This document shows, piece by piece, positions 1 through 64,000 of a stretch of DNA of 64,000 bases; within the stretch, counting starts at the first letter, position 1, and every line of letters starts with the position of its first letter. This DNA is from Candidatus Fonsibacter ubiquis (GTDB lineage: Bacteria > Pseudomonadota > Alphaproteobacteria > Pelagibacterales > Pelagibacteraceae): NCBI RefSeq assembly GCF_002688585.1, contig NZ_CP024034.1, forward strand, positions 549,501 through 613,500, read 5' to 3'. The translations under genes and the position numbers were made by a program. The notes under the pieces were generated by a model that did no database searches, was not told the DNA's origin, and worked only from the letters and a program-made list of their open reading frames with translations.

Positions 1-997
1 TAAAATATTTTCTGAAATAAATTCAATAAAAAAGATTATTTTAGTAGTTAATAAGCCCGATTTTAATAAATTTAGAACTCAAATTTTTAAAAATAAAAAA
101 ATTGAAATAGTTCAAGGAGGAAAAGAAAGAAAGAACTCAGTATTTCATGCTCTTAATAAAATAAAAAATAGTAATTATAAAAAAATTATAATTCACGATG
201 CGGCAAGACCTTTTCTTAAAAAAGAACTTATTGATAAAATTATTAAATTATCAAAAAAACATGAAGCAATAATACCATGCATATCAAATACTGACACGAT
301 AGTTTATAAAAATAAAATTTTAGATAGAAAAAAAGTACTTTCTATCCAAACTCCACAATGTTTTTCTTATAAAAAAATATTTTTACTACATAAAGAATTT
401 ATAAATAATAAATTTAGCGATGAATCCTCTTTATTTTTTTTTAAAAATTTAAAAGTAAAAATAATAAAAGGTGATCATGACAATATTAAAATAACTTTAA
501 AAAAAGATTATAATTTTGATAACCAAATTTCTTATGGTATCGGTTATGATATCCATAGATTAGAAAAAAATTATAAATTATACTTAGGAGGGATTAAAAT
601 TCCGCACCCTATGGGAACTGTTGGACACTCAGATGGGGACCCTGTAATCCATGCATTGGTTGATGCTTTATTGGGATCTAAAAAATTAGGTGATATTGGA
701 ACTTTATTTCCAAATAATCAAAAATTTAAAAATAAAAAATCAACTTTTTTTTTAAAAAAAATAATTAAATTATTTAAAGAGAAAAAATATGTAATTAACA
801 ATATTGATATTAATATTATTTTACAAAAACCAAATCTAAAAAATTATAAAAAGATTATATCTGATAATCTTGCTAAAATTTGTAATATTGCTAGTAAAAA
901 AGTAAGCGTTAAAGCAAAAACGACCGATAGACTTGGCAACATCGGTAAAAATAAATCAATTGCTTGTGAGGTAATTACAACTGTATCCAATGTTTAA
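1..997 (+). CDS. ispDF: IspDF bifunctional isoprenoid enzyme (5' end missing)
   Basis: Bifunctional MEP-pathway enzyme: CDP-ME synthase (IspD) fused to MECDP synthase (IspF). The reading frame is open from base 2, so the N-terminus, including the CTP-binding glycine-rich loop, lies outside the window. The IspD part shows the conserved VQGGKERKNSVFHAL and IHDAARPF blocks. The IspF part starts near base 530 with YGIGYDIH (metal-binding Asp and His), then GHSDGDPVIHALVDALLG and GDIGTLFPNN, and ends with the TTDRLGNIG region. The ATG at 611 lies inside IspF and is not the gene start. The fusion is typical of alphaproteobacteria. Its last 8 bases overlap pgpA. Confidence 0.95.
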   Translation, partial: KIFSEINSIKKIILVVNKPDFNKFRTQIFKNKKIEIVQGGKERKNSVFHALNKIKNSNYKKIIIHDAARPFLKKELIDKIIKLSKKHEAIIPCISNTDTIVYKNKILDRKKVLSIQTPQCFSYKKIFLLHKEFINNKFSDESSLFFFKNLKVKIIKGDHDNIKITLKKDYNFDNQISYGIGYDIHRLEKNYKLYLGGIKIPHPMGTVGHSDGDPVIHALVDALLGSKKLGDIGTLFPNNQKFKNKKSTFFLKKIIKLFKEKKYVINNIDINIILQKPNLKNYKKIISDNLAKICNIASKKVSVKAKTTDRLGNIGKNKSIACEVITTVSNV

Positions 998-1433
998 ATT
1001 GAATAAAAAAATTTTTACTTTGTTTGGGATAGGTTTTTTACCAATTTCTGGAACTATGGGGTCACTAGTGGCTATATTTTTTTATTATATATTTTACAAT
1101 TACCTCAGTCTTTTAAGTTTTATTTTTTTTATTATTTTTATTTTTTTTTATTCAATTTTTTTTTTAAATAAGTCATTAAAACAATCCTTTTCATCATCTG
1201 ACCCAAAAGAAATTGTAATAGATGAATTTATTGGTCAATCAATTCCACTAATATTATGTGAAAACAATTTTTTTTTAATAATATTATCTTTTTTACTATT
1301 TCGCTTATTTGATATTACGAAACCTTGGCCAGCGAGCTATTTTGATTTAAAAGTTAAAAGTGCAAACGGTGTATTAATGGATGATATTATCGCTGGATTA
1401 TACACATTCTTTCTAATTTATTTATGGGTATAA
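990..1433 (+). CDS. pgpA: Phosphatidylglycerophosphatase A
   Basis: Inner-membrane enzyme that removes phosphate from phosphatidylglycerophosphate to give phosphatidylglycerol. It has 147 residues, mostly hydrophobic, with about four membrane segments. The family signatures DPKEIVIDEFIGQ (acidic active-site helix) and FRLFDITKPWPASYFD are both present, as is the final MDDIIAGLY segment. The ATG overlaps the ispDF stop by 8 bases and the end overlaps the next gene by 10, so the three genes are probably translationally coupled. It is slightly shorter than many homologues but complete. Confidence 0.93.
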   Translation: MFKLNKKIFTLFGIGFLPISGTMGSLVAIFFYYIFYNYLSLLSFIFFIIFIFFYSIFFLNKSLKQSFSSSDPKEIVIDEFIGQSIPLILCENNFFLIILSFLLFRLFDITKPWPASYFDLKVKSANGVLMDDIIAGLYTFFLIYLWV

Positions 1434-1912
1434 ATCATCAAATTAAAATCATAAACGAAAGGCTTAAAAAAAAAAAATTAAAAATCTCAATAGCCGAATC
1501 TTGTTCTGGTGGACTAATTAGTTACAATTTAACAAAATTACCTGGGTCATCAAAATCCTTTATAATGGGAGTTGTCTGTTATTCAAATGAATCAAAAATT
1601 AAATTTCTTAAACTAAAAAAAAAAAAATTATTAAAATATGGAGCTGTAAGCATAGAGACTTGCAAACAAATGTGTAAAAATTTACTTAAAATTTCAAAAT
1701 CTAATATTGCTGTATCAATTACTGGTATAGCTGGGCCCGGTGGAGGTACAGTTAAAAAGCCCGTTGGGCTTGTTTACATAGGAATAGCTAGTAAAAAAAA
1801 AATTGAGATCAATAAGTTTATTTATAATAAAAAATTATCAAGGGTTGACATTCAAAAAGAGGTTCTAAAATCTACATTAAAAATTATTAATGATCATATT
1901 AGCATTTTATAG
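1424..1912 (+). CDS. pncC: CinA C-terminal domain amidohydrolase (PncC-like)
   Basis: Stand-alone CinA C-terminal domain, the family of nicotinamide-nucleotide amidases (PncC) that deamidate NMN during NAD recycling. The 162 residues carry the signature SIAESCSGGLISYNLTKLPG, with the catalytic Ser in AESCSGG, and the later SITGIAGPGGG loop. The N-terminal molybdopterin-binding-like domain of full CinA is absent, as in many proteobacteria. The start lies inside the end of pgpA. The 3' end overlaps the convergent RatA-like gene by 14 bases, leaving no room for a terminator. Confidence 0.9.
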   Translation: MGINHQIKIINERLKKKKLKISIAESCSGGLISYNLTKLPGSSKSFIMGVVCYSNESKIKFLKLKKKKLLKYGAVSIETCKQMCKNLLKISKSNIAVSITGIAGPGGGTVKKPVGLVYIGIASKKKIEINKFIYNKKLSRVDIQKEVLKSTLKIINDHISIL

Positions 1913-2348
1913 TTTCTCTTGCTTGTTCTTCAAAAGATTTTAAAATTTTTTCAAAGCCATAATTAAAAAATTTTTTAAACAAAATATTAATAATAGGATT
2001 TTTTAGTTCTATATCTATAAAAAAAATTACATTACACGAATTTTTATTAATCTCTTTAAATTCCCAAATATTAAGTAACTTTTTAATATTACCATTAATA
2101 GAAGTTACTTCGATTTTGGAATTTTGATCATCATAAAGAACTTTACTTGTGTAAATATCTCTAAATGACTTAAAACCTATTTCTAAGTCAGCTATAATTT
2201 CTTGATTTTTTTTATTTTTACTAATCGAAAGAATCTTTGAGTCTACACACCAAGGTAAAAAATTTTTATAATCGTCAATTTTTAAGACTAATCCTATAAG
2301 ATCTTTTTTTGAATAATTGAATTTTTTTATAATTTTTTTTACTGGCAA
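1899..2348 (-). CDS. RatA/COQ10-like START-domain protein
   Basis: Small SRPBCC/START-fold protein of the RatA (ribosome association toxin)/COQ10 family. In mitochondria and proteobacteria this family is linked to ubiquinone handling. Visible family features are the N-terminal YSKKDLIGLVLKIDDYKNFLPWC block and a C-terminal basic helix. The start is probably TTG at 2348, directly after the lipA stop. No ATG gives a complete domain. The lipA-ratA pairing is common in alphaproteobacteria. The name RatA reflects homology; toxin activity should not be assumed. Confidence 0.82.
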   Translation of the reverse strand: MPVKKIIKKFNYSKKDLIGLVLKIDDYKNFLPWCVDSKILSISKNKKNQEIIADLEIGFKSFRDIYTSKVLYDDQNSKIEVTSINGNIKKLLNIWEFKEINKNSCNVIFFIDIELKNPIINILFKKFFNYGFEKILKSFEEQARETIKC

Positions 2349-2349
2349 T

Positions 2350-3273
2350 TTAAATTAATTTGTTAATTCTTTTACTTTTTAAAATCTCAAAATCCTCTGA
2401 GGCATGGTAAGAGGATCGGGTTAATGGGCTTGAAGAAACTAATAAAAATCCTTTTCCTTCTGCTATCAATTTGTAATTTTCAAATTCTTCTGGAGTTATA
2501 AAATTTTTTATAGGATAATGCTTGGTACTAGGTTGCAAATACTGACCAATTGTTAAAAAATCAACACCAGCAACTCTTAAATCATCCATGACTTGCATAA
2601 TCTCTTCTTTTGTTTCACCCAAACCAACCATTAGACCTGATTTGGTAAAAATCGATGAATTATAATCTTTAACTTTTCTTAACAAATCTAATGACTGAAA
2701 GTATCTAGATCCTGGTCTCACCCTTAAGTAAAGACGGGGAATGGTTTCTAAATTATGATTAAAAACATCGGGTTTTGCATCAACTACTATTTTATAGACA
2801 TCTCCTTTTCTTAAAAAATCTGGAGTTAAAACTTCAACGGTTGTATTAGTATTTATTTTTTTTATTTCAGAAATTACATCTGCAAAATGTTTTGCACCAC
2901 CATCTGCTAAATCATCTCTATCTACTGAAGTTATAACTACATGTAATAAATTTAAATCTTTAACACTTTGGGCGATTTTTTTTGGTTCTTGTAAATCTAA
3001 TACATTGGGTATCCCAGTTTTAACATTACAAAAAGCACAAGCTCTAGTGCATGTATCACCCATAATCATAAAGGTTGCATGTTTTTTGCTCCAACATTCA
3101 TTAATATTTGGGCAAGAGGCTTCCTCGCAAACTGTAATGAGATTATTTTTTTTTAGAATGTTTTTAGTTTCTACAATATCTTGCGAATAATTAGCTTTTA
3201 CTCTTATCCAAGCAGGTTTTTTTTGAATTGGACTTTCAATATTATTAATTTTTTCAGGGTGCCTGACTGTCAT
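2350..3273 (-). CDS. lipA: Lipoyl synthase
   Basis: Radical SAM enzyme that inserts two sulfurs into protein-bound octanoyl groups to make lipoate for the 2-oxoacid dehydrogenases and the glycine cleavage system. At 307 residues it is full length. The auxiliary cluster ligands are Cys49, Cys54 and Cys60 ([12 protein letters not shown]). The radical SAM cluster ligands are Cys75, Cys79 and Cys82 (CTRACAFC). The C-terminal RSSYHA motif, whose first Ser ligates the auxiliary cluster, is present. It overlaps the FtsB-like gene upstream by 4 bases and belongs to the pyrG-kdsA-eno transcription unit. Confidence 0.97.
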
Positions 3274-3575
3274 TTTTTGTTAATAATATAAATCTTTTCT
3301 CCTTTTTTTCCCAATACAAAATAATCTCTATATACTTCATCTAAATAATCCCGATTTATATTTGCTGATAAAAAATCATTTTTTTTTGCAAAAAAAATAA
3401 TCTCATTTTTTATTTCTAAATTTTTTTGTTCAAATTCTTTTAAAAGTATTTTTTTTTTAAAATATTCAATGAGTCCTCTATCCCCACCGAAAAAATTATA
3501 AAATATATATAAAACTATTATAAGAATTATTAATGAAAATTTTTTTTCAGAGGTAGAGTCAGAAAAAAATTTCAT
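3270..3575 (-). CDS. ftsB: FtsB/DivIC-like septum formation initiator
   Basis: Bitopic inner-membrane cell-division protein of the FtsB/DivIC family. The 101 residues comprise a short cytoplasmic N-terminus, one membrane segment at about 14-29, a glycine spot (FFGGDRGL), then a Leu/Lys/Glu-rich coiled coil and a short C-terminal region. The position directly after eno is the usual one for this gene in proteobacteria, which supports the assignment because family sequence conservation is weak. It overlaps eno and lipA by 4 bases each. Confidence 0.8.
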
Positions 3576-4834
3576 ATTAATTTTACCATTTCAGATTTTT
3601 TTCCTATTTCTTCCTCAATTCTTAATAATCTATTATATTTTGAGACTCTTTCTGATCTAGCTAACGAACCAGTTTTAATCTGTGAAGACTCTGTTGCAAC
3701 AGCTAAATCAGCAATAAAAGTATCTTCGCTATCACCAGATCGATGAGAAATAATTGTGTTAAATTTATTCATTTTTGCAAAATTAATTACTTCAAGAGTT
3801 TCTGTAACAGTTCCAATTTGGTTTGGTTTGATTAAAATTGCATTGGCAGCTAATTCCTTAACACCTTTTTTTAGCCGCTTTAAATTTGTCACAAATAAGT
3901 CGTCGCCTACAATTTGAACCTTTTTTCCCAATTCTCTGGTCAATTTTTTCCAAACATTCCAGTCATCTTCAAAGACGGGATCCTCTATAGAAACAATAGG
4001 GTATTTATTACATAAACCTTTATAATAATTAATTAATTCATCTGCAGTTACTGGTTTATTATTTTCTTTAATTTTATACTTTCCAGAAACATAAAGTTCA
4101 TTTGCAGCAACATCTAAACAAATATTAATATCTCTGCTAATTTTTAATCCAGCTTTTTTAATTGCTTTAATTATATATTCGATTGCTATTTCATCACTGT
4201 TAAAAGAAGGAGCAAAGCCTCCCTCATCACCGAGATTTGTGTTGAATTTTTTTAATTTTAATTCATCTTTTAAATTTTGAATAACTAAAAATGACATTCT
4301 CAAACAATCATAAAATGATTTTCCTCCGTCAGGTCTAATCATAAACTCTTGTATTTGCAGTGAGTTATTTGCGTGCGCACCTCCATTAATTATATTTAAC
4401 ATTGGAAATGGTAATTTATTTTTATTATTACCACCAAGGTATTTGAATAGTGAGGTTTTATCAGAATTAGCCGCTGCTTTAGCATTTGCTATAGATACTG
4501 CCAAAATAGCGTTTGCCCCTAATCTTTTTTTATTATCAGTACCATCAAGTTTAATTAATAAATTATCAATTTTTTTTTGTTCAAAAGTAGATAAACCATT
4601 TACCGTATTATTTATTTCAGAATTTATATTCTCTACTGCGCTCAAAACTCCTTTATTAAGGTACTCGTTACTTTTATCTCTAAGCTCATGAGCTTCGTAG
4701 GAGCCTGTGGAAGCCCCTGAGGGAACAATTGACTGACCTACGGACCCATCGGCTAATATTACTTCAGCTTCTACTGTCGGAAAACCTCTACTATCAAAGA
4801 CTTGTCTAGCTTTAACCTTTTTAATAACTGACAT
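3572..4834 (-). CDS. eno: Enolase
   Basis: Glycolytic enzyme that interconverts 2-phosphoglycerate and phosphoenolpyruvate; Mg-dependent and cytoplasmic. At 420 residues it is normal length. Visible catalytic blocks are SGASTGSYEAHELRD near the N-terminus, GDEGGFAPSF (catalytic Glu), SIEDPVFEDDW and GDDLFVT (Mg ligands), LIKPNQIGT (catalytic Lys) and SHRSGDSEDT. It lies between kdsA (2 bases upstream) and the FtsB-like gene (4-base overlap). The substrate link is direct: the PEP it makes is used by KdsA encoded next door. Confidence 0.98.
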   Translation of the reverse strand: MSVIKKVKARQVFDSRGFPTVEAEVILADGSVGQSIVPSGASTGSYEAHELRDKSNEYLNKGVLSAVENINSEINNTVNGLSTFEQKKIDNLLIKLDGTDNKKRLGANAILAVSIANAKAAANSDKTSLFKYLGGNNKNKLPFPMLNIINGGAHANNSLQIQEFMIRPDGGKSFYDCLRMSFLVIQNLKDELKLKKFNTNLGDEGGFAPSFNSDEIAIEYIIKAIKKAGLKISRDINICLDVAANELYVSGKYKIKENNKPVTADELINYYKGLCNKYPIVSIEDPVFEDDWNVWKKLTRELGKKVQIVGDDLFVTNLKRLKKGVKELAANAILIKPNQIGTVTETLEVINFAKMNKFNTIISHRSGDSEDTFIADLAVATESSQIKTGSLARSERVSKYNRLLRIEEEIGKKSEMVKLI

Positions 4835-4836
4835 TA

Positions 4837-5664
4837 TTATTTTGACTTAATTAACCTATCTATTTCTATTAAATTTTTAAGTAAATGCTCCAGATCTTTT
4901 AATGGAATCATATTGGCTCCATCAGATGGTGCTTTGTCAGGATTGTCATGTGTTTCTAAAAAAATTGTTGAAATCCCAACTGCAACGGCAGCTCTTGATA
5001 ATGAACTAATAAATTTTCTTTCCCCTCCACTACTATCACCTTTGCCACCAGGCTGTTGGACAGAATGAGTAGCATCAAAAACTACTGGGTATCCAAAATC
5101 AGACAAAATTGGCAATGATCGCATATCTGAAACTAATGTATTATAGCCAAAACTTACTCCCCTTTCGGTAAGTAGTATTTTGTCATTACCAGTATCTTCA
5201 ATTTTTTTAATAACATTTTTCATATCCCATGGCGCTAAAAATTGACCTTTTTTAACATTAATAACTTTATTTGTTTTAGCTGCAGCTACTAACAAGTCTG
5301 TTTGTCTGCATAAAAAAGCAGGTATTTGAATAACATCAACAACTTCAGAAACTATTTTACATTGTTCTTCATTGTGCACATCGGTAAGAATAGGAATATC
5401 TAAGTCTTTTGAAATAAAATCAAAGATAGATAAAGATTTTTCAAGACCGACTCCTCTTTTAGATTTCAAACTTGTTCTATTCGCTTTATCAAAAGAACTT
5501 TTAAAAATTAAACCAATTTTTAATTTATTAGTAATTTCTTTAATTTTTGCAGCTATCATATGACAATGATCTTTGCTTTCAATTTGGCACGGTCCAGCAA
5601 TTAAGGTAAGAGGAAGATTATTTCCCAAACTTAATTTTTTAATTTTAATAATTTTATTTTTCAT
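4837..5664 (-). CDS. kdsA: KDO-8-phosphate synthase
   Basis: Condenses PEP with arabinose-5-phosphate to give KDO-8-phosphate for the LPS inner core. The 275 residues contain [10 protein letters not shown] at the N-terminus, [12 protein letters not shown] (PEP-binding Lys and Arg), the DVHNEEQC strand, and [12 protein letters not shown] near the C-terminus. The Cys in AGPCQIE is at the position where metal-dependent and metal-independent KDO8P synthases differ, and needs alignment to interpret. The ATG overlaps the pyrG stop as ATGA. Together with the lpx genes at 16-20 kb it indicates that the cell makes LPS. Confidence 0.97.
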
Positions 5665-7295
5665 AAATTTAAATTTTTATTTTTAATAGCGGCTTGAATG
5701 AAAGAAATAAATATTTTATGAGGAGCAAATGGTCTTGATTTTAATTCGGGGTGAAACTGAACTCCTAAAAACCAAGGATGGTTATTAAGCTCTATAGCTT
5801 CCGGTAATTTACCATCTGGAGAATTTGCTGAAAACACAACTCCTTTTTTTTCTAACATTGATTTATATGTACTATTTACTTCATATCTATGCCTATGTCT
5901 TTCATGGATTAGGCTTTTATTTCCATAAATCTTATAGAGTAATGAGTCTTTTTTAACTTTTGCTGGATATGAACCTAGTCTCATTGATCCACCAATTTTG
6001 TATTTTTCTCCTTTTAAAATTTTTTTTCCTTGTGTCCACTCTTCTATCAGACAAACAACTGGATTTTTAGTTTTAGATAACTCTGTAGAATTTGAATCCT
6101 TCAAACCTAATAAATTTTTCGCAAGTTCAATAACAGATATTTGCATTCCAAAACAAATTCCAAAAAAAGGAATTTTTTTAGTTCTAGCAAATTGTACAGA
6201 TAAAATTTTACCATCAACACCCCGTTTACCAAAACCTCCTGGTATTAATATTCCGTTAGTTCTTCCAAGTTTATTTTCCAAATCTTTTGAATTTTTAATA
6301 TCTGAAGACTCAATCCAATCTAAATCTAGGTCAACATTATTATAAACTGATGCATGGATTAAAGCTTCGTGCAAAGATTTATAAGCGTCTTTCAAATGGG
6401 TATATTTGCCAACGATAGAAATATTAACTTTATTTTTCTTAGCATTAAGTTTTTTATTAAACGATTTCCAATTATCTAATTTTGGATTTTTTTTACTAGC
6501 AATTCCAAAATGATCTAATATTTTTCTATCTAATCCTTCTTCTTGGTATTTAATAGGAACTTCATAAATTGATCTTACGTCTATAGATTGAAATACATTT
6601 GATTTTTTTACATTACAAAATAATGCAATTTTATCTTTTTCCTCATTAGGAATTAAACTTTCTGACCGACATAGAATCATATCGGGTTGAATACCAATAC
6701 TTCTTAATTCTTTTACTGAATGTTGTGTTGGTTTTGTTTTTAATTCTGCAGCACTTTTAATATACGGAACTAATGTAAGATGAATAAATAAACATTTTTC
6801 AGCTCCAGCTTCATTAGAATATTGTCTTATAGCTTCTAAAAATGGTAGACTTTCAATATCTCCGACCGTTCCTCCAATTTCGCAAATTACAAAATCTTCA
6901 TTAGTTAAATCACTTGTAATAAATTTTTTTATTTCATCTGTGACATGCGGAATAATTTGAACTGTTGATCCTTTATAAAATCCGTTTCTCTCTTTAGTAA
7001 TTATATTCTGGTAAATTTTACCTGTAGTAATGTTGTCTGATTTTTTTGTATTTATTTCAGTAAATCTTTCGTAGTGCCCAAGATCAAGATCAGTTTCGGC
7101 GCCATCTTCCGTAACATAAACTTCCCCATGCTCGTAGGGATTCATGGTGCCAGGATCTATGTTTAAATATGGATCCAATTTTCTGATTCTGACCTTATAT
7201 CCTCTAGATTGCAGTAAAGTAGCTATTGAAGCAGAAGCAATACCTTTACCAAGAGATGAAACCACGCCGCCGGTAACAAAAATATAACGGACCAT
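5661..7295 (-). CDS. pyrG: CTP synthase
   Basis: Makes CTP from UTP, ATP and glutamine. The 544 residues form an amidoligase domain (P-loop-like [15 protein letters not shown] near residue 10, [19 protein letters not shown] around 48-66) and a class I glutamine amidotransferase domain with the nucleophile in FGICFGMQ and the His/Glu pair in VQFHPEL. It is the first gene of the pyrG-kdsA-eno-ftsB-lipA-ratA unit. A promoter-like TTGGTA-N17-TATAGT lies just upstream and would leave almost no leader. Confidence 0.98.
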
Positions 7296-7303
7296 GGAAG
7301 ATC

Positions 7304-7332
7304 ACTATAGATTATTTAGCAATTAATACCAA
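7304..7332 (-). promoter_or_regulatory. Predicted sigma70-type promoter of pyrG operon
   Basis: Read on the minus strand, TTGGTA (7327-7332) and TATAGT (7304-7309) are separated by exactly 17 bases. The expected start site, 6-8 bases after the -10, falls at about 7296-7298, only a base or so from the pyrG ATG at 7295. The mRNA would therefore be essentially leaderless, and no Shine-Dalgarno is visible. The spacer and -10 are good; the call is by consensus matching only. Confidence 0.5.
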
Positions 7333-7349
7333 GAAAATAATAAAAAAAA

Positions 7350-7655
7350 TTATTTTGAACTAGGAATCTTTGGTTGAGTATTAGTATTTTTGTCTAGCTG
7401 CTCAATTTTATCAATAATAGATTTTTGTGAAGTATCCTTTTTATTAATAAGAGTTAGAGAAATACTTGTTATAATAAATAAAAATGCAAGAACTGCAGTA
7501 AATTTAGTTAAAAAATTTCCAGCTGATCTTGATGACATTAAATTATCACTATTACCCCCTATTCCCAAAGCTCCGCCGTCTGATTTTTGGAGTAAAACAG
7601 ATCCAATTAAAAGAATAGCTAAAATAATATGAACTATTAATAATAAAGTTTGCAT
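7350..7655 (-). CDS. secG: Preprotein translocase subunit SecG
   Basis: Accessory subunit of the SecYEG protein-export channel. The 101 residues have two membrane segments (about 3-21 and 52-70) separated by the conserved cytoplasmic loop SVLLQKSDGGALGIGG, followed by the SAGNFLTKFTAVLAFLF second segment. A polar Lys/Gln-rich tail follows. It sits 3 bases after tpiA, the usual tpiA-secG arrangement, with a 54-base gap to pyrG. Confidence 0.95.
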   Translation of the reverse strand: MQTLLLIVHIILAILLIGSVLLQKSDGGALGIGGNSDNLMSSRSAGNFLTKFTAVLAFLFIITSISLTLINKKDTSQKSIIDKIEQLDKNTNTQPKIPSSK

Positions 7656-7658
7656 TAA

Positions 7659-8414
7659 TTATCTAAAATAATTTTTTATAATCTCAATAAAGCTTTTACT
7701 TTTTAAAGAAGCTCCACCAATTAAAAAACCTGATATTAAACTATTCTCGCCCAAAGTTACAACATTATCTGGAGTAACAGACCCTCCATATATCAAAATG
7801 GGTGAATTGACTTTGTATTTCTCCCTCAAAAATTTTTTTAACTTCGTATAAATTTGATCTAAATAATTATTTGAGGGAACTATACCAGTTCCTATGGACC
7901 AAATTGGCTCATATGCAATAATCAAATTATCAAAATTAATTTTTTTATCTATAGAATTTAAAATTTGTTTTTTTAAAATTTTAAATGATAAATTTTTTTT
8001 TTTTTGAAATAAATTTTCACCAATACAAAAAATAACTTTAAGTTTATTTTCTATAGCTATACTAATTTTTTTTTTTATAGTTTTACAATCTTCGTCTAGT
8101 AATCTTTTTTCTGAATGACCAACAATAACATAATTTGCTCCTGACTCCTTAATCATCTTGGCACTTAACTGACCTGTATAAGGGCCGTTATTTAAATTAA
8201 TTTTACTAATGTCTTGGGCGCCATAGTCTAATAATTTTGTGTTAATTTTTTTACTAAAGGACATTAATAAATTAGAAGGAGGACAAAATATAATTTTTTT
8301 TAATTTTGAAATAGACTTTTTTTTTAAAAAATTATTAACTGTTTCAATTTCTTTGATAGAATCATAATTGCCGTTCATTTTCCAGTTACCGATGAAATAT
8401 ATAGTCTTGGCCAT
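7659..8414 (-). CDS. tpiA: Triosephosphate isomerase
   Basis: Interconverts dihydroxyacetone phosphate and glyceraldehyde-3-phosphate. The 251-residue TIM barrel has the catalytic Lys in GNWKMNG, the electrophilic His in VIVGHSEKR, the catalytic Glu in IAYEPIWSIGTG, and the phosphate-binding IYGGSVTPDN loop. It is the first gene of its leftward unit and diverges from the PpiD-like gene across a 45-base spacer. Confidence 0.97.
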   Translation of the reverse strand: MAKTIYFIGNWKMNGNYDSIKEIETVNNFLKKKSISKLKKIIFCPPSNLLMSFSKKINTKLLDYGAQDISKINLNNGPYTGQLSAKMIKESGANYVIVGHSEKRLLDEDCKTIKKKISIAIENKLKVIFCIGENLFQKKKNLSFKILKKQILNSIDKKINFDNLIIAYEPIWSIGTGIVPSNNYLDQIYTKLKKFLREKYKVNSPILIYGGSVTPDNVVTLGENSLISGFLIGGASLKSKSFIEIIKNYFR

Positions 8415-8433
8415 AAATAAGTTATATCTAAAC

Positions 8434-8439
8434 TATAAT
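8434..8439 (+). promoter_or_regulatory. -10 box for the ppiD-like/trp unit
   Basis: A perfect TATAAT lies 20 bases upstream of the start codon at 8460, inside the 45-base spacer between divergent tpiA and the PpiD-like gene. No convincing -35 stands at 16-18 bases. It is the only obvious promoter element before trpE. No trp leader peptide or attenuator hairpin is seen. Confidence 0.4.
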
Positions 8440-8459
8440 AATCTTTTTTAAAATATTAA

Positions 8460-9086
8460 ATGCTATCATCTTTAAGAAAATTCTCAGAAACGCTAACTGC
8501 TAAAATTTTTATAGCATTAATAGCTTTAAGTTTTGTGTTTTGGGGAATAAACGACTTTTATAAGTCTAGTTATAACAATGCTATAGCAGAAATTAATGGT
8601 GATGAAATATCATTTAATGAATTTACTAAAGAGTACAGTAAAATAATTAGAAATAACAATATTCAATCGCAAAAATTAGCAATTGAAAAAAATATTCATA
8701 TAATTGCTATATCCAATATCATATCCGAAAAACTTTTGAAAATTCATACAAAAAATTTGGGAATTCTTACCGATGATACAGTAATAGCAATAGAAATAAA
8801 AAATAATAATGAATTTAAAGATAAAGAAATTTTTTCAAGAACAAAGTATGAAAAATTTTTATTAGAAAGAAACATAAATTCAAAAATTCTTGAAGAAGAA
8901 ATCGATAGAAATCTTAAAAGAAAAATAATTACAAATTCATTGAATGGATACATTCCTAATAGCAAAAAAATTTCAGAAACAGTTCTAAGTACTAAAATAA
9001 ATATACTATACGAGGATTTTTTAAGAAAAAAATATAAAATTATTATTAATGAAAAACAATTAAATAGTTATCTTAAGAATTTTTAA
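8460..9086 (+). CDS. PpiD/SurA N-terminal-type membrane chaperone, no PPIase domain
   Basis: The N-terminus matches PpiD: cytoplasmic LRKFSETLTAKIF, a membrane segment at about 15-30 with FVFWGINDF, then the SurA_N-like helical chaperone region beginning AIAEINGDEISFNEF. It is a membrane-anchored periplasmic folding factor by family. At 208 residues it is about a third of a normal PpiD, and the parvulin peptidyl-prolyl isomerase domain is absent. trpE starts 2 bases after the stop, so there is no remnant of a lost 3' part. A ppiD-trpE neighbourhood is familiar in alphaproteobacteria, which supports descent from full-length PpiD. Confidence 0.75.
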   Translation: MLSSLRKFSETLTAKIFIALIALSFVFWGINDFYKSSYNNAIAEINGDEISFNEFTKEYSKIIRNNNIQSQKLAIEKNIHIIAISNIISEKLLKIHTKNLGILTDDTVIAIEIKNNNEFKDKEIFSRTKYEKFLLERNINSKILEEEIDRNLKRKIITNSLNGYIPNSKKISETVLSTKINILYEDFLRKKYKIIINEKQLNSYLKNF

Positions 9087-9088
9087 AA

Positions 9089-10549
9089 ATGATATTTTCT
9101 ACTTTTGATGAATTTAAAAAAAATTATAAAAAAAAAAATTTCTCACAAGTTTATTATATAAAAAATAATCCCAAATTAGAAACTATTGATAAGTTAATTG
9201 AATTGGTTGCAATTAATAAAGATAGTTTTGTATTTGAGTCTGTAGAAAAAGTTAAAATTAGAGGGCGTTATACAATATTTGGTTTTAACCCTGATCAAAT
9301 AATCGAAGTACATAATAATAATGTAATTAAAATTGAAAATGGTAAAAAAAAAATAATTAAGAAAAACCCCTATGATTATTTAAATAATTTAATTAAAAGT
9401 TTTTCACTCAAAACTTCAAAAAAACTTCCATTAATGTCTGCAATGTTAGCAGGTTATTTTGGCTATGACATTATTAGATTAAAGGAAAAAATTCCAAATA
9501 ATTGTAAAAATGATATAAGAATTCCTGATGTAAAATTAATTCGTCCAAAATTAGTTATCATTCATGATAATGAAAAAAATAAATTATTTTTCATACAAAA
9601 TGTTTACCGAACACAAAAAGCATCAAATTTAAAAAAAATATATTTATTAAAGTGTGAAGAAATAAATAAGTTTATTGCAAGAATAAATGACGTTTGCTTT
9701 TTTAGTAATTATCCAACAATTAATAAATCTAGAAGTAAAATTGAAAGCAATATTTCAAAAAATAATTTTTTAAAATCCATAATCAAGGCTAAAAAATTAA
9801 TTAATAACGGTGAGATATTTCAGGTTGTTTTAAGTCAAAGATTTAAAAGTAAATTAAATAAAACCCCAATTAATTTTTATAAAAAATTAAGAATTATAAA
9901 TCCCTCTCCTTTTATGTTCTTTTTTAATTTTAATAATTTTAAGATATCAGGAAGTAGCCCTGAGATCTTAGTTAGAGTAAGAAATAATAAAATTACTATT
10001 AGACCCATTGCAGGAACAAGGCCTAGAGGAAAAAATCTTAAAGAGGATAATAAATTTAAAAAAGAGCTTCTAAATGATAAAAAAGAAATTTCTGAGCATT
10101 TAATGTTACTTGATCTAGGACGTAACGATGTTGGAAAAGTTTCAAAAATTGGAAGCGTAAAGGTTGACCAAAAATTTAAAGTTGAAAAATATTCACATGT
10201 TATGCATATAGTTTCAAATGTAGTTGGAAATTTTGATAAAAAAAATACACTTTTAGATACTTTATTTTCCGGTTTTCCTGCCGGTACTGTTTCTGGTGCG
10301 CCTAAAATAAGAGCTATGGAAATTATTGATGACTTAGAATTAACTAAAAGAAAATTGTATGCTGGTGGTATTGGATATTTCACTCCTAATAATGAAATGG
10401 ATACATGCATAGCCTTAAGAACTGCTCTAATTATTAATAATAAAATCTATGTACAATCAGGAGCTGGCATTGTGGCTGATAGCGTTCCTATAAAAGAGTA
10501 CAAAGAGACAGTAAATAAAGCAAAAGCGTTATTTGAGGCTGCTAACTAA
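9089..10549 (+). CDS. trpE: Anthranilate synthase component I
   Basis: Chorismate-using large subunit of anthranilate synthase, the first step of tryptophan synthesis. At 486 residues it has an N-terminal regulatory region (FVFESVEKVKIRGRYTIFG, where tryptophan binds in homologues) and a catalytic chorismate-binding domain with ISGSSPEILVRV, RPIAGTRPRG, LDLGRNDVGKVSKIG and FPAGTVSGAPKIRAMEII. It is followed directly by trpG, whose ATG comes right after the trpE stop, so the two subunits are likely made in equal amounts. Confidence 0.97.
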   Translation: MIFSTFDEFKKNYKKKNFSQVYYIKNNPKLETIDKLIELVAINKDSFVFESVEKVKIRGRYTIFGFNPDQIIEVHNNNVIKIENGKKKIIKKNPYDYLNNLIKSFSLKTSKKLPLMSAMLAGYFGYDIIRLKEKIPNNCKNDIRIPDVKLIRPKLVIIHDNEKNKLFFIQNVYRTQKASNLKKIYLLKCEEINKFIARINDVCFFSNYPTINKSRSKIESNISKNNFLKSIIKAKKLINNGEIFQVVLSQRFKSKLNKTPINFYKKLRIINPSPFMFFFNFNNFKISGSSPEILVRVRNNKITIRPIAGTRPRGKNLKEDNKFKKELLNDKKEISEHLMLLDLGRNDVGKVSKIGSVKVDQKFKVEKYSHVMHIVSNVVGNFDKKNTLLDTLFSGFPAGTVSGAPKIRAMEIIDDLELTKRKLYAGGIGYFTPNNEMDTCIALRTALIINNKIYVQSGAGIVADSVPIKEYKETVNKAKALFEAAN

Positions 10550-11122
10550 ATGAAAAAAATACTGTTAATAGATAACTATGATAGTTTTACCTATAATATT
10601 TTTCATTCGCTCTCAGAATTAGGTGCAAAAGTTGAAGTTTTCAGAAATGATAAAATATCATTAAAAGAAATATCAAAAAAAAAATTTGATAAAATTGTCA
10701 TATCACCAGGCCCAGGTCATCCTGATAGCTCTGGGATTTGCATAAATCTAGTTAAAAATTTTTATAAAAAAATCCCTATCTTAGGAATATGTCTTGGACA
10801 TCAAATTATAGGTGCTGCTTTTGGCTCAGTGATAAAAAGAGCAAGAATAATTATGCACGGAAAATTAAGTAAAATTATTCACAATGGATCAAAACTTTTT
10901 AAAAAAATTCCTAAAAATATTTATGCAACAAGATATCATAGTCTTATAATTGATATAAAAACTCTTAATGATGATTTTGAAATCTCAGCAAAAACGGTAG
11001 ATAATATTATTATGGGCATTAATCATAAAAAATATCATCTATATGGCATTCAATTTCACCCTGAAAGTATTAAAACAAATTTTGGAAAAGCAATCTTTAA
11101 AAACTTTTTAAAAATTAAATGA
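10550..11122 (+). CDS. trpG: Anthranilate synthase component II (glutamine amidotransferase)
   Basis: Class I glutamine amidotransferase that supplies ammonia to TrpE. The 190 residues contain LLIDNYDSFTYN at the N-terminus, the oxyanion strand SPGPGHPDSSG, the nucleophile Cys in ILGICLGHQIIG, and the His/Glu of the triad in IQFHPESI. In other bacteria such a subunit can also serve PabB. No pab gene is in the window, so that remains open. Its TGA overlaps the trpD ATG. Confidence 0.96.
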   Translation: MKKILLIDNYDSFTYNIFHSLSELGAKVEVFRNDKISLKEISKKKFDKIVISPGPGHPDSSGICINLVKNFYKKIPILGICLGHQIIGAAFGSVIKRARIIMHGKLSKIIHNGSKLFKKIPKNIYATRYHSLIIDIKTLNDDFEISAKTVDNIIMGINHKKYHLYGIQFHPESIKTNFGKAIFKNFLKIK

Positions 11123-12117
11123 TGTTAAAAAATATAATTTCAAAACTAATTCTTAATAAAGATTTATCGAATTTGGAACTAAATTTTTTATTTAATAAAA
11201 TTATTAACGCAGAAATTAACGAGAATTTAATCTCGGCAATTTTAACTTTAATATCTAGAAACGGATATAACTATAAGAATATTCTAGTAGCATCAAAAAT
11301 TTTAAGAAAGAAATTAATAAAGGTTAAAGTTCCAAAAAATTCAATAGATACATGCGGTACCGGTGGTGATGGCAAACATACTCTAAATGTCTCAACAGCA
11401 GCTGCTATTGTATTGGCTGGATTGGGGGTTAATGTAGTAAAGCACGGAAATAGATCAATTACATCAAAATGCGGGTCAGCTGATGTATTAGAAAAGCTTG
11501 GAATTAATATACTGGATAATAAAAAAAATTTAGAGAAGAAAATCAAAAAAGATAAATTTATTTTTTTATTTGCTCCAAATTATCATTTAACAATGAAAAA
11601 CGTTGCTAACGTAAGGAAAAATCTTCCATTTAAAACAATTTTTAATCTTTTAGGTCCTCTCATAAACCCTGGTTTGATCAAGAGACAAATCATTGGAATC
11701 TTTGACAAAAAATTATTAGTTCCTTACATAAATGTTTTAAAAAGCTTAGGACATAAAAAAGTATGGGTATTTCATAGTAATGAAGGTTTGGATGAAATAT
11801 CTATTTTTAATAAAACTAAAGTTTACGAATTAAATAATAAAAAAATTAAGAGTTTTATTATAAATCCAAAATCTATAATTAAAAAAAAATATAATTTTAA
11901 ATCAATTCTTGGAAAAGATGCTGAATACAATAGTAAAAAAATAGTTGAAATTTTTAATGGTAAGCACAATGCGTTTTTAGAAATTGTTGCTTTAAATGCT
12001 GCGGCTGGTTTAGTAATCTCTGAAAAAGAGAGTAATTTAAAAAAAGCTTACTATAAGACCAAAAGTTATTTGTTATCTGGTAATGCTATTGAAAAAATTA
12101 ACCAATTGATCAAATAA
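11119..12117 (+). CDS. trpD: Anthranilate phosphoribosyltransferase
   Basis: Transfers phosphoribose from PRPP to anthranilate. It has 332 residues; the PRPP-binding glycine-rich DTCGTGGDGKHTLNVST, the KHGNRSIT loop and the KCGSADVLEKLG motif are intact. The Mg-binding NEGLDEIS segment (DE pair) lies around residues 222-230. Two in-frame ATGs stand at the start (11119 and 11122); the first gives the 4-base ATGA overlap with trpG. It abuts trpC with a 1-base overlap. Confidence 0.97.
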   Translation: MMLKNIISKLILNKDLSNLELNFLFNKIINAEINENLISAILTLISRNGYNYKNILVASKILRKKLIKVKVPKNSIDTCGTGGDGKHTLNVSTAAAIVLAGLGVNVVKHGNRSITSKCGSADVLEKLGINILDNKKNLEKKIKKDKFIFLFAPNYHLTMKNVANVRKNLPFKTIFNLLGPLINPGLIKRQIIGIFDKKLLVPYINVLKSLGHKKVWVFHSNEGLDEISIFNKTKVYELNNKKIKSFIINPKSIIKKKYNFKSILGKDAEYNSKKIVEIFNGKHNAFLEIVALNAAAGLVISEKESNLKKAYYKTKSYLLSGNAIEKINQLIK

Positions 12118-12887
12118 TGAATATTCTAAAAGAAATTATTAATTATAAAAAAAAAAGTATTATTTTTGAAAAAAAAAATAATAAAATATTTTTAAATTTA
12201 AAAAAAAAATCTTTTTTTAAATTAAAATTGGTAAATAATATCAAAAAAAATAAAATTTCAATTATAGCTGAAATAAAAAAAGCTAGTCCCTCAAAAGGAA
12301 TTTTGAAAAAAAAATTTGACCCTATTAGTATAGCTAAGCAATATATTGATGGGGGTGCTACATGTTTGTCAGTTTTGACTGAGGATAAATTTTTTTTAGG
12401 AAATAAAAATTATATAAAACAAATTAAAAAAAAATATAATATTCCAATACTAGCTAAAGATTTTTTTATTGATCCATTTCAAATTTATGAGGCAAAATCT
12501 TATGGCGCAGATTGCATTTTAATATTATTATCTGCCATAAAAGAAAAATTAGCTAAAGAATTATATGATGTAGCTAATAAATGTGGATTAGACACAATAG
12601 TTGAAGTTCATAATGAAAAAGAAATGGCCTTTGCCTTAAGTTTAAAAAAAAGCATAATTGGAATTAATAATAGAAATTTAAAAACATTTGTAACAAATAT
12701 AAATAATTCGATTAATTTATTTAAAAAATTTAAATTTAAAAATCGCATAGTTGTTTCTGAAAGTGGCTTTCATTCTAAAAAAGATATTCTTCATATATCC
12801 AGAAAAACAAGTATTAGAACATTCTTGATTGGCGAATCATTAATAAAATCTAACAATATTAAAAAAAAAATAAGCTCTTTTTTATAA
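12117..12887 (+). CDS. trpC: Indole-3-glycerol phosphate synthase
   Basis: Closes the indole ring from CdRP. The 256-residue TIM barrel has the conserved IIAEIKKASPSKG (catalytic Lys), PILAKDFFIDPFQI, TIVEVHNEKEM, IGINNRNLKTF and VVSESGF strands. It is a stand-alone TrpC without a TrpF domain. trpF, trpB and trpA are not in the window. It is the last gene of the trpEGDC group and is separated from lexA by 83 bases that hold the LexA operator. Confidence 0.96.
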   Translation: MNILKEIINYKKKSIIFEKKNNKIFLNLKKKSFFKLKLVNNIKKNKISIIAEIKKASPSKGILKKKFDPISIAKQYIDGGATCLSVLTEDKFFLGNKNYIKQIKKKYNIPILAKDFFIDPFQIYEAKSYGADCILILLSAIKEKLAKELYDVANKCGLDTIVEVHNEKEMAFALSLKKSIIGINNRNLKTFVTNINNSINLFKKFKFKNRIVVSESGFHSKKDILHISRKTSIRTFLIGESLIKSNNIKKKISSFL

Positions 12888-12932
12888 AATATACATATAT
12901 TTCAGTACTTTATCAGCGTTGTATATTAATAA

Positions 12933-12947
12933 GAACTTAAATAGAAC
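12933..12947 (+). promoter_or_regulatory. LexA operator (alphaproteobacterial SOS box)
   Basis: GAAC-TTAAATA-GAAC is an exact match to the alphaproteobacterial LexA box GTTC-N7-GTTC read on the other strand. It is a direct repeat, unlike the palindromic E. coli box. It sits 24 bases before the lexA ATG, which fits classic autorepression. Potential -10-like TATATT/TATTAA sequences lie just upstream at about 12923-12930, so bound LexA would cover the start of transcription. Confidence 0.8.
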
Positions 12948-12970
12948 GATAACTGTTTAGGTTTTGTTCT

Positions 12971-13648
12971 ATGCTAACTAAAAAACAAAAAAATTTATTA
13001 ATTTTTATTAATGAAAAATTAAAGCGTACTGGCATTTCGCCTTCTTACGATGAGATGCGCGTTTCATTAAACCTTAAATCTAAATCTGGAATACATAGAC
13101 TTATTTCTGCACTTGAAGAAAGAGGATTTATTAAGAGACTACCTCACAAAGCTAGAGCTCTGGAGGTTATTAAACTTCCTGAGAATGCAGGAGCTCAAGA
13201 CTTGTATAATAATTTTTCTCCAAAAATTATCAAAGGTGGCTTGGATCTTAACAAAATAGATGAAGAAGAGATTTTTGTACCTGTTCTTGGTAAAATAGCA
13301 GCGGGCTCTCCTATAGAAGCATTAGAAAATCAAAGTGAAAGTTTACCCTTATCAAAAAGTTTTTTAGGATCAAATGAGTATTTTGCTTTAAAAGTTGAAG
13401 GAGACTCAATGATCAATGCAGGAATTAATACTGGAGATTATGTAATTATTAAAAAAACAAATATCGCAGAAAGCGGTAAAATAGTCGTGGCTTTGATTGA
13501 TGATCATGAAGCAACTCTAAAAAGAATGCGAAAAAAAGGACCATCTATTGCTTTAGAAAGCGCTAACCCTGCTTATGAGACAAAAATTTATAATACTGAA
13601 AGAGTGAAAATACAGGGTGTTTTAGCTTCTTTGTATAGAAAATTTTAA
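12971..13648 (+). CDS. lexA: LexA SOS repressor
   Basis: SOS-response repressor with self-cleavage. The 225 residues form a winged-helix DNA-binding domain (1-70, SPSYDEMRVSLNLKSKSGIH) and an S24 peptidase-like domain. The cleavage bond is Ala111-Gly112 (GKIAAGSP), the catalytic Ser is 146 (VEGDSMINAG) and the catalytic Lys is 184 (HEATLKRM). All key residues are intact, so a working SOS switch is predicted. A LexA operator lies directly upstream. Confidence 0.97.
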   Translation: MLTKKQKNLLIFINEKLKRTGISPSYDEMRVSLNLKSKSGIHRLISALEERGFIKRLPHKARALEVIKLPENAGAQDLYNNFSPKIIKGGLDLNKIDEEEIFVPVLGKIAAGSPIEALENQSESLPLSKSFLGSNEYFALKVEGDSMINAGINTGDYVIIKKTNIAESGKIVVALIDDHEATLKRMRKKGPSIALESANPAYETKIYNTERVKIQGVLASLYRKF

Positions 13649-13671
13649 TTTACTAATTTAAACAAATAATA

Positions 13672-13696
13672 TTAGTTCTGTATCCTTAAGAACTAA
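13672..13696 (+). repeat. Perfect inverted repeat over the gltX start
   Basis: TTAGTTCT (13672-13679) and AGAACTAA (13689-13696) form a perfect 8-bp stem with a 9-base loop. The last A is the first base of the gltX ATG. In RNA it would pair with the start region; in DNA it is a dyad operator candidate. No U-run follows, so it is not a standard terminator for lexA. It does contain GTTC and GAAC, but inverted rather than direct, so it is not an SOS box. Confidence 0.6.
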
Positions 13697-15114
13697 TGGA
13701 TTCTACTCAACAAGTTATTACGCGTTTTGCGCCATCTCCTACCGGAAATTTACATATTGGAGGAGCAAGAACTGCTTTATTCAATTGGTTATTTTCTAAA
13801 AATAAAAAAGGAAAATTTTTATTAAGAATAGAAGATACAGATATTCAAAGATCAAAAGATGAATATTATGATCAAATTGTCTCAACTCTTAAATGGTTAG
13901 AAATATATTGGGATGAAGAACCATATATTCAATCAAAAAATATAGAATCTCATGTAAATGTAGCAAACACGCTGCTAAAAAATGGACATGCGTATAAATG
14001 TTATTGTACTGAAAAAGAATTAGAGGAAGAAAAAAAGTTATATTTAAAAAAAAAAATTCCTTATACTTATAGTAAAAAATGTAGAGATTTAATAGAACCC
14101 ATTGGTGATAAACCTTTTGTAATTAGATTTAAATCAAAGATAGAAGGAAAAACTATTCTCAAAGATTTAGTACAAGGGGATGTTGAAATAAATAATAGAA
14201 CAATAGAAGATTTTGTTATTTTAAGAAAAGATAACAAACCCACCTATAATTTATCAGCAGCTGTCGATGATTATCAGATGAAAATCTCTCATGTAATTAG
14301 AGGAGATGATCATAAAATAAATGCTTTTAAACAAATTCAAATATTTGAAAGTATGAAATGGAAAATACCTGAGTATGCGCACATACCTTTAATCCATTCG
14401 AGGGAAGGAAAAAAATTATCAAAAAGAGATGATGCATCTACTGTTGAAGATTATAAAAAAATAGGCATTTTACCAGAAGCATTAAGAAATTATTTATTAA
14501 GGTTAGGATGGTCTTATAAAGATAAAGAAATTTTTTCAGAAAATGAAAGTATAGAATTTTTTAATTTAAAAAATATTGGAAAATCTCCATCTAAGTTAGA
14601 TTTTGATAGAATTAAATCTATGAATGAATTTTATATAAAATCCACTGAGGATGAAAGTTTACTAAAAAAATTAGTATACTATGCTGAACTGTATAAAGAA
14701 AAAATTCCTAAACAATTTCACGAGTCTATTAAAATAAATTTATCATTCTTAAAAAATAAATCAAAGTCATTGGAGGACATATATAATAACTCTAAATACA
14801 TATTTTCTTATGAACTAAAGGAAGAACAGATACAAAAAATAGATAAATCTAAATTAAATATTATAAAAAATATTTATTCTCTTGTAAAAAAAGAAAATAA
14901 TATAAGTAAAGATTATTTAAAAAATATTTTTGATAAAATTATTGAAACTGAAAAAATTAACTTTAAAGATTTAGGGCAGCCATTAAGAATTATATTAACT
15001 GGTTCTGAGTATGGTCCAGCTATCTACGATATAGCCAATTCTTTAGGTTTAGAAGAGTTTATAAACCGATTAGAACTATTTATTACTAAAATAGACAAAA
15101 ATATTAAAAACTGA
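13696..15114 (+). CDS. gltX: Glutamyl-tRNA synthetase
   Basis: Class I aminoacyl-tRNA synthetase that charges tRNA-Glu. At 472 residues it has the HIGH motif as PSPTGNLHIGGARTALFNW near residues 13-31, the IEDTD segment, and the KMSKS loop as KKLSKRDD around residue 240, followed by an all-helical anticodon-binding domain. With no GlnRS in the window, whether it is discriminating or also charges tRNA-Gln (GatCAB route) cannot be told. The end runs 12 bases before gltA. Confidence 0.96.
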   Translation: MDSTQQVITRFAPSPTGNLHIGGARTALFNWLFSKNKKGKFLLRIEDTDIQRSKDEYYDQIVSTLKWLEIYWDEEPYIQSKNIESHVNVANTLLKNGHAYKCYCTEKELEEEKKLYLKKKIPYTYSKKCRDLIEPIGDKPFVIRFKSKIEGKTILKDLVQGDVEINNRTIEDFVILRKDNKPTYNLSAAVDDYQMKISHVIRGDDHKINAFKQIQIFESMKWKIPEYAHIPLIHSREGKKLSKRDDASTVEDYKKIGILPEALRNYLLRLGWSYKDKEIFSENESIEFFNLKNIGKSPSKLDFDRIKSMNEFYIKSTEDESLLKKLVYYAELYKEKIPKQFHESIKINLSFLKNKSKSLEDIYNNSKYIFSYELKEEQIQKIDKSKLNIIKNIYSLVKKENNISKDYLKNIFDKIIETEKINFKDLGQPLRIILTGSEYGPAIYDIANSLGLEEFINRLELFITKIDKNIKN

Positions 15115-15126
15115 TAACTAAATTTT

Positions 15127-16413
15127 ATGTCAGATAAATGTTTCATAGAAATAGACGGTAAAAAATACGAATTACCAGTCAAAAAAGGTACCATTGGTCC
15201 TTCAGTCGTCGATGTTCGGGATTTTTATAAAAATACCGGTCATTTTACTTTTGATCCAGGTTTTACCTCCACTGCAAGTTGTCAATCAAATATTTGTTTT
15301 ATTGATGGTGATAAAGGAACTCTTTTATATAGAGGATATGAAATTGAACAACTATCTGAAAAAAGTTCATTTTTGGAAGTTGCCTATCTTTTAATTAAAG
15401 GTGAACTTCCTACAAAAGATCAATTCACCGAATTTTCTAGTGCTATTAAAAACCATACTATGGTTCATGAACAAATTAGATCTTTTTACAATGGATTTAG
15501 ACGCGGCAGTCATCCAATGGCTATGATGTTAGGTGTTGTAGGTGCTTTATCTGCTTTTTATGCAGACTCCGCCAATGTAAACGATCCAAAAGAAAGAGAA
15601 ATATCATCCAGAAGAATGATAGCTAAAGTTCCAACTTTGGCTGCTATGGCTTACAAATACTCAATTGGTCAACCATTTGTATATCCTGATAATGAATTTA
15701 ATTATTGCGAGAATTTCTTAAATATGTGTTTTTCTGTTCCAGCACAAAAATATAAAATAAATAAAGTAGTAGCTAATGCACTAGAAAAAATATTTATACT
15801 TCATGCGGATCATGAGCAAAACGCATCTACTTCAACTGTAAGACTAGCTGCTTCTTCAGCTGTTAATCCATTTGCATCTGTTGCTGTTGGTTTTTCTGCA
15901 CTTTGGGGGCCGTTACATGGCGGTGCTAATGAGGCAGCATTAAACATGTTAAAAAAGATTGGAAGTGTCAAAAATATTCCCGAATATATAAAGCGAGCAA
16001 AGGATCCTAATGACAATTTTAGATTGATGGGATTTGGACACAGAGTGTATAAAAACTATGATCCTAGAGCTAAGGTTATGCAAAAAGCTTGTCATGAAGT
16101 GCTTGAGGCTTTAGGAAAAAAAGATGATGAGTTATTAAAAATAGCTATAGAACTTGAAAAAATTGCTCTAAATGATGATTATTTTGTTCAAAAAAAACTA
16201 TACCCTAATATAGATTTTTATTCTGGAATAACACTTAGTGCCATGGGTTTTCCAACTGAAATGTTTGTTGTTCTATTTGCTGTTGCAAGGACGTCTGGAT
16301 GGATTGCTCATTGGAAAGAAATGTACTCTGATCCAAGCAATAAATTAAATAGACCTCGGCAATTATACGCCGGATCAACTAAAAGAGACTTTTTAGATAT
16401 CAATAAAAGATAA
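15127..16413 (+). CDS. gltA: Citrate synthase
   Basis: Type II (proteobacterial) citrate synthase, the entry step of the TCA cycle. It has 428 residues with an N-terminal small beta domain, then the catalytic His in [46 protein letters not shown] (catalytic His) and the Asp in NIDFYSGI. It is convergent with lpxB, with only 3 bases between the stop codons, so no separate terminator fits. The gltX-gltA pair is a conserved neighbourhood in alphaproteobacteria. Confidence 0.97.
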
Positions 16414-16416
16414 ATA

Positions 16417-17526
16417 TTACTCAACAATATAATTTGATATTTTTTCAAGACTATCAGGAACAATTATTGTCTCTAAAATTTTAGTATATTGCGCGACTAC
16501 TTCATTTCTTAATGATTCATCATCTACAAATTCTTTAACTTTTTGGTAAATAACATCTGAATTACATTTTTCTTGAATTAATTCAGGTATTATTTCTTTC
16601 TGAGCAATAATATTTAAAATATTACCAAATTTTGTCTTAATAAAAGGTTTAATTAATAAATAGTTCAACCAAGATGTTTTATAGATAACAACCAATGGAC
16701 ATTTATTTTTACAAATATCAAGTGTAATTGTTCCTGATTTAGAAACACTTAAAATTGAATTTTGGATATAAAAATTTTTATCACCTTCAGTTGTAGTAAT
16801 TATAAAGTTACTAATCCCGGATTTTTGTAAATAATTACTAATTAAATTTTTATTATTTTCAGTAGTTGGAATATGAAAAATAAAATTAGAATTTAAATTT
16901 ATTTTTCTCATTACTTCAATAAATATAGGCATAAATATTTTTAATTCTGAATTTCGACTACCTGGGCAAAGTGTAAAGTACTTATTATTTGATTGTTTTA
17001 TTTCATTTGTTTTAAAAACAGAAAAATCAAAAAAAGGATGTCCAACGAATGAGTTTTTTACAACCCCTTCAAAATATTTTTTTTCAAATGGAAAAAGTAA
17101 GAGTAAATGATCAATAAACTCATGTAAAAAATTTTTTCTATTCTCTCTCCAAGCCCATACTTGTGGAGCAACTAAATGTATTGTTTTAATATTAGAATTA
17201 GTATTTTTTATTCTTTTTAAGACACGGAATGAAAAATCAGGACTATCAATTGAAAAAATTATATCAGGTTTAAATTCAAGAATTTTTTTTACTGTAAAAT
17301 CAAATTTTTTTTTTATAAAAAAAATATTTTTTAAAACATCAACAAAGCCCATAAAAGCGATATCTTTAATATCGAATATGCAATTAACTCCTTGAGATTT
17401 AACATTTTCACCACCAATAGCTAAAAATTCAATATTAGATTTTTTTTTTTTGATATGATTAATTATATATGAGGCGATTTTATCGCCTGAAGATTCGCCT
17501 GTAATAATAAATATTTTTTTTTGCAA
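16417..17526 (-). CDS. lpxB: Lipid-A-disaccharide synthase
   Basis: GT19 glycosyltransferase that joins lipid X to UDP-diacylglucosamine to form the lipid A disaccharide. The 369 residues begin IFIITGESSGDKIASYI and include the ILEFKPDIIFSIDSPDFSF segment, the HLVAPQVWAWRENR helix and LCPGSRNSELK, all characteristic of LpxB. It acts peripherally at the inner membrane. It is the last gene of the rpsB-lpxB run and starts 1 base after lpxI. Confidence 0.96.
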   Translation of the reverse strand: MQKKIFIITGESSGDKIASYIINHIKKKKSNIEFLAIGGENVKSQGVNCIFDIKDIAFMGFVDVLKNIFFIKKKFDFTVKKILEFKPDIIFSIDSPDFSFRVLKRIKNTNSNIKTIHLVAPQVWAWRENRKNFLHEFIDHLLLLFPFEKKYFEGVVKNSFVGHPFFDFSVFKTNEIKQSNNKYFTLCPGSRNSELKIFMPIFIEVMRKINLNSNFIFHIPTTENNKNLISNYLQKSGISNFIITTTEGDKNFYIQNSILSVSKSGTITLDICKNKCPLVVIYKTSWLNYLLIKPFIKTKFGNILNIIAQKEIIPELIQEKCNSDVIYQKVKEFVDDESLRNEVVAQYTKILETIIVPDSLEKISNYIVE

Positions 17527-17527
17527 A

Positions 17528-18334
17528 TTATAAAGAAATAATAAAGAAATTATTTTTTTTAGTTAAATTAAAAATTTTATCTCTTTCTAAGATAATATTT
17601 TGAGATCTTTTAACTGCAATGCCTTTTATATTTGCTTTGATACAATTTTTTACAGTATCTAAACCTAAGGTTGGTAGATCAACCCTTAAATCTTGATTAG
17701 CTTTTGGAAATTTAATCAAGATTGACTTATTCTTTAATTTCAATTTTTTTGATAAATAGCCTGATCTTTTAATCATTTCATCTGTGCCTTCCGGTCCTTC
17801 TATTGCAAGAACATAACCGTTATTAAGAATAACGGACTGCCCAATATCAAACTTACTTAAAGTTTTAATAATTTGAATTCCTTTATTAATACTTGTTTTA
17901 TCTAAGTTACTAACTTTTATATTGTTAATATTTTTTTCATTAAAAACTAATTCTGGAGTAAATTTCATACTATTCATAACTTTAATTTTGTTTTCATTAA
18001 AAATTTTAATTATCTCTTTTAATATACTTCCATCACCTTTCTTAAACGCAGAGTATAATCTAGGTAAATAAAAAAAAGCTTTTTTGTCAAATTTTAATAA
18101 AGAAATTTCAGGTCTTTTAACTTTTCCAATAAAAATAATTTTTTTACAATTATTCTTATTTAAAATAGATATTGCTTTACCGAGTTGAGTTATTTTTAAA
18201 CTATATGAGTTAGCATATTTTTTAAAATTATTTGATTTTGTTAAATCTAAAATTAAGAATTTAGAATTATTTTTAATTAATTTATTTATTAAATATTTAG
18301 GTAAACTAGTTTCGCCAGCTATTATTCCAAGCAT
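17528..18334 (-). CDS. lpxI: UDP-2,3-diacylglucosamine pyrophosphatase LpxI
   Basis: Makes lipid X from UDP-2,3-diacylglucosamine. The 268 residues are of the LpxI family (formerly DUF1009), which replaces LpxH in alphaproteobacteria. The opening LGIIAGETSLPKYLI, the GDGSILKEI block, the VLAIEGPEGTDEMIKRSG segment and the C-terminal DLPTLGLDTVKNC with a nearby conserved Asp are as in the Caulobacter-type enzyme. The position between lpxA and lpxB is the standard one. No lpxH is needed or seen. Confidence 0.93.
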   Translation of the reverse strand: MLGIIAGETSLPKYLINKLIKNNSKFLILDLTKSNNFKKYANSYSLKITQLGKAISILNKNNCKKIIFIGKVKRPEISLLKFDKKAFFYLPRLYSAFKKGDGSILKEIIKIFNENKIKVMNSMKFTPELVFNEKNINNIKVSNLDKTSINKGIQIIKTLSKFDIGQSVILNNGYVLAIEGPEGTDEMIKRSGYLSKKLKLKNKSILIKFPKANQDLRVDLPTLGLDTVKNCIKANIKGIAVKRSQNIILERDKIFNLTKKNNFFIISL

Positions 18335-19111
18335 TTATTTTAATGGTCTGCAAATTGGTCTTTTATCACTTTTCTCTAAAAATTTTATTACTTCGTTTAC
18401 CGTTCTAAAATTTGCTAATTTCTTTGCATTTTCAATACCATTTTTTAAAATATCATTAGAAAAAATCAATTTAACAGCCTCATTTAATGCATTAATCTCA
18501 TCATTTGAGTAACCTGCACGTTTTAAACCAATAATATTTATTCCTTCCAAATGAGATCTGTTGCCAGTTGCAAGTCCGAAAGGAATTATATCTTTTTCAA
18601 CTCCAGTCATCCCGCCAATCATTGCAAATTTGCCAATTCTGGTAAATTGTTGAACAGCAGAATTCCCACCTATTATCACATTGTCATCTATTTCTACATG
18701 CCCAGCTAGAGCTACATTGTTTGCGAGGATAACATTATTTCCAATTTTGCAATCATGAGCAACATGTGAAGAGATCATAAATAAACAATTGTCCCCAATC
18801 GTTGTTAAACCACCTCCGTGAGCAGTGCCTGGGTTGATAGTAACGTATTCTCGAATTTTGTTTTTTTTTCCAATGACTAATTTAGTTTTTTCACCTTTAA
18901 ATTTAAGATCTTGAGGATTGCTTCCAATTGAAGCGAAAGAATAAATTTCACAGTCTTCAGAAATATTAGTATCTCCTGTTATAACGACATGAGAATGTAT
19001 TTTTGTATTTCTGCCAATTTTTACATCTTTGCCAATTACAGAAAATGAACCAACTTCTATTGAACTTTCAATTTTAAAATTTTTATCAATAATTGCTTTA
19101 TCGCTTATCAT
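18335..19111 (-). CDS. lpxA: UDP-GlcNAc acyltransferase
   Basis: First step of lipid A synthesis: acylation of UDP-GlcNAc from 3-hydroxyacyl-ACP. The 258-residue left-handed beta-helix is built of hexapeptide repeats (for example [18 protein letters not shown]), with the catalytic His region [15 protein letters not shown], the conserved [11 protein letters not shown] loop and a C-terminal helical tail with [11 protein letters not shown]. It overlaps fabZ by 1 base. Confidence 0.97.
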
Positions 19112-19572
19112 TATTCTTTTCTTTCAACTATTGTAGCCATCCATTCTGAGTCAGCCATAATTTTATCTCCTACCATGGCAACGCCTTTGTACTTCCATAC
19201 CTTCCCTTTCGATCGTATTGCCTCAACTTTAAGCATCAATTGACAATCCGGCATTACAGGGTTTCTAAATCTGGCATTATTCACTGTCATTAAATAAACA
19301 AGTTTATTTTTTACAATTTCAGGATCTATACTGTAAGCTGTTAACGCTGCTGCGCTTTGACCAAATGCCTCTACTATTAATACACCTGGCATCACCGGTT
19401 GACCTGGGAAATGACCATTAAAAAAAAAATCATTTTTTTTTATATTCATTACGCCAGTTGCAGAAATCATCGGAACAATTTCAATTAATTTATCAATTAA
19501 AAGAAATGGTTTTCTATGTGGTATTAAATTTTCAATTTCCTCTGTATTAATTTCTTTTTTTAAATTTTTCAT
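19111..19572 (-). CDS. fabZ: 3-hydroxyacyl-ACP dehydratase FabZ
   Basis: Hot-dog fold dehydratase of type II fatty acid synthesis. The 153 residues contain [17 protein letters not shown], the catalytic His in [17 protein letters not shown] with the partner Glu, and the QSAAALTAY helix. Its placement between lpxD and lpxA couples fatty acid elongation to lipid A acylation, since both draw on 3-hydroxyacyl-ACP. It overlaps lpxD by 4 bases. Confidence 0.96.
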
Positions 19573-20549
19573 TTTTTATCCTTTATAAAATCTCGTATAC
19601 TTCTAGCTGGGTATCCCATAACTACTTGACCATCTTTAATATGGTCAACCACACCGCTTTTTCCTCCGATCTTAACATTGTTACCAATAATTAAATGTCC
19701 AGAAATGCCAGCTTGCCCCCCTATCTGAACATTATTTCCAACTGTTGTGCTACCAGCAATTCCTGATTGAGCAGCAATCATACAAAAGTTTCCAATTTTA
19801 ACATTATGAGCAATTTGCACTTGGTTATCAACAGAACTAAATTCGCCAATCACAGTGTCTGACAATGATCCTCTATCTATAGTACAAAAGGATCCTATCT
19901 GAACATTATTTTCAATAATAACTCTTCCAATATGAGGGAATTTAATTCTTTTATTGTTTTCAAAACTAAAACCAAAGCCTGTTTGTCCAATTAAAGTTCC
20001 GGATTTTATAATTATATTGTCACCAAGCAATGAATTCTCAATAATAATATTAGAACCAATTTTACAATTTCGTCCAATATGAACATTAGATTTAATAATA
20101 ACATTGTTACCAATGATAGTATTCTCACCAATTACGGCAGTTTTATCGATTAGGCAGTTCTTTCCTACAGAAATATTTCTTTTTTTAAATTTACTTATAT
20201 TAGTTTGAGGATTTACTTCTTCACTATCTAAAGAGGAACTTGGATAAAAAAGACTAACTACTTTGTAAAAATCAATCAAAGGATTGCTTGAAATAATTGG
20301 AATTACATTTTTATTTAAATATTTTTCAGTTTTTGAAGTAACTATGCATGCGGATGCTCTACATTTCTGCGCTTGTTTTTCGTAATTAAGATTATTAAAA
20401 AAAGTAATTTCATTTTCATTTGCTTCAACTAAATTATTAACTCCTGAAATTTTTTTATCTGAATTTATAGTTTTTGGGTTTTTACAGATACTGAATACTT
20501 CTTTAAGCAAAATATACTTTTTTACTTTTTTAAAAAAAAAATCCTTCAT
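19569..20549 (-). CDS. lpxD: UDP-3-O-acylglucosamine N-acyltransferase
   Basis: Third step of lipid A synthesis. The 326 residues have an N-terminal uridine-binding domain (to about 100), a long left-handed beta-helix of hexapeptide repeats (from about 110) and a short C-terminal helix. The catalytic His lies in VQIAHNVKIGNFCMIAAQ; the GFGFSFENNKRIKFPHIG loop is characteristic. It follows bamA by 18 bases with no skp/ompH gene between them. Confidence 0.95.
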   Translation of the reverse strand: MKDFFFKKVKKYILLKEVFSICKNPKTINSDKKISGVNNLVEANENEITFFNNLNYEKQAQKCRASACIVTSKTEKYLNKNVIPIISSNPLIDFYKVVSLFYPSSSLDSEEVNPQTNISKFKKRNISVGKNCLIDKTAVIGENTIIGNNVIIKSNVHIGRNCKIGSNIIIENSLLGDNIIIKSGTLIGQTGFGFSFENNKRIKFPHIGRVIIENNVQIGSFCTIDRGSLSDTVIGEFSSVDNQVQIAHNVKIGNFCMIAAQSGIAGSTTVGNNVQIGGQAGISGHLIIGNNVKIGGKSGVVDHIKDGQVVMGYPARSIRDFIKDKK

Positions 20550-20567
20550 TACAAATTTAAAATAAAT

Positions 20568-22796
20568 TTAAAAACTTGAACCGATATTAAATGTAAAATT
20601 TTGCTCTTTATCCGTCGATGCTTTTGATAAAGGAATACTATAAGTAAAACTTAATGGACCAATAGGACTAACTATATCAAGGGCTATCCCAGTTGACGAT
20701 CGAATTTTTGAACTATCAGAAATTAAGCTAGAATAATCAACTCCCCAAACATTTCCGACATCCAAGAAAAGAAACGAGTTTGCTCTTAAACTTTCAGGAA
20801 TTGGATTTGGAAAGGTAGATTTTAAACTCAGTGTAGCTAAATTATTTCCTCCAACGTGATCCCTGCTATCCACGGGTCCTACTCCTCTAGGCTCGAAACC
20901 TCGTAGATCGCTAGTAGATGTAAATATACGATCGGATAATTTAGCGTCCTTATTATCAAAAGCTGTAACATTAGCTAATTTTGCTTTAGCTGATCCGATA
21001 AACTTTTCACTAAAAAGTTCTTTATATAAAGTTGTACCAACGCCTGTTTGCAAAGTTGGAATATCACTAATAAAAGTTGCTATATTTTGATCAAAATAAA
21101 ACAAAGATCCAGAGGTTGGGTTAAATTTTGAGTCTCTTTTATCAATTAAAAAATTATAACCAACTGAAGAAGTTGTAAAATTTCCAGCTCTACTTCTTAA
21201 CAAATTTGATGCTGCTCCTGTAATTTCTAGCTTGTCGTACTGAATTCTAACATTAGGTCTAAAGTATAAATCTTCATAAATTTCATATTTGGTTGCAAAT
21301 TTAGTACCTGCTCTTGTGTTTTGATAACCAGAATTACTATAATCATCTCTTATTGAAAAAAGAGATGCTGCTAATTCCTTTTCTGACTGCTTAAAATTTG
21401 GATCTACATAAGAAAACTCGCCTTTAATTTCCTCGGTTGCTAGTGTTCCAGTAAAATTAAGATTTATTCCTTGTCCAAGAAAGTTTCTTTCATTTATAGA
21501 TGCTTCGAATAATCCACCGTTACTTCCATAACCAACTCCAGCACTTATGCTGCCAGTAGGCTGTTCTTTTACAAATAAATTAAAATCTTTAAAATTTTTC
21601 TTCTCAGAATCAACGACTTTATAGTCAACCTTACTAAAAAGTTGTCTTGATTTAATATTATCTACTGATTTTTTAACTTTGGTTGAATTTAAATAATCCC
21701 CTTCTGCTAATACTAAGCTATCTCTAATTACTTTTTCTTCTGTAATAGTATTTCCTTGAATGTTAATTTTATCTATAAGTACTTTTTGACCCTCACTAAG
21801 TTGCAAAGCAATACTAATTAAATCATCACTTTTTTTTAATTCTTGAATGTTAATCTCAAAATTACTGTATTTTTTTGACTCTAGGTAACTTGTAACTTGT
21901 TTATTTAATTTATTCACTATGTCGTTTGAATAGATCTCATTTTTTAATAATTTACTTGAAAATGCTTTAATCTCATTAACATCTTGATCCTTAAATGTTG
22001 CGGCTGATGTTTTAATTTCAAAATCTCCAAATTTGTGTTTTTTTCCTGAGTTAATAGAAAAAGTTAAGGAAAAGTTATTACTTTTATCTACACTAGCAAA
22101 GGCACTTTCAATTTGAGCTTCAAAAAATCCTTTATTTTTATAAAAATCTTTTAAAAGTTGCTTATCATATTCAACTCTTTGCTCACTCAGAGCAGAGGAA
22201 GTAAAAAGCTTCCACCACGAATCCTCTTTTGAAGTAATGACATCAAGTAATTGGCTATTACTAAAATATTTATTACCAATAAAATAAATATTTTTAATTT
22301 TAGAAATATCTTTTTTATCAATATTAATTATTAAATTAACTTGGTTATTATCAATTTTTATAACTTCAGGTACAATTGTCGCTTGATAGTAGCCTGAAGC
22401 ATTTAAAAACTCTCTAGTGTCTTCAATATTCTTTTTTAATTTTGAAGTTGAAAAAATACTATTTTCTTTAAGAGTTATAATTTTATTAATCTGATCTAGA
22501 TCGGAGTCTTTAACCCCGTTAATGTAAAAAAAATTTACAATTGGATTTTCTACGACTGTTATTGTTAAAGTATCTTGGTTATAAGAAATTTTTACATCAG
22601 AGAAAAATTCTGTATCATAAATTTTTTTTGTTAAATTATTAATAAAAATTGAATCAACATTAGTTATTTTTTTATCTACTAATGTTTCAATGGTATTAGA
22701 GTTAACTCTAGAGTTTCCAACAATATTAACTTTTTTTATTTCAGCAAAAGAAATTGTCGTTAATATAAAAAAAAATAGTACAAAAAATCTAATCAA
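20568..22796 (-). CDS. bamA: Outer-membrane assembly factor BamA
   Basis: Core of the BAM complex, which inserts beta-barrels into the outer membrane. The 742 residues comprise a signal peptide (MIRFFVLFFFILTTISFAE), about five POTRA domains to roughly residue 400, and a 16-strand barrel that includes SDLRGFEPRGVGP (the R-G-F motif of loop 6) and ends in Phe (NIGSSF), as expected of an outer-membrane protein. It follows dxr with a 4-base overlap; the usual intervening rseP gene is missing. Confidence 0.95.
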   Translation of the reverse strand: MIRFFVLFFFILTTISFAEIKKVNIVGNSRVNSNTIETLVDKKITNVDSIFINNLTKKIYDTEFFSDVKISYNQDTLTITVVENPIVNFFYINGVKDSDLDQINKIITLKENSIFSTSKLKKNIEDTREFLNASGYYQATIVPEVIKIDNNQVNLIINIDKKDISKIKNIYFIGNKYFSNSQLLDVITSKEDSWWKLFTSSALSEQRVEYDKQLLKDFYKNKGFFEAQIESAFASVDKSNNFSLTFSINSGKKHKFGDFEIKTSAATFKDQDVNEIKAFSSKLLKNEIYSNDIVNKLNKQVTSYLESKKYSNFEINIQELKKSDDLISIALQLSEGQKVLIDKINIQGNTITEEKVIRDSLVLAEGDYLNSTKVKKSVDNIKSRQLFSKVDYKVVDSEKKNFKDFNLFVKEQPTGSISAGVGYGSNGGLFEASINERNFLGQGINLNFTGTLATEEIKGEFSYVDPNFKQSEKELAASLFSIRDDYSNSGYQNTRAGTKFATKYEIYEDLYFRPNVRIQYDKLEITGAASNLLRSRAGNFTTSSVGYNFLIDKRDSKFNPTSGSLFYFDQNIATFISDIPTLQTGVGTTLYKELFSEKFIGSAKAKLANVTAFDNKDAKLSDRIFTSTSDLRGFEPRGVGPVDSRDHVGGNNLATLSLKSTFPNPIPESLRANSFLFLDVGNVWGVDYSSLISDSSKIRSSTGIALDIVSPIGPLSFTYSIPLSKASTDKEQNFTFNIGSSF

Positions 22797-23932
22797 ATTA
22801 CTAAACTCCTACAAAAATTATATGCTTTAAAAACGTCATTTATATGTTGAATCCTGTTATTTTTTAAGTAATTTTTAATAGCTTTTGAATTTAAAATACT
22901 AAGCAATTTATACACTATATCAGTAAAAAGTATCCTTTTATTCAAGAACTTTTCTACTAAAATTTCATTTAGGATATTAATAATAATAAAACCCGTTTCA
23001 TTTAGAACATTAGTTAATTTTAAGATTTTGATCGCAGGAAAATTTTTATTGTTAGGTTCGTAAAAAGAAAAATCTTTTTTTAAGAAAATATTTTTATCTA
23101 GCTGCTTACTTAAAAATGGATTTTCATATAAAGAATTGCCTATTGGAATTTTCATATCGTTTTTATGATAAAGCATTGTGGTAAGTCCATTTTGAAATTC
23201 AACAATTGCATGAATTAATGATTGTGGATGAATCATTATTTTGAAATTATTTAGTGGGAGTTTAAAAATTAAAGATGCTTCTATAACCTCAAGTACTTTA
23301 TTCATTAAGTTTGCAGAATCAATTGATATCTTTTTACCCATTTTCCAATTTGGATGTTTTGTAGCTTGAGTAGGTGTAACTTTTTTTAAATTAATAGATT
23401 TTTTAAAGAAAGGACCGCCTGATGCTAATAAATAGATTTTTTTTATTAAATTTTTATTTTTATTTTCAATTAATTTTGCAATCGAAAAGTGCTCAGAGTC
23501 TATTGGTATGAAATTGCAATTATACTTTTTAAGTTCCTTTGAAATAAATTTCCATCCACAAATAATACTTTCTTTATTAGCTATTAGTATTTTTTTTGAA
23601 AATTTAATAATATTAATTGTTGGTAATAAGCCAGCAATTCCTGAAATAGCCGATACTGTAATATCAAATTTAATTTTTTTTAATAAGTTAAGGTCATTAA
23701 TAATTATAATTTTATTAATTTTGCAAAAATATTTAATTTTATTTTCCAAAAAAATATTATTTGTGTAAATATATTTCGGTTTAAATTCTTTTGCTTGTTT
23801 TAATAATAATTTAAAATTTTGGTTAGCGCTCAATAATACGACTTCAAAATTCTTTTTATCTTTAGATAAAATTTCTAAAGTAGAAATACCAATGCTGCCT
23901 GTAGAACCTAAAATACAAATTTTTTTTTTCAT
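22793..23932 (-). CDS. dxr: DXP reductoisomerase
   Basis: Second step of the MEP isoprenoid pathway (DXP to MEP, NADPH-dependent), matching the ispDF gene at the other end of the window. NADPH binding appears in KICILGSTGSIG. Metal and substrate residues appear in PIDSEHFSIAKLI, LASGGPFFKKS and NWKMGKKISIDSANLMNK. The start is placed at 23932, where ATG overlaps the cdsA TGA as ATGA. An in-frame ATG at 23965 would add 11 unlikely residues and a 37-base overlap. The protein is then 379 residues, normal for the family. Confidence 0.95.
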   Translation of the reverse strand: MKKKICILGSTGSIGISTLEILSKDKKNFEVVLLSANQNFKLLLKQAKEFKPKYIYTNNIFLENKIKYFCKINKIIIINDLNLLKKIKFDITVSAISGIAGLLPTINIIKFSKKILIANKESIICGWKFISKELKKYNCNFIPIDSEHFSIAKLIENKNKNLIKKIYLLASGGPFFKKSINLKKVTPTQATKHPNWKMGKKISIDSANLMNKVLEVIEASLIFKLPLNNFKIMIHPQSLIHAIVEFQNGLTTMLYHKNDMKIPIGNSLYENPFLSKQLDKNIFLKKDFSFYEPNNKNFPAIKILKLTNVLNETGFIIINILNEILVEKFLNKRILFTDIVYKLLSILNSKAIKNYLKNNRIQHINDVFKAYNFCRSLVI

Positions 23933-24543
23933 TGAAATAAAAAATTTCCAAATATTATTATCCAAATTAATCCATCAACCCTATCTAAAAAACCACCATG
24001 GCCAGGAATAAAATTAGACGTATCCTTTTTATTATTTATACGTTTAACGTAGGACATCATTATATCTCCCACTTGTCCTGCTATTGATAAAATAAATTGT
24101 GCTAATAATATTGAAATACTAAATTTGTAATTAGGATCTAAAAAAAAAATTAAAAATGCAAATTGACTTAAAATAATTGACCCAATTAATCCGGACCAGG
24201 TCTTATTTGGGCTAATTTTAATTAGCTTAGGGCCGCCAAATAATTTTCCAAAAATATATCCACCAATATCAGTCAACCAAGTAATAAGGATTAACCATAA
24301 AAATTTTAGATTAAATTCACTAAAATTATAAATCCTTAATATGGAGATAAGAAAAATTGATAAAATAATTAGACCAAAAATAAAAAGAAGACCTTTTTTA
24401 CTAAAGAGATTTACCCACTCATAAATACAAAACAAAAATGTAACAATAATTAATATGTTAAATAAATATTTTTGATAAAGAAGAATGTAAATTAGTGGAA
24501 AAGCTAATAAAGAAATAATAAATCTTTTAGTAAAATTACTCAT
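23929..24543 (-). CDS. cdsA: Phosphatidate cytidylyltransferase
   Basis: Makes CDP-diacylglycerol for all phospholipids; integral inner-membrane protein. The CDS signature region is intact: LITWLTDIGGYIFGKLFGG, ISPNKTWSGLIGS, QVGDIMMSYVKRINNKKD and PGHGGFLDRVDGL. At 204 residues it is short beside the usual 260-290; the loss is in the N-terminal membrane segments, which are not part of the catalytic signature. It overlaps uppS by 8 bases. Confidence 0.93.
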   Translation of the reverse strand: MSNFTKRFIISLLAFPLIYILLYQKYLFNILIIVTFLFCIYEWVNLFSKKGLLFIFGLIILSIFLISILRIYNFSEFNLKFLWLILITWLTDIGGYIFGKLFGGPKLIKISPNKTWSGLIGSIILSQFAFLIFFLDPNYKFSISILLAQFILSIAGQVGDIMMSYVKRINNKKDTSNFIPGHGGFLDRVDGLIWIIIFGNFLFQ

Positions 24544-25228
24544 TTAATCCGCCAAATTTTCTTTTAGTAACTCCAAAAGCCTTAATTACTTTTTTTAAAT
24601 CAAAAAAATTAAAATCTGGCCAATTTTTATTGATAAAAAATAGTTCTGCATACGAAAGTTGCCATAATAAAAAATTGCTCAGCCTTTTTTCTCCGCCAGT
24701 TCGTATAAGAATATCAGGATCAGGGATATTATTTGTATATAAATAATTATTGATTAATTCTTCATTAATTTCATTAACTTTAGTTTTATTCTTTATTATA
24801 TTTTTAAAAGCATTTACTAATTCTGATTTCGCCCCATAATTAAATGCAAAAATTACAGTTATAGCGTCATTATTTTTAGTCTTATCTTCGATTTTTTTTA
24901 TAATAATTTTTAAATCTTTTGGAATATTTTTTAAATCGCCAATAAATTTAATTTTAATATTATTTTTATTTAATTTATTAAAATTTTTTTTATAAAAATA
25001 TTTAAATAAAAAAAAAAGGTAATCGATTTCTTTTTTAGGTCTATTCCAATTTTCCGTCGAGAACGTATAAAGAGTTAAATACTTAATTTTTATTTTAATA
25101 CAATGCTCAATAACTTTATTTATGTTTAGTAGTCCGTAGTAATGACCTTTGTTTCTATTGTTATATTTTTTTAAACCCCAACGACCATTACCATCCATTA
25201 TGATGGCGATATGGGATGGCGAGATCAT
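24536..25228 (-). CDS. uppS: Undecaprenyl diphosphate synthase
   Basis: cis-Prenyltransferase that makes the C55 carrier lipid for peptidoglycan and O-antigen. It has 230 residues. The catalytic Asp lies in HIAIIMDGNGRWG; other blocks are LTLYTFSTENWNRP, FAFNYGAKSELVNA, DPDILIRTGGEKRLSNFLLW and the Glu of the YAELFF segment. It is the usual neighbour of frr and cdsA, overlapping both. Confidence 0.96.
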   Translation of the reverse strand: MISPSHIAIIMDGNGRWGLKKYNNRNKGHYYGLLNINKVIEHCIKIKIKYLTLYTFSTENWNRPKKEIDYLFFLFKYFYKKNFNKLNKNNIKIKFIGDLKNIPKDLKIIIKKIEDKTKNNDAITVIFAFNYGAKSELVNAFKNIIKNKTKVNEINEELINNYLYTNNIPDPDILIRTGGEKRLSNFLLWQLSYAELFFINKNWPDFNFFDLKKVIKAFGVTKRKFGGLNE

Positions 25229-25773
25229 ACTTTTAATATTTCAACTTCTTTTTCGCTTAATTTTTTATCAATCTCTGCAATTTTAAGGTCAGTAATTTTT
25301 TGAACCTCATTGGAATTTTTTTTTAGATCATCCTCACTTAAATTTTTATCTTTCTGTTCTTTTTTTAGCTCCTCTAATGAGTCTCTTCTAATATTTCTTA
25401 TGGCAACTTTAGCTTTTTCAGCTATGGTTTTTAAAACTTTGATTAGCTCTTTTCTTCTTTCTTCTGTTAGTTTTGGTATTGCAATTCTTAATAATTGGCC
25501 ATCAACAAGCGGATTTAAATTTAAATCTGACGTTCTTATTGCTTGATCTACTGCTGAAACATTTGTCTTATCCCAAACCTGAACATTAATCATTTGCGGC
25601 TCTGGAATCGAAACTGTAGCTAGCTGACTAATTGGCATTTTTTGCCCGTACACCTCAACTCTTACGCCGTCCAACATCTTAGGATTGGCCCTACCAGTTC
25701 TAACGGTAGATAACTCTTTTCCATACGAACTTAAGGACAAATTCATTCTTTCTTCAATTTTTTTAATAATCAT
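25225..25773 (-). CDS. frr: Ribosome recycling factor
   Basis: Splits post-termination ribosomes together with EF-G. The 182 residues form the tRNA-mimicking L shape: a three-helix bundle with SYGKELSTVRTGRANPKMLDG near the N-terminus and LTEERRKELIKVLKTIAEKA toward the C-terminus, with the small beta domain (QLATVSIPEPQMINVQVWD) between. It lies 1 base after tsf and overlaps uppS by 4. Confidence 0.97.
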   Translation of the reverse strand: MIIKKIEERMNLSLSSYGKELSTVRTGRANPKMLDGVRVEVYGQKMPISQLATVSIPEPQMINVQVWDKTNVSAVDQAIRTSDLNLNPLVDGQLLRIAIPKLTEERRKELIKVLKTIAEKAKVAIRNIRRDSLEELKKEQKDKNLSEDDLKKNSNEVQKITDLKIAEIDKKLSEKEVEILKV

Positions 25774-25774
25774 A

Positions 25775-26692
25775 TTAAGCCCCTGCTAATGATTTTACTT
25801 CTTCATTAAAATCAGTTTTTTTAACTTCAATTCCTTCACCAACTTTATATTTTATAAAAGATTTAATTATCAAATTCTGCTTAATTTCTTTACCAAAATC
25901 ATTAACAGCTTGCTCGACTGAAATGTCTTGATTGTGGATCCATTTTTGACCCATTAATGTATTATCCGATATAACTTTTTTTAATTTTCCAACTAAAATT
26001 TTATCAATCATGTCATCTTTTTTGCCCTGATTTTTAAGTTCTTCCTTTAAAATTTCTTTTTCTTTATTAATAAAATCAACACTTAAATCTTTCTCAGCTA
26101 AAGACATAGGAGACATGGCCGCAATATGCATGCAAACTTTTCTTGAAAAATCTAAAACTTCTTTATTTTTGTTTTGGCAATCAATTGAAATAATAACCCC
26201 AATTTTACCCATATTTTCATTTTGTTGATTATGAATGTAGTTTGCTACAATCCCGTTTGCATTTTCTAGATAAGCAATTCTTCTAATTTTTATATTCTCA
26301 CCAATTTTAGCTATTAAATTAACTAACTCATCTTTTATTAAACTACTATTAATTTTAGCATTTAAAAGAGTTTCTAAATTATAATTATTAGCTAAAGCTA
26401 TTTTTGAAATTTCTGAGCAAAAATTTATAAACTCATTATTTTTTGCTACGAAATCTGTTTCTGAGTTTACTTCTAATATACAAGCTTTTGAATTATTGGA
26501 TGCGATAACTGCTAGGCCTTCAGCCGCATCTCGTGATGATTTCTTTGCAGCCTTTGTAATCCCTTTTTTCCTTAAATATTCAATAGATTTTTCGATATCA
26601 AAATTATTTTCTGATAAAGCTGTTTTGCAGTCCTGTATCCCTGCTCCCGTTAATTCTCTAAGTTCTTTAACTTTTGCTAAATTATCAGACAT
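25775..26692 (-). CDS. tsf: Elongation factor Ts
   Basis: Nucleotide-exchange factor for EF-Tu. The 305 residues carry the N-terminal UBA-like module VKELRELTGAGIQDCKTALS, the core contact ILEVNSETDFVAKNNEF, and the tandem core subdomains with HIAAMSPMSL. It follows rpsB after an 11-base gap, the near-universal rpsB-tsf order. A paralogous-looking second core half with QDISVEQAVNDFG is also normal. Confidence 0.97.
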   Translation of the reverse strand: MSDNLAKVKELRELTGAGIQDCKTALSENNFDIEKSIEYLRKKGITKAAKKSSRDAAEGLAVIASNNSKACILEVNSETDFVAKNNEFINFCSEISKIALANNYNLETLLNAKINSSLIKDELVNLIAKIGENIKIRRIAYLENANGIVANYIHNQQNENMGKIGVIISIDCQNKNKEVLDFSRKVCMHIAAMSPMSLAEKDLSVDFINKEKEILKEELKNQGKKDDMIDKILVGKLKKVISDNTLMGQKWIHNQDISVEQAVNDFGKEIKQNLIIKSFIKYKVGEGIEVKKTDFNEEVKSLAGA

Positions 26693-26703
26693 TGAATAAA
26701 CTT

Positions 26704-27501
26704 TTAATTCTTTAAAGCTTCTTCTTTGTTTTCAGAATCTTTTTTTATTTTAACTTTTGAAGTTTCTTTAGTAACTTTTTTAGGCTTTTCTTCTTCAATA
26801 GGCTCAACTATTTTAATATTTTGTTTTGCATCTAAAATAGTTTTTTTAGCTAAATCACAATAAAGATTAATAGATCTTCTAGCATCATCATTTCCTGGAA
26901 TTGGATAATCAATATCTTCAGGATTTGAATTACTATCTACAACTGCAACAATTGGAATTTTTAACTTTTTAGCTTCTGCAATAGCTAAAGACTCGATGTT
27001 AGTATCAATAACGAACAACATATTAGGAACGCCTCGCATGTCTGCAATTCCTCCTAATGATCTATTAAGTTTGTCACGCTCAAGACTCATCTTAATAAGT
27101 TCTTTTTTTGTAAAACCTTTGTTTTCCTTATTAAGCTCTTCAGTTAATTTTTTTAATCTTCGAATTGAATTGCTTATAGTCTTCCAGTTTGTCAACATTC
27201 CACCAGGCCATCTGTGATTGACGAAAAACTGTCCTGTTTCTTTAGCAACTTCTGCAATTAACTCACTTGCTTGTTTTTTTGTTGAAACGAATAATATTTT
27301 ACCGCCAGAAGCTACACATTTGTGCATTTCTAGCATTGCATTATTCATTAATTTTACTGTTTGCAGTAAATCAATAATATGAATTGAATTTTTTTCTCCA
27401 AAAATAAATTTCTTCATTTTTGGATTCCATCTAAAAGTCTTATGTCCTAAATGTACTCCAGCTTCTAAAAGCTCTTTTACGGACGCAGTAGGTATGTTCA
27501 T
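26704..27501 (-). CDS. rpsB: 30S ribosomal protein S2
   Basis: Small-subunit ribosomal protein. The start is set at 27501 because a good Shine-Dalgarno (GGAGAA) stands 5 bases before this ATG and the protein then begins [20 protein letters not shown], as in homologues. An upstream in-frame start at 27525 would add 8 residues and lose the ribosome site. Family blocks: [48 protein letters not shown] and [13 protein letters not shown] Lys/Glu-rich tail of about 40 residues follows the conserved domain. Confidence 0.96.
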
Positions 27502-27580
27502 TTTTTCTCCGGTTATTTCCACCACAGTTTCTGCCTAAATTGGACCGGGGGGTATTACTACCCACAACTGTGTGCGAATT
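27502..27580 (-). promoter_or_regulatory. Structured rpsB mRNA leader
   Basis: On the minus strand, the 80 or so bases between the predicted promoter and the rpsB Shine-Dalgarno are unusually GC-rich for this genome. They contain a hairpin GGGTA-GTAA-TACCC (27550-27563) with a GNRA-type tetraloop, preceded by a CACA-GT-TGTG dyad (27563-27572). Leaders that bind S2 and repress rpsB-tsf are known in other bacteria. Equivalence here is inference. Confidence 0.5.
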
Positions 27581-27588
27581 TTTAGAGT

Positions 27589-27616
27589 TTTATATTGAAA
27601 ATTAGAAAAAAAACAA
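27589..27616 (-). promoter_or_regulatory. Predicted rpsB promoter
   Basis: Minus-strand TTGTTT (27611-27616) and TATAAA (27589-27594) are separated by 16 bases, in the 122-base gap between dnaE and rpsB. The start site would fall near 27582, giving a leader of about 80 bases that contains the hairpin described for rpsB. The element lies 8 bases from the dnaE stop codon (upstream gene), so it separates the nuo-dnaE run from the rpsB-lpxB run. Confidence 0.5.
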
Positions 27617-27623
27617 GTGAATA

Positions 27624-30600
27624 CTAGTGAATTTTACAGTCAAAACCTGAGCTATTTAAAATATTAACTACTGAAGCATCAATTAGTTTGTTTGTTTTTA
27701 GATTAAATACGTAATTTTTATCTTTGGAATTCATTCTAATTAAAACTTTAGTGTCACCATTATCTTTTAATATTTTTTTAAGTTCATTAATACTTTCTAA
27801 ATCTTTTATAATAATTTCAGCTTTGCTAATCTTAGCTTCCTTAATTGAGTTAATCTCAGTTAGTTTTCTAACAGTTAATCTTGTTGTGCCATTTGTCATT
27901 TTTTCTTTAACAATATTTATTAAAAAGGAATTCCCTGCAAGCATTTTATCTCTATTAGCAAGTAAAATTTCTGAAAAAATAAATAGCTCATACATCCTGC
28001 TTAAATCACTCAATTTAATTATTGCAAAAGGTTGTCCCTTTGCAGTCTTTTTTTCTTGAATGGCCATTAAAGTGCCTGAGAGAACAAATTCTTTGTTTAA
28101 ATCATTATCTCCAATATCAGAAAATTTCTTTACATTATAAGTCTTTAAAATTTTTTCATAATTTAAAAGCGGATGTTCACTTATAAAAAATCCAATAGAC
28201 TCAAATTCATTCTTCATTTTTTCATTTTGATTCCAGGTGTCTTTTTTACTTACAAAATTTTCTAATGACGGAAGTTTACCCGTTTTGTCACTATCAAATA
28301 AATTATTCTGCAAAAGATTGGAGTCTTTATAATTTTTAGATATTTTTATAATTTCAGGAACAACATCAAATAAAAATTTACGGTTTGTTTCTAAACAATC
28401 AAAGGCTCCGGATTTGATTAAACCTTCCATTTGAAGTTTATTAATTAATTTAGAATCAATTCTTAAAATAAAATCTTCTAAAGATTTAAAGGGTCCGTTA
28501 ACTTTACGATTAGCTATAATTTGATTAACAGATTCAAATCCAACAGCTTTAATAGCAGCTAAAGCGTAATAAAGTTTATTTTCTTTAACGACAAAATCTG
28601 CAAATGACTGATTAATTGAAGGTAATACTACATCAATTTTTAATCGTTTTAATTCTTCATAAAATTCATTTAACTTATCAGTATTAGCTAGGTCTAAATT
28701 CATAGAAGCTGCGATAAAATAAATTGGATAGTGTGTTTTTAAATATGCTGTTTGATAAGCAATTAATGCATAAGCTGCGGCGTGACTTTTATTAAATCCA
28801 TATTGTGCAAATTTTTCAACTAACTGGAATATGTAAACTGCCTGATCTTTAGTAATTCCATTTTTTACGGCTCCTTCTATAAAATCTTTCTTCTGTCTTT
28901 CCATTTCGGCAGATTTTTTCTTACCCATGGCTTTTCTTAATATGTCAGCCTTACCAGCTGAAAACCCTGAAAGAGATTGAGCAATTTGCATCACTTGCTC
29001 TTGGTAAATAATTACTCCGTATGTCTCTTTTAAAATATGCTCAATTTTTGGGTGAAGATAATCTGGTTTTTCTATTCCATGCTTACAGTTGTTGTACTTT
29101 GAAATATTTTGCATCGGACCTGGTCTAAAAAGGGCAACAAGTGCAATGATATCTTCAAATTTATTTGGCTTCATTTGCTTTAAAACTTCTCTCATTCCAG
29201 CGCTTTCTAACTGGAACACGCCCATTGTTTCGCCAGAACATAAAAGTTCAAAAGTTTTGGGATCATCAAGTGGAAGGTTTTTTAAATTAACGTTGATATT
29301 ATTTTCTTTAAGTGAATTTACGGTTTTTTTAATGACGGTGAGCGTTTTAAGACCAAGAAAATCAAACTTCACAAGTCCAGCATTTTCGGACCATTTCATA
29401 TCAAACTGAGTTACAGGAATATCGTGATCTGAATCAAAATCTTTATATAAAGGAACAATTTCTTCTATCTGTCGGTCAGCAATAACAATTCCTGCTGCAT
29501 GGGTTGCAATATTTCTATAAAGCCCCTCAAGTTTTATTGCTAAATTAATTAATTTATTAATTTTAACATCATTCTTTTGTGCTTCTTGAATTCTAGGCTC
29601 GAGCGCAACAGACTCTTGTAATGAAAGAGGTCTTGAAGGATCAAATGGGATCATTTTTGAAAGTGAATCTACAACGCTATAAGGAAGACCAATAACACGA
29701 CCAATATCACGAATTGCCATTCTTGCCTGAAGTTTTCCAAATGTGATAATTTGGGCAACGCCGCCTTTGTATTTATTTTTTACATAATTAATAACTTTAT
29801 CACGATCCTCTTGGCAAAAATCGATATCAAAATCTGGAATTGAAATTCGATCAGGATTTAAAAAACGTTCGAAAATTAATCCAAATTTAATTGGATCTAA
29901 TTCAGTGATGGATAATGCCCAAGCAACTAATGATCCAGCGCCAGATCCCCTACCCGGTCCAACGGGTATATTATTATTTTTCGCCCAAAGTATGTAATCA
30001 GAGACAATCAAGAAATAACCAGAAAATTTCATCTGGTTAATCATTTTCACTTCATAATTTAATCGTTCTATATAAATTTTTTTTTTTTCTTCACTCTGTT
30101 TTGGATCAGTTATATTTTTAAGAACAACTTCATTTAATCTTTTCTCTAAACCAGCTTGCGCTAGTTCTTGCAGAACAATTTCAATATTCTTTTCTTTTGA
30201 AGATGATGTAGTAAAGTTTGGAAGTAAAGGTTTGCTAAGTAAGGGTCGAAATAGGCATTGATATTTCAAATTGTGATTATTTTCTAAGGCATCTGGTAAA
30301 TCAGCAAATAATTTAACCATTTCTTCATTAGTTTTAAGATAATGCTGATTTGAATAACTAATTCTATTTTTATCCTCTACATATGCCTTTTGACCAATAC
30401 AAATATATGCATCATGCGCTTCATGCATGTCTTGATGAATATAAAATACTTCATGGGATGCAATAATGGGTATTTTTAAAGACTTTGCATTACTAATTAA
30501 AAAATTTTCTATTCTGTCCTCATTAACCTCATTGTGTCTTTGAATTTCAAAAAATAAATTATCTTTAAATACGGATTTAAGTTGACTAACATTGTTTAGA

Positions 30601-31049
30601 AAAATTTTATCCTGATTATTAAGAATAAGTTGAGAAGTTAAAGTGTGATTGCCTCCTAATAAAACTAAAATACCATTACTATATTGAAGCAAATCTTTCA
30701 TAGCGCAATGCGGTGCTTCAGTTGCGTTGATATCAAGATAGGATTTTGATGATAATTTTAATAAATTTTTATAACCATCAACATTTTTTGCAATAAGTGA
30801 GACTTTACCAATAATATTATCAGTCTTTATGTTTAATTGAGTTCCAATAATTGGATGAACTCCTGCTTTTGATATCTCCTCAGAAAATTCCAAAGCACCG
30901 CTCAAATTATAAGAATCTGAAATACCAAGGGACAAAAATCTAGAAAGTTTTGCAAACTTTGCTAGTTCTTCAATTTTAACTGCTCCTTCGCAAATTGAAT
31001 ACTGCGTGTGAATTTTAAAGTGGTTAAAAGTAATATCTTTGAGACTCAT
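27624..31049 (-). CDS. dnaE: DNA polymerase III alpha subunit
   Basis: Replicative polymerase catalytic subunit. The 1141 residues comprise an N-terminal PHP domain (FKIHTQYSICEGAVKIEEL), the C-family polymerase palm with PVGPGRGSGAGSLVAW and the catalytic acidic IPDFDIDFCQE, the fingers with GFNKSHAAAYALIAY, a helix-hairpin-helix and an OB domain near residue 980 (VLSGTLMAIQEKKTAKG). Length and motifs match DnaE1. It is the last gene of the packed run that begins at nuoA, 4 bases after lolD. Confidence 0.97.
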   Translation of the reverse strand: MSLKDITFNHFKIHTQYSICEGAVKIEELAKFAKLSRFLSLGISDSYNLSGALEFSEEISKAGVHPIIGTQLNIKTDNIIGKVSLIAKNVDGYKNLLKLSSKSYLDINATEAPHCAMKDLLQYSNGILVLLGGNHTLTSQLILNNQDKIFLNNVSQLKSVFKDNLFFEIQRHNEVNEDRIENFLISNAKSLKIPIIASHEVFYIHQDMHEAHDAYICIGQKAYVEDKNRISYSNQHYLKTNEEMVKLFADLPDALENNHNLKYQCLFRPLLSKPLLPNFTTSSSKEKNIEIVLQELAQAGLEKRLNEVVLKNITDPKQSEEKKKIYIERLNYEVKMINQMKFSGYFLIVSDYILWAKNNNIPVGPGRGSGAGSLVAWALSITELDPIKFGLIFERFLNPDRISIPDFDIDFCQEDRDKVINYVKNKYKGGVAQIITFGKLQARMAIRDIGRVIGLPYSVVDSLSKMIPFDPSRPLSLQESVALEPRIQEAQKNDVKINKLINLAIKLEGLYRNIATHAAGIVIADRQIEEIVPLYKDFDSDHDIPVTQFDMKWSENAGLVKFDFLGLKTLTVIKKTVNSLKENNINVNLKNLPLDDPKTFELLCSGETMGVFQLESAGMREVLKQMKPNKFEDIIALVALFRPGPMQNISKYNNCKHGIEKPDYLHPKIEHILKETYGVIIYQEQVMQIAQSLSGFSAGKADILRKAMGKKKSAEMERQKKDFIEGAVKNGITKDQAVYIFQLVEKFAQYGFNKSHAAAYALIAYQTAYLKTHYPIYFIAASMNLDLANTDKLNEFYEELKRLKIDVVLPSINQSFADFVVKENKLYYALAAIKAVGFESVNQIIANRKVNGPFKSLEDFILRIDSKLINKLQMEGLIKSGAFDCLETNRKFLFDVVPEIIKISKNYKDSNLLQNNLFDSDKTGKLPSLENFVSKKDTWNQNEKMKNEFESIGFFISEHPLLNYEKILKTYNVKKFSDIGDNDLNKEFVLSGTLMAIQEKKTAKGQPFAIIKLSDLSRMYELFIFSEILLANRDKMLAGNSFLINIVKEKMTNGTTRLTVRKLTEINSIKEAKISKAEIIIKDLESINELKKILKDNGDTKVLIRMNSKDKNYVFNLKTNKLIDASVVNILNSSGFDCKIH

Positions 31050-31053
31050 TTTT

Positions 31054-31734
31054 CTAATTCAAAATTCTAACATTAGAATCTTGAATAGCTAACTGAATAT
31101 CTGCTTTATCAGATAATTCTCTATTATGAGTTGCAAAAATAATTAATCTTTCTTTTGATTTTAAACTTAAAAGTATTTCAAAGACTTCATTTGCAGTTTT
31201 ACTATCTAAATTACCCGTTGGCTCATCTGCTAAAATTAGTTCAGGTTCATTAATTAATGCTCTAGCAATAGCAACACGTTGCTGTTCTCCTCCAGATAAT
31301 TCATGGGGGTAATGATTTAGTCTTTCTTTTAAACCAAGTTTATCAAGTAAACTTTCAGCTTTTTTAAAAGAATCATTCTTATCTAATTTATTAATTAACA
31401 AAGGCAGAACAACATTATCAATTGCACGAAGATCAGAAATTAAATTATTAAATTGATAAACGATTGAAATATTTTTCCTTCTATAAATAGTTTTTTGATC
31501 ATCTTTTAGGTTAATTAAATTAACATCATTAAAGAAGTATTCACCTTGATCGACGATCTCTAGTAAACCTAAAATATGAAGCAATGTTGATTTTCCTGAT
31601 CCAGATGGACCGACTAATGAAACAATATTATTTTTATTAAAGGATAAATTAACTCCATTTAAAACTTGAATATTTTTACTAGCATCGAGATATTTCTTTT
31701 GAATATTATTTAACTTTAAGAAACTATCAGTCAT
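31054..31734 (-). CDS. lolD: Lipoprotein-releasing ABC transporter ATPase
   Basis: ATPase of the LolCDE complex, which extracts outer-membrane lipoproteins from the inner membrane. The 226 residues have Walker [10 protein letters not shown], a Q-loop, the signature [15 protein letters not shown], Walker B LILADEPT and the H-loop IFATHNRE. It overlaps lolC by 8 bases. The combination lolC-lolD with one permease gene is usual in alphaproteobacteria, where the permease acts as a homodimer (LolF-like). Confidence 0.95.
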
Positions 31735-32950
31735 ATTTTAACCCTTTGATTGGATTAAGTTTTGATGCTGAAATTGCAGGATATAAACTTGCAAAAAATG
31801 TAATTAATACTGAAAAAAAGCAGATAATAAGCACTGACTTATAATCAATAAGCGAAGGCATTTTACTTAAGAAATATATTTCTGGAGGAAAAACTCTAAC
31901 CTGAAAAACATAGCTTACAAACTGTCTAATGGCCTCAATGTTATGAGCAAAAACTATGCCAAGAACTACTCCAAATATAGTTCCAGTAATTCCAATAAAT
32001 GAACCCATAATAAAAAATATTTTTGAAATTGAAAACTTCGACATGCCAAGGGTGTTAAAAATTGCAATCTCTTTTGTTTTATTTTTAACTAAAATTGTCA
32101 TACCAGTTACAATATTAAATGCTGCAACGATAATTATGAGAGTTAAAATAATAAACATCACATTACGCTCAACTAACAAGGCATCAAAAAATGTTTTATT
32201 GTTATCAATCCAAGTGGTAAAATAATAATTTTGAAAATTTTTCTCTAATTCTTTTTTATAAAGATCAACATTATTTACATCCTTAATTTTAATATCTACA
32301 GAAATAAGATTTTTATTTTTTTTTATAAAATCCAAAGCATCATTATAAGGAATGAAAATATAATTATAATCTAACTCCGATACCCCGCTTGAAAAAGTGG
32401 AGGCTACTTTAAATGTAAATTGTTGAGGAACTTTTCCAAAGGGAGTTGAGATATTATTGGCTGACAACACACTTATTTTACTATTTTGCTTAATTCCAAG
32501 TTTATCCGCTAAGGCAGAGCCTATAATGACTGATCCTTTTTCATAACCAGAAAACTCTTTGATAAATTCTTCTTTAGCTAAATCCTCTTTATTAATCCCA
32601 ATAATTCCTATCCCAGAATTGCTCCGTTCAGTTACTAATAACCCCTGAGCTTTAATAACTTTTCTAATACTTTTAACCTCAATTTTTCTTTCATTAAAAA
32701 ACTCAGTAATTTTAGGAATGCTTAATTCTTCATTACTTATGGATTGAACAATAATATGAGGATTAAATTTTAATAATTTATCAAATAATTCAGCACGAAA
32801 ACCATTCATAACAGACATTACAATAATGAGAGTTGCAACACCTATGGCAATGCCAAGAAAAGAAAAAACAGAAATAATTTTTAAAAAACTATCTTTTTTC
32901 TTTGATCGAATGTAACTTTTAATGATTAATAACTCAGCAGAAGAAATCAA
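31727..32950 (-). CDS. lolC: Lipoprotein-releasing ABC transporter permease
   Basis: Membrane subunit of the Lol lipoprotein exporter, FtsX/MacB topology. The 407 residues have one N-terminal membrane segment (about 24-46, after the KKDSFLKIISVFSFLGIAIG motif typical of LolC/E), a large periplasmic domain (50-260) and three C-terminal segments. The NKTKEIAIFNTLGMSKFSI segment is the ATPase-coupling helix. No lolE follows, so the subunit may serve for both. It lies 1 base after proS. Confidence 0.94.
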   Translation of the reverse strand: MISSAELLIIKSYIRSKKKDSFLKIISVFSFLGIAIGVATLIIVMSVMNGFRAELFDKLLKFNPHIIVQSISNEELSIPKITEFFNERKIEVKSIRKVIKAQGLLVTERSNSGIGIIGINKEDLAKEEFIKEFSGYEKGSVIIGSALADKLGIKQNSKISVLSANNISTPFGKVPQQFTFKVASTFSSGVSELDYNYIFIPYNDALDFIKKNKNLISVDIKIKDVNNVDLYKKELEKNFQNYYFTTWIDNNKTFFDALLVERNVMFIILTLIIIVAAFNIVTGMTILVKNKTKEIAIFNTLGMSKFSISKIFFIMGSFIGITGTIFGVVLGIVFAHNIEAIRQFVSYVFQVRVFPPEIYFLSKMPSLIDYKSVLIICFFSVLITFFASLYPAISASKLNPIKGLKYD

Positions 32951-32951
32951 T

Positions 32952-34274
32952 TTAACCTTTTAATTTTTTAATTTTTTTTATTATTTCATCAATTGATAAC
33001 ATTTCAGTTTTTGCATTTAACTCTTTAAATTCAAATTTATCTTCACTACTTTTTGAGCCAATAATAATTTGAAAAGGAACTCCTATTAAATCAAAATTTT
33101 TAAATTTGCTTGATGGGCTTTCTAAAGTGTCATCTAGTATGACATCAATTGAATTAGCTTTTAAAGTTTCGTAAATCTTTCTAGCTTTATCTAAAGGCGC
33201 TGTATCTGATTTATTATTGAGAGGTATTATTGCAATATCAAATGGAGAGATTACTAAAGGCCATTTCATAACCCCTTGCACACATTTTGCCTCTATAACT
33301 GCTGCAACCAGTCTTGAAACTCCAATTCCATAAGAGCCCATTTCCACATGCACATTTTTTCCCTCTTTATTTAAAACATTTGCCTTCATTGGTTTTGAAT
33401 ATTTATTTCCAAAATAAAAGATGTGACCTACTTCTATTCCTTTGGTAACCACCTGATTAGCTTTAGAAACTTTTTCATTAAATTCTTTTTCAGAATGTTT
33501 TTCATCGGTCGCGCTATAAGGAGTGGAAAATGCTGAAATCATTTTATTAATTGATGCTTCAGAATTATCAAAACTATGAATGTCGATATTTAACAATGAT
33601 TTATCTAAATAAACTTGGCTCTCTCCAGTATCTGCTAAAATAATAAATTCATGGGAGTTATCTCCGCCAATGGGACCTGAACTTGCTCGAAGAGGTAATG
33701 CTTTTAATTCTAATCTAGTAAATGTTCTAAGATATGCATAAAACATTTTATTATAAGATTTAAGAGCGTCCTCTTTTGTTAGATCAAAAGAATAGGAATC
33801 TTTCATTAAAAATTCTCTACAACGCATAACTCCAAATCTTGGTCTAATCTCATCTCTAAATTTCCACTGAATATGATAAAGTATTAAAGGTAAGGATTTA
33901 TATGATTTTACATTGTCCCTAAAAATTTCAGTAATAAGCTCTTCATTAGTTGGTCCGTACAATAACTCTCGATCACTTCGATCTTTAATTCTAAGCATTT
34001 CTTGTCCGTAATCATCATATCGACCACTTTCTTTCCAAATATCTGCTGATTGAATTGTTGGCATTAACATTTCTTGAGCACCAACATTATCTTGCTCTTC
34101 TCTGACCACCTGTTCAATTTTCTTTAAAACTTTAAGTCCTAATGGCAGCCAAGAATAAATTCCTGCTGCACTTTGTCTGATCATTCCAGCTTTAAGCATT
34201 AATTGATGAGATTTTAATTTAGCATCAGCTGAAACTTCTCTAAGAACTGGAAAAAATAATTTTGAAATCAGCAT
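32952..34274 (-). CDS. proS: Prolyl-tRNA synthetase (short alphaproteobacterial form)
   Basis: Class II aminoacyl-tRNA synthetase. The 440 residues show motif 1 to motif 2 elements (HQLMLKAGMIRQSAAGIYSWLPLGLK cut here for length: key parts AGMIRQSAAGIYSWLPLG and WKFRDEIRPRFGVMRCREF) and motif 3 (MGSYGIGVSRLVAA), then an anticodon-binding domain. The editing insertion of about 180 residues between motifs 2 and 3, found in E. coli ProRS, is absent. That is the form usual in alphaproteobacteria and mitochondria. It overlaps the DUF1467 gene by 1 base. Confidence 0.96.
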   Translation of the reverse strand: MLISKLFFPVLREVSADAKLKSHQLMLKAGMIRQSAAGIYSWLPLGLKVLKKIEQVVREEQDNVGAQEMLMPTIQSADIWKESGRYDDYGQEMLRIKDRSDRELLYGPTNEELITEIFRDNVKSYKSLPLILYHIQWKFRDEIRPRFGVMRCREFLMKDSYSFDLTKEDALKSYNKMFYAYLRTFTRLELKALPLRASSGPIGGDNSHEFIILADTGESQVYLDKSLLNIDIHSFDNSEASINKMISAFSTPYSATDEKHSEKEFNEKVSKANQVVTKGIEVGHIFYFGNKYSKPMKANVLNKEGKNVHVEMGSYGIGVSRLVAAVIEAKCVQGVMKWPLVISPFDIAIIPLNNKSDTAPLDKARKIYETLKANSIDVILDDTLESPSSKFKNFDLIGVPFQIIIGSKSSEDKFEFKELNAKTEMLSIDEIIKKIKKLKG

Positions 34275-34525
34275 TAAAATAATAACTTTCTAATATTAAA
34301 CAAATCTAATTTGTCTGCTGCAAAGATTAAAGAAAAAATAACGGTTGTTATAAGTGTGGTAATTAAAATCTTTTTTTTCATTTTAGATTCAACAGGTGCC
34401 CCAGGGTCAGTACCTTTTTGATAATTTGCAGAATCAACTTGATTTTTAATGCCAAAAGGCAAAACCATGAACAAAATAACCATCCATAGATTTACATAAA
34501 TAATAACTCCACCCATTATCGACAT
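34274..34525 (-). CDS. DUF1467 family membrane protein
   Basis: Protein of 83 residues with two membrane segments (about 5-22 and 53-70) and the motif WMVILFMVLPFG followed by a cytoplasmic-type loop containing KGTDPGAPVESKMKKK. This matches the alphaproteobacterial DUF1467 family, whose function is unknown. It is regularly found between the RNase J gene and proS, as here, and the spacing (3 bases and a 1-base overlap) indicates co-transcription. Confidence 0.85.
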   Translation of the reverse strand: MSIMGGVIIYVNLWMVILFMVLPFGIKNQVDSANYQKGTDPGAPVESKMKKKILITTLITTVIFSLIFAADKLDLFNIRKLLF

Positions 34526-34528
34526 ACA

Positions 34529-36199
34529 CTAAAGTCTAACTAAATTAATATTTACTAAGGGTTTTTTTCCAGATTTATCGTTAATTAATTTTCTACAGTT
34601 TCCTTTTAAAGTATCGATTAAATTCTTTTCTTGTTTTGAATTATTTAAATTAAAAGTTTTGCAAGTATCCATTACGATATCCTCTAAATCATATTCTATC
34701 TCACTTGCATCTTCATCGATTAAGGGGATTCCTTTTAAGGTAATCACTGGATTGTTTTTTATTTGCCCATTTTTAGAAATTAAAACAGTAATCTCCATAT
34801 AGCCGTTAGCTGCCATATTTCTTCTCTCTTTTAAAACGGGCGAGTCATTATCAATTAAAACTTTTCCATCTAAATAAACTCTACCCCAAGTCACTTTATC
34901 AACTACCTTGGGCTCACCTGGTGAAAGTCTTATAATTTCACCATTGCTTACTTTAATTGGAAACTTAACGCCCATTTCTTTTGCAAAATTTATATGCTCA
35001 GCCATATGTCTTTGTTCGCCGTGAACTGGGATTAAAATTTTTGGTTTTATCCAATTATACATTTTTTTAAGATCCTCTCGGGCAGGATGTCCTGATACGT
35101 GGATCATAGAGTTTTCTTCTGATAAAACATTAATATCATTTTTAGAAAAATCGTTAAAAATTTTAAATAATTTTTTCTCATTTCCTGGAATTATTCGAGA
35201 TGAAAAAATAACATTATCATCTTTTTCAAGTTGAAGATCTGGATGCGTTCCATTTGCAATTCTTGCTAATGCTGCGCGTTGTTCTCCTTGTGAGCCAGTA
35301 CAAAGAAAAACAATTTTATTTTTTGGAATTTTTTTTGAATCTCTAACATCAATTGGGACTTTTATATCTTGTAAATAATTACATTGTCTTGCCAGTTGAT
35401 AAATTCTATTCATAGATCTTCCAACTAAGCAAACTTGTCGGCCAATTTTTTCTGCAACTTTAAATACCGTTTCCATTCTTGCAACATTTGAGGCAAAGGA
35501 TGTAATAACGATTCTGTTTTTCATTTTTTCTAAAACAGTAAAAAGTCCAGTTCTTACTAAACTTTCTGAACCAGAAGATCCTAAATTAAAAATATTAGTT
35601 GAATCGCAAACCATTGCGAGAACACCTTTTTTTCCAATTTCCGTTAATTTCTTAATGTCGGTTTTTTCGCCAATTAAAGGATCATCATCAATCTTCCAAT
35701 CTGCGGTGTGTAAAACAACGCCTTCTGGTGTTGTGATTGCAAGTCCGTTGGGTTCTAAAATAGAATGGGTAAGTGTTACGTAATCAATATCAAAGGCTCC
35801 AAGTTTAACGTTGCCGCCTAACTTAACAATTTTTAAATGGCTGCCGATATTAATTTTTAGTTCTTTAAACTTTTCTCTTACAATTGCTGCGGTAAATGGA
35901 GTTGCATAAATTGGGCACTCGAGCATAGGCCATAAATGTGCGATTGCGCCAACGTGGTCTTCATGGGCATGGGTTAAAACAATTCCTAATAAATTTTCTT
36001 TCTGATCTGCAATAAATTCTGGATTAGGCAAAATGACTTCAATTCCTGGAATATTATCATCTGAAAAAGTAACGCCGATATCAACGATAATCCATTTGTA
36101 CTCACCTGGCTTACCGTAGCCAAATAAGTTCAAATTCATTCCAATTTCACCTGCTCCACCCAGCGAGCAATAAACTAACTCTTGTCCACCTTTAACCAT
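34529..36199 (-). CDS. rnj: Ribonuclease J
   Basis: Metallo-beta-lactamase/beta-CASP RNase with endo- and 5'-exonuclease activity. The 556 residues show the metal motif LTHAHEDHVGAIAHL, the conserved Asp in LHTADWKIDDDP, and the beta-CASP elements (CTGSQGEQRAAL, VSGHPAREDL, IPVHGEQRHM). Its presence is normal for alphaproteobacteria and suggests that mRNA decay uses a 5'-end route beside any RNase E. It overlaps coaX by 1 base. Confidence 0.95.
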   Translation of the reverse strand: MVKGGQELVYCSLGGAGEIGMNLNLFGYGKPGEYKWIIVDIGVTFSDDNIPGIEVILPNPEFIADQKENLLGIVLTHAHEDHVGAIAHLWPMLECPIYATPFTAAIVREKFKELKINIGSHLKIVKLGGNVKLGAFDIDYVTLTHSILEPNGLAITTPEGVVLHTADWKIDDDPLIGEKTDIKKLTEIGKKGVLAMVCDSTNIFNLGSSGSESLVRTGLFTVLEKMKNRIVITSFASNVARMETVFKVAEKIGRQVCLVGRSMNRIYQLARQCNYLQDIKVPIDVRDSKKIPKNKIVFLCTGSQGEQRAALARIANGTHPDLQLEKDDNVIFSSRIIPGNEKKLFKIFNDFSKNDINVLSEENSMIHVSGHPAREDLKKMYNWIKPKILIPVHGEQRHMAEHINFAKEMGVKFPIKVSNGEIIRLSPGEPKVVDKVTWGRVYLDGKVLIDNDSPVLKERRNMAANGYMEITVLISKNGQIKNNPVITLKGIPLIDEDASEIEYDLEDIVMDTCKTFNLNNSKQEKNLIDTLKGNCRKLINDKSGKKPLVNINLVRL

Positions 36200-36960
36200 T
36201 AAATATTTTTTAAATTAAATTTTAGAGTTTCAGCTATACCTCTTAAGGTTATTTGCTGATCAATGACTTTGTCTTTAAATGGAAATGAAGAATAGAAAAT
36301 ATTTGCAAGTCCACCAGTAAAAATAACTAAATATTTTTTCTTTGTTTCTATAATAATTTTTTGCACTAGCTCTTTAATTAAACCAATATAGCCCCAATAC
36401 ATACCGTTATTCATGGCGCTCACAGTATCTTTTCCTATGAATTTGCTAGTTTTCTTTAATTTTATAAGAGGAAGTTTAGCAGTTGCTTCTTTTAAGACCT
36501 TTAAGGACAGATTAATACCAGGGGTAATCATTCCGCCCACATAAGTATCTTTAATAATAACATCAAAGGTAGTCGCCGTTCCAAAATCAATGATAATTGA
36601 ATTTTTTTTATAAATTTTATAAGCTGCAATAGAATTAACTACTCGGTCGGAACCTACTTGGTTTGGTTTATTAATTTTAATTTTAATAGGTAAATTTATA
36701 TTTCTATCTTTGACTTCATTTAGATTAATATTTTTTCCCTTTAGTAATTTTTTTAATTTATTAAATGCCTTTGGAACAACGCTTGAACACATTGCGCCTT
36801 TATAAAAATTCTTTTTAATTTTTTTATTAACACTGCCGAGACGACCTTTTAAAATATCAGAAGTATCAACGGTAAATTGGTTAAAAAATTTATTTGTAAT
36901 TTTATTAAAATTAGTAAAATCTATATTAGTATTACCGATATCAATGATTAAATAATTCAA
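36199..36960 (-). CDS. coaX: Type III pantothenate kinase
   Basis: First step of coenzyme A synthesis. The 253 residues of the ASKHA fold show the phosphate-binding LIIDIGNTNIDF, the pantothenate site GSDRVVNSIAAY, the second phosphate loop IIDFGTATTFDVI with GGMITPGINLSL, and the FTGGLANIF adenosine motif. Type III enzymes are not inhibited by CoA and need a monovalent cation. It lies between birA and RNase J, overlapping both. Confidence 0.95.
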   Translation of the reverse strand: MNYLIIDIGNTNIDFTNFNKITNKFFNQFTVDTSDILKGRLGSVNKKIKKNFYKGAMCSSVVPKAFNKLKKLLKGKNINLNEVKDRNINLPIKIKINKPNQVGSDRVVNSIAAYKIYKKNSIIIDFGTATTFDVIIKDTYVGGMITPGINLSLKVLKEATAKLPLIKLKKTSKFIGKDTVSAMNNGMYWGYIGLIKELVQKIIIETKKKYLVIFTGGLANIFYSSFPFKDKVIDQQITLRGIAETLKFNLKNI

Positions 36961-37655
36961 ATTAAACTACCATGGCTAAAATAATCTTTGCGATTATTGT
37001 GCTCTAAAATTAAAGCACCGTTATTGTTAATACCTCTAAAAATACCTCTATAAATCTTATTTTTTGTCTTGAAATTTATAAACTTATTTTTGTTAAAAGC
37101 ATATTTATTCCATTCTTTTAAAATATTTTTAAATGAATGTTTTTTGTTGATAATATTACTAATAAAAGCTGCCTTAAGTTTTTCAACCAATTCATTGAGA
37201 TTTATTTTCTTTTTAGCCTCTTTATTTAAATATGTGGTTGGGTATTTCTTAATTTTAGGTGAGGATTGAATATTAATTCCAATGCCAATAATTAAAAAAA
37301 ACTTTTTGAAAACAATACTTTCCTGAAGTATTCCACAGACTTTTTTATTATTAATATAAAGATCATTGGGCCATTTTAATGAAAGATTTTTAATACGATA
37401 TTTTTTTAAAATATTTCTAATCTGTAATTGAACTAAAAATTGAATTTTTTTTAAATTAGATCTTAGAATTGGAAAAAAAATAGTAAAATATAAATTTCCT
37501 TTAGGGGATGACCATTGATTTCCAAACCTTCCACGCCCTTTTGTTTGCTCATCAGCTGTAACTATTCCTTTACTAATTTTATGTTCTGTAATTAATGTTC
37601 GAGCAAAATCATTAGTGCTCTCTATTTTTGTAAAATTAAAAATAGGCAAACTCAT
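36957..37655 (-). CDS. birA: Biotin--[acetyl-CoA-carboxylase] ligase
   Basis: Attaches biotin to biotin carboxyl carrier proteins. The 232 residues contain the biotinyl-AMP loop GRGRFGNQWSSPKGNLYFT, the LKWPNDLYINNKKVCGILQE strand pair, and a small C-terminal domain ending YRGIFRGINNNGALIL. There is no N-terminal DNA-binding domain, so it is a class I enzyme and cannot act as a bio operon repressor. It starts 0 bases after nuoN and overlaps coaX by 4. Confidence 0.95.
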   Translation of the reverse strand: MSLPIFNFTKIESTNDFARTLITEHKISKGIVTADEQTKGRGRFGNQWSSPKGNLYFTIFFPILRSNLKKIQFLVQLQIRNILKKYRIKNLSLKWPNDLYINNKKVCGILQESIVFKKFFLIIGIGINIQSSPKIKKYPTTYLNKEAKKKINLNELVEKLKAAFISNIINKKHSFKNILKEWNKYAFNKNKFINFKTKNKIYRGIFRGINNNGALILEHNNRKDYFSHGSLI

Positions 37656-39065
37656 TTATTTTATATTTTTCGTAATATTTTCTACAATGGTATTTAATGT
37701 GGATGGATCAATAAAATAAAACAATACAACTACGGTTGAAACGATTAATGAAAATTTTAAACCATAACTAATTTTTTTATCATAACTTTCTTTAGCTGGA
37801 TCAAAATAAATAACTTTAATAATTCGAAGATAATAAAAGGCTGCAATGACAGCAGACAACAATCCTATAACTGCAAGGTAGTAAATTTTTTGCTGAATAA
37901 TTGCGAAGAAAATATAAAATTTTGCAAAAAAACCAGCAAGCGGCGGGATTCCTGCTAATGAAAAAGTAAGAATAGTTAAACAAACGGCAATGAGCGGATG
38001 ATGCTTTGAAAGACCAGAAAGATCAGAAATATTTTCAAAATAAACACCATTTCTATTTAAACACATGATGCAGGCGAAAACGCCGATATTCATAAATACG
38101 TATATGACAATATAAACTAAAACTGCGCTCAAAGACTGCGGGGTTGCTATGGCAAGACCTGCAAGGATGAAACCAACATGACCTATGGAACTGTAGGCCA
38201 TAAGTCTTTTTAAATTATTTTGACCAATTGCTGCGACCGCTCCAAGAAACATGGAGGCAATGGATAAAATAATAATAATAGTCTTCCATTCATTAATAAA
38301 GTTTACGTAAGGAACATTTAAAAATTTTATCAATGCTGCTATGGCTGCAACTTTAGGAGCCATGGCAAAGAAAGTTGTAACTGATGTAGGCGACCCTTCA
38401 TAAACATCTGGAGCCCACATATGAAATGGCACCGCTGATATTTTAAATGCTATTCCGCAAAGAATAAAAACTAACCCGAATTTTAAAGCTCCACTTTGTT
38501 CTGATGCAACTTTAGCAATTGCAGAATAGTCAACAGAGCCTGTAAATCCATAAACTAATGAACAACCATATAATAAGAGACCAGAGGATAATGAGCCTAA
38601 AACGAAGTATTTTAAGCCTGCTTCCGATGATTTAAGAGACTTAGTGTTAATTGCAGCAAGAACATAAAGACATAATGATTGAAGTTCTAATCCTAAATAA
38701 AAAACAATTAGGTTGTTTGCACTAATCATTACAAACATTCCAAGTGTTGAAAGTAATAAAATGATTGGATATTCAAATTTAGCAATATTTAATCTTTCTA
38801 AATAAGAGTTTGAAATTAAAACTGTAAATAGAACAGAAACAAGAACTAAAATTTTCATAAAGTTAGATAAAGGATCAATGGTGTAACTGTTTGAAAATAG
38901 AGTGGCAGATCCTGAGAAATTAAAATAAATAACAAAAATTAAGCCAGCGAGTAATACCAGCATAATATAATTTAAAAATTTATTAAAAGTTTTTGAAAAA
39001 ACACCAATGACTAATAGAGTGAATGAGCTTAATAATAAAAATATTTCTGGAATAATATTTATCAT
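37656..39065 (-). CDS. nuoN: NADH-quinone oxidoreductase subunit N
   Basis: Antiporter-like proton-pumping membrane subunit of complex I. The 469 residues form about 14 membrane helices, with the conserved Lys-bearing segments EAGLKYFVLGSLSSGLLLYG and MAYSSIGHVGFIL and the HMWAPDVYEGSPTSVTTF loop. It is the last nuo gene, overlapping nuoM by 4 bases and followed at once by birA. Confidence 0.96.
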   Translation of the reverse strand: MINIIPEIFLLLSSFTLLVIGVFSKTFNKFLNYIMLVLLAGLIFVIYFNFSGSATLFSNSYTIDPLSNFMKILVLVSVLFTVLISNSYLERLNIAKFEYPIILLLSTLGMFVMISANNLIVFYLGLELQSLCLYVLAAINTKSLKSSEAGLKYFVLGSLSSGLLLYGCSLVYGFTGSVDYSAIAKVASEQSGALKFGLVFILCGIAFKISAVPFHMWAPDVYEGSPTSVTTFFAMAPKVAAIAALIKFLNVPYVNFINEWKTIIIILSIASMFLGAVAAIGQNNLKRLMAYSSIGHVGFILAGLAIATPQSLSAVLVYIVIYVFMNIGVFACIMCLNRNGVYFENISDLSGLSKHHPLIAVCLTILTFSLAGIPPLAGFFAKFYIFFAIIQQKIYYLAVIGLLSAVIAAFYYLRIIKVIYFDPAKESYDKKISYGLKFSLIVSTVVVLFYFIDPSTLNTIVENITKNIK

Positions 39066-40540
39066 TTAATAGCTCCCATATTTTTAACAATTAAATCAAC
39101 TGATGATGAAATGGGTTCTAAAATTAAGTTTGGGTATACACCAAATATAATTGTTAAAATCATCAATAAAAATAAAATAACAAATTCTGTAGCATCTAAA
39201 TCTAATAATTTTTCACCGTGATTGTTAACTTTAAATTCGCCAAACACAACACGCTTGCATAACCATAATGAATAGGCAGCTGATAAAATAACTCCCGTTG
39301 CTGCAAGTATGGATACGATATAATTTACTTTAAAAGTTCCAATTAAAGTTAAAAACTCACCAACAAATCCACTAGTGCCTGGCAGACCTACATTTGCAAG
39401 GGATGAAAATACAAAAACTAAAGCAAATTTTGGCATAATATTTACAACACCTGAATAATCTTCAATTAATCGACTGTGCACTCGGTCATAAAGAACTCCA
39501 ACACATAAGAACAATGATGAAGAAATTAATCCATGACTAATCATTTGAAAAATTGCCCCATCTATTCCTTGTTTGGTAAATGAAAAAATTCCAATGGTGA
39601 CATATCCCATGTGAGCAACTGAGGAATATGCAATCAACTTTTTCATGTCTTTTTGCATAAGCGCAACAAAAGATGCATAAATAATTGCAATAACACTTAG
39701 TACAAATACAAAATTTGCAAAATAGTGAGAGGCAATTGGAAATAGACCGAGAGAAAATCTTATAAATCCATAGCCAGATATTTTAAGTAAGATGGCAGCA
39801 AGGATTACAGATCCTGGCGTTGGTGCTTCAACGTGGGCATCGGGTAACCAAGTATGAAATGGCCACATTGGAAGTTTTACAGCCAATGAAATAAAAAAAC
39901 CTAACCACATCCAGTATTGCAAGTTTTCAGGAATTTTGGCTCCCATTAACTTAACAAGATCTAATGTGTTCATGTTCCAATAGATGGCAATAATTGCAAT
40001 CAGCATGAAAATTGACCCTAAAAACGTATATAAAAAGAACTTTAATGCAGAATAAACCCGTCTTTCACCACCCCAAATTCCAATAATTAAAAACATTGGA
40101 ATTAGTCCGCCTTCAAAGAATAAAAAGAATAAGAATAAATCTAATGCACAGAATACCCCGATCATAAATGTCTGCATGATCAAGATTGCAATTAAAAATT
40201 CTTTAATTCTTTTCTTTAAACTATTGATCGCAGCAAAAATACAAAGGGGAGAAATAAAAGTTGTAAGTAAAACTAAAAATATTGAAACACCATCAACACC
40301 CATTTTATATGAAACAAAATTTTTAATCCAAGCCGACTCTTCTACAAATTGAAAGCCGGGATTTGTTGTGTCAAATTTGCTCCATAAAAATAATGAAACA
40401 ATAAAATTGACCAGTGAAACTAATATTGAAATATTTTTAGAAGAGCGTTCAACAACTTCATCGGTTCCACGTCTAAGTAAAATATAAATTACTCCGACTA
40501 ATGGAAAGAAAGTTAAAAAAGTTAAAATTGGAAAGCTCAT
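39062..40540 (-). CDS. nuoM: NADH-quinone oxidoreductase subunit M
   Basis: Antiporter-like membrane subunit of complex I. The 492 residues form about 14 membrane helices. Key segments are DLFLFFLFFEGGLIPMFL with the conserved Glu, LPMWPFHTWLPDAHVEAPTP, and LIAYSSVAHMGYVTIG with the conserved Lys before it. It lies between nuoL (1 base) and nuoN (4-base overlap). Confidence 0.97.
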   Translation of the reverse strand: MSFPILTFLTFFPLVGVIYILLRRGTDEVVERSSKNISILVSLVNFIVSLFLWSKFDTTNPGFQFVEESAWIKNFVSYKMGVDGVSIFLVLLTTFISPLCIFAAINSLKKRIKEFLIAILIMQTFMIGVFCALDLFLFFLFFEGGLIPMFLIIGIWGGERRVYSALKFFLYTFLGSIFMLIAIIAIYWNMNTLDLVKLMGAKIPENLQYWMWLGFFISLAVKLPMWPFHTWLPDAHVEAPTPGSVILAAILLKISGYGFIRFSLGLFPIASHYFANFVFVLSVIAIIYASFVALMQKDMKKLIAYSSVAHMGYVTIGIFSFTKQGIDGAIFQMISHGLISSSLFLCVGVLYDRVHSRLIEDYSGVVNIMPKFALVFVFSSLANVGLPGTSGFVGEFLTLIGTFKVNYIVSILAATGVILSAAYSLWLCKRVVFGEFKVNNHGEKLLDLDATEFVILFLLMILTIIFGVYPNLILEPISSSVDLIVKNMGAIK

Positions 40541-40541
40541 A

Positions 40542-42446
40542 TTAAATAATAATTAAAAACGTAACAATGATGATTAAACCAATTAATAAAATTGTTGCAT
40601 AATGATATAAATAACCAGACTGCATACTACTTGCTCGATCAGATAAATTTTTTACAACTCTTGCTATTCCATCAGGACCGTAAGCATCTATGGTTTTAAC
40701 ATCCCCTCTTTGCCATAAAAAATTACCAATACTTCTAAAGGGTCTTACAAAAATAAAATCGTATAATTCATCGAAGTACCATTTTTTAACCAAAAAATTA
40801 TACAAGGGTTTTTGACTATTAATAAAATTTTCAACAATATCTTTTCTCTTTAAAAATAAAATAAATGATAAAGGTATTGCGGAAATTACTAAAGTTGGAA
40901 TTAAAATTAGCAACCATAACGGTGGATGACCATGTGCAGTTTGCTTTAAGAAAAATATTGCCTTACCCCAGAATTTTGTATTCTCACCAATAAATATTTC
41001 ATGAAAAACATACCCTGAAAATATTGCACCAATTGCAAGAACAACTAATGGAATAATCATAACAAGTCCGGATTCGTGAACTTTATCAAAGCTCATGGCA
41101 TTATTATATTTGCCATGGAAAGTTTTAAAAATTAATCGCCAAGAATAAACTGAAGTAATAAAAGCTGTGGTTAAGCCTATGACAAATGCATAACCTGCAA
41201 ATAAACTTTTAGAAAAATAAGCTGACTCTATAATTGCATCCTTTGAATAAAATCCTGCAAGTAATGGAAATCCTGTTAATGCTAAAGTTCCAATTACCAT
41301 TAACGCATAAGTCATTGGAATTTTTTTCCAAACTCCACCCATTTTTTCTATGTTCTGTTCATCATGGAATGCATGAATGACTGAACCTGCTCCTAAGAAA
41401 AGAAGAGCCTTAAAAAAAGCATGGGTAAATAAGTGAAATATAGCAATATTATAAGCCCCCATTCCTGCTGCAAAAAACATGTAACCTAATTGGCTACACG
41501 TTGAATAGGCGATAATTCTTTTTATATCAGTTTGAACGATGGCAACGGTTGCTGCAAAAATCGCAGTGGTTGCCCCAACAAATGCAACTAAATTTAAAGC
41601 ATATTGTGAGTACTCAAATAATGGTGAACATCTTGCAACTAAAAATACTCCAGCAGTTACCATGGTTGCAGCGTGGATTAATGCAGAAACTGGTGTTGGT
41701 CCTTCCATAGCATCTGGAAGCCAGGTGTGTAAAATAATTTGTGCAGATTTTCCCATGGCACCAATGAATAAAAATACACAAATAGTTGTAATTAAATTAA
41801 ATTCACCTCCAAAAATTTTTATAGTGTTTTTTGATTGCTCTGCAGCTTGAGTGAATACTTCGCTAAATGTTAAAGTTCCAAAAGTTTTAAAAATTAAAAA
41901 CATTGCAATTAGTAAACCAAGATCTCCGACACGGTTTACTATAAAAGCTTTCATTGAAGCATTGTTTGCACTTTCTTTCTTAAACCAAAAACCAATTAAT
42001 AAGTAAGATGCAAGTCCAACACCTTCCCAACCAAAAAATAATTGTAAAAAATTATCAGCTGTAATTAAGGACAACATCATGAAAGTAAAAAGAGAAAGAT
42101 AAGACATAAATCTTGGCTTATGCGGATCATGACTCATGTAACCAATTGAATAAATATGAACTAGTGCAGATACAGAATTTACAACAACAAGCATCACAGC
42201 TGTGAGTGAGTCCACATAAATAGACCAATGAAGTTTTAACGTTCCAGAGGTTATCCAATTAAAAATTGGATACTCATAAGTTTTTCCGGTTTTAATAGTA
42301 TCTAATAAAATTATAGAAGAAAGTATTGCACCGATAACAATGAATGCAGATGTTAAGATCTGACATGTTTTATCTCCAATCTTTTTGTAAAAAAAAGCAG
42401 AAATAAAAGATCCAAGTAATGGTAAAAATAAAATTAAATATAGCAT
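40542..42446 (-). CDS. nuoL: NADH-quinone oxidoreductase subunit L
   Basis: Largest antiporter-like subunit of complex I, at the distal end of the membrane arm. The 634 residues form about 16 helices including the long lateral C-terminal helix. Conserved segments are FGWEGVGLASYLLIGFW, ILHTWLPDAMEGPTPVSALI and RIIAYSTCSQLGYMFFA. It follows nuoK with no gap. Confidence 0.97.
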   Translation of the reverse strand: MLYLILFLPLLGSFISAFFYKKIGDKTCQILTSAFIVIGAILSSIILLDTIKTGKTYEYPIFNWITSGTLKLHWSIYVDSLTAVMLVVVNSVSALVHIYSIGYMSHDPHKPRFMSYLSLFTFMMLSLITADNFLQLFFGWEGVGLASYLLIGFWFKKESANNASMKAFIVNRVGDLGLLIAMFLIFKTFGTLTFSEVFTQAAEQSKNTIKIFGGEFNLITTICVFLFIGAMGKSAQIILHTWLPDAMEGPTPVSALIHAATMVTAGVFLVARCSPLFEYSQYALNLVAFVGATTAIFAATVAIVQTDIKRIIAYSTCSQLGYMFFAAGMGAYNIAIFHLFTHAFFKALLFLGAGSVIHAFHDEQNIEKMGGVWKKIPMTYALMVIGTLALTGFPLLAGFYSKDAIIESAYFSKSLFAGYAFVIGLTTAFITSVYSWRLIFKTFHGKYNNAMSFDKVHESGLVMIIPLVVLAIGAIFSGYVFHEIFIGENTKFWGKAIFFLKQTAHGHPPLWLLILIPTLVISAIPLSFILFLKRKDIVENFINSQKPLYNFLVKKWYFDELYDFIFVRPFRSIGNFLWQRGDVKTIDAYGPDGIARVVKNLSDRASSMQSGYLYHYATILLIGLIIIVTFLIII

Positions 42447-42758
42447 TTAACCTTTCATCGAGTTGATATCTTCAACTTGAATCGATCCTTTGTTTCTAAA
42501 AAAGACAACAAGTATCGCAAGTCCAATTGCAGCCTCTGCAGCTGCAACAGTTAAAATAAAAAGAGTAAAAATTTGTCCTGTAATATTTTGTAAATAAACG
42601 GAGAAGGCAACAAGGTTAATATTTACCGAAAGTAAAATTAATTCAATGGACATTAAAATAACGATCACGTTTTTACGATTTACAAATATTCCAAAAACAC
42701 CAAGTGTGAAAATAATTGCTGATAAAAAAAGATAATGGGCTAATGTAACTTCAATCAT
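42447..42758 (-). CDS. nuoK: NADH-quinone oxidoreductase subunit K
   Basis: Small proton-channel subunit of complex I. The 103 residues form three membrane helices, with the conserved Glu residues in [19 protein letters not shown] and the [14 protein letters not shown] helix. It overlaps nuoJ by 8 bases and abuts nuoL. Confidence 0.97.
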
Positions 42759-43371
42759 TGATCTTCACTCCCTTGTTGCTCTCAGGATCTGCAAGCTCAA
42801 TGGAGTCCTCCCTTTCACGAGATGACTGCTTTAAAATATCCTGTCTTTTAATGTTATCTCTACGTCTAAAAGTTAATAAAATAGCCCCTATCATAGCCAC
42901 TAACAAAACCACTCCAGATAACTGGAAGGGTAAGAAATAATCGGTGTAAAGTAATTTTCCAATTTGCTCAGTGTTGGTCTCATTGGCATCGTATGCAATT
43001 TTAGCGGTCTTTATAAATTCAGGTCTATACTGCCAGCTGCCAATAATAATTATTAATTCAAAAAATATAACTGCTGCAATTAATAATCCAAAGGGCATGT
43101 ACTGTAAAAAGCCTTGTTTAATTTTTATAAAATTTCCCTCTAACATCATCACCACAAATAAAAATAAAACTGCAACAGCGCCCACATAAACAATTAATAA
43201 AATCATTCCAACAAACTCAGCTCCGATCATAATGAATAAGCAGGAAACATTTACAAAGGCTAAAATTAAAAAGAAAACTGAATGAACGGTATTTTTTGAA
43301 GAAATAACCATAATACTTGAGAGAATAGTTATTGAGGACAACAGGTAAAAAATTAACGCGTGCGCAATCAT
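42751..43371 (-). CDS. nuoJ: NADH-quinone oxidoreductase subunit J
   Basis: Membrane subunit of complex I next to the quinone module. The 206 residues have five membrane helices, with the conserved [21 protein letters not shown] segment cut to its core [19 protein letters not shown] (pi-bulge helix). A charged C-terminal tail of about 40 residues, rich in Arg, Asp and Glu, extends beyond the last helix. It overlaps nuoI by 4 bases. Confidence 0.96.
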
Positions 43372-43859
43372 CGAAACGACTTATCTACCTTAATGTTATG
43401 AGCTAATTCTTTTTCCCAACGATCACCATTTTCTAAAAGTTTTTCTTTATTGTAATACAACTCTTCTCTAGTTTCTGTTGCGAATTCAAAATTAGGTCCT
43501 TGAACAATTGCATCCACAGGACAAGACTCTTGGCAAAGACCACAGTAGATACATTTCAACATATCAATGTCGTATCGTGTGGTTCTTCTAGATCCATCCT
43601 CACGAGGTTCTGCTTCAATGGTAATAGCTTGAGCTGGACAAACTGCTTCACAAAGTTTGCAAGCAATGCATCTTTCTTCTCCATCTGGATAACGTCGTAA
43701 TGCATGCTCTCCTCTAAATCTTGGACTGATTGAACCTTTTTCAAAAGGATAATTTAAAGTTGCTCTTCTTTTGAACATATAAATGAAAGCAATATAAAGT
43801 CCCTTAACAAATTCAGACAAAAAGATAATTTTTAATATTCTAGAAAATTTTAATTTCAT
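43368..43859 (-). CDS. nuoI: NADH-quinone oxidoreductase subunit I
   Basis: Iron-sulfur subunit of complex I carrying clusters N6a and N6b. The 163 residues contain two ferredoxin motifs, [15 protein letters not shown] and [15 protein letters not shown], after the [17 protein letters not shown] strand. The eight Cys ligands are all present. It overlaps nuoH and nuoJ by 4 bases each. Confidence 0.97.
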
Positions 43860-44857
43860 TTTGGTAATAAGTTAAAAAAATATAAAAAAGCCGCTGTTAA
43901 CACCACCCAGAATAATGAGAATGGTAAAAACACTTTCCAACCTAGTCTCATTAATTGATCATATCGATATCGAGGCACTATGGCTTTCACCAAAGCAAAT
44001 AAGATAAATAAAAATAATATTTTAAATATTAACCAAAGTGGGGCTGGAATTGCATTAAACGGATAAGCATCTATTGGAGATAACCATCCACCTAAAAATA
44101 AAACTGAACCAAGGCCACATAAAAGTAAAATATTTGCATATTCACCTAACCAGAATAGAGCATACATCATTCCTGAATATTCAGTTTGATATCCAGCAAC
44201 TAATTCAGCTTCAGCCTCTGGTAGATCAAAGGGAGGTCTATTGGTTTCTGCAAGTGCAGAGATAAAAAAGATAACAAACATTGGGAATAATGGGATGGCA
44301 TACCAAATATTCTTCTGTGCAAGGACGATATCTACTAGGTTTAAAGAACCTGCACATAGCAAAACGGTTATAATAATAAATCCAATGGAGACTTCGTAAG
44401 AAACCATCTGCGCAGCAGATCTAAGTGCTCCTAAGAATGGATACTTAGAATTTGATGCCCATCCTGCCATGATAATTCCATAAACACCAAGGGAAGAGAC
44501 TGCAAAAATATATAAAATTCCAACATTAATATTTGCAAGTACTAAAGTTTCACTAAATGGAATAACTGCCCAAGCGATTAGTGCTAAGGACATGGTCACA
44601 ATAGGTGCAATTATAAAAATAACTTTATTTGCATGGATTGGAATAATTACTTCTTTAAAAATATATTTAAGTGCATCGGCAGCAGTTTGTAACAATCCAA
44701 AGGGTCCAACAACGTTAGGTCCTTTTCTAAGTTGCACTGCTCCCCATACTCTTCGATCTACCCAAACAATCATTGCTACAGCAATTAAAACTGGAACAAG
44801 TAGTGCGGTAATCTTTAAAAGATCGTAGAGAACAATATTTAAATATTCAAACAACAT
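43856..44857 (-). CDS. nuoH: NADH-quinone oxidoreductase subunit H
   Basis: Membrane subunit that forms much of the quinone chamber of complex I. The 333 residues form about eight helices with [20 protein letters not shown], the acidic loop [20 protein letters not shown] and [18 protein letters not shown], all strongly conserved. It abuts nuoG by a 1-base overlap. Confidence 0.97.
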
Positions 44858-46893
44858 TAGTTATCCGTTCCCGTTTTTTGCAAAACTTGTTTTGCTTTTT
44901 TGCATTCATCCATAGTCTTAGAGGAAGCTGCAATGATGTTTGAAGAATAAAAATCAAAATCAGCAATTTTAATATTGCCATTTATCGGAGTAATATTTTT
45001 ATATGTTAAAGTTTCTAAAGATAAAGTTGGTAATTGATCTATATCTTTAAAGATTGGAAAATCTTTAAATAAATTTTCTCTTAAAATTTCATGGGTGTTA
45101 ATATCAATTGTTTTTTTATAAACCTCAGACAAAGCTCTAAATATTTTCCAATCCTCTTTAGCATCGCCTGGAGGGAAACTCGCTTTATTCGCATTTTGAA
45201 CTCTGCCTTCGGTATTAACATATAAACCTTGTTTTTCTGTGTAGGCCGCACCTGGTAAAATTACATCTGCAATTTTACTATTCAATCCACCATGTGATCC
45301 TTGGTAAATTATAAATTTATTTTTAGTATTAATCTTAATCTGGTCTGCACCTAAAAGATAAACTACTTTTAAAATATCATCATTCAATTTATCTAAAAAA
45401 TTAGGTTTGATTAAATTTAAATAAATTGCACCAACACTAGATGCGTTTTGATGTAAAATATTTAAACCATTCCAGTCATTGTTTATAAAATTATTTTCTT
45501 TTAAAATCTTTTTAACTGACTCTAATACATATTCACCATTTGAGCTCAGTCCTGACTCGCCAATTATAAATACTGGCTTCTTTACAGATTTAAGACTGTT
45601 ATAAATTTTTCCATTTTTTGCTAAAATTTCACCTATTGCAGAAAATGAAGAACCGACATTTTCATAGGGATAAGTAAGTTCCCCTACATCACCAATTGAA
45701 TAAACCTTGGTTTTTCTAGCCAAATAAGCCTTTCGAATACGAGCATTTAAAATAGTTGCTTCAAGCCTTGGATTAGTCCCAACTAAAACTACTAAATCCG
45801 CTTCTTCTAAACGTGCAATGGATGTGTTGAAAAGATAATTAGCCTTATGAGATGTATCGATGTGATAATTGGTTGGTCTGAAATCAATATTGTCTGAAGA
45901 TAAAACATCTTTAAAAAATTTCTTAAACATATACATACTTTCAACATCTACTAAATCTCCAACTGCTCCAAAAACTTTATCTCCTGTGAAACCCTTTGTG
46001 TTATCTAAAATAAATTTAAAAGCCTCATCCCAGCTACATGCTTTAAGTTTTCCATCAACTTTAATGAAAGGAGTATCTAATCGGTTTTTCAATAATCCAT
46101 CGCAAGCATAACGAGATTTGTCACTAATCCACTCTTCATTAATTTCATCATTTAATCTTGGCAAAATTCTTTTAACTTCCCAACCTTTAGTATCCACACG
46201 AATATTTGATCCAACTGCATCCATAACATCGATGCTTTCTGTCTTAGTTAACTCCCAAGGTCTTGCTTCAAAAGCATAAGGCTTTGATGTTAAGGCGCCA
46301 ACTGGGCAAAGATCTATAACGTTTGCTGATAATTCTGAGTCAATGGTTTTTTCTAAATATGTTGTCACTTCCATATTTTCACCACGGTTAATTGCACCAA
46401 GATCTGGTACACCAGCAACTTCAGATGCAAAACGAATGCAACGAGTGCAATGAATACATCTTGTCATGACCGTTTTTATTAACGGTCCCATATATTTTTC
46501 TTTTACTGATCTTTTATTTAATTCATATCGAGATTTATCAACTCCATATTTCATCGATTGATCTTGTAGATCACACTCTCCACCTTGATCACAAATAGGA
46601 CAATCTAGAGGGTGATTGATAAGCAAGAACTCCATTACACCTTGTCTTGCTTTTTTAACCATTTCAGTATTGGTGTAAATTACTTGGCCGTCAGCCACTG
46701 GCATTGCACATGAAGCAACGGGTTTTGGAGATTTTTCCATCTCCACTAAACACATTCTACAATTTCCAGCGATGGATAATCTTTCGTGATAACAAAATCT
46801 TGGAATTTCTTTTCCAGCAACTTCACATGCCTGCAAAACCGTTGCGCCCTGTGGCACTTCTACTTCAATTCCATCTACTTTAACTTTTGGCAT
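44857..46893 (-). CDS. nuoG: NADH-quinone oxidoreductase subunit G
   Basis: Large peripheral iron-sulfur subunit of complex I. The 678 residues have an N-terminal 2Fe-2S ferredoxin domain ([19 protein letters not shown]), then the [19 protein letters not shown] and [18 protein letters not shown] cluster motifs, then a molybdopterin-oxidoreductase-like domain without cofactor. The C-terminal part is shorter than in E. coli NuoG, as is usual in alphaproteobacteria and mitochondria. It starts next to the nuoF stop. Confidence 0.96.
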
Positions 46894-48165
46894 CTATATA
46901 TTTTTATTTGTTAATCTATCTTCCATTTCAGTTCTAAAATGTCTTAGCAAACCCTGAATTGGCCAAGAGGATCCTTCACCGAATGCACAAATAGTGTGAC
47001 CTTCGATTTGTTTGGTCACATCCATTAACATGTCTAATTCATGAACCTCAGCATCCCCTTTTGCAATTCTCTCTAACATTCTCCACATCCAACCAGAGCC
47101 TTCACGGCACGGAGTGCACTGACCACAACTTTCATGCTTATAAAATCTAGCAATTCTGGCTATGACTTTAACTATATCTTGCGACTTATCGATTACGACA
47201 ATTCCAGCAGTTCCAAGGCCACTTTTAGCCTCAACTAATGCATCAAAATCCATTTTTATGGTATCGCAAATTTTTTTACTTAATAACGGCATTGAAGATC
47301 CACCTGGAATAACTGCTTGTAAATTATCCCAGCCACCAATTACTCCACCTGCATGTTTTTCAATTAAATCTTTAAGGGGAATTCCCATTTCTTCTTCCAC
47401 ATTACATGGGTTATTTACATTTCCAGAAATACAGAAAATTTTTGTTCCTGTATTTTTAGTTCGTCCAAATCCTGCAAACCATTTTCCACCTCTTCTTAAT
47501 ATGGTTGGCACCACCGCAATGGTTTCAACATTGTTTACAATGGTTGGACATCCATAAAGACCAATTAAAGCTGGGAAAGGTGGTTTTAATCTTGGCTGAC
47601 CTTTATTTCCTTCTAAGCTTTCAAGTAATGCCGTTTCTTCTCCACAAATATATGCACCAGCTCCAAGATGAATATAAATATCTAAATTAAATCCGGTACC
47701 ACAAGCATTTTTTCCAATTAATCCTTCTTTATAAGCTTCATCGATTGCTTCCTGTAAAATTTTACTTTCAGCAATATATTCACCACGAATATAAATATAA
47801 CAGGTGTTTGCATTCACTGCATAAGATGCAATTAAACATCCCTCAATTAATTTTTGAGGTTCAAATCTTAAAATATCTCTGTCTTTACAAGTTCCAGGTT
47901 CAGACTCATCGGCATTGATAACTAAATAATGAGGTCGACCTGGTTTGACTTCCTTTGGCGCAAAGGACCATTTAACTCCCGTTGGAAATCCAGCGCCACC
48001 TCGACCACGAAGTTCTGAAAGTTTAACTTCATTAATAATCCAATCTTTTCCCTTAGCGATAATATCTTTTGTATCTTTCCAATCCCCTCGAGCTTTTGCA
48101 GATTTAATATCTCTACCAAAGTCACCATATAAATTTGTAAATATTCTATCTTTATCCTGCAGCAT
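46894..48165 (-). CDS. nuoF: NADH-quinone oxidoreductase subunit F
   Basis: NADH- and FMN-binding subunit of complex I. The 423 residues contain the NADH site [16 protein letters not shown], the FMN site [15 protein letters not shown], and the N3 cluster ligands in [12 protein letters not shown] with a later Cys in [10 protein letters not shown]. It abuts nuoE and nuoG without gaps. Confidence 0.98.
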
Positions 48166-48762
48166 TTAATTTTTTACCAATGATAATCGTTTACTTGGCT
48201 CAAAACCCACCCGCCCTTTTTGCGATCCTGGTTTTGGTAACTTATCGTTTTTTATTCCTTGAAAAATTTTAGTTGCAGTCTCCTCAGTTAAATCTTCGTA
48301 AAAGTCATCGTTGATTTGCATCATAGGTGCACTTACGCATGCGCCTAAACACTCCACTTCAATCCATGAAGCTTTTTTATCACTACTCAATTTTCCTTCA
48401 TTTTCAGAAATATGTTTTTTACAAAGATTAACAATTTTACCAGAGCCTCTAATCATGCATGGAGAAGTGGTACAGACTTGTACGAAATATTTTCCAACGG
48501 GCGCCAGATTGTACATGGTGTAAAAAGTTGCAACTTCATAAACGTTTATGTAAGGAACTTCCAAAATCTCACCGATTTTTCTTATTGCAGCATTTGGAAT
48601 CCAATTGTCATGCTGTCTTTGCGCTAGATCTAAAAGTGGCATAACTGCACTCTTTTTTCGCTCTGTTGGGTATTTTTTTAAAATCTCCTGAATACGTTTT
48701 TGATTATTTGCATTAAATTCAAATGTAGCGGGTTGATCTTTTGCAACATGTTTTCCACTCAT
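48166..48762 (-). CDS. nuoE: NADH-quinone oxidoreductase subunit E
   Basis: Thioredoxin-like 2Fe-2S subunit (cluster N1a) of complex I. The 198 residues have an N-terminal helical region ([33 protein letters not shown]) and the cluster ligands in [12 protein letters not shown] and [15 protein letters not shown]-terminal tail ending in [12 protein letters not shown] extends about 30 residues past the conserved fold. It overlaps nuoD by 4 bases. Confidence 0.96.
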
Positions 48763-49934
48763 CGATCAATTTCTCCAAAAACAATATCCATTGAACCTAG
48801 TACAGCTGGAACATCTGCCAACATATGACCTTTAACGACATAATCCATTGCTTGTAAATGTGCAAAGCCCGGCGCTTTAATTTTGCATCGGTAAGGTTTG
48901 TTAGAACCGTCTGCAATTAAATAAACTCCAAACTCACCCTTAGGTGCTTCAACACAAGCGTACACTTCTCCTTTTGGAACATGATAACCTTCAGTGAATA
49001 ATTTAAAGTGGTGAATTAAAGCTTCCATTGATTTTTTCATAGCAGCTCTTGAAGGTGGTGATACTTTTCCATCGGTTGTCATCACAGGTCCATCTGGAAT
49101 AGTGTTTAAAGCGTCCACAATAATTTTTGTACTTTCTCTCATTTCCTCAATTCTACAAAGATATCGATCATAACAATCACCATTTTTTCCAATTGGAATT
49201 TTAAATTTAAATTTGTCATATACTTCATACGGCTGCGATCGTCTTAAATCCCAAGGAATACCAGAGCCCCTTAACATCACTCCAGAAAATCCATGGGCCA
49301 CTGCATCTTGCGGACTGACAACACCAATATCCACATTTCTTTGTTTAAAAATTCTATTATCTGTTAATAAATTTTCTAAATCATCGATAACTTTTGGAAA
49401 ATTTTTACAAAATTCTAAAATATCTTCTTTAAGTCCAACTGGAAAATCTTGATGAACTCCACCCGGTCTAAAATAATTTGCATGCAACCGTGAACCTGAA
49501 ACTCGCTCATAAAATACCATTAACTTTTCTCTCTCTTCAAAACCCCAAAGAGAAGGTGTTAATGCACCAACATCCAATGCTTGCGTTGTAATATTTAAAA
49601 TATGACTTAAAATTCTTCCAATCTCACAAAATATAACTCGAATATAACTGCCTCGTGCAGGAACATTAATTTCTAATAATTTTTCAATGGCAAGAGCAAA
49701 GGCATGCTCCTGGTTCATTGGTGCAACATAATCCAGTCGATCAAAATACGGTACTGCTTGGGTGTATGTTTTGTTTTCAATTAATTTTTCCGTTCCTCTA
49801 TGAAGCAATCCAATATGTGGATCTGCTCTTTCAATTACTTCACCATCCAGTTCAAGAATTAATCTTAATACTCCGTGCGCAGCAGGGTGCTGCGGACCAA
49901 AGTTAAGATTCATTGTTTTTGTTTCTTTAGCCAT
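48759..49934 (-). CDS. nuoD: NADH-quinone oxidoreductase subunit D
   Basis: 49-kDa quinone-site subunit of complex I, related to NiFe-hydrogenase large subunits. The 391 residues start [20 protein letters not shown] and include [35 protein letters not shown] and the C-terminal [14 protein letters not shown]. It is separate from NuoC, not fused as in E. coli. It overlaps nuoC by 1 base and nuoE by 4. Confidence 0.98.
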
Positions 49935-50518
49935 TATCTCTTGTCCTGTTCTTTTTTAATGTATTTGGTTCCCTCCCATGGGGACTCAAAGTCAAAATCT
50001 CTGTAAGCTTGAGCTAGTTTTACTGGCTCATACACTACTTTTTTAAGCTCATCATCATATCTAACCTCTGTATGACCCGATAATGGAAAATCCTTCCTAA
50101 GCGGATAACCTTCAAATTCGTAATCCGTTAAAATTCGTCGAAGATCTGGATGGTTGGTGAATTTAATTCCGTACATATCAAAAGCTTCTCTTTCAAACCA
50201 ATTTGCAACCGGAAATATTGGCACCACACTTGGTAGAGCTTCATCTAATTTAACTGAAGTCTTAACGGTAATACGATTATTAAATTCGTGACTTAATAAT
50301 AAATAGATAACATCAAATCGGTTAGCTCGTTTTGGATAATCCACACCTAAAATATCAACTAACTGTCTAAATCTTAAACTTTTACTATCACGAAGATAAA
50401 TTAATAACTTTGGCAACTCCTCCGTTGAAATTTCAAGAACTGGTTCTGAAAAATTTTCACTAATTACTAAAGATTTAAACTCACTTTTTAAATTTGGATC
50501 TAAGTTTACTTTTTGCAT
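49934..50518 (-). CDS. nuoC: NADH-quinone oxidoreductase subunit C
   Basis: 30-kDa subunit of complex I, at the interface between the NuoD and NuoB parts. The 194 residues include [40 protein letters not shown] and the signature [20 protein letters not shown]. It lies 2 bases after nuoB. Confidence 0.96.
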
Positions 50519-50520
50519 AA

Positions 50521-51039
50521 TTATCTTTCGATTGTGCCTTCTCTTCTAATTTTTTTCTGTAATTGCAATATTCCATAGAGCAAAGCTTCTGCAGATGGAG
50601 GGCAGCCTGGAACATAAATATCAACAGGAACAACCCGGTCACAACCTCTAACTACAGCATATGAATAATGATAGTAGCCACCACCATTAGCACAGCTACC
50701 CATGGAAATTACATAACGAGGCTCTGGCATTTGATCATAAACTTTACGAAGTGCTGGAGCCATTTTATTTGTTAAAGTTCCAGCAACAATCATCACATCG
50801 GATTGTCTTGGGGATGCTCGAGGAGCTGCTCCAAATCTTTCAAGATCATATCGTGGCATGGACGTTTGCATCATCTCAACTGCACAACAAGCAAGTCCAA
50901 AGGTCATCCAATGTAAAGAGCCTGTTCTTGCCCAATTGATTAAATTTTCACTGGAAGTTGTTATAAAACCTTTTTCAGTAAACTCTTTTGCGAGCTCTTT
51001 AAATTCTTCTGGAACTTGGTCTAATTTATTTTGTATCAT
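50521..51039 (-). CDS. nuoB: NADH-quinone oxidoreductase subunit B
   Basis: Carries cluster N2, which reduces quinone in complex I. Ligands are the tandem Cys in [10 protein letters not shown] plus those in [16 protein letters not shown] and [13 protein letters not shown]. The start is put at the ATG at 51039, which overlaps the nuoA TGA as ATGA. A GTG at 51066 is in frame and would add nine residues with a 31-base overlap. At 172 residues from the ATG it is normal for the family. Confidence 0.95.
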
Positions 51040-51404
51040 TCCCAATCCAAAGCTCCTTTTCTCCACTCATAAATAAAACCAACAGTTAAAGTTCCAAGGA
51101 AAATCATCATGGACCAAAACCCCAAAGAGCCGATCTGACCTAAGGTGATTGCCCATGGAAAAAGGAAAGCAACCTCAAGGTCAAAAATAATAAAAAGAAT
51201 AGATACTAAATAAAAACGCACATCAAACTTCATTCTTGAATCTCCAAAAGGCTCAAATCCGCACTCATAAGCTGATAGTTTTTCAGCATCGGGTTTGCTT
51301 GGAGCGCACAGAAAATTAACAACAATAAAGGCTATTCCAACTCCGATGGCGACGAACAAAAATATTAAAATAGTAAGATAGTTTTGTAAGTATTCAAAGA
51401 ACAT
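51036..51404 (-). CDS. nuoA: NADH-quinone oxidoreductase subunit A
   Basis: Small membrane subunit of complex I. The 122 residues have three helices; the loop after the first contains the conserved [23 protein letters not shown] core (cited parts [14 protein letters not shown]), with the Cys that lies at the quinone-gating loop. It is the first gene of the 14-gene nuo set and of the 22-gene packed run. An 8-bp inverted repeat lies 5 bases before its ATG. Confidence 0.97.
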
Positions 51405-51409
51405 TGGTC

Positions 51410-51428
51410 ATTCTTATATAATAAGAAT
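51410..51428 (-). repeat. Inverted repeat upstream of nuoA
   Basis: ATTCTTAT-ATA-ATAAGAAT is a perfect 8-bp dyad with a 3-base centre, ending 5 bases before the nuoA ATG. It may be a hairpin in the nuo leader or an operator. A T-run does not follow, so it is not an intrinsic terminator. The 111-base spacer up to the TPR gene is where the nuo promoter should be; no clear -35/-10 pair stands out there. Confidence 0.5.
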
Positions 51429-51515
51429 AAAGACAACCAAACATTCAATTTGACACAACTGTGAATAGATTTTCTTAAAAAAGTTATTGTATTTAAAGGG
51501 GTTATTTAGAGGAAA

Positions 51516-51968
51516 TTATTTATACTTTTCTACTTTTTCTTTCAATTCTTTGTATTCTTCGCAGTTACAAGTCTTTAAAACTTCTAAAATTTTCTTAGCT
51601 TCGGCAGGTCGCTTTGTTTGAAGATAAAGTTCACCTAAATACTCATTTGCACCAGGATGCTTTGGATTAATTTTAAGAGCTGCTAAGTAAAATTTTTCTG
51701 CCTTTTCAAACTGTTTTAGATTTCTAAGTGAATAAGCGTAGTCATTTAAAATGTCAGGATTGCTTGCATTTTTACTATCTTTTAATAGTTCTTCTAACAT
51801 TACAGCTGCCTTATCAAACTTTTTACTTTTAACTAAAGTTTTTGCCTCAGCGTAAGTTGGGTTAGTTTTTTTAATAATTTCTGGAGACGGACCAGAGTCT
51901 GCAGCCTTTAGATCTAAAGTGCTAAGTGAAAATGCAAGTAAAACTGTAAGAAAAATAGTTTTTATCAT
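51516..51968 (-). CDS. Secreted TPR-repeat protein
   Basis: The 150 residues have an N-terminal signal peptide (MIKTIFLTVLLAFSLSTLDLKA, cleavage near 22-23) and about three tetratricopeptide-like repeats. Examples are ILNDYAYSLRNLKQFEKAEKFYLAAL and PGANEYLGELYLQTKRPAEAKKIL (shortened here to their cores YAYSLRNLKQFEKAEKFY and YLGELYLQTKRPAEAKKI). It has one Cys pair (CNC) near the C-terminus. A periplasmic protein-protein scaffold is likely; partners are unknown. It diverges from the quinone oxidoreductase gene with a 33-base spacer. Confidence 0.75.
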   Translation of the reverse strand: MIKTIFLTVLLAFSLSTLDLKAADSGPSPEIIKKTNPTYAEAKTLVKSKKFDKAAVMLEELLKDSKNASNPDILNDYAYSLRNLKQFEKAEKFYLAALKINPKHPGANEYLGELYLQTKRPAEAKKILEVLKTCNCEEYKELKEKVEKYK

Positions 51969-52001
51969 AACTAAAATATGTTTTAATCATAATTACAAAA
52001 A

Positions 52002-52976
52002 ATGGTTAAAGCAATTAGAATTACAGAGACTGGTAATACAAACGTGATGAAGTTTGTAGATGTGGAGCTTAAAAAGCTAGCACCCAATGAAGTCTTAATA
52101 AGAAATAAAGCAATTGGATTAAATTATATCGATGTTTATCACCGTGCAGGGACCTACCCTTTACCCCTTCCAACAGGGATCGGCCTTGAGGCTGCTGGAG
52201 TAATTGAAGAGGTTGGATCAGATGTAAAAGAATTTAAAGTTGGTGACCGTGTTGCCCATGCTGCTGCACCTCCAGGATCGTATTCAGAAAAACAAGTTTA
52301 TCCGCAAGAAAAATTAGTAAAAATTCCAGATTACATTTCAGATGAAATTGCCTCATGCATTATGCTTAAGGGAATTACCTCTGAATATTTATTACACCGA
52401 GCTTATAAAGTTAAAAAAGATCAATTTATTTTATATCATGCTGCCGCAGGTGGAGTTGGCCAAGTGTTATGTCAGTGGGCAAAATCTTTAGGATGCAAAG
52501 TTATTGGCACCGTTGGTTCAGAAGATAAGGTTAAAATTGCAAAGGAAAATGGCTGTGATTTTGTCATTAATTATTCAAAGGAAAGTTTTTCGCAAAAGGT
52601 AAAAGAAATTACAAATGGAAAAATGCTTGATGTGGTTTACGATGGTGTGGGCGCTAAAACATTTGAAGAGTCCATTGAATGTTTAGCAATCCGCGGAACC
52701 ATGGTTTCCTTTGGTAATGCATCAGGACTAGTTGAAAAGGTTGATCCTAAAAAACATATCGCACCAAAGGGATTATTTTTTACTCGTCCTTCAATTGCAC
52801 ATTATACGGTAACAAGGGAAGAATTAGTTAATAGTACAAACACTGTATTTGATGCAATCAAAACAGGTAAATTTAAAGTTAAAATATTTAAAAAATTTGC
52901 ACTTAAAGATGCAGTACTAGCTCACGAAGAATTAGAGGCTAGAAAATTAACGGGCCCTTCGATTTTAGTTCCGTAA
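52002..52976 (+). CDS. qor: NADPH:quinone oxidoreductase (zeta-crystallin type)
   Basis: Medium-chain dehydrogenase/reductase without zinc-ligand signatures. The 324 residues contain the quinone oxidoreductase pattern KAIGLNYIDVYHRAGTYPLP, GIGLEAAGVIEEVG, and the NADPH-binding AAAGGVGQVLCQWAKSLGCK and GTVGSEDKV, ending KLTGPSILVP. It probably reduces quinones by one or two electrons with NADPH; the true substrate is not shown by sequence. It is separated from nuoA by the TPR gene, so a link to complex I is only positional. Confidence 0.9.
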   Translation: MVKAIRITETGNTNVMKFVDVELKKLAPNEVLIRNKAIGLNYIDVYHRAGTYPLPLPTGIGLEAAGVIEEVGSDVKEFKVGDRVAHAAAPPGSYSEKQVYPQEKLVKIPDYISDEIASCIMLKGITSEYLLHRAYKVKKDQFILYHAAAGGVGQVLCQWAKSLGCKVIGTVGSEDKVKIAKENGCDFVINYSKESFSQKVKEITNGKMLDVVYDGVGAKTFEESIECLAIRGTMVSFGNASGLVEKVDPKKHIAPKGLFFTRPSIAHYTVTREELVNSTNTVFDAIKTGKFKVKIFKKFALKDAVLAHEELEARKLTGPSILVP

Positions 52977-52982
52977 TTAAAA

Positions 52983-53354
52983 TTGTCTGAAGATAAACAA
53001 AAAGAAATTATAGAAGTTAAAGAGGTTGAGGCTGAAAGAATTAACCGTGAAGAAACTTTTCGCCCAAGATTTAAAAGAATACGTTTAAGTCCCCTTTTTC
53101 TCATTTCCATCTTAATTTATATAATCAGTGGAATTTGGGGATTGTTTATTTGTTTTGCAGTGGTGAAAGATGTTTTTGGTCCAATTATTGCTTTTTTAGG
53201 ATTAATTTTTTTTCCATTTATTCTAACCCTTGCTCCTTGGTATGCTGCATTAGCAAACCATGATTTTTATCCACTGCTTATAGTTTATGGTGGAATAATT
53301 TTAGGAACTTTTTTTTTTAGAATTGCAATCCGATCAACCTTTAAAAACCAGTGA
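52983..53354 (+). CDS. Small membrane protein of unknown function
   Basis: The 123 residues have a charged, acidic/basic N-terminal 35 residues (EVEAERINREETFRPRFKRI), then three hydrophobic segments at about 36-58, 62-84 and 92-112. No known family is recognised. The start is a TTG 6 bases after qor, the only usable start in frame. The TGA ends at base 53354, immediately next to the CCA end of the convergent tRNA gene. Confidence 0.7.
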   Translation: MSEDKQKEIIEVKEVEAERINREETFRPRFKRIRLSPLFLISILIYIISGIWGLFICFAVVKDVFGPIIAFLGLIFFPFILTLAPWYAALANHDFYPLLIVYGGIILGTFFFRIAIRSTFKNQ

Positions 53355-53430
53355 TGGTGCCCTAATACGGACTTGAACCGCAAACCTACTGATTACAAAT
53401 CAGTTGCTCTACCAATTGAGCTATTAGGGC
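53355..53430 (-). tRNA. tRNA-Thr (anticodon UGU)
   Basis: On the minus strand the cloverleaf is complete: acceptor stem GCCCTAA/TTAGGGC with discriminator A and encoded CCA, D arm GCTCAATTGGTAGAGC, anticodon stem CTGAT/ATCAG with loop TTTGTAA giving anticodon TGT, and T arm GCGGTTCAAGTCCGT. Length is 76 with CCA. It lies between the small membrane protein gene (0-base gap at its 3' end) and a 118-base spacer at its 5' end. Confidence 0.96.
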
Positions 53431-53548
53431 ATTTAGTAAAAAGAGATTTTAGTACATAATCTAAAATATAAAAACAAACATTATTTTGATTATATTAAAT
53501 CAATAAACTCTGTATTTTGAGCAAAAATTAAATTTATAATTTTAACTA

Positions 53549-54811
53549 CTATTCAAACCTCAGCATTTTTACATCCCTGACTTCTATTTTATCATGAAAG
53601 TCTGTGTAATTAACTTTTTCTTGTTCATTGAGTGCCGGCCTTCTAAAGAATATTTCAATCTCTCTCTTGTCTTTTAAGTAATCATGTAATGACTGAACAT
53701 TTTTAAACTCTTTTCCATCCACATACATAATAACATCAAACTTTCGAAGTTTTCCTGATGCAGGGCCACTTCTTAAATTTTGTACAACTAAATTTCCTTT
53801 TGGATTTGCCATCCTCTGATTGATTGCAAGTCTTGTTGAGGATGCTTTATCAGAGATTATTACATTAGAAAAAATCAGACCAACTCTGTCTGTGATACTG
53901 CCTTTTGATTTTAAGGTTAATTTAAGTTCTTGCTCTTTATTATCTCTGATAATTTTTAAATTAACATTAGTTTTTCCCCTTGTTTCATGGGAAAGCTGTG
54001 TTGGATTTTCAATCTTTATTCCATCAATCTGTATTATCTCATCACCCACTTTTAATTGATTATCGTTTGTTAAAACTTCAGACACTTTCAAGAATTTTCC
54101 TTGTTCTTTATTGTTTGCAAAGATCACATTAAAATTTAATGGGGATGGATCTTTTTTATTCTTAAATAAATCAATAACTTTGCAGACTGTATATGATGGT
54201 AATGCAAAATTAAGTCCTTCATTCTCTTGAATCCCAAATGAATTAATTCCAACAACAAGTCCTGATTTTACATCTATAAGTGCACCTCCAGAATTTCCTC
54301 TATTTATTGCAGCATCAGTTTGAATGGACTCAAAAAAATCACTTTCAAACCTTACGGCTGAAATAATTCCTCTTGTAATAGTAAAATCTTTTCCCGCTGG
54401 ATGGCCGAAGGCAACAACTTCCTGTCCTTGATTATAATTATTTTTACAATGTAGCTTTGCCTCAACTGCATTATTTGGAATAGATTTTGGATCAATCTTT
54501 AAAAATGCAAGATCCAATTCAGGATCGATATAAGCTTGTTTGGATTGGACGGGATTTGAATATTTAAAGTTAACTCGATTTAATGCAGGCGAATAAGATG
54601 CAACATGAGCATTTGTAATTATAATCCCATTTGCCTTATCAATTAAAAACCCCGAGCCAGCACTTGGGGTATAAGAGTCCTCAAGAAATGGTGTGTCAGT
54701 TGAATTATAAATTTTAACAGTATACTTATTCGCCTGATCTAGAATTCTTTCTAGTTCATTAGCATAAACACTTGATGTTAAAGCTAATATAATAAATATT
54801 ATTTTTTTCAT
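53549..54811 (-). CDS. DegP-like secreted serine protease with PDZ domains
   Basis: Trypsin-fold (S1C) periplasmic protease. The 420 residues have a signal peptide (about 1-18, ending SSVYANE), then the catalytic triad His69 (IITNAHVAS), Asp100 (PELDLAFLKI) and Ser174 (INRGNSGGALID). A PDZ domain at about 240-300 (LKVGDEIIQIDGIKI) and a second at about 345-390 (SGKLRKFDVIMYVDGKEF) follow. The protein ends in a short extra segment. By family it would handle misfolded envelope proteins. Its start overlaps the end of an unknown gene by 4 bases, so both are probably one operon. Confidence 0.9.
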   Translation of the reverse strand: MKKIIFIILALTSSVYANELERILDQANKYTVKIYNSTDTPFLEDSYTPSAGSGFLIDKANGIIITNAHVASYSPALNRVNFKYSNPVQSKQAYIDPELDLAFLKIDPKSIPNNAVEAKLHCKNNYNQGQEVVAFGHPAGKDFTITRGIISAVRFESDFFESIQTDAAINRGNSGGALIDVKSGLVVGINSFGIQENEGLNFALPSYTVCKVIDLFKNKKDPSPLNFNVIFANNKEQGKFLKVSEVLTNDNQLKVGDEIIQIDGIKIENPTQLSHETRGKTNVNLKIIRDNKEQELKLTLKSKGSITDRVGLIFSNVIISDKASSTRLAINQRMANPKGNLVVQNLRSGPASGKLRKFDVIMYVDGKEFKNVQSLHDYLKDKREIEIFFRRPALNEQEKVNYTDFHDKIEVRDVKMLRFE

Positions 54812-55254
54812 TTAATTACTTTTAACTCATTTATAAGATTAAAAAGTTTATACTGATCAATCTTATCTCCTGATTTCACTATACGTGGATGATTTATATA
54901 GTAGAAGATCTTTCTATATTTTTCCTTCGAATATCTAAATTGATAATAAAATCCAAGTTTTTGAAACATACTTGTATCAAATAATTGCCCCATACATCGA
55001 TGCCAGGCAAAGAAGTAATGAACTACTGAATAATGTAGTAACTCTGGTTCAAGCTTGGGTAAAGCTTCTTTAAACTCTATCCAAGTTTTAAGTTCACCTA
55101 GATATTTCATATATAAATCACTTAATTCTGAATTTATTTTATATTTCTTCTGATATAGAAAATGAATGTAAGCATCACGAGCATTATATCGATGGCGTCT
55201 ATTATCTCTTATTTTCTTTCGAGCTTTCTCAAAATGAATGACTATAGCTTTCAT
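54808..55254 (-). CDS. Hypothetical protein co-transcribed with DegP-like protease
   Basis: The 148 residues are rich in Lys, Arg, Tyr and Phe. I recognise no family. There is no signal peptide or membrane segment, so it is probably cytoplasmic and helical. Notable stretches are RDNRRHRYNARDAYIHFLYQ, HYSVVHYFFAWHRCMGQLFD and FYYQFRYSKEKYRKIFYYIN. It is upstream of the protease gene with a 4-base ATGA-type overlap, which argues for a functional or at least regulatory link. Confidence 0.65.
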   Translation of the reverse strand: MKAIVIHFEKARKKIRDNRRHRYNARDAYIHFLYQKKYKINSELSDLYMKYLGELKTWIEFKEALPKLEPELLHYSVVHYFFAWHRCMGQLFDTSMFQKLGFYYQFRYSKEKYRKIFYYINHPRIVKSGDKIDQYKLFNLINELKVIK

Positions 55255-55392
55255 AAAACTATGATTAAAATGATTCTAAATTGCTAGAAATTATAAAGAA
55301 ATTAAAGCTTAATACCTATTGTGGCTGTGGAGTAATTTAATCTATTAATTGAGATTGTAGTTATTAGATTATTATTTTTTAATCATTTTTTT

Positions 55393-55767
55393 TTAAAAAT
55401 CTTGAATAAATAAAATTAAAGAAAAAAAAGACCAAATAAGTGAAAAAAAACATGATGACCAATAGTCTTCTTTTGTAGCTATATAATTTTTAGAAAATAT
55501 TTTCATAGTAATTATTCCAAGAAGACCCATAAAAAATGGTAAAGGCAAAACAAAACCTAAAGCAAAACCAATTGAATAAGGAATATCTTGTTCTAGTTTT
55601 AATTGAATAATGAATACAATGATTATTAAAATACCTATTAATACCAAAGTATTTCTTGTAGAGGAGATATCTCTTAAAAATTTTTGCTTTTTTGAAAAAT
55701 AAATACCAAAGTAACTAGTTAAAATTAATAGTAAAATTAAGATTATTGCTACAAAACTAATACTCAT
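55393..55767 (-). CDS. Small four-helix membrane protein, unknown
   Basis: The 124 residues consist almost wholly of four hydrophobic segments (about 3-24, 40-58, 66-90 and 104-122) with short basic loops (FSKKQKFLRD, KIFSKNYIATKEDYW). No domain is recognised. It stands alone, with a 138-base spacer downstream and a 134-base divergent spacer before the lipoprotein gene. Codon and base use match the surrounding genes. Confidence 0.6.
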   Translation of the reverse strand: MSISFVAIILILLLILTSYFGIYFSKKQKFLRDISSTRNTLVLIGILIIIVFIIQLKLEQDIPYSIGFALGFVLPLPFFMGLLGIITMKIFSKNYIATKEDYWSSCFFSLIWSFFSLILFIQDF

Positions 55768-55863
55768 TTTTAAAATATATCTTATGATGTCTTTATTAAC
55801 GATAAGTAAAAAATGATAATTTAAGCTATTTTTTATGTTTTTTTATTAGATAAATTTCTAGTA

Positions 55864-55893
55864 TTGGAATTTAATGTTAAATCTAAATATAAA
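55864..55893 (+). promoter_or_regulatory. Predicted promoter of lipoprotein gene
   Basis: TTGGAA (55864-55869) and TATAAA (55888-55893) are separated by 18 bases. The start site would be at about 55900, 1-2 bases before the ATG at 55902, giving a near-leaderless mRNA. No Shine-Dalgarno is seen. Consensus match only. Confidence 0.4.
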
Positions 55894-55901
55894 CTATGTA
55901 G

Positions 55902-56636
55902 ATGAATTATTTTTTTTATTTAATTTTATTTTTTTTGGTGAGTTGCACAACCATAATTGATGCAACAAATTATGATGATTTTAGAAGACAATCTTTACTA
56001 AAAGGTTTTTATTATAGTGCAGAAGCTAAATCAGATAATATTAGACATTTATACGACAGAGGAGCTTATGGGGCAGGAAATACACAGCTTAGAGCGAATC
56101 AAATTGCTATAGAATTTTGTATTAAAGCTGGTTTTAGAGATTGTATAATTACAAAAGAAAATGACAAAGTTATAAGATTAACTCAATGGCAGCAAGCTGA
56201 GGCAAAAGCTTTAGAGTTAAAAAATGCTGAAGCAAAAGCTTTAGAGTTAAAAAATACAAAATTACCAACTGATAATTCTTCTCAATATAAAAAAGGGTTG
56301 AAAAATAACTGGAAAAGAATTTCAAGAACCATAAATGACGATACACATTTTTATGTGGACACTTCATCTATTAAAACAGAAAAGTATTATAAATATTATT
56401 GGGTGCTAGCAGATTATTTAAAAAAAGATGGTGATAAAGTTAGGTCAGTTATTACTTACAATAAAGTTGATTGTGGAGACTTTAAATTTCAATTGTTAAA
56501 AATGATAATGTATGACGGACAGAAAGGTGAGGGAAAAAAATTAGACGAATTTGATATAAAAAATCCTGAATGGACAACAATGGATGAAAAAAAAACAGCT
56601 GGTGATATACTTTTAAGTTATGTTTGTAAAAGTTAG
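55902..56636 (+). CDS. Lipoprotein with adhesin E-like C-terminal domain
   Basis: The 244 residues begin with a lipoprotein signal peptide whose lipobox is FLVSC (Cys15). The C-terminal half, from about 132 (NNWKRISRTINDDTHFYVD) through WVLADYLKKDGDKVRS and the paired-Cys segment DCGDFKF ... SYVCKS, resembles the surface-adhesin protein E domain (W, YVD, then VW-D pattern). That is a resemblance, not a proven match. The middle contains a duplicated 10-residue unit, AEAKALELKN, encoded by a 30-bp tandem repeat. It is probably anchored to the outer membrane. It is convergent with the coiled-coil gene, 15 bases apart. Confidence 0.7.
   Translation: MNYFFYLILFFLVSCTTIIDATNYDDFRRQSLLKGFYYSAEAKSDNIRHLYDRGAYGAGNTQLRANQIAIEFCIKAGFRDCIITKENDKVIRLTQWQQAEAKALELKNAEAKALELKNTKLPTDNSSQYKKGLKNNWKRISRTINDDTHFYVDTSSIKTEKYYKYYWVLADYLKKDGDKVRSVITYNKVDCGDFKFQLLKMIMYDGQKGEGKKLDEFDIKNPEWTTMDEKKTAGDILLSYVCKS
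56196..56255 (+). repeat. Two tandem 30-bp units in lipoprotein gene
   Basis: Units 56196-56225 and 56226-56255 differ at one base (G/A at the sixth position) and keep the reading frame, encoding AEAKALELKN twice. The near identity indicates a recent slippage or duplication event, so copy number may vary between strains. Confidence 0.9.
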
Positions 56637-56651
56637 TTTAATTTAAGAATA

Positions 56652-57371
56652 TTATTTAAGTTCTTTTACTATCTCTACAAAAAATCTTATTATTGCAAGT
56701 ACGACAGATACTCTTGCGGCATAACCCCAGAACCCATTTTCTTTTTTTTTATTTTTTTCAATAACATAAAATCCTGCACTTCGCCAAATTCCAATAGATA
56801 CAAAAATTGTAAAAATAATATAGGCAAGGGCATAAAGACCTAAAATAATAGCCGCAGAATCTGATTTAAGATTTTCAAATATAAACAATGGCAATGCTAA
56901 AATAATTGCCAATAAAACGCCGATGCCCCAATAACTATAAGCTAAAGACTCCTCACCTCGAATAAAAGGTTTAATTTTTGTTTCAATAAAACTATTTTCA
57001 TTCTGAGATGAACTTCTTAAATTACTTTCCTTCTTAGAGTAAGATTTCTCTAAATTTTTAACTCTTCTATTTTCTCTTAACTCATCTCGTTTAGCACGCA
57101 ACTCATAAATTCTATTTTCTTTATCGATTCTTTCTTGCTCAATTTTATTTTCTCTCTCAATTCGTTCAGCCTCTATCCTTTCTTGCTCCTCATAAAATTC
57201 ATCTTCTAAATCTCTTGTTCTGATTTCAATATAAATTGCTCGAGCTTCATTTTTATCACCTCTTGCCTCTTTAAAAGCTTTCAACCAAGCCGTATCTTCA
57301 TAATTATTTTTATCTAATTCCGATTTAACTATTTTTGATATTTTTTTTTCTAACTCTTTTTTTTGTGACAT
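56652..57371 (-). CDS. Coiled-coil protein with shared C-terminal membrane domain
   Basis: The 239 residues start with a helical segment (TAWLKAFKEARGDKNEARAI, a pattern also seen in zinc-ribbon-type proteins elsewhere), then a highly charged coiled coil at about 50-110 (EEQERIEAERIERENKIEQE). The C-terminal domain at about 136-239 has three hydrophobic segments. It contains GEESLAYSYW and SIGIWRSAGFY, which match the C-terminus of the MORN protein at 58129-59664. There is no signal peptide, so the coiled coil is probably cytoplasmic. It diverges from the PrsW-like gene. Function is unknown. Confidence 0.7.
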   Translation of the reverse strand: MSQKKELEKKISKIVKSELDKNNYEDTAWLKAFKEARGDKNEARAIYIEIRTRDLEDEFYEEQERIEAERIERENKIEQERIDKENRIYELRAKRDELRENRRVKNLEKSYSKKESNLRSSSQNENSFIETKIKPFIRGEESLAYSYWGIGVLLAIILALPLFIFENLKSDSAAIILGLYALAYIIFTIFVSIGIWRSAGFYVIEKNKKKENGFWGYAARVSVVLAIIRFFVEIVKELK

Positions 57372-57456
57372 AAAGTAAAAATATTATGATAAAATTTAAA
57401 TATATTTACGAGTATATATGCATTTAATACATTGAAAATAAATAATTTAAAAAAAA

Positions 57457-58116
57457 ATGATACTTTATCTTACAATTTTGCCCGCCATACTCATTTTTTT
57501 ATATTTTTATTTCGCCACTGAGTACAAAAATATTCATTCGCTTATTTTTCAAGTATTTGTAATTGGTTTATTCATAGCTTTTCCAGCTGGTGAGTTTAAC
57601 TCTTATATTTTAGAAAATTTTTCAAATAACAATCCAGTCAATAATGCATTATTAACTGGTTTTTTTGCTGGCGGATTAGTTGAAGAATTATTAAAATTTT
57701 CTGTTTTATATTTTTTTGTTCTTGAGCATAATAAAATAGTTAAGCCAACTTATATTTTAATTTTTGGAATGATTGTATCCTTAGGTTTCGCTATACACGA
57801 AAATTATACATATGTGTTTACAAATAAAGATAAGGGATACCAACTTTATGTATCCCTAGTCAGAATCTACTCTGCGGTACCAATGCATATTTTCAATGGT
57901 GTTATTATGGGGTGTTTCTTTGCATTTTATAAATATAGTAAAAATATAAAGTTTTTAGGCTACTCAATCTTAGTCCCTATAATTTTGCATGGTAGTTATA
58001 ATTTTTTATTAGGCGTAGACTTTCCGCACGTTGAAAAAATTATTGTAATAATTATGATTTTTTTATCCTATCAACTATATAAAATAGTTAGCAAGATCGA
58101 AACTTCCTACAGGTAA
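57457..58116 (+). CDS. PrsW-family intramembrane metalloprotease
   Basis: The 219-residue protein has about seven hydrophobic segments. The family motifs are in order: EExxK as GGLVEELLKF (Glu76, Glu77, Lys80), FxxxE as FAIHENYTY (Phe111, Glu115), a His motif as MHIFNG (His144), and a final His in LHGSYNF (His178). PrsW-type enzymes cut membrane proteins such as anti-sigma factors. No sigma or anti-sigma gene is here. It is flanked by two genes that share a membrane domain, divergent on one side (85 bases) and convergent on the other (12 bases). Confidence 0.82.
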   Translation: MILYLTILPAILIFLYFYFATEYKNIHSLIFQVFVIGLFIAFPAGEFNSYILENFSNNNPVNNALLTGFFAGGLVEELLKFSVLYFFVLEHNKIVKPTYILIFGMIVSLGFAIHENYTYVFTNKDKGYQLYVSLVRIYSAVPMHIFNGVIMGCFFAFYKYSKNIKFLGYSILVPIILHGSYNFLLGVDFPHVEKIIVIIMIFLSYQLYKIVSKIETSYR

Positions 58117-58128
58117 AATAAAAAAAAA

Positions 58129-59664
58129 TTAAATACCTTCTAACATTCCTTGGATAAATCCAATTCCAAAAAGAATAGATGTAGCAACTATTACTACATA
58201 AATTACGTTTGCCCAGCCAAAAGTTTCTCTAATTCTAATTTTTTGTAATTTATAATTAGTAGCGCTTCTCCAAGTTCCTATACTTGAAAAAACATAGCAA
58301 CCTACAACTATCCATGCAAAAATCCCTGGTATCAATGAATCAAGATTTTGTTTTGAACTATAATCATCTAAAATTGAAAATAAAAAAAAATTTATTAAAG
58401 TTAATAGTGAATACATTATCCAAAATGAAAAACCTAAAGATTCTTGACCATTAAAAAAGCTTATAATAAAATTTTTACCTTCTCTTACTCTAGGTTTAAA
58501 AGATCTTTCCGAGTTAAGATTTAAATCTTTTTTTGTTTGTGTATATACAAAGAAAATTACTCCTATTAGTAATATCAATACCCACCAATATTCTTTTATA
58601 CTACTACTTGTTTTTAATTTTGCGCTCTCTGTAGATTTTGTTTTTTTTGTGAAATTTGAATTTTCATTTTCTACTTTTCTATAATTCTTTGCATCAGCAT
58701 ACTCATTCTCATTCCATGTTCCTGTCAATCTTTCGCCGTCAGAAAAAAAATAAGTCCCTGTACCGTGTCGCTTTCCATTTTTTACCTCACCTATATACTT
58801 ATCTCCTGATGAAAAAGTTATAGTTCCTCTGCCGTTTGGACGATCATTCTTGTATTCTCCAGAATATTTATTTCCATTGGCATAAATATATGTTCCAAAT
58901 CCATGTCTATCTCCATTTAAATATTCTCCCTCATATCTATCGGCAGGATCAGACCACTTGTAAATTCCGTAGCAATTTGTCCAGGTCTTTTTATTATAAC
59001 TACCAACGCAATTTGGTAATTTTGACTGATTTACTGAAGATGCGGATGTTTTGCTTGTATTTGATATATTTGAAGTTTCGGTATTAAAGATTTTATCTCC
59101 GTAAATTTTTGCAGAGCGGCTTGAAAAATCTAAATTTTTGTAAAAAATAAATAGCTTTTCGGCATTCTTAATCTCAACTGTCGTGGCCTGTTTATAATTT
59201 ACAGGTCCTGGGGCGGGATAATTTCTAGGTTTTGTATATGATAGCCAAACACCATTAGTTTTTTCATAAATATATTGTTTGTCACCCTCAATCCTGTAAT
59301 GAAGTACAATTGAGTCTCTATCATGATATTCTATTAAGCCTTCTTGTAAGTAAAAAGTAATTTGATTATTAATATTATATGCGCAATCAAAAATACCGTT
59401 TTCTATTGCTATAAGTCTATTTGATTTATCATAATGAATTTTTTTTCCTTGCTTAAGACCATTTACATTAGCATTTAATTTCTTACAATTTTCAAAGTAT
59501 GAATTATTTATTCCAAAATAACCCTGCTCATTAGTGTATCCAGCATCACTTTTTTCACCAACACTTAGTCCTTTATTTGTTTTATTATCATAAATAAGTG
59601 CAAATGTTCTTTCTGGAAAAATAGTTAATGCTAAAAAAAATAAAAATAAAAATATTTTATTCAT
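58129..59664 (-). CDS. MORN-repeat protein with shared C-terminal membrane domain
   Basis: The 511 residues have a signal peptide (about 1-22), an unknown N-terminal domain with several Cys, three full MORN repeats at about 244-312 (YEGEYLNGDRHGFGTYIYA, YSGEYKNDRPNGRGTITF, YIGEVKNGKRHGTGTYFF) plus a partial fourth, a membrane segment at about 358-375, and a C-terminal membrane domain at about 400-511. That domain contains GQESLGFSFW and SIGTWRSATNY, matching the coiled-coil protein at 56652-57371. MORN repeats would therefore be periplasmic. The protein's role is unknown. It is convergent with the PrsW-like gene. Confidence 0.75.
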   Translation of the reverse strand: MNKIFLFLFFLALTIFPERTFALIYDNKTNKGLSVGEKSDAGYTNEQGYFGINNSYFENCKKLNANVNGLKQGKKIHYDKSNRLIAIENGIFDCAYNINNQITFYLQEGLIEYHDRDSIVLHYRIEGDKQYIYEKTNGVWLSYTKPRNYPAPGPVNYKQATTVEIKNAEKLFIFYKNLDFSSRSAKIYGDKIFNTETSNISNTSKTSASSVNQSKLPNCVGSYNKKTWTNCYGIYKWSDPADRYEGEYLNGDRHGFGTYIYANGNKYSGEYKNDRPNGRGTITFSSGDKYIGEVKNGKRHGTGTYFFSDGERLTGTWNENEYADAKNYRKVENENSNFTKKTKSTESAKLKTSSSIKEYWWVLILLIGVIFFVYTQTKKDLNLNSERSFKPRVREGKNFIISFFNGQESLGFSFWIMYSLLTLINFFLFSILDDYSSKQNLDSLIPGIFAWIVVGCYVFSSIGTWRSATNYKLQKIRIRETFGWANVIYVVIVATSILFGIGFIQGMLEGI

Positions 59665-59884
59665 TATTATTGATCAATATTATACTTTTTTTTAATAACT
59701 TCTAAGATTAAAAATTTTTTTATTACTTCAAAAATATTATTAATTTCATAACATCTTCAAAGTTGATGTTTAGGATGATTATGTCAATGTTTTTAAAGCT
59801 TTATTTATACTAGTTAGACTAGAAAAAAAACTCCTTAATTTCAAACAAATGGAATAAGTTAAAATCCTCGTATAAGTTAATTAA
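59665..59884. other. Divergent spacer between MORN gene and secreted-protein gene
   Basis: This 220-base, very AT-rich spacer must hold the promoters of both flanking divergent genes. I see only a short dyad CTAGT-TAG-ACTAG (59810-59822) and a TATAAG at 59871-59876 that could be the -10 of the rightward gene. No open reading frame or RNA gene is supported. Confidence 0.4.
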
Positions 59885-60496
59885 ATGAAAAAAATTTTAA
59901 TTATAATATTTACATTATTTTTTTGGAACTCAGTAATACTTGCTAAAGAAGAGATTAGGTCTAGATTCGGTTTTTATATTACTGTCCCATCAAATTTTAT
60001 CGCTATTCAAAATCAGAATTTAGATGATTTACTCAGAAAATATAAAGGTTCTAAAATCGATAAAGATGCTTTTAATGATTTAATGGCCGGATCTTCTAAA
60101 CAAAATATGAATATAGAGTATTTTTTTTCACCAGAGATGGAAGATCCCGGCAGTCATACTATTAATATAGTAAATGACACATCGGGTGATTTTAAAAGAG
60201 ATATCCTTTCAATCCCTATGCGGGACCTTTGTCCTTTATACAAGAAAGAATATTCCAAAGTATTTAAAAAAAATCTCGAACAGTATACTTGTGAACTTAC
60301 AAATAAATTTAGTCCTAAATTTAAACAAGCGGTGTTTTTGATTCATGATAGTGTGAGTTCGAAAGAAGGATACCTAGTTCAATATCAACTTCAAACAAGT
60401 GCTGGTTTTACAACTTTCACAGCAACTTGCAAAAATTCTAGAACTTGCGAATTGATGAACAGCTACGTATCTCAAATGATTAGATCAATTAGATAG
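59885..60496 (+). CDS. Secreted protein of unknown function
   Basis: The 203 residues have a clear signal peptide (MKKILIIIFTLFFWNSVILAKE, cleavage after Ala20). The mature part contains four Cys (in DLCPLYKK, YTCELTNK, ATCKNSRTCELM) that may form two disulfides. A central VFLIHDSVSSKEGYLVQYQL strand pattern suggests a compact beta-rich fold. I recognise no family. It precedes the ion-channel gene on the same strand but is separated from it by 189 bases with its own promoter. Confidence 0.65.
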   Translation: MKKILIIIFTLFFWNSVILAKEEIRSRFGFYITVPSNFIAIQNQNLDDLLRKYKGSKIDKDAFNDLMAGSSKQNMNIEYFFSPEMEDPGSHTINIVNDTSGDFKRDILSIPMRDLCPLYKKEYSKVFKKNLEQYTCELTNKFSPKFKQAVFLIHDSVSSKEGYLVQYQLQTSAGFTTFTATCKNSRTCELMNSYVSQMIRSIR

Positions 60497-60620
60497 TATT
60501 GCTAATTTTAATAAATCCATAAGATTAATAAAATTATATTTATTTAAATTTAATAGCTTATATAATTTTCGTTAAAATTAATAAATATAACCTCATTATT
60601 TTATTATCTTTAATAATAAA

Positions 60621-60649
60621 TTGTAATTAATTTTTGATAGGCTTATAAT
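60621..60649 (+). promoter_or_regulatory. Predicted promoter of ligand-gated channel gene
   Basis: TTGTAA (60621-60626) and a perfect TATAAT (60644-60649) are separated by exactly 17 bases. The start site would be near 60656, giving a leader of about 30 bases before the GTG start codon at 60686. It is one of the best sigma70-type matches in the window. Confidence 0.6.
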
Positions 60650-60685
60650 GAATGAAAATTTATACAAAAATAATTATTAATTTTT

Positions 60686-61819
60686 GTGAAAAAATTTATT
60701 TTTCTTTTTTTATTTATATTTTATCAATCCACTGCATTTTCAATTAATCAATTTAAATATTCAAAAGATAGTCTTAGAGCTGAGTTTTGTAATACATTAT
60801 ATGATAATTTGAATTTTCCCAATTTACCTAATAAAACCCCTTTGAAAATTGACACAGAGCTTTTAGTAGAAGAAATTAATAATGTTGATGGGAAATCTTT
60901 TAGCTTTGACGCTGTATATACTCTTTGGATCTATTGGACTGATGATAGAGTAATTGAATTATTAAAAAAATTAGGAAAATATGAAAAAACAAATGAACCT
61001 ACATATTTATGTGATTATGAAGTAAGTTCAATTTGGGGAGCAAAAAGAAAGTTATTTGATCCAGTTGTAGAAATTTATAATCAAAAAAAAACTCCAAAAT
61101 ATTCAGAAAGATTTGATTGGATTGAAATTTTCAGCAATGGAACAATTCAAGCAAGAGTAAGAACAAGCTCCGAGTTTAGAACAAAAGAATTAGATTTTTC
61201 AAAATTCCCTTTTGATAAACAAACATTTTCATTTCACATATTTTCAGAATTTCCAATTAATTTTGTAGAGTTTATTCCAAATAAAAAAATGAATACACAT
61301 AAAAAGGAACTTTACAAAGCAGACGGCGAAGATGGGTTAAATATTCCTGGCTGGAAAGTCAAAGATGTTCATTTTAAAAATATAATAACAAAAGAAGATA
61401 AATATGAATATTCAGGATTTGTTGTTGAAATTACTGCTGAAAGAAATTTTGGATATTATATTTTTAAGATTATGATTCCTGTAATTTTTTTGATCGTAAT
61501 AACTTGGTCTGTTTTTTGGATTAAAGTTTCTGAACTACAAGCAAAAGTGAATGTGACAGTTGTAACTTTATTAGCTTTAATAGCTTATAATTTTATTTTT
61601 GAACAGGATATTCCAAAACTTAGTTACGTTACATATTTAGATGTTTTTATTTTAGTTTCATATTTTTTTGCAGGCACAGCAACTATTCTTTGTATATATT
61701 CCCATTGGAAATATTTAATTTCAAAAAAAGATCAGAATATTGTTGGTTACTACGCAAGAAGATTTGGACCAATAAGCTATGTTCTAATTAATTTATTAGC
61801 AATATTTTTATATATATAA
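60686..61819 (+). CDS. Prokaryotic pentameric ligand-gated ion channel
   Basis: The 377 residues have the layout of a Cys-loop-type channel without the cysteines. They are a signal peptide (1-19), an extracellular beta-sandwich (about 50-250) with WIYWTDDRV, LFDPVVEIYN and the diagnostic FPFDKQTFSFHI (174-185), then RNFGYYIFKIMIPVIFLIV (M1, 253-275), M2 at about 284-305 (NVTVVTLLALIAYNF), the PKLSYVTYLD M2-M3 loop, M3 to about 340, a short basic loop and M4 to the end. The start is GTG at 60686; an in-frame stop lies 15 bases upstream. The ligand and ion cannot be read from the sequence. Confidence 0.88.
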   Translation: MKKFIFLFLFIFYQSTAFSINQFKYSKDSLRAEFCNTLYDNLNFPNLPNKTPLKIDTELLVEEINNVDGKSFSFDAVYTLWIYWTDDRVIELLKKLGKYEKTNEPTYLCDYEVSSIWGAKRKLFDPVVEIYNQKKTPKYSERFDWIEIFSNGTIQARVRTSSEFRTKELDFSKFPFDKQTFSFHIFSEFPINFVEFIPNKKMNTHKKELYKADGEDGLNIPGWKVKDVHFKNIITKEDKYEYSGFVVEITAERNFGYYIFKIMIPVIFLIVITWSVFWIKVSELQAKVNVTVVTLLALIAYNFIFEQDIPKLSYVTYLDVFILVSYFFAGTATILCIYSHWKYLISKKDQNIVGYYARRFGPISYVLINLLAIFLYI

Positions 61820-61984
61820 AATTTTACAAATGAAAGAGCCGTATTTCATGGCTAAATTAGCTCGCTAAACTTTTGATGACAAATATATCAAAGTAAACTT
61901 GATGCTAAAAAAATGAAAATTTATCCTGTAAAATCTTATACAATTTTTTAAATAATCATTACTAATATTAACTTTTTAGCATTC

Positions 61985-62014
61985 TTGACAATCGGTAGTT
62001 GCATAAAGTATTAT
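61985..62014 (+). promoter_or_regulatory. Strong predicted promoter before structured leader
   Basis: A perfect -35 TTGACA (61985-61990) and a -10 TATTAT (62009-62014) are separated by 18 bases. The expected start site is about 62020-62022, which coincides with the first of four hairpins. It would drive a leader of about 165 bases and then the two-gene operon at 62185-63274. Confidence 0.6.
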
Positions 62015-62019
62015 TAATC

Positions 62020-62158
62020 ATTACAGAATTTATTTTGTAATAGTTTCATAGTTGCTTCTAACTATGCCCCGCATCAAAGTTGATCGTCGGGACCACAATC
62101 AGAAAGAATTTAGAAAGAAAAAATGTGCGGCTGACCCAGCAATTGTGCTGCGTGTCAG
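62020..62158 (+). ncRNA. Candidate structured RNA: four tandem hairpins
   Basis: Perfect or near-perfect stems follow one another. H1 is ATTACA/TGTAAT (62020-62041). H2 is CATAGTT/AACTATG with loop GCTTCT (62047-62066). H3 is CCCG-C-ATCA, loop AAGT, TGAT-CGT-CGGG (62068-62091). H4 is CTGAC-C-CAGC, loop AATTGT, GCTG-CGT-GTCAG (62131-62158). H3 and H4 share the same asymmetric internal loop, C opposite CGT. It begins at the predicted start site. It may be a cis-regulatory leader or an independent small RNA. Folding was done by eye, and the region also encodes a small ORF. Confidence 0.5.
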
Positions 62159-62171
62159 AAAATTAATTTAA
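62064..62171 (+). CDS. Possible 35-residue basic small protein
   Basis: ATG at 62064 to TAA at 62171 encodes a strongly basic peptide beginning MPRIKVDRRDHNQKEF and ending VLRVRKLI. It uses GC-rich codons unlike its neighbours. The ATG is buried in the second hairpin and no Shine-Dalgarno is visible. The same bases form two further hairpins, so the ORF may be incidental to a structured RNA. It ends 13 bases before the next gene. Evidence for translation is weak. Confidence 0.3.
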   Translation: MPRIKVDRRDHNQKEFRKKKCAADPAIVLRVRKLI

Positions 62172-62184
62172 TTTACAAAAGAAA

Positions 62185-62772
62185 ATGAAAAAGAACAAAA
62201 AAAACGATCAGATGGAGTCGAAGATATCCTTCAAAGAGGTTTTGGAGAAAAATTTTCCACCTCGAAAAACAGAAAAAACCAAATATTTAATATCAAAAAG
62301 TAAGATCAAGAGTGGTTTTAGCTCAGATAAATTTATTATTTTTGGTGAAGATAAACGTGAATTTGATCGTTACCGAAATTCAATGATTGATCAATTAGAT
62401 CCAAAAACAGTGGTTCAAGTAGATCTTGCATTTATGATCATAAAACATGGCTGGGATTTAAAGCGAATAAATTTAATACGAAATGGCTTAATGAATGCCG
62501 AAACACGTATTCTATTAGAAAAAGCCTTTAACATTGAAGATACTCAAATCTTAAATAAATATGAGATTGAAAAAGAGCTCAATGATCTTAATAAAAAATC
62601 AGAAGTGATGGGTATGGTCTATGCAAGAGATTGTATAGGTGTAAATGCATTTGAAAAACTTTCAAGATTAGAAACTTCAATTCATGCAAAATATATAAAA
62701 ATCTATGATTATTATAAATTAGATAGATTTGGAAAGGAGCTATATGAACAAAAACAAGTTTCTAACGGCTAG
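62185..62772 (+). CDS. Conserved-hypothetical protein (uncharacterised family)
   Basis: The 195 residues have a basic N-terminus (FPPRKTEKTKYLISKSKIKSG), then a helical region with FGEDKREFDRYRNSMIDQLD, VDLAFMIIKHGWDLKRINLI, AFEKLSRLETSIHAKYIKIY and a Tyr/Lys-rich end. The order GED...Y...L...P.........W.L.RI...E...L.RLE recalls a widespread family of bacterial hypothetical proteins that I know only by pattern. A DNA- or RNA-binding role is possible but unproven. It is the first gene of a two-gene operon, preceded by the structured leader. Confidence 0.7.
   Translation: MKKNKKNDQMESKISFKEVLEKNFPPRKTEKTKYLISKSKIKSGFSSDKFIIFGEDKREFDRYRNSMIDQLDPKTVVQVDLAFMIIKHGWDLKRINLIRNGLMNAETRILLEKAFNIEDTQILNKYEIEKELNDLNKKSEVMGMVYARDCIGVNAFEKLSRLETSIHAKYIKIYDYYKLDRFGKELYEQKQVSNG
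62734..62739 (+). promoter_or_regulatory. Strong Shine-Dalgarno setting the start of the second gene
   Basis: AAGGAG lies 4 bases before the ATG at 62744, inside the end of the preceding gene. It is among the best ribosome-binding sites in the window. It favours 62744 over the TTG at 62729, which would add five residues. Confidence 0.7.
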
Positions 62773-63274
62773 GGATAAAAAAATTAAATCTACTAAAGAA
62801 AAAGCAGATTCTCTTTATAATAATTTATCTCAAACCGATTTATCTTATAGGGATAGTAATGAACATTTTTATAAAAATATGTTTAAATTACTTATAAAAT
62901 ACACACCCTATCCAAAAGAACCCTATAGTGAAGAACTAGCAAAAGTTTTAATTGAATGTTTTGGAAGAAAAGAGTTTGGGGATAAATTTTATGAAGAAAC
63001 AATTAAACCAATTTATAATAAGGAGATAAAAGAGGAGTTAAATAAAACAGCTATTAATGCTGAGGAAAAAAAACCAGAACAACCTGCTCCTGTCATTAAA
63101 ACTAGTCCTCCAGTGACTAATAAAAATTGTATTCCTTATAATGATGGGCTGACTCCAGAGGAAATTAAAAAAAATTGGCACAAAATTAGACCCTGCGATC
63201 CTAATGAAATTATTATAAAAAAGGAGAGTAAGCCTAATAAATTTAATGATCCAAATTTTAAAGGTTATTATTAA
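62744..63274 (+). CDS. Hypothetical protein, second gene of operon
   Basis: The 176 residues from the ATG at 62744 have a Lys-rich N-terminus, a helical middle (FYKNMFKLLIKYTPYPKEPY, ELAKVLIECFGRKEFGDKF), a Pro-rich linker (EEKKPEQPAPVIKTSPPVTN) and a C-terminal part with CIPYNDGLTPEEIKKNW and IRPCDPNEI. No family is recognised and there is no signal peptide. It overlaps the preceding gene by 29 bases with a different frame, indicating translational coupling. Confidence 0.65.
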   Translation: MNKNKFLTARDKKIKSTKEKADSLYNNLSQTDLSYRDSNEHFYKNMFKLLIKYTPYPKEPYSEELAKVLIECFGRKEFGDKFYEETIKPIYNKEIKEELNKTAINAEEKKPEQPAPVIKTSPPVTNKNCIPYNDGLTPEEIKKNWHKIRPCDPNEIIIKKESKPNKFNDPNFKGYY

Positions 63275-63311
63275 AATTTAGATTTTTATTGAAGATGGTT
63301 TGTGGCAGCGA

Positions 63312-63333
63312 CACCCAGCTTTACAGCTGGATG
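63312..63333 (+). terminator. Hairpin after the two-gene operon
   Basis: CCAGC-TTTACA-GCTGG (63315-63330) extends by ACA/TGT past one mismatch, about 40 bases after the stop at 63274. A T-run follows only after about 20 further bases (63350-63357), so it is an imperfect intrinsic terminator. It lies between convergent genes and could serve both. Confidence 0.35.
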
Positions 63334-63364
63334 TTTAATATTTAACTATTTTTTTGTAAAATAC

Positions 63365-63775
63365 TTAGGCTGGAAGAATTACAGTATCGATAATATGAAT
63401 AACGCCATTCGTACATTCGATATCTGTTTTTGTAACTTTAGATGTTCCGTTTAATTTAACGCCATCATCTGTACTAATTTTTACATCAGCACCATTTACA
63501 GTTTTTGCAGATTTACCATTTAAACCCATTACATCTGCTGCCATCACTTTGCCAGCAACAACGTGATATGTAAGAATAGATTTAAGTTTTGGAACATCAG
63601 CAAGTAAAGATTCTAATGTGCCAGCAGGTAATTTTGCAAATGCATCATCTGTAGGTGCAAAAACTGTAAATGGACCTGTGCCTTTTAATGTATCCACTAA
63701 ACCTGCCGCAGTTACTGCAGCTGCTAGTGTTTTAAAAGATCCAGCTTCTACAGCTGTATCAATAATGTTGTGCAT
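63365..63775 (-). CDS. Fasciclin (FAS1) domain protein
   Basis: Single FAS1 domain of 136 residues covering nearly the whole protein. The H1 box is [20 protein letters not shown], followed by [14 protein letters not shown] (the YH motif) and the H2-like [14 protein letters not shown] end. Such domains mediate adhesion or binding in secreted proteins, yet no signal peptide or membrane anchor is visible from any start, beginning [12 protein letters not shown]. It has a good Shine-Dalgarno (AAGGAAAT before ATG). Its composition is richer in Ala, Gly and Val than nearby genes, which may mark recent acquisition. Confidence 0.9.
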
Positions 63776-63806
63776 ATTTCCTTTTTTGTTTGATTGATCG
63801 AGGCCG

Positions 63807-63831
63807 ATGCGTATGTCACATAGACATGCAT
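63807..63831 (-). repeat. Hairpin in the leader of the fasciclin gene
   Basis: ATGTC-ACATA-GACAT with a further ATGC/GCAT stem beyond a 2-base bulge gives a 9-bp hairpin 30-55 bases upstream of the fasciclin ATG. A flanking CCGA...TCGG pair could extend it. The segment is more G+C-rich than the surrounding spacer. Confidence 0.4.
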
Positions 63832-63903
63832 AGCAAGGAGTATTCGGTCGCTATACGTATTTAAAAAAAATTTAGTAAAAATATTTTTTTTAAAAAAATT
63901 TTT

Positions 63904-63938
63904 CACCTTTTAACGCCAAATAAAGGTGTTTTATTTTT
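63904..63938. terminator. Intrinsic terminator-like hairpin
   Basis: CACCTTT / AAAGGTG forms a 7-bp stem with an 11-base loop, followed on the plus strand by TTTTATTTTT and on the minus strand, after five A, by seven T. It could act in either direction. A minus-strand open frame, with a hydrophobic end, stops at 63937-63939 just upstream of it, which would make it the terminator of a gene that lies beyond the window. Confidence 0.5.
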
Positions 63939-63964
63939 AAATATTTTTTGATACTTGATAAAGA

Positions 63965-64000
63965 ATGAGCACAAATCGAAAAATGAGCAATAGTGGTCCA
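63965..64000 (+). CDS. Possible start of a gene running out of the window
   Basis: ATG at 63965 opens a frame of 12 codons (MSTNRKMSNSGP) to the last base. An AAAG stands just before it and TACTTGATA-like sequence upstream. The opposite strand is also open here (63937-63999, reading GPLLLIFRFVLILYQVSKNI and a stop), which looks like the C-terminus of a membrane protein. Only one can be real and 36 bases cannot decide. Confidence 0.2.
   Translation, partial: MSTNRKMSNSGP

Follow-up and report, generated by a model that had tools for sequence, protein, structure and literature searches.

PrsW of Bacillus subtilis is the site-1 protease for the anti-sigma factor RsiW. PrsW proteins have also been proposed to process linked proteins in polymorphic toxin export, and APH-1 has been named as a distant relative of PrsW (PMC3482391). 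Glutamic proteases of the CPBP family cut the motif, transmembrane helix and basic tail of one or more dedicated targets (PMC11980579). In the literature searched, we found no paper joining PrsW with SAR11 bacteria or with pentameric ligand-gated ion channels.

The window (the whole stretch of DNA analysed, 64,000 nucleotides, positions 549501-613500 of a single-contig 1.16 Mb genome) contains a PrsW gene flanked by two genes that share a C-terminal membrane domain, called DOM below, and a ligand-gated channel gene about 2.6 kb past PrsW. The features are as follows.

53549-54811, minus strand: PDZ-containing serine protease, HtrA-like; several PrsW loci have a relative of it nearby (a weaker link)
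56652-57371, minus strand: 239-residue protein (the coiled-coil protein); N-terminal WLKAF...YIxxR module, charged helix, then C-terminal DOM (residues 130-238)
56655-56984, minus strand: DOM copy 1 (coordinates derived from residues 130-239); three predicted transmembrane helices, N-terminus and basic loop 2 predicted to be cytoplasmic
57457-58116, plus strand: PrsW-type (PF13367) intramembrane protease, 219 residues; PF13367 E 6.1e-25
58129-59664, minus strand: 511-residue MORN protein; signal-peptide-like N-terminus, three MORN repeats, WW transmembrane stalk, linker, DOM
58132-58476, minus strand: DOM copy 2, MORN protein residues 397-511; BLASTP homology to copy 1
58531-58590, minus strand: type-B WW transmembrane stalk YWWVLILLIGVIFFVYTQTK, MORN protein residues 359-378 (coordinates derived from residue numbers); common to five other PrsW-abutting proteins
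59885-60496, plus strand: 203-residue secreted protein; family present near six PrsW loci
60686-61819, plus strand: pentameric ligand-gated ion channel homologue; PF02931 E 2.3e-8 and PF02932 E 8.7e-9, both over cut-off

Both DOM open reading frames were present on the minus strand at these coordinates. PrsW, on the plus strand, points away from the coiled-coil gene and toward the MORN gene, and its stop codon is 13 bp from that of the latter. As the PrsW strand is opposite to that of both DOM genes, the three genes are not one operon. The whole genome has exactly two DOM copies (by protein search), one PrsW gene and one MORN gene, all of which lie within about 3 kb. Promoter and terminator scans gave results no better than chance. 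A tRNA-Thr (tgt) gene at 53355-53430, about 4 kb before PrsW, may mark an island boundary, and a stand-alone fasciclin-domain protein is encoded at 63365-63775 (PF02469, E 1.9e-39).

The preliminary description of this locus put forward, as one hypothesis, that PrsW recognises or processes DOM and that the three genes form a small envelope-signalling cassette. The finding is larger than first described because the cassette includes a ligand-gated channel and because the likely target feature differs. We tentatively read the window as one instance of a modular SAR11 envelope cassette around a PrsW-type glutamic protease, in which PrsW would cut the stalk and DOM would be an accessory, a reading that we favor but hold with some reserve.

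That the gene between the two DOM genes encodes a PrsW-type intramembrane protease was confirmed. The protein matched PF13367 with a score of 88.3 bits (cut-off 23.5) and its catalytic residues are intact: E76, E77 and K80 of the EExxK motif, the second Glu (E115), and the two His residues (H144 and H178) were invariant in 52 of 52 PrsW relatives. The model of the window PrsW (pLDDT 95.5) had APH-1 as its best PDB match.

The shared C-terminal domain had been aligned by eye, and BLASTP of the whole coiled-coil protein against the MORN protein bore this out (E 2e-12, 28% identity over 134 positions), pairing the G-x-E-S-L-x-x-S-[YF]-W and S-I-G-x-W-R-S-A-x-x-Y motifs of both proteins. The Smith-Waterman score exceeded that of full shuffles by 17 SD and that of shuffles preserving the hydrophobic blocks (15-residue windows) by 11 SD. 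Judged by these scores, the homology of the two C-termini goes well beyond shared hydrophobicity. A 20-member DOM alignment has just two invariant positions, G and the W of SFW/SYW; the S and Y of WRSAxxY, the G preceding that motif and the W after the basic loop are nearly invariant. The domain is also undescribed, as had been supposed: it gave no Pfam match above cut-off and no PDB sequence or PDB fold match. The AlphaFold2 model made from the 20-member alignment (pLDDT 94.6) has a short helix plus three membrane helices, the second of which is long, with WRSAxxY near its far end. Positive-inside counts (K+R) were 0.30 for loop 1 and 4.95 for loop 2, and by these charge counts the DOM N-terminus and the basic loop after WRSA are predicted to be cytoplasmic. 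DUF805 (PF05656) is, like DOM, a small multi-transmembrane domain having a conserved G...FW start, and it also adjoins PrsW in eight loci, but a relationship was rejected upon hhalign profile comparison (probability 0.2%).

Within the order, taken to be Pelagibacterales (the SAR11 clade), DOM is found by itself (about 110 residues) or preceded by zinc-ribbon-like segments, by the WLKAF module, or by an outer part and a membrane stalk. Beyond the order its fusion partner is a ClpP-like domain, and in one case a GYF-like module is present as well (L174, L176, L177 and L182; folds recognised by eye). The N-terminus of the coiled-coil protein is a distinct module, WLKAFKEAxGDxxxARAxYIxxR, which in the window protein gave no Pfam match and which is also carried by other DOM proteins, those of G085 and G136. 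In G085, a genome of the same genus that is 55% complete and in which no PrsW was found, two WLKAF-DOM genes flank a MORN-only gene (L035:9091-11352). A narrow DOM profile search of genome contigs gave matches only in Pelagibacteraceae. A phage origin of the coiled-coil DOM protein was rejected, none having been found in viral contigs, and PHROG and PADLOC gave nothing useful for this protein or for PrsW.

Given 397 genomes of the order, of which 31 have DOM and 46 have PrsW, 3.6 genomes would be expected to have both and 16 do. Co-occurrence within the order is thus above expectation (Fisher p 7e-9), although this value is not corrected for relatedness and, like that for the channel below, overstates the evidence because many of the genomes are close relatives. 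DOM and PrsW lie within 3 kb in 15 of the 16 shared genomes (the exception is G251, where they are on different contigs), a proximity for which random placement gives a chance of about 0.6% per genome. G128 has DOM about 16 kb from PrsW. The association spans several PrsW clades, with nine label changes on the PrsW tree, and the clusters are found at about seven different chromosomal sites flanked by different core genes, rpoD, lpd, tuf and lpxB among them (named by eye from the sequences). A single insertion hot spot was rejected on the basis of these differing sites. Of the 31 DOM genomes of the order, 15 lack PrsW, as do all seven DOM genomes found outside the order in a phylum sample, and hence DOM is not specific to the protease. 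It is a general module often included in the PrsW cassettes of this order. The preliminary proposal is partly supported: the co-occurrence check that it named came out positive within the order, while its refuting condition, a domain common in genomes with no PrsW gene nearby, holds in part.

The PrsW genes of the order lie repeatedly beside a limited set of genes, those encoding ligand-gated channels, DOM proteins, DUF2167 and DUF805 proteins, and paired two-transmembrane coiled coils. Upon clustering of the genes within 4 kb of PrsW, ion-channel homologues came first (22 loci), followed by DOM (16) and a CII-like regulator (Phage_CP76, 15), with paired two-transmembrane (coiled-coil) proteins, DUF2167 and DUF805 as further recurrent neighbours. 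The partner combinations are reshuffled between genomes and the genes are sporadic in the order. Of the 52 PrsW genes, 23 have a channel gene of the pentameric ligand-gated family nearby, and in many cases the two overlap or abut in the same orientation. PF02931 matches over cut-off were present in 11 of the 397 genomes, all 11 of which have PrsW within about 5 kb (Fisher p 2e-11, not corrected for relatedness); four weaker matches were in genomes lacking PrsW. In G075 the channel protein that abuts PrsW (L041:11424-12980) has a long N-terminal extension that by eye resembles a PDZ domain, a resemblance without Pfam support. In many loci (L112:7910-8371 and similar) a 153-residue Phage_CP76 (CII-like) gene overlaps the PrsW start codon and may encode a cassette regulator.

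In the MORN protein a single-transmembrane stalk, YWW...FFxYT, lies just before DOM; the coiled-coil protein lacks this stalk. About a quarter of PrsW genes abut a gene encoding a signal peptide, an outer part, a WW/FWF stalk and basic residues: 14 of 52 have such a stalk gene at -19 to +16 bp, 13 of these being on the same strand. Eight of the 14 encode DUF2167 proteins, which end in FWW/FWF, a transmembrane helix and a basic tail, and six encode type-B proteins, including the window MORN protein. The type-B proteins share YWWxxI......FFxYT, in which Y, W, W, I, F, F, Y and T are invariant in this sample of six. Over the part compared, BLAST between their outer parts stayed at background, except for the stretch just before the stalk in G347 and G386, but the stalk regions do align (about 1e-8 for the window protein versus G007). 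DOM follows the type-B stalk in four of the proteins, is absent in G007 and is a remnant in G229, and in the latter two genomes too the stalk adjoins PrsW. In G098, G347 and G386 PrsW and a stalk-DOM gene share a strand and overlap by about 20 bp. The motif, helix and basic tail are at the very C-terminus in the DUF2167 partners and in G007, whereas in the window MORN protein DOM follows. A type-B profile searched against 222 genomes, within which only two of the six type-B proteins lay, gave strong matches only at two genes, both PrsW-linked, all else having E above 0.002. DOM proteins having a KWW stalk and no PrsW nearby are found in G068, which lacks PrsW, and in G412, which is not among the PrsW genomes. 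DUF2167 was absent from 27 of 27 genomes lacking PrsW, an absence that is weak evidence because control genomes were also silent.

As the stalk tracks PrsW more exclusively than does DOM, including in G007 and G229, these patterns suggest that the stalk is the better candidate for recognition by PrsW. That DOM itself is the recognised or processed module of a three-gene signalling cassette, as first proposed, we consider unlikely. The excess of shared genomes, the 3 kb linkage across several PrsW clades and the same-strand overlaps of PrsW with stalk-DOM genes argue for it, but DOM is frequent in genomes that lack PrsW, most PrsW loci have no DOM, and the stalk remains with PrsW where DOM is gone.

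A different arrangement, possible if somewhat improbable, has PrsW and the ligand-gated channel as the core, with PrsW maturing, turning over or responding to the channel and the DOM and stalk proteins being exchangeable accessories. The presence of PrsW beside every channel gene over cut-off and the frequent overlap or abutment of the two genes argue for it, but over half of the PrsW genes lack a nearby channel and the four weaker PF02931 matches come from genomes without PrsW. It could also be that these genes merely travel together in variable islands with no direct functional interaction, for which their sporadic presence, the reshuffled combinations and the DOM of G128 could be cited. This we think quite improbable, given distances under 3 kb in genomes of about 1.1 Mb, recurrent gene overlaps and gaps of a few bp, about seven chromosomal sites rather than one hot spot, and a type-B stalk conserved beyond hydrophobicity though the outer parts differ.

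In the stalk-cutting reading that we favor, PrsW would recognise and cut the WW stalk of its neighbours, by analogy with the CPBP sorting proteases. Cleavage would release or re-anchor the outer part, which in the window is the MORN domain. DOM would be an accessory three-helix module that holds or tunes proteins at the same site rather than a substrate signature, and the linked ion channel is the obvious candidate for a sensor that triggers cleavage. Counting against stalk cutting, the window stalk gene is convergent with PrsW, unlike the usual same-strand pattern, aromatic residues are common at the membrane edge, and the KWW stalks of G068 and G412 have no PrsW nearby. Moreover, as a WW-stalk neighbour is present at only about a quarter of the PrsW genes, the stalk cannot be the sole substrate. 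The stronger proposal of a dedicated SAR11 protease-target system, in which PrsW clips its neighbours at the WW stalk as an undescribed sorting or shedding signal and is coupled to the channel as trigger, we regard as doubtful.

The genomes of SAR11 bacteria, which are very abundant in the ocean, are streamlined, and one would not expect them to carry a recurrent cassette that links an intramembrane protease to ligand-gated channels and variable surface proteins. Should the stalk prove to be a cleavage signal, dedicated sorting by glutamic proteases would extend from CPBP to PrsW, and PrsW would gain substrates of a class distinct from anti-sigma factors. The channel link, should it hold, would provide a genetic handle on the role of prokaryotic pentameric channels.

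Compared with B. subtilis PrsW, the window protein has the same PF13367 family membership and conserved glutamates and histidines, but it scored 92.2 bits against the PrsW equivalog model NF033739 (the B. subtilis function), below the cut-off of 225, and no anti-sigma factor was found among the scanned neighbours in the window and its relatives. In the likely SAR11 partners a signal peptide is combined with a C-terminal anchor, an orientation opposite to that of RsiW in the membrane. The PrsW proteins of polymorphic toxin export resemble the SAR11 cassette in the proposed processing of a linked protein, but are fused to toxin domains, whereas in SAR11 PrsW stands as its own gene and the scanned partners showed no toxin domain (PMC3482391). 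The MrtX/MYXO-CTERM and MrtJ/JDVT-CTERM myxosortases differ in being CPBP rather than PrsW proteins, and the invariant Cys that the MYXO-CTERM motif requires is absent from all six type-B stalks; the transmembrane segment of the window MORN protein also leads into another membrane domain, not to the chain end. Like the PrsW cassette, however, both myxosortase systems have a glutamic intramembrane protease, their targets resemble the candidate PrsW targets in having a short motif, a transmembrane helix and a basic tail, and in the MrtJ case one protease lies beside one target gene (PMC11980579).

Follow-up and report, generated by a model that had tools for sequence, protein, structure and literature searches.

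The window analysed here, 64,000 nucleotides of the single-contig, 1,160,202-base genome of Candidatus Fonsibacter ubiquis (G000), holds an open reading frame that runs without internal stops through 377 residues from a GTG start and encodes a short-type subunit of a pentameric ligand-gated ion channel (pLGIC). The gene lies in a variable segment that also carries, upstream and on the same strand, a PrsW-family intramembrane protease and a small secreted protein (Table 1).

Table 1. Features of the channel gene and its surroundings, in window positions
Feature	Position	Strand	Basis or remark
Short-type pLGIC subunit, 377 aa from a GTG codon	60686..61819	+	ORF, Pfam, phmmer, AlphaFold2 model, Foldseek, VIA-align
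Putative signal peptide, about residues 1-20	60686..60745	+	by eye; helix 2-20 in the model
Cys35, first of a conserved non-canonical pair	60788..60790	+	alignment
Cys109, second of that pair	61010..61012	+	alignment
Glu129 (loop A), aligned without a gap to Glu77 of ELIC, which binds amines	61070..61072	+	alignment
FPFDKQ, Pro loop, residues 174-179	61205..61222	+	sequence and alignment
Glu188-Phe189, loop B acid and aromatic	61247..61252	+	alignment
M1-M2 linker Trp278-Lys287 (WIKVSELQAK), Q-A-K at -2', -1', 0'	61517..61546	+	alignment
Predicted M2 helix, residues 284-306	61535..61603	+	AlphaFold2 model
Sigma-70-like box TTGTAA-17-TATAAT, 10/12 matches	60621..60649	+	shuffling comparison; not above chance
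203 aa secreted protein	59885..60496	+	related proteins occur in L033, a pLGIC locus, and next to PrsW in L087
PrsW-family intramembrane protease; E76, E77, E115, H144, H178 invariant	57457..58116	+	PF13367, alignment; conserved neighbour of SAR11 pLGICs
Variable segment, window part (runs on to about 65198)	53487..64000	.	missing from G037 of the same genus, where the two flanks adjoin

The identity of the protein as a genuine, intact bacterial pLGIC subunit is confirmed by similarity far beyond chance. It matches both Pfam domains of the family, Neur_chan_LBD (2.3e-8; 34.2 bits against a cut-off of 26) and Neur_chan_memb (8.7e-9; 36.4 against 28.1 bits), as well as 230 distinct sequences of solved structure at E<=1 in phmmer, led by sTeLIC (3.3e-25) and followed by an ELIC-GLIC chimera, ELIC, GLIC and DeCLIC. 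The NCBIfam LIC and LGIC_1 models match at about 1e-29, yet below their cut-offs (103.1 against 500 bits for LGIC_1 and 102.8 against 280.2 bits for TIGR00860), and the protein is therefore a divergent family member. An AlphaFold2 model built on a 31-row alignment (pLDDT 85.3, pTM 0.76) predicts a beta-sandwich followed by four long helices (residues 255-278, 284-306, 317-346 and 352-376). All 50 matches listed by Foldseek and all 50 listed by VIA-align are pLGICs, and GABA-A receptor subunits head the latter list (Z 27.0, 326 residues, 3.4 A). Pfam, the model and both structural searches thus agree on the ligand-binding beta-sandwich and four transmembrane helices of Pro-loop receptors, and in its predicted fold the channel is ordinary.

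These results bear out the original prediction, made from the letters of the DNA, of a ligand-gated channel with the full pLGIC plan. The anchors on which it had relied are all found, FPFDKQ in the Pro loop, RNFGYYIFKIMIP at residues 253-265 and PKLSYVTYLD at 310-319. Within and around them, Phe174, Pro175 and Asp177 of the F/YPxD motif (beta6-beta7), the pre-M1 Arg253, Pro265 in M1 and Pro310 between M2 and M3 are unchanged in 31/31 sequences. Structure prediction and inspection of M2, both proposed as checks, returned a pLGIC fold and a helix that could line a pore, with 2'N, 6'V, 9'L, 13'A and 16'F in the lining positions (we take the usual prime convention to place 0' at Lys287). The same prediction had credited the gene with a strong promoter of its own, a claim that found no support: the region contains 14 promoter-like sites where shuffling predicts 18.5, and the box listed in Table 1 is for that reason no evidence of a promoter.

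The cysteines tell a more nuanced story than had been anticipated. An animal-type Cys loop is indeed lacking, given that the only cysteines are at positions 35, 109 and 336 and no pair frames the Pro loop; what had been missed is a different, conserved pair. Among 55 sequences, 47 carry an N-terminal cysteine together with the equivalent of Cys109, seven carry neither, one has the N-terminal residue only and none has Cys109 only. Because the seven and the one share a single sub-clade, the co-occurrence counts as about one event. It nevertheless fits a predicted Cys35-Cys109 disulfide that would stand in for the Cys loop.

How might the pore select ions? The proposed kinship with GLIC and ELIC holds up in phmmer, but the filter is unlike that of either channel, with Gln at -2' and an M1-M2 linker that is two residues longer. 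Glu or Asp occupies -2' in 53 of the 55 SAR11 and alphaproteobacterial sequences, the exceptions being the window protein and L038:3408-4574, which has Arg. The ELIC-GLIC chimera aligns an acid with the Gln, and GLIC itself carries an acid at -2'. In place of the acidic -2' of cation-type bacterial pLGICs with a GLIC-like filter, M2 of the window channel thus starts with Q-A-K, which as a sequence motif corresponds to the anion-type A-[RK] lacking a preceding acid. An anion channel is accordingly a possible, if doubtful, reading, and one that is compatible with the nutrient sensor favoured below. Q-A-K replaces the E-A-K of relatives, the -2' acid is missing from one other sequence only, the linker has the length found in glycine receptors, and the transmembrane alignment with human GlyR alpha1 passes through M1-M2 without a gap, setting QAK over PAR, where sTeLIC, ELIC, DeCLIC chains and the ELIC-GLIC chimera need a two-residue gap. 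Moreover, Tasneem 2004 (PMC549065), which predicted from A-[RK] and E-[RK] motifs that bacteria would have channels of either selectivity, assigns A-[RK] to the anion type. At its outer end M2 is nevertheless acidic (E19', D21'), A-K also follows the acid in nearly all short forms, and the same linker length also occurs together with an acidic -2'. Outside these counts, a cyanobacterial (L050:1-1077) and a deltaproteobacterial/myxococcal pLGIC (L051:5749-7026) share the 8-residue linker, the latter with A-G-R at -2' to 0' as another anion-type candidate. The divergent L038:3408-4574 is the second of two tandem short pLGICs and reads R-T-R, not E-A-K, from -2' to 0'.

The relatives fall into two classes. 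Near-identity reduction of 62 channel proteins left 57, of which L050 and L051 are not part of the 55-row counts. In a tree with three outgroup rows, the 16 short forms separate from the 39 long ones (94/77 and 91/79), with 16/16 short sequences on one side of the 94/77 branch and the window protein as sister to that of AG-895-L23 (95/93); the deep joins of the tree are unsure because several branches are long. The amine pocket of ELIC comprises Glu77, Ile79, Glu131, Phe133, Tyr174 and Phe187, with Asn103 on the opposite face (Zimmermann & Dutzler 2011, PMC3119659). Transferred by HMMER alignment, its equivalents are Glu129, Tyr131, the 186-188 stretch, Phe189, Phe230, Tyr242 and Arg157. The pocket has the Glu77 equivalent but is ambiguous with respect to Glu131: HMMER sets Glu131 on residue 186 beside a gap, so that the loop B acid cannot be firmly placed on it. 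The 16 short forms keep an acid at 129 in 15 cases (14 Glu, one Asp), Tyr or Phe at 131 in 15, Trp145 in all, Arg157 in 15, an acid at 188 in all (15 Glu, one Asp), an aromatic residue at 189 in 15 and Tyr242 in 15. The same positions are not conserved in the 39 long forms, whose ligand-binding domain aligns less surely. We infer from this that the short form would be the ligand binder and the long form an accessory subunit, and the retention of the pocket in short but not long forms suggests heteropentamers of the two. Our literature search, which mostly did not extend to subscription papers and bioRxiv preprints, returned no match for an operon-encoded prokaryotic pLGIC heteropentamer.

In 8 of 14 short-type loci, the flanks fetched include a same-strand gene for a long pLGIC of about 505-525 aa. 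Long forms (L006-L030, L044:7189-8751 and others) carry a PDZ-like domain between an N-terminal helix and the ligand-binding domain. Pfam PDZ matches two of eight, one above the cut-off (L011) and one at 23.1 against 23.2, and 0 of 21 rows of a further set (14 long) at E<=0.01. Against those two, a profile built from 17 other long forms scores 97.6% and 95.6%, and against the PDZ region of an HtrA-like protease encoded in the window 64.4%; L011 alone matches that region at 42.4%. A second long group reaches 1.4% against L011 and 0.1% against HtrA, and the 50 structures listed as matches of a long-form model include no PDZ domain. We keep no more than the label 'PDZ-like', on account of the profile match to the two forms that Pfam picked out. 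A literature search for prokaryotic pLGICs with a PDZ or N-terminal domain gave general or unrelated matches only.

In the window genome, searches by protein, profile and the Pfam ligand-binding domain each returned this one channel, with neither a second pLGIC of any kind nor a long subunit. A homopentamer is expected there because the copy is single. Conceivably, the protein might instead be a subunit that requires a partner, and thus a non-functional remnant. Such a reading could draw on the same-strand long gene of the eight loci, which the window genome lacks; we regard it as quite improbable, since the reading frame is intact, pocket, pore and pre-M1 Arg are kept, and two further short-type loci (L034 and L039) likewise have no long subunit within about 6 kb on both sides.

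The channel had been called surprising in a minimal genome. This does not hold for the group: 45 of 397 Pelagibacteraceae genomes carry a pLGIC, so that these channels are not rare in SAR11, although within the window genome's genus it is found in 1 of 13 genomes, most of the other 12 being incomplete. Presence in SAR11 is by itself not new, because Jaiteh 2016 (PMC4795631) already mentions a pLGIC in Pelagibacter. The site is variable. Similarity to the same-genus genome G037 extends up to window position 53486 and resumes from 65199, and in G037 these flanks adjoin each other (L073, 14738 and 14744); an 11.7 kb channel-bearing segment is therefore absent at that site. It begins just past a tRNA-Thr gene and may reflect a gain in the window genome or a loss in G037. 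The HtrA-like trypsin/PDZ protease lies at its start (53549-54811), and a 35-codon open reading frame (62064-62171, MPRIKVDRRD...) that by eye is less A+T-rich than its surroundings precedes 62185. A viral origin was considered and rejected, as no relative was confirmed among 137 candidate IMG/VR stretches (two peptide patterns) and none was found by tblastn in 50,697 phage records.

The company that the channel keeps goes beyond what the original prediction saw. We compared 22 loci of pLGIC relatives, a set that leans towards short forms, from which the search patterns had been derived. The most constant neighbour is PrsW, present in the window and in 20 of the 22 loci, both misses being non-SAR11, and commonly directly upstream of the channel with a few bases of overlap. 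The window copy matches PF13367 at 88.3 bits (cut-off 23.5), falls short of the NCBIfam PrsW equivalog cut-off (92.2 against 225 bits) and has no solved relative at E<=0.1; its five invariant residues are unchanged in 21/21 sequences. Across the 397 genomes, 28 have both genes, 17 a pLGIC only, 21 PrsW only (49 with PrsW in total) and 331 neither (Fisher 2e-18, relatedness not corrected for), and 18 genomes have PrsW on the strand of the channel gene, at a distance of no more than about 3.4 kb. We rejected PrsW as a dedicated channel partner, given the 21 of 49 PrsW genomes in which no pLGIC was detected. Twelve of the 21 PrsW-only loci (L079-L090) were examined and hold other membrane or secreted cargo, namely DUF805 proteins, paired membrane proteins of about 290 aa, MORN-region relatives and a 202 aa secreted protein. 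PrsW therefore anchors a modular locus of which the channel is one cargo. Two minus-strand proteins of the window (56652-57371 and 58129-59664, the second with MORN repeats) fall into a single BLAST cluster that also contains a 107 aa protein encoded close to several pLGIC loci of SAR11.

A second neighbour points to a class of ligand. Of 14 short-type loci, 12 have a flavin amine oxidase gene immediately upstream of that for the short pLGIC; L031, one of the two without it, is truncated by a contig end. Three of these oxidases were scanned and match PF01593 down to 8e-49, the best solved relatives of their profile are LSD2 and maize polyamine oxidase, and a twin Arg near the N-terminus, as in a Tat-type signal, is present in 12/12. 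They form a Tat-type subfamily (L032, L033 and L035-L044; for example L036:4625-5968), and distant relatives (about 1e-116 to 1e-128) occur in 11 other genomes, none listed with a pLGIC. The short-pLGIC loci of SAR11 thus usually include PrsW together with a polyamine-oxidase-like enzyme that is exported, and in many cases a long pLGIC as well, an arrangement that is new here: in the literature searched, a pLGIC with an amine oxidase in an operon yielded nothing but a nicotine review, the matches listed for PrsW with an ion channel were unrelated by title, and SAR11 with a ligand-gated channel yielded unrelated matches only. The window genome has no such oxidase at E<=1e-60, and for its channel the amine argument therefore rests on kinship.

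We envision that the subunit is exported to the inner membrane and assembles as a pentamer, that a small ligand binds at the periplasmic subunit interfaces and that the pore of five M2 helices would open upon binding. Its ancestor was probably the short, ligand-binding subunit encoded in a SAR11 operon that usually holds PrsW and the oxidase as well and often a long subunit. A small amine or another nutrient resembling an amino acid is the probable ligand, because the pocket keeps the Glu77 equivalent, a second loop B acid, several aromatic residues and the facing Arg157, and the resulting ion flux might report external nutrients through altered ion content or membrane potential. A possible role of PrsW is the processing or turnover of the channel or of a partner. 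As a whole, a homomeric ligand-gated pLGIC serving as a probable amine or amino-acid-like nutrient sensor is the explanation that we moderately favour. A channel gated by pH, as GLIC and sTeLIC are, that has no small-molecule agonist and makes little use of its pocket appears unlikely: its nearest solved sequence, sTeLIC, is by its title gated by alkaline pH, whereas pocket residues are conserved among short forms and the oxidase beside relatives' genes points to a metabolite. More tentatively, and with real doubt about the ensemble, SAR11 might possess a one-operon receptor module in which a heteropentamer of ligand-binding short and PDZ-bearing long subunits is accompanied by an exported oxidase that removes or alters the ligand and by a PrsW that processes the receptor; the window channel would then be a stripped, homomeric version with a filter moved towards the anion type. 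Ligand, selectivity and heteromerisation of the SAR11 channels are all inferred.

What is novel is not the fold but the setting of PrsW, oxidase and two subunits, together with the unusual filter. As of 2016, no biological role was known for any unicellular pLGIC, according to Jaiteh 2016 (PMC4795631). SAR11 cells are very abundant and partly culturable, and they import polyamines and make use of them (Noell 2021, PMC8437039). The gene company of the channel suggests amines as the class of ligand, an enzyme for processing and perhaps a second subunit, and in such partly culturable bacteria a natural role and a bacterial heteropentamer are therefore directly testable. A corollary is that the natural Q-A-K among E-A-K relatives offers a ready experiment on charge selectivity.

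Among known systems, animal glycine and GABA-A receptors have an M1-M2 linker of equal length and provide the top VIA-align matches listed; at about 19% identity, the window channel differs from them in having neither a Cys loop nor a long M3-M4 loop. The proton-gated GLIC shares the M2-M3 and FPFD motifs (E about 1e-19), but its linker is shorter. ELIC, which is amine-gated and cation-selective, has the counterpart of Glu129 and similar aromatic positions in loops B and C, again with a shorter linker. Its authors report an adjoining putative amino acid decarboxylase gene, and the available part of their account (PMC3119659) mentions neither an oxidase nor PrsW. sTeLIC (6fl9) is the best full-length match, with 24-25% identity and a common plan of ligand-binding domain and four helices; its linker is two residues shorter. 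DeCLIC, finally, resembles the long paralogues of SAR11 in carrying additional domains at its N-terminus; in those paralogues the domain is PDZ-like, whereas the window channel has none.
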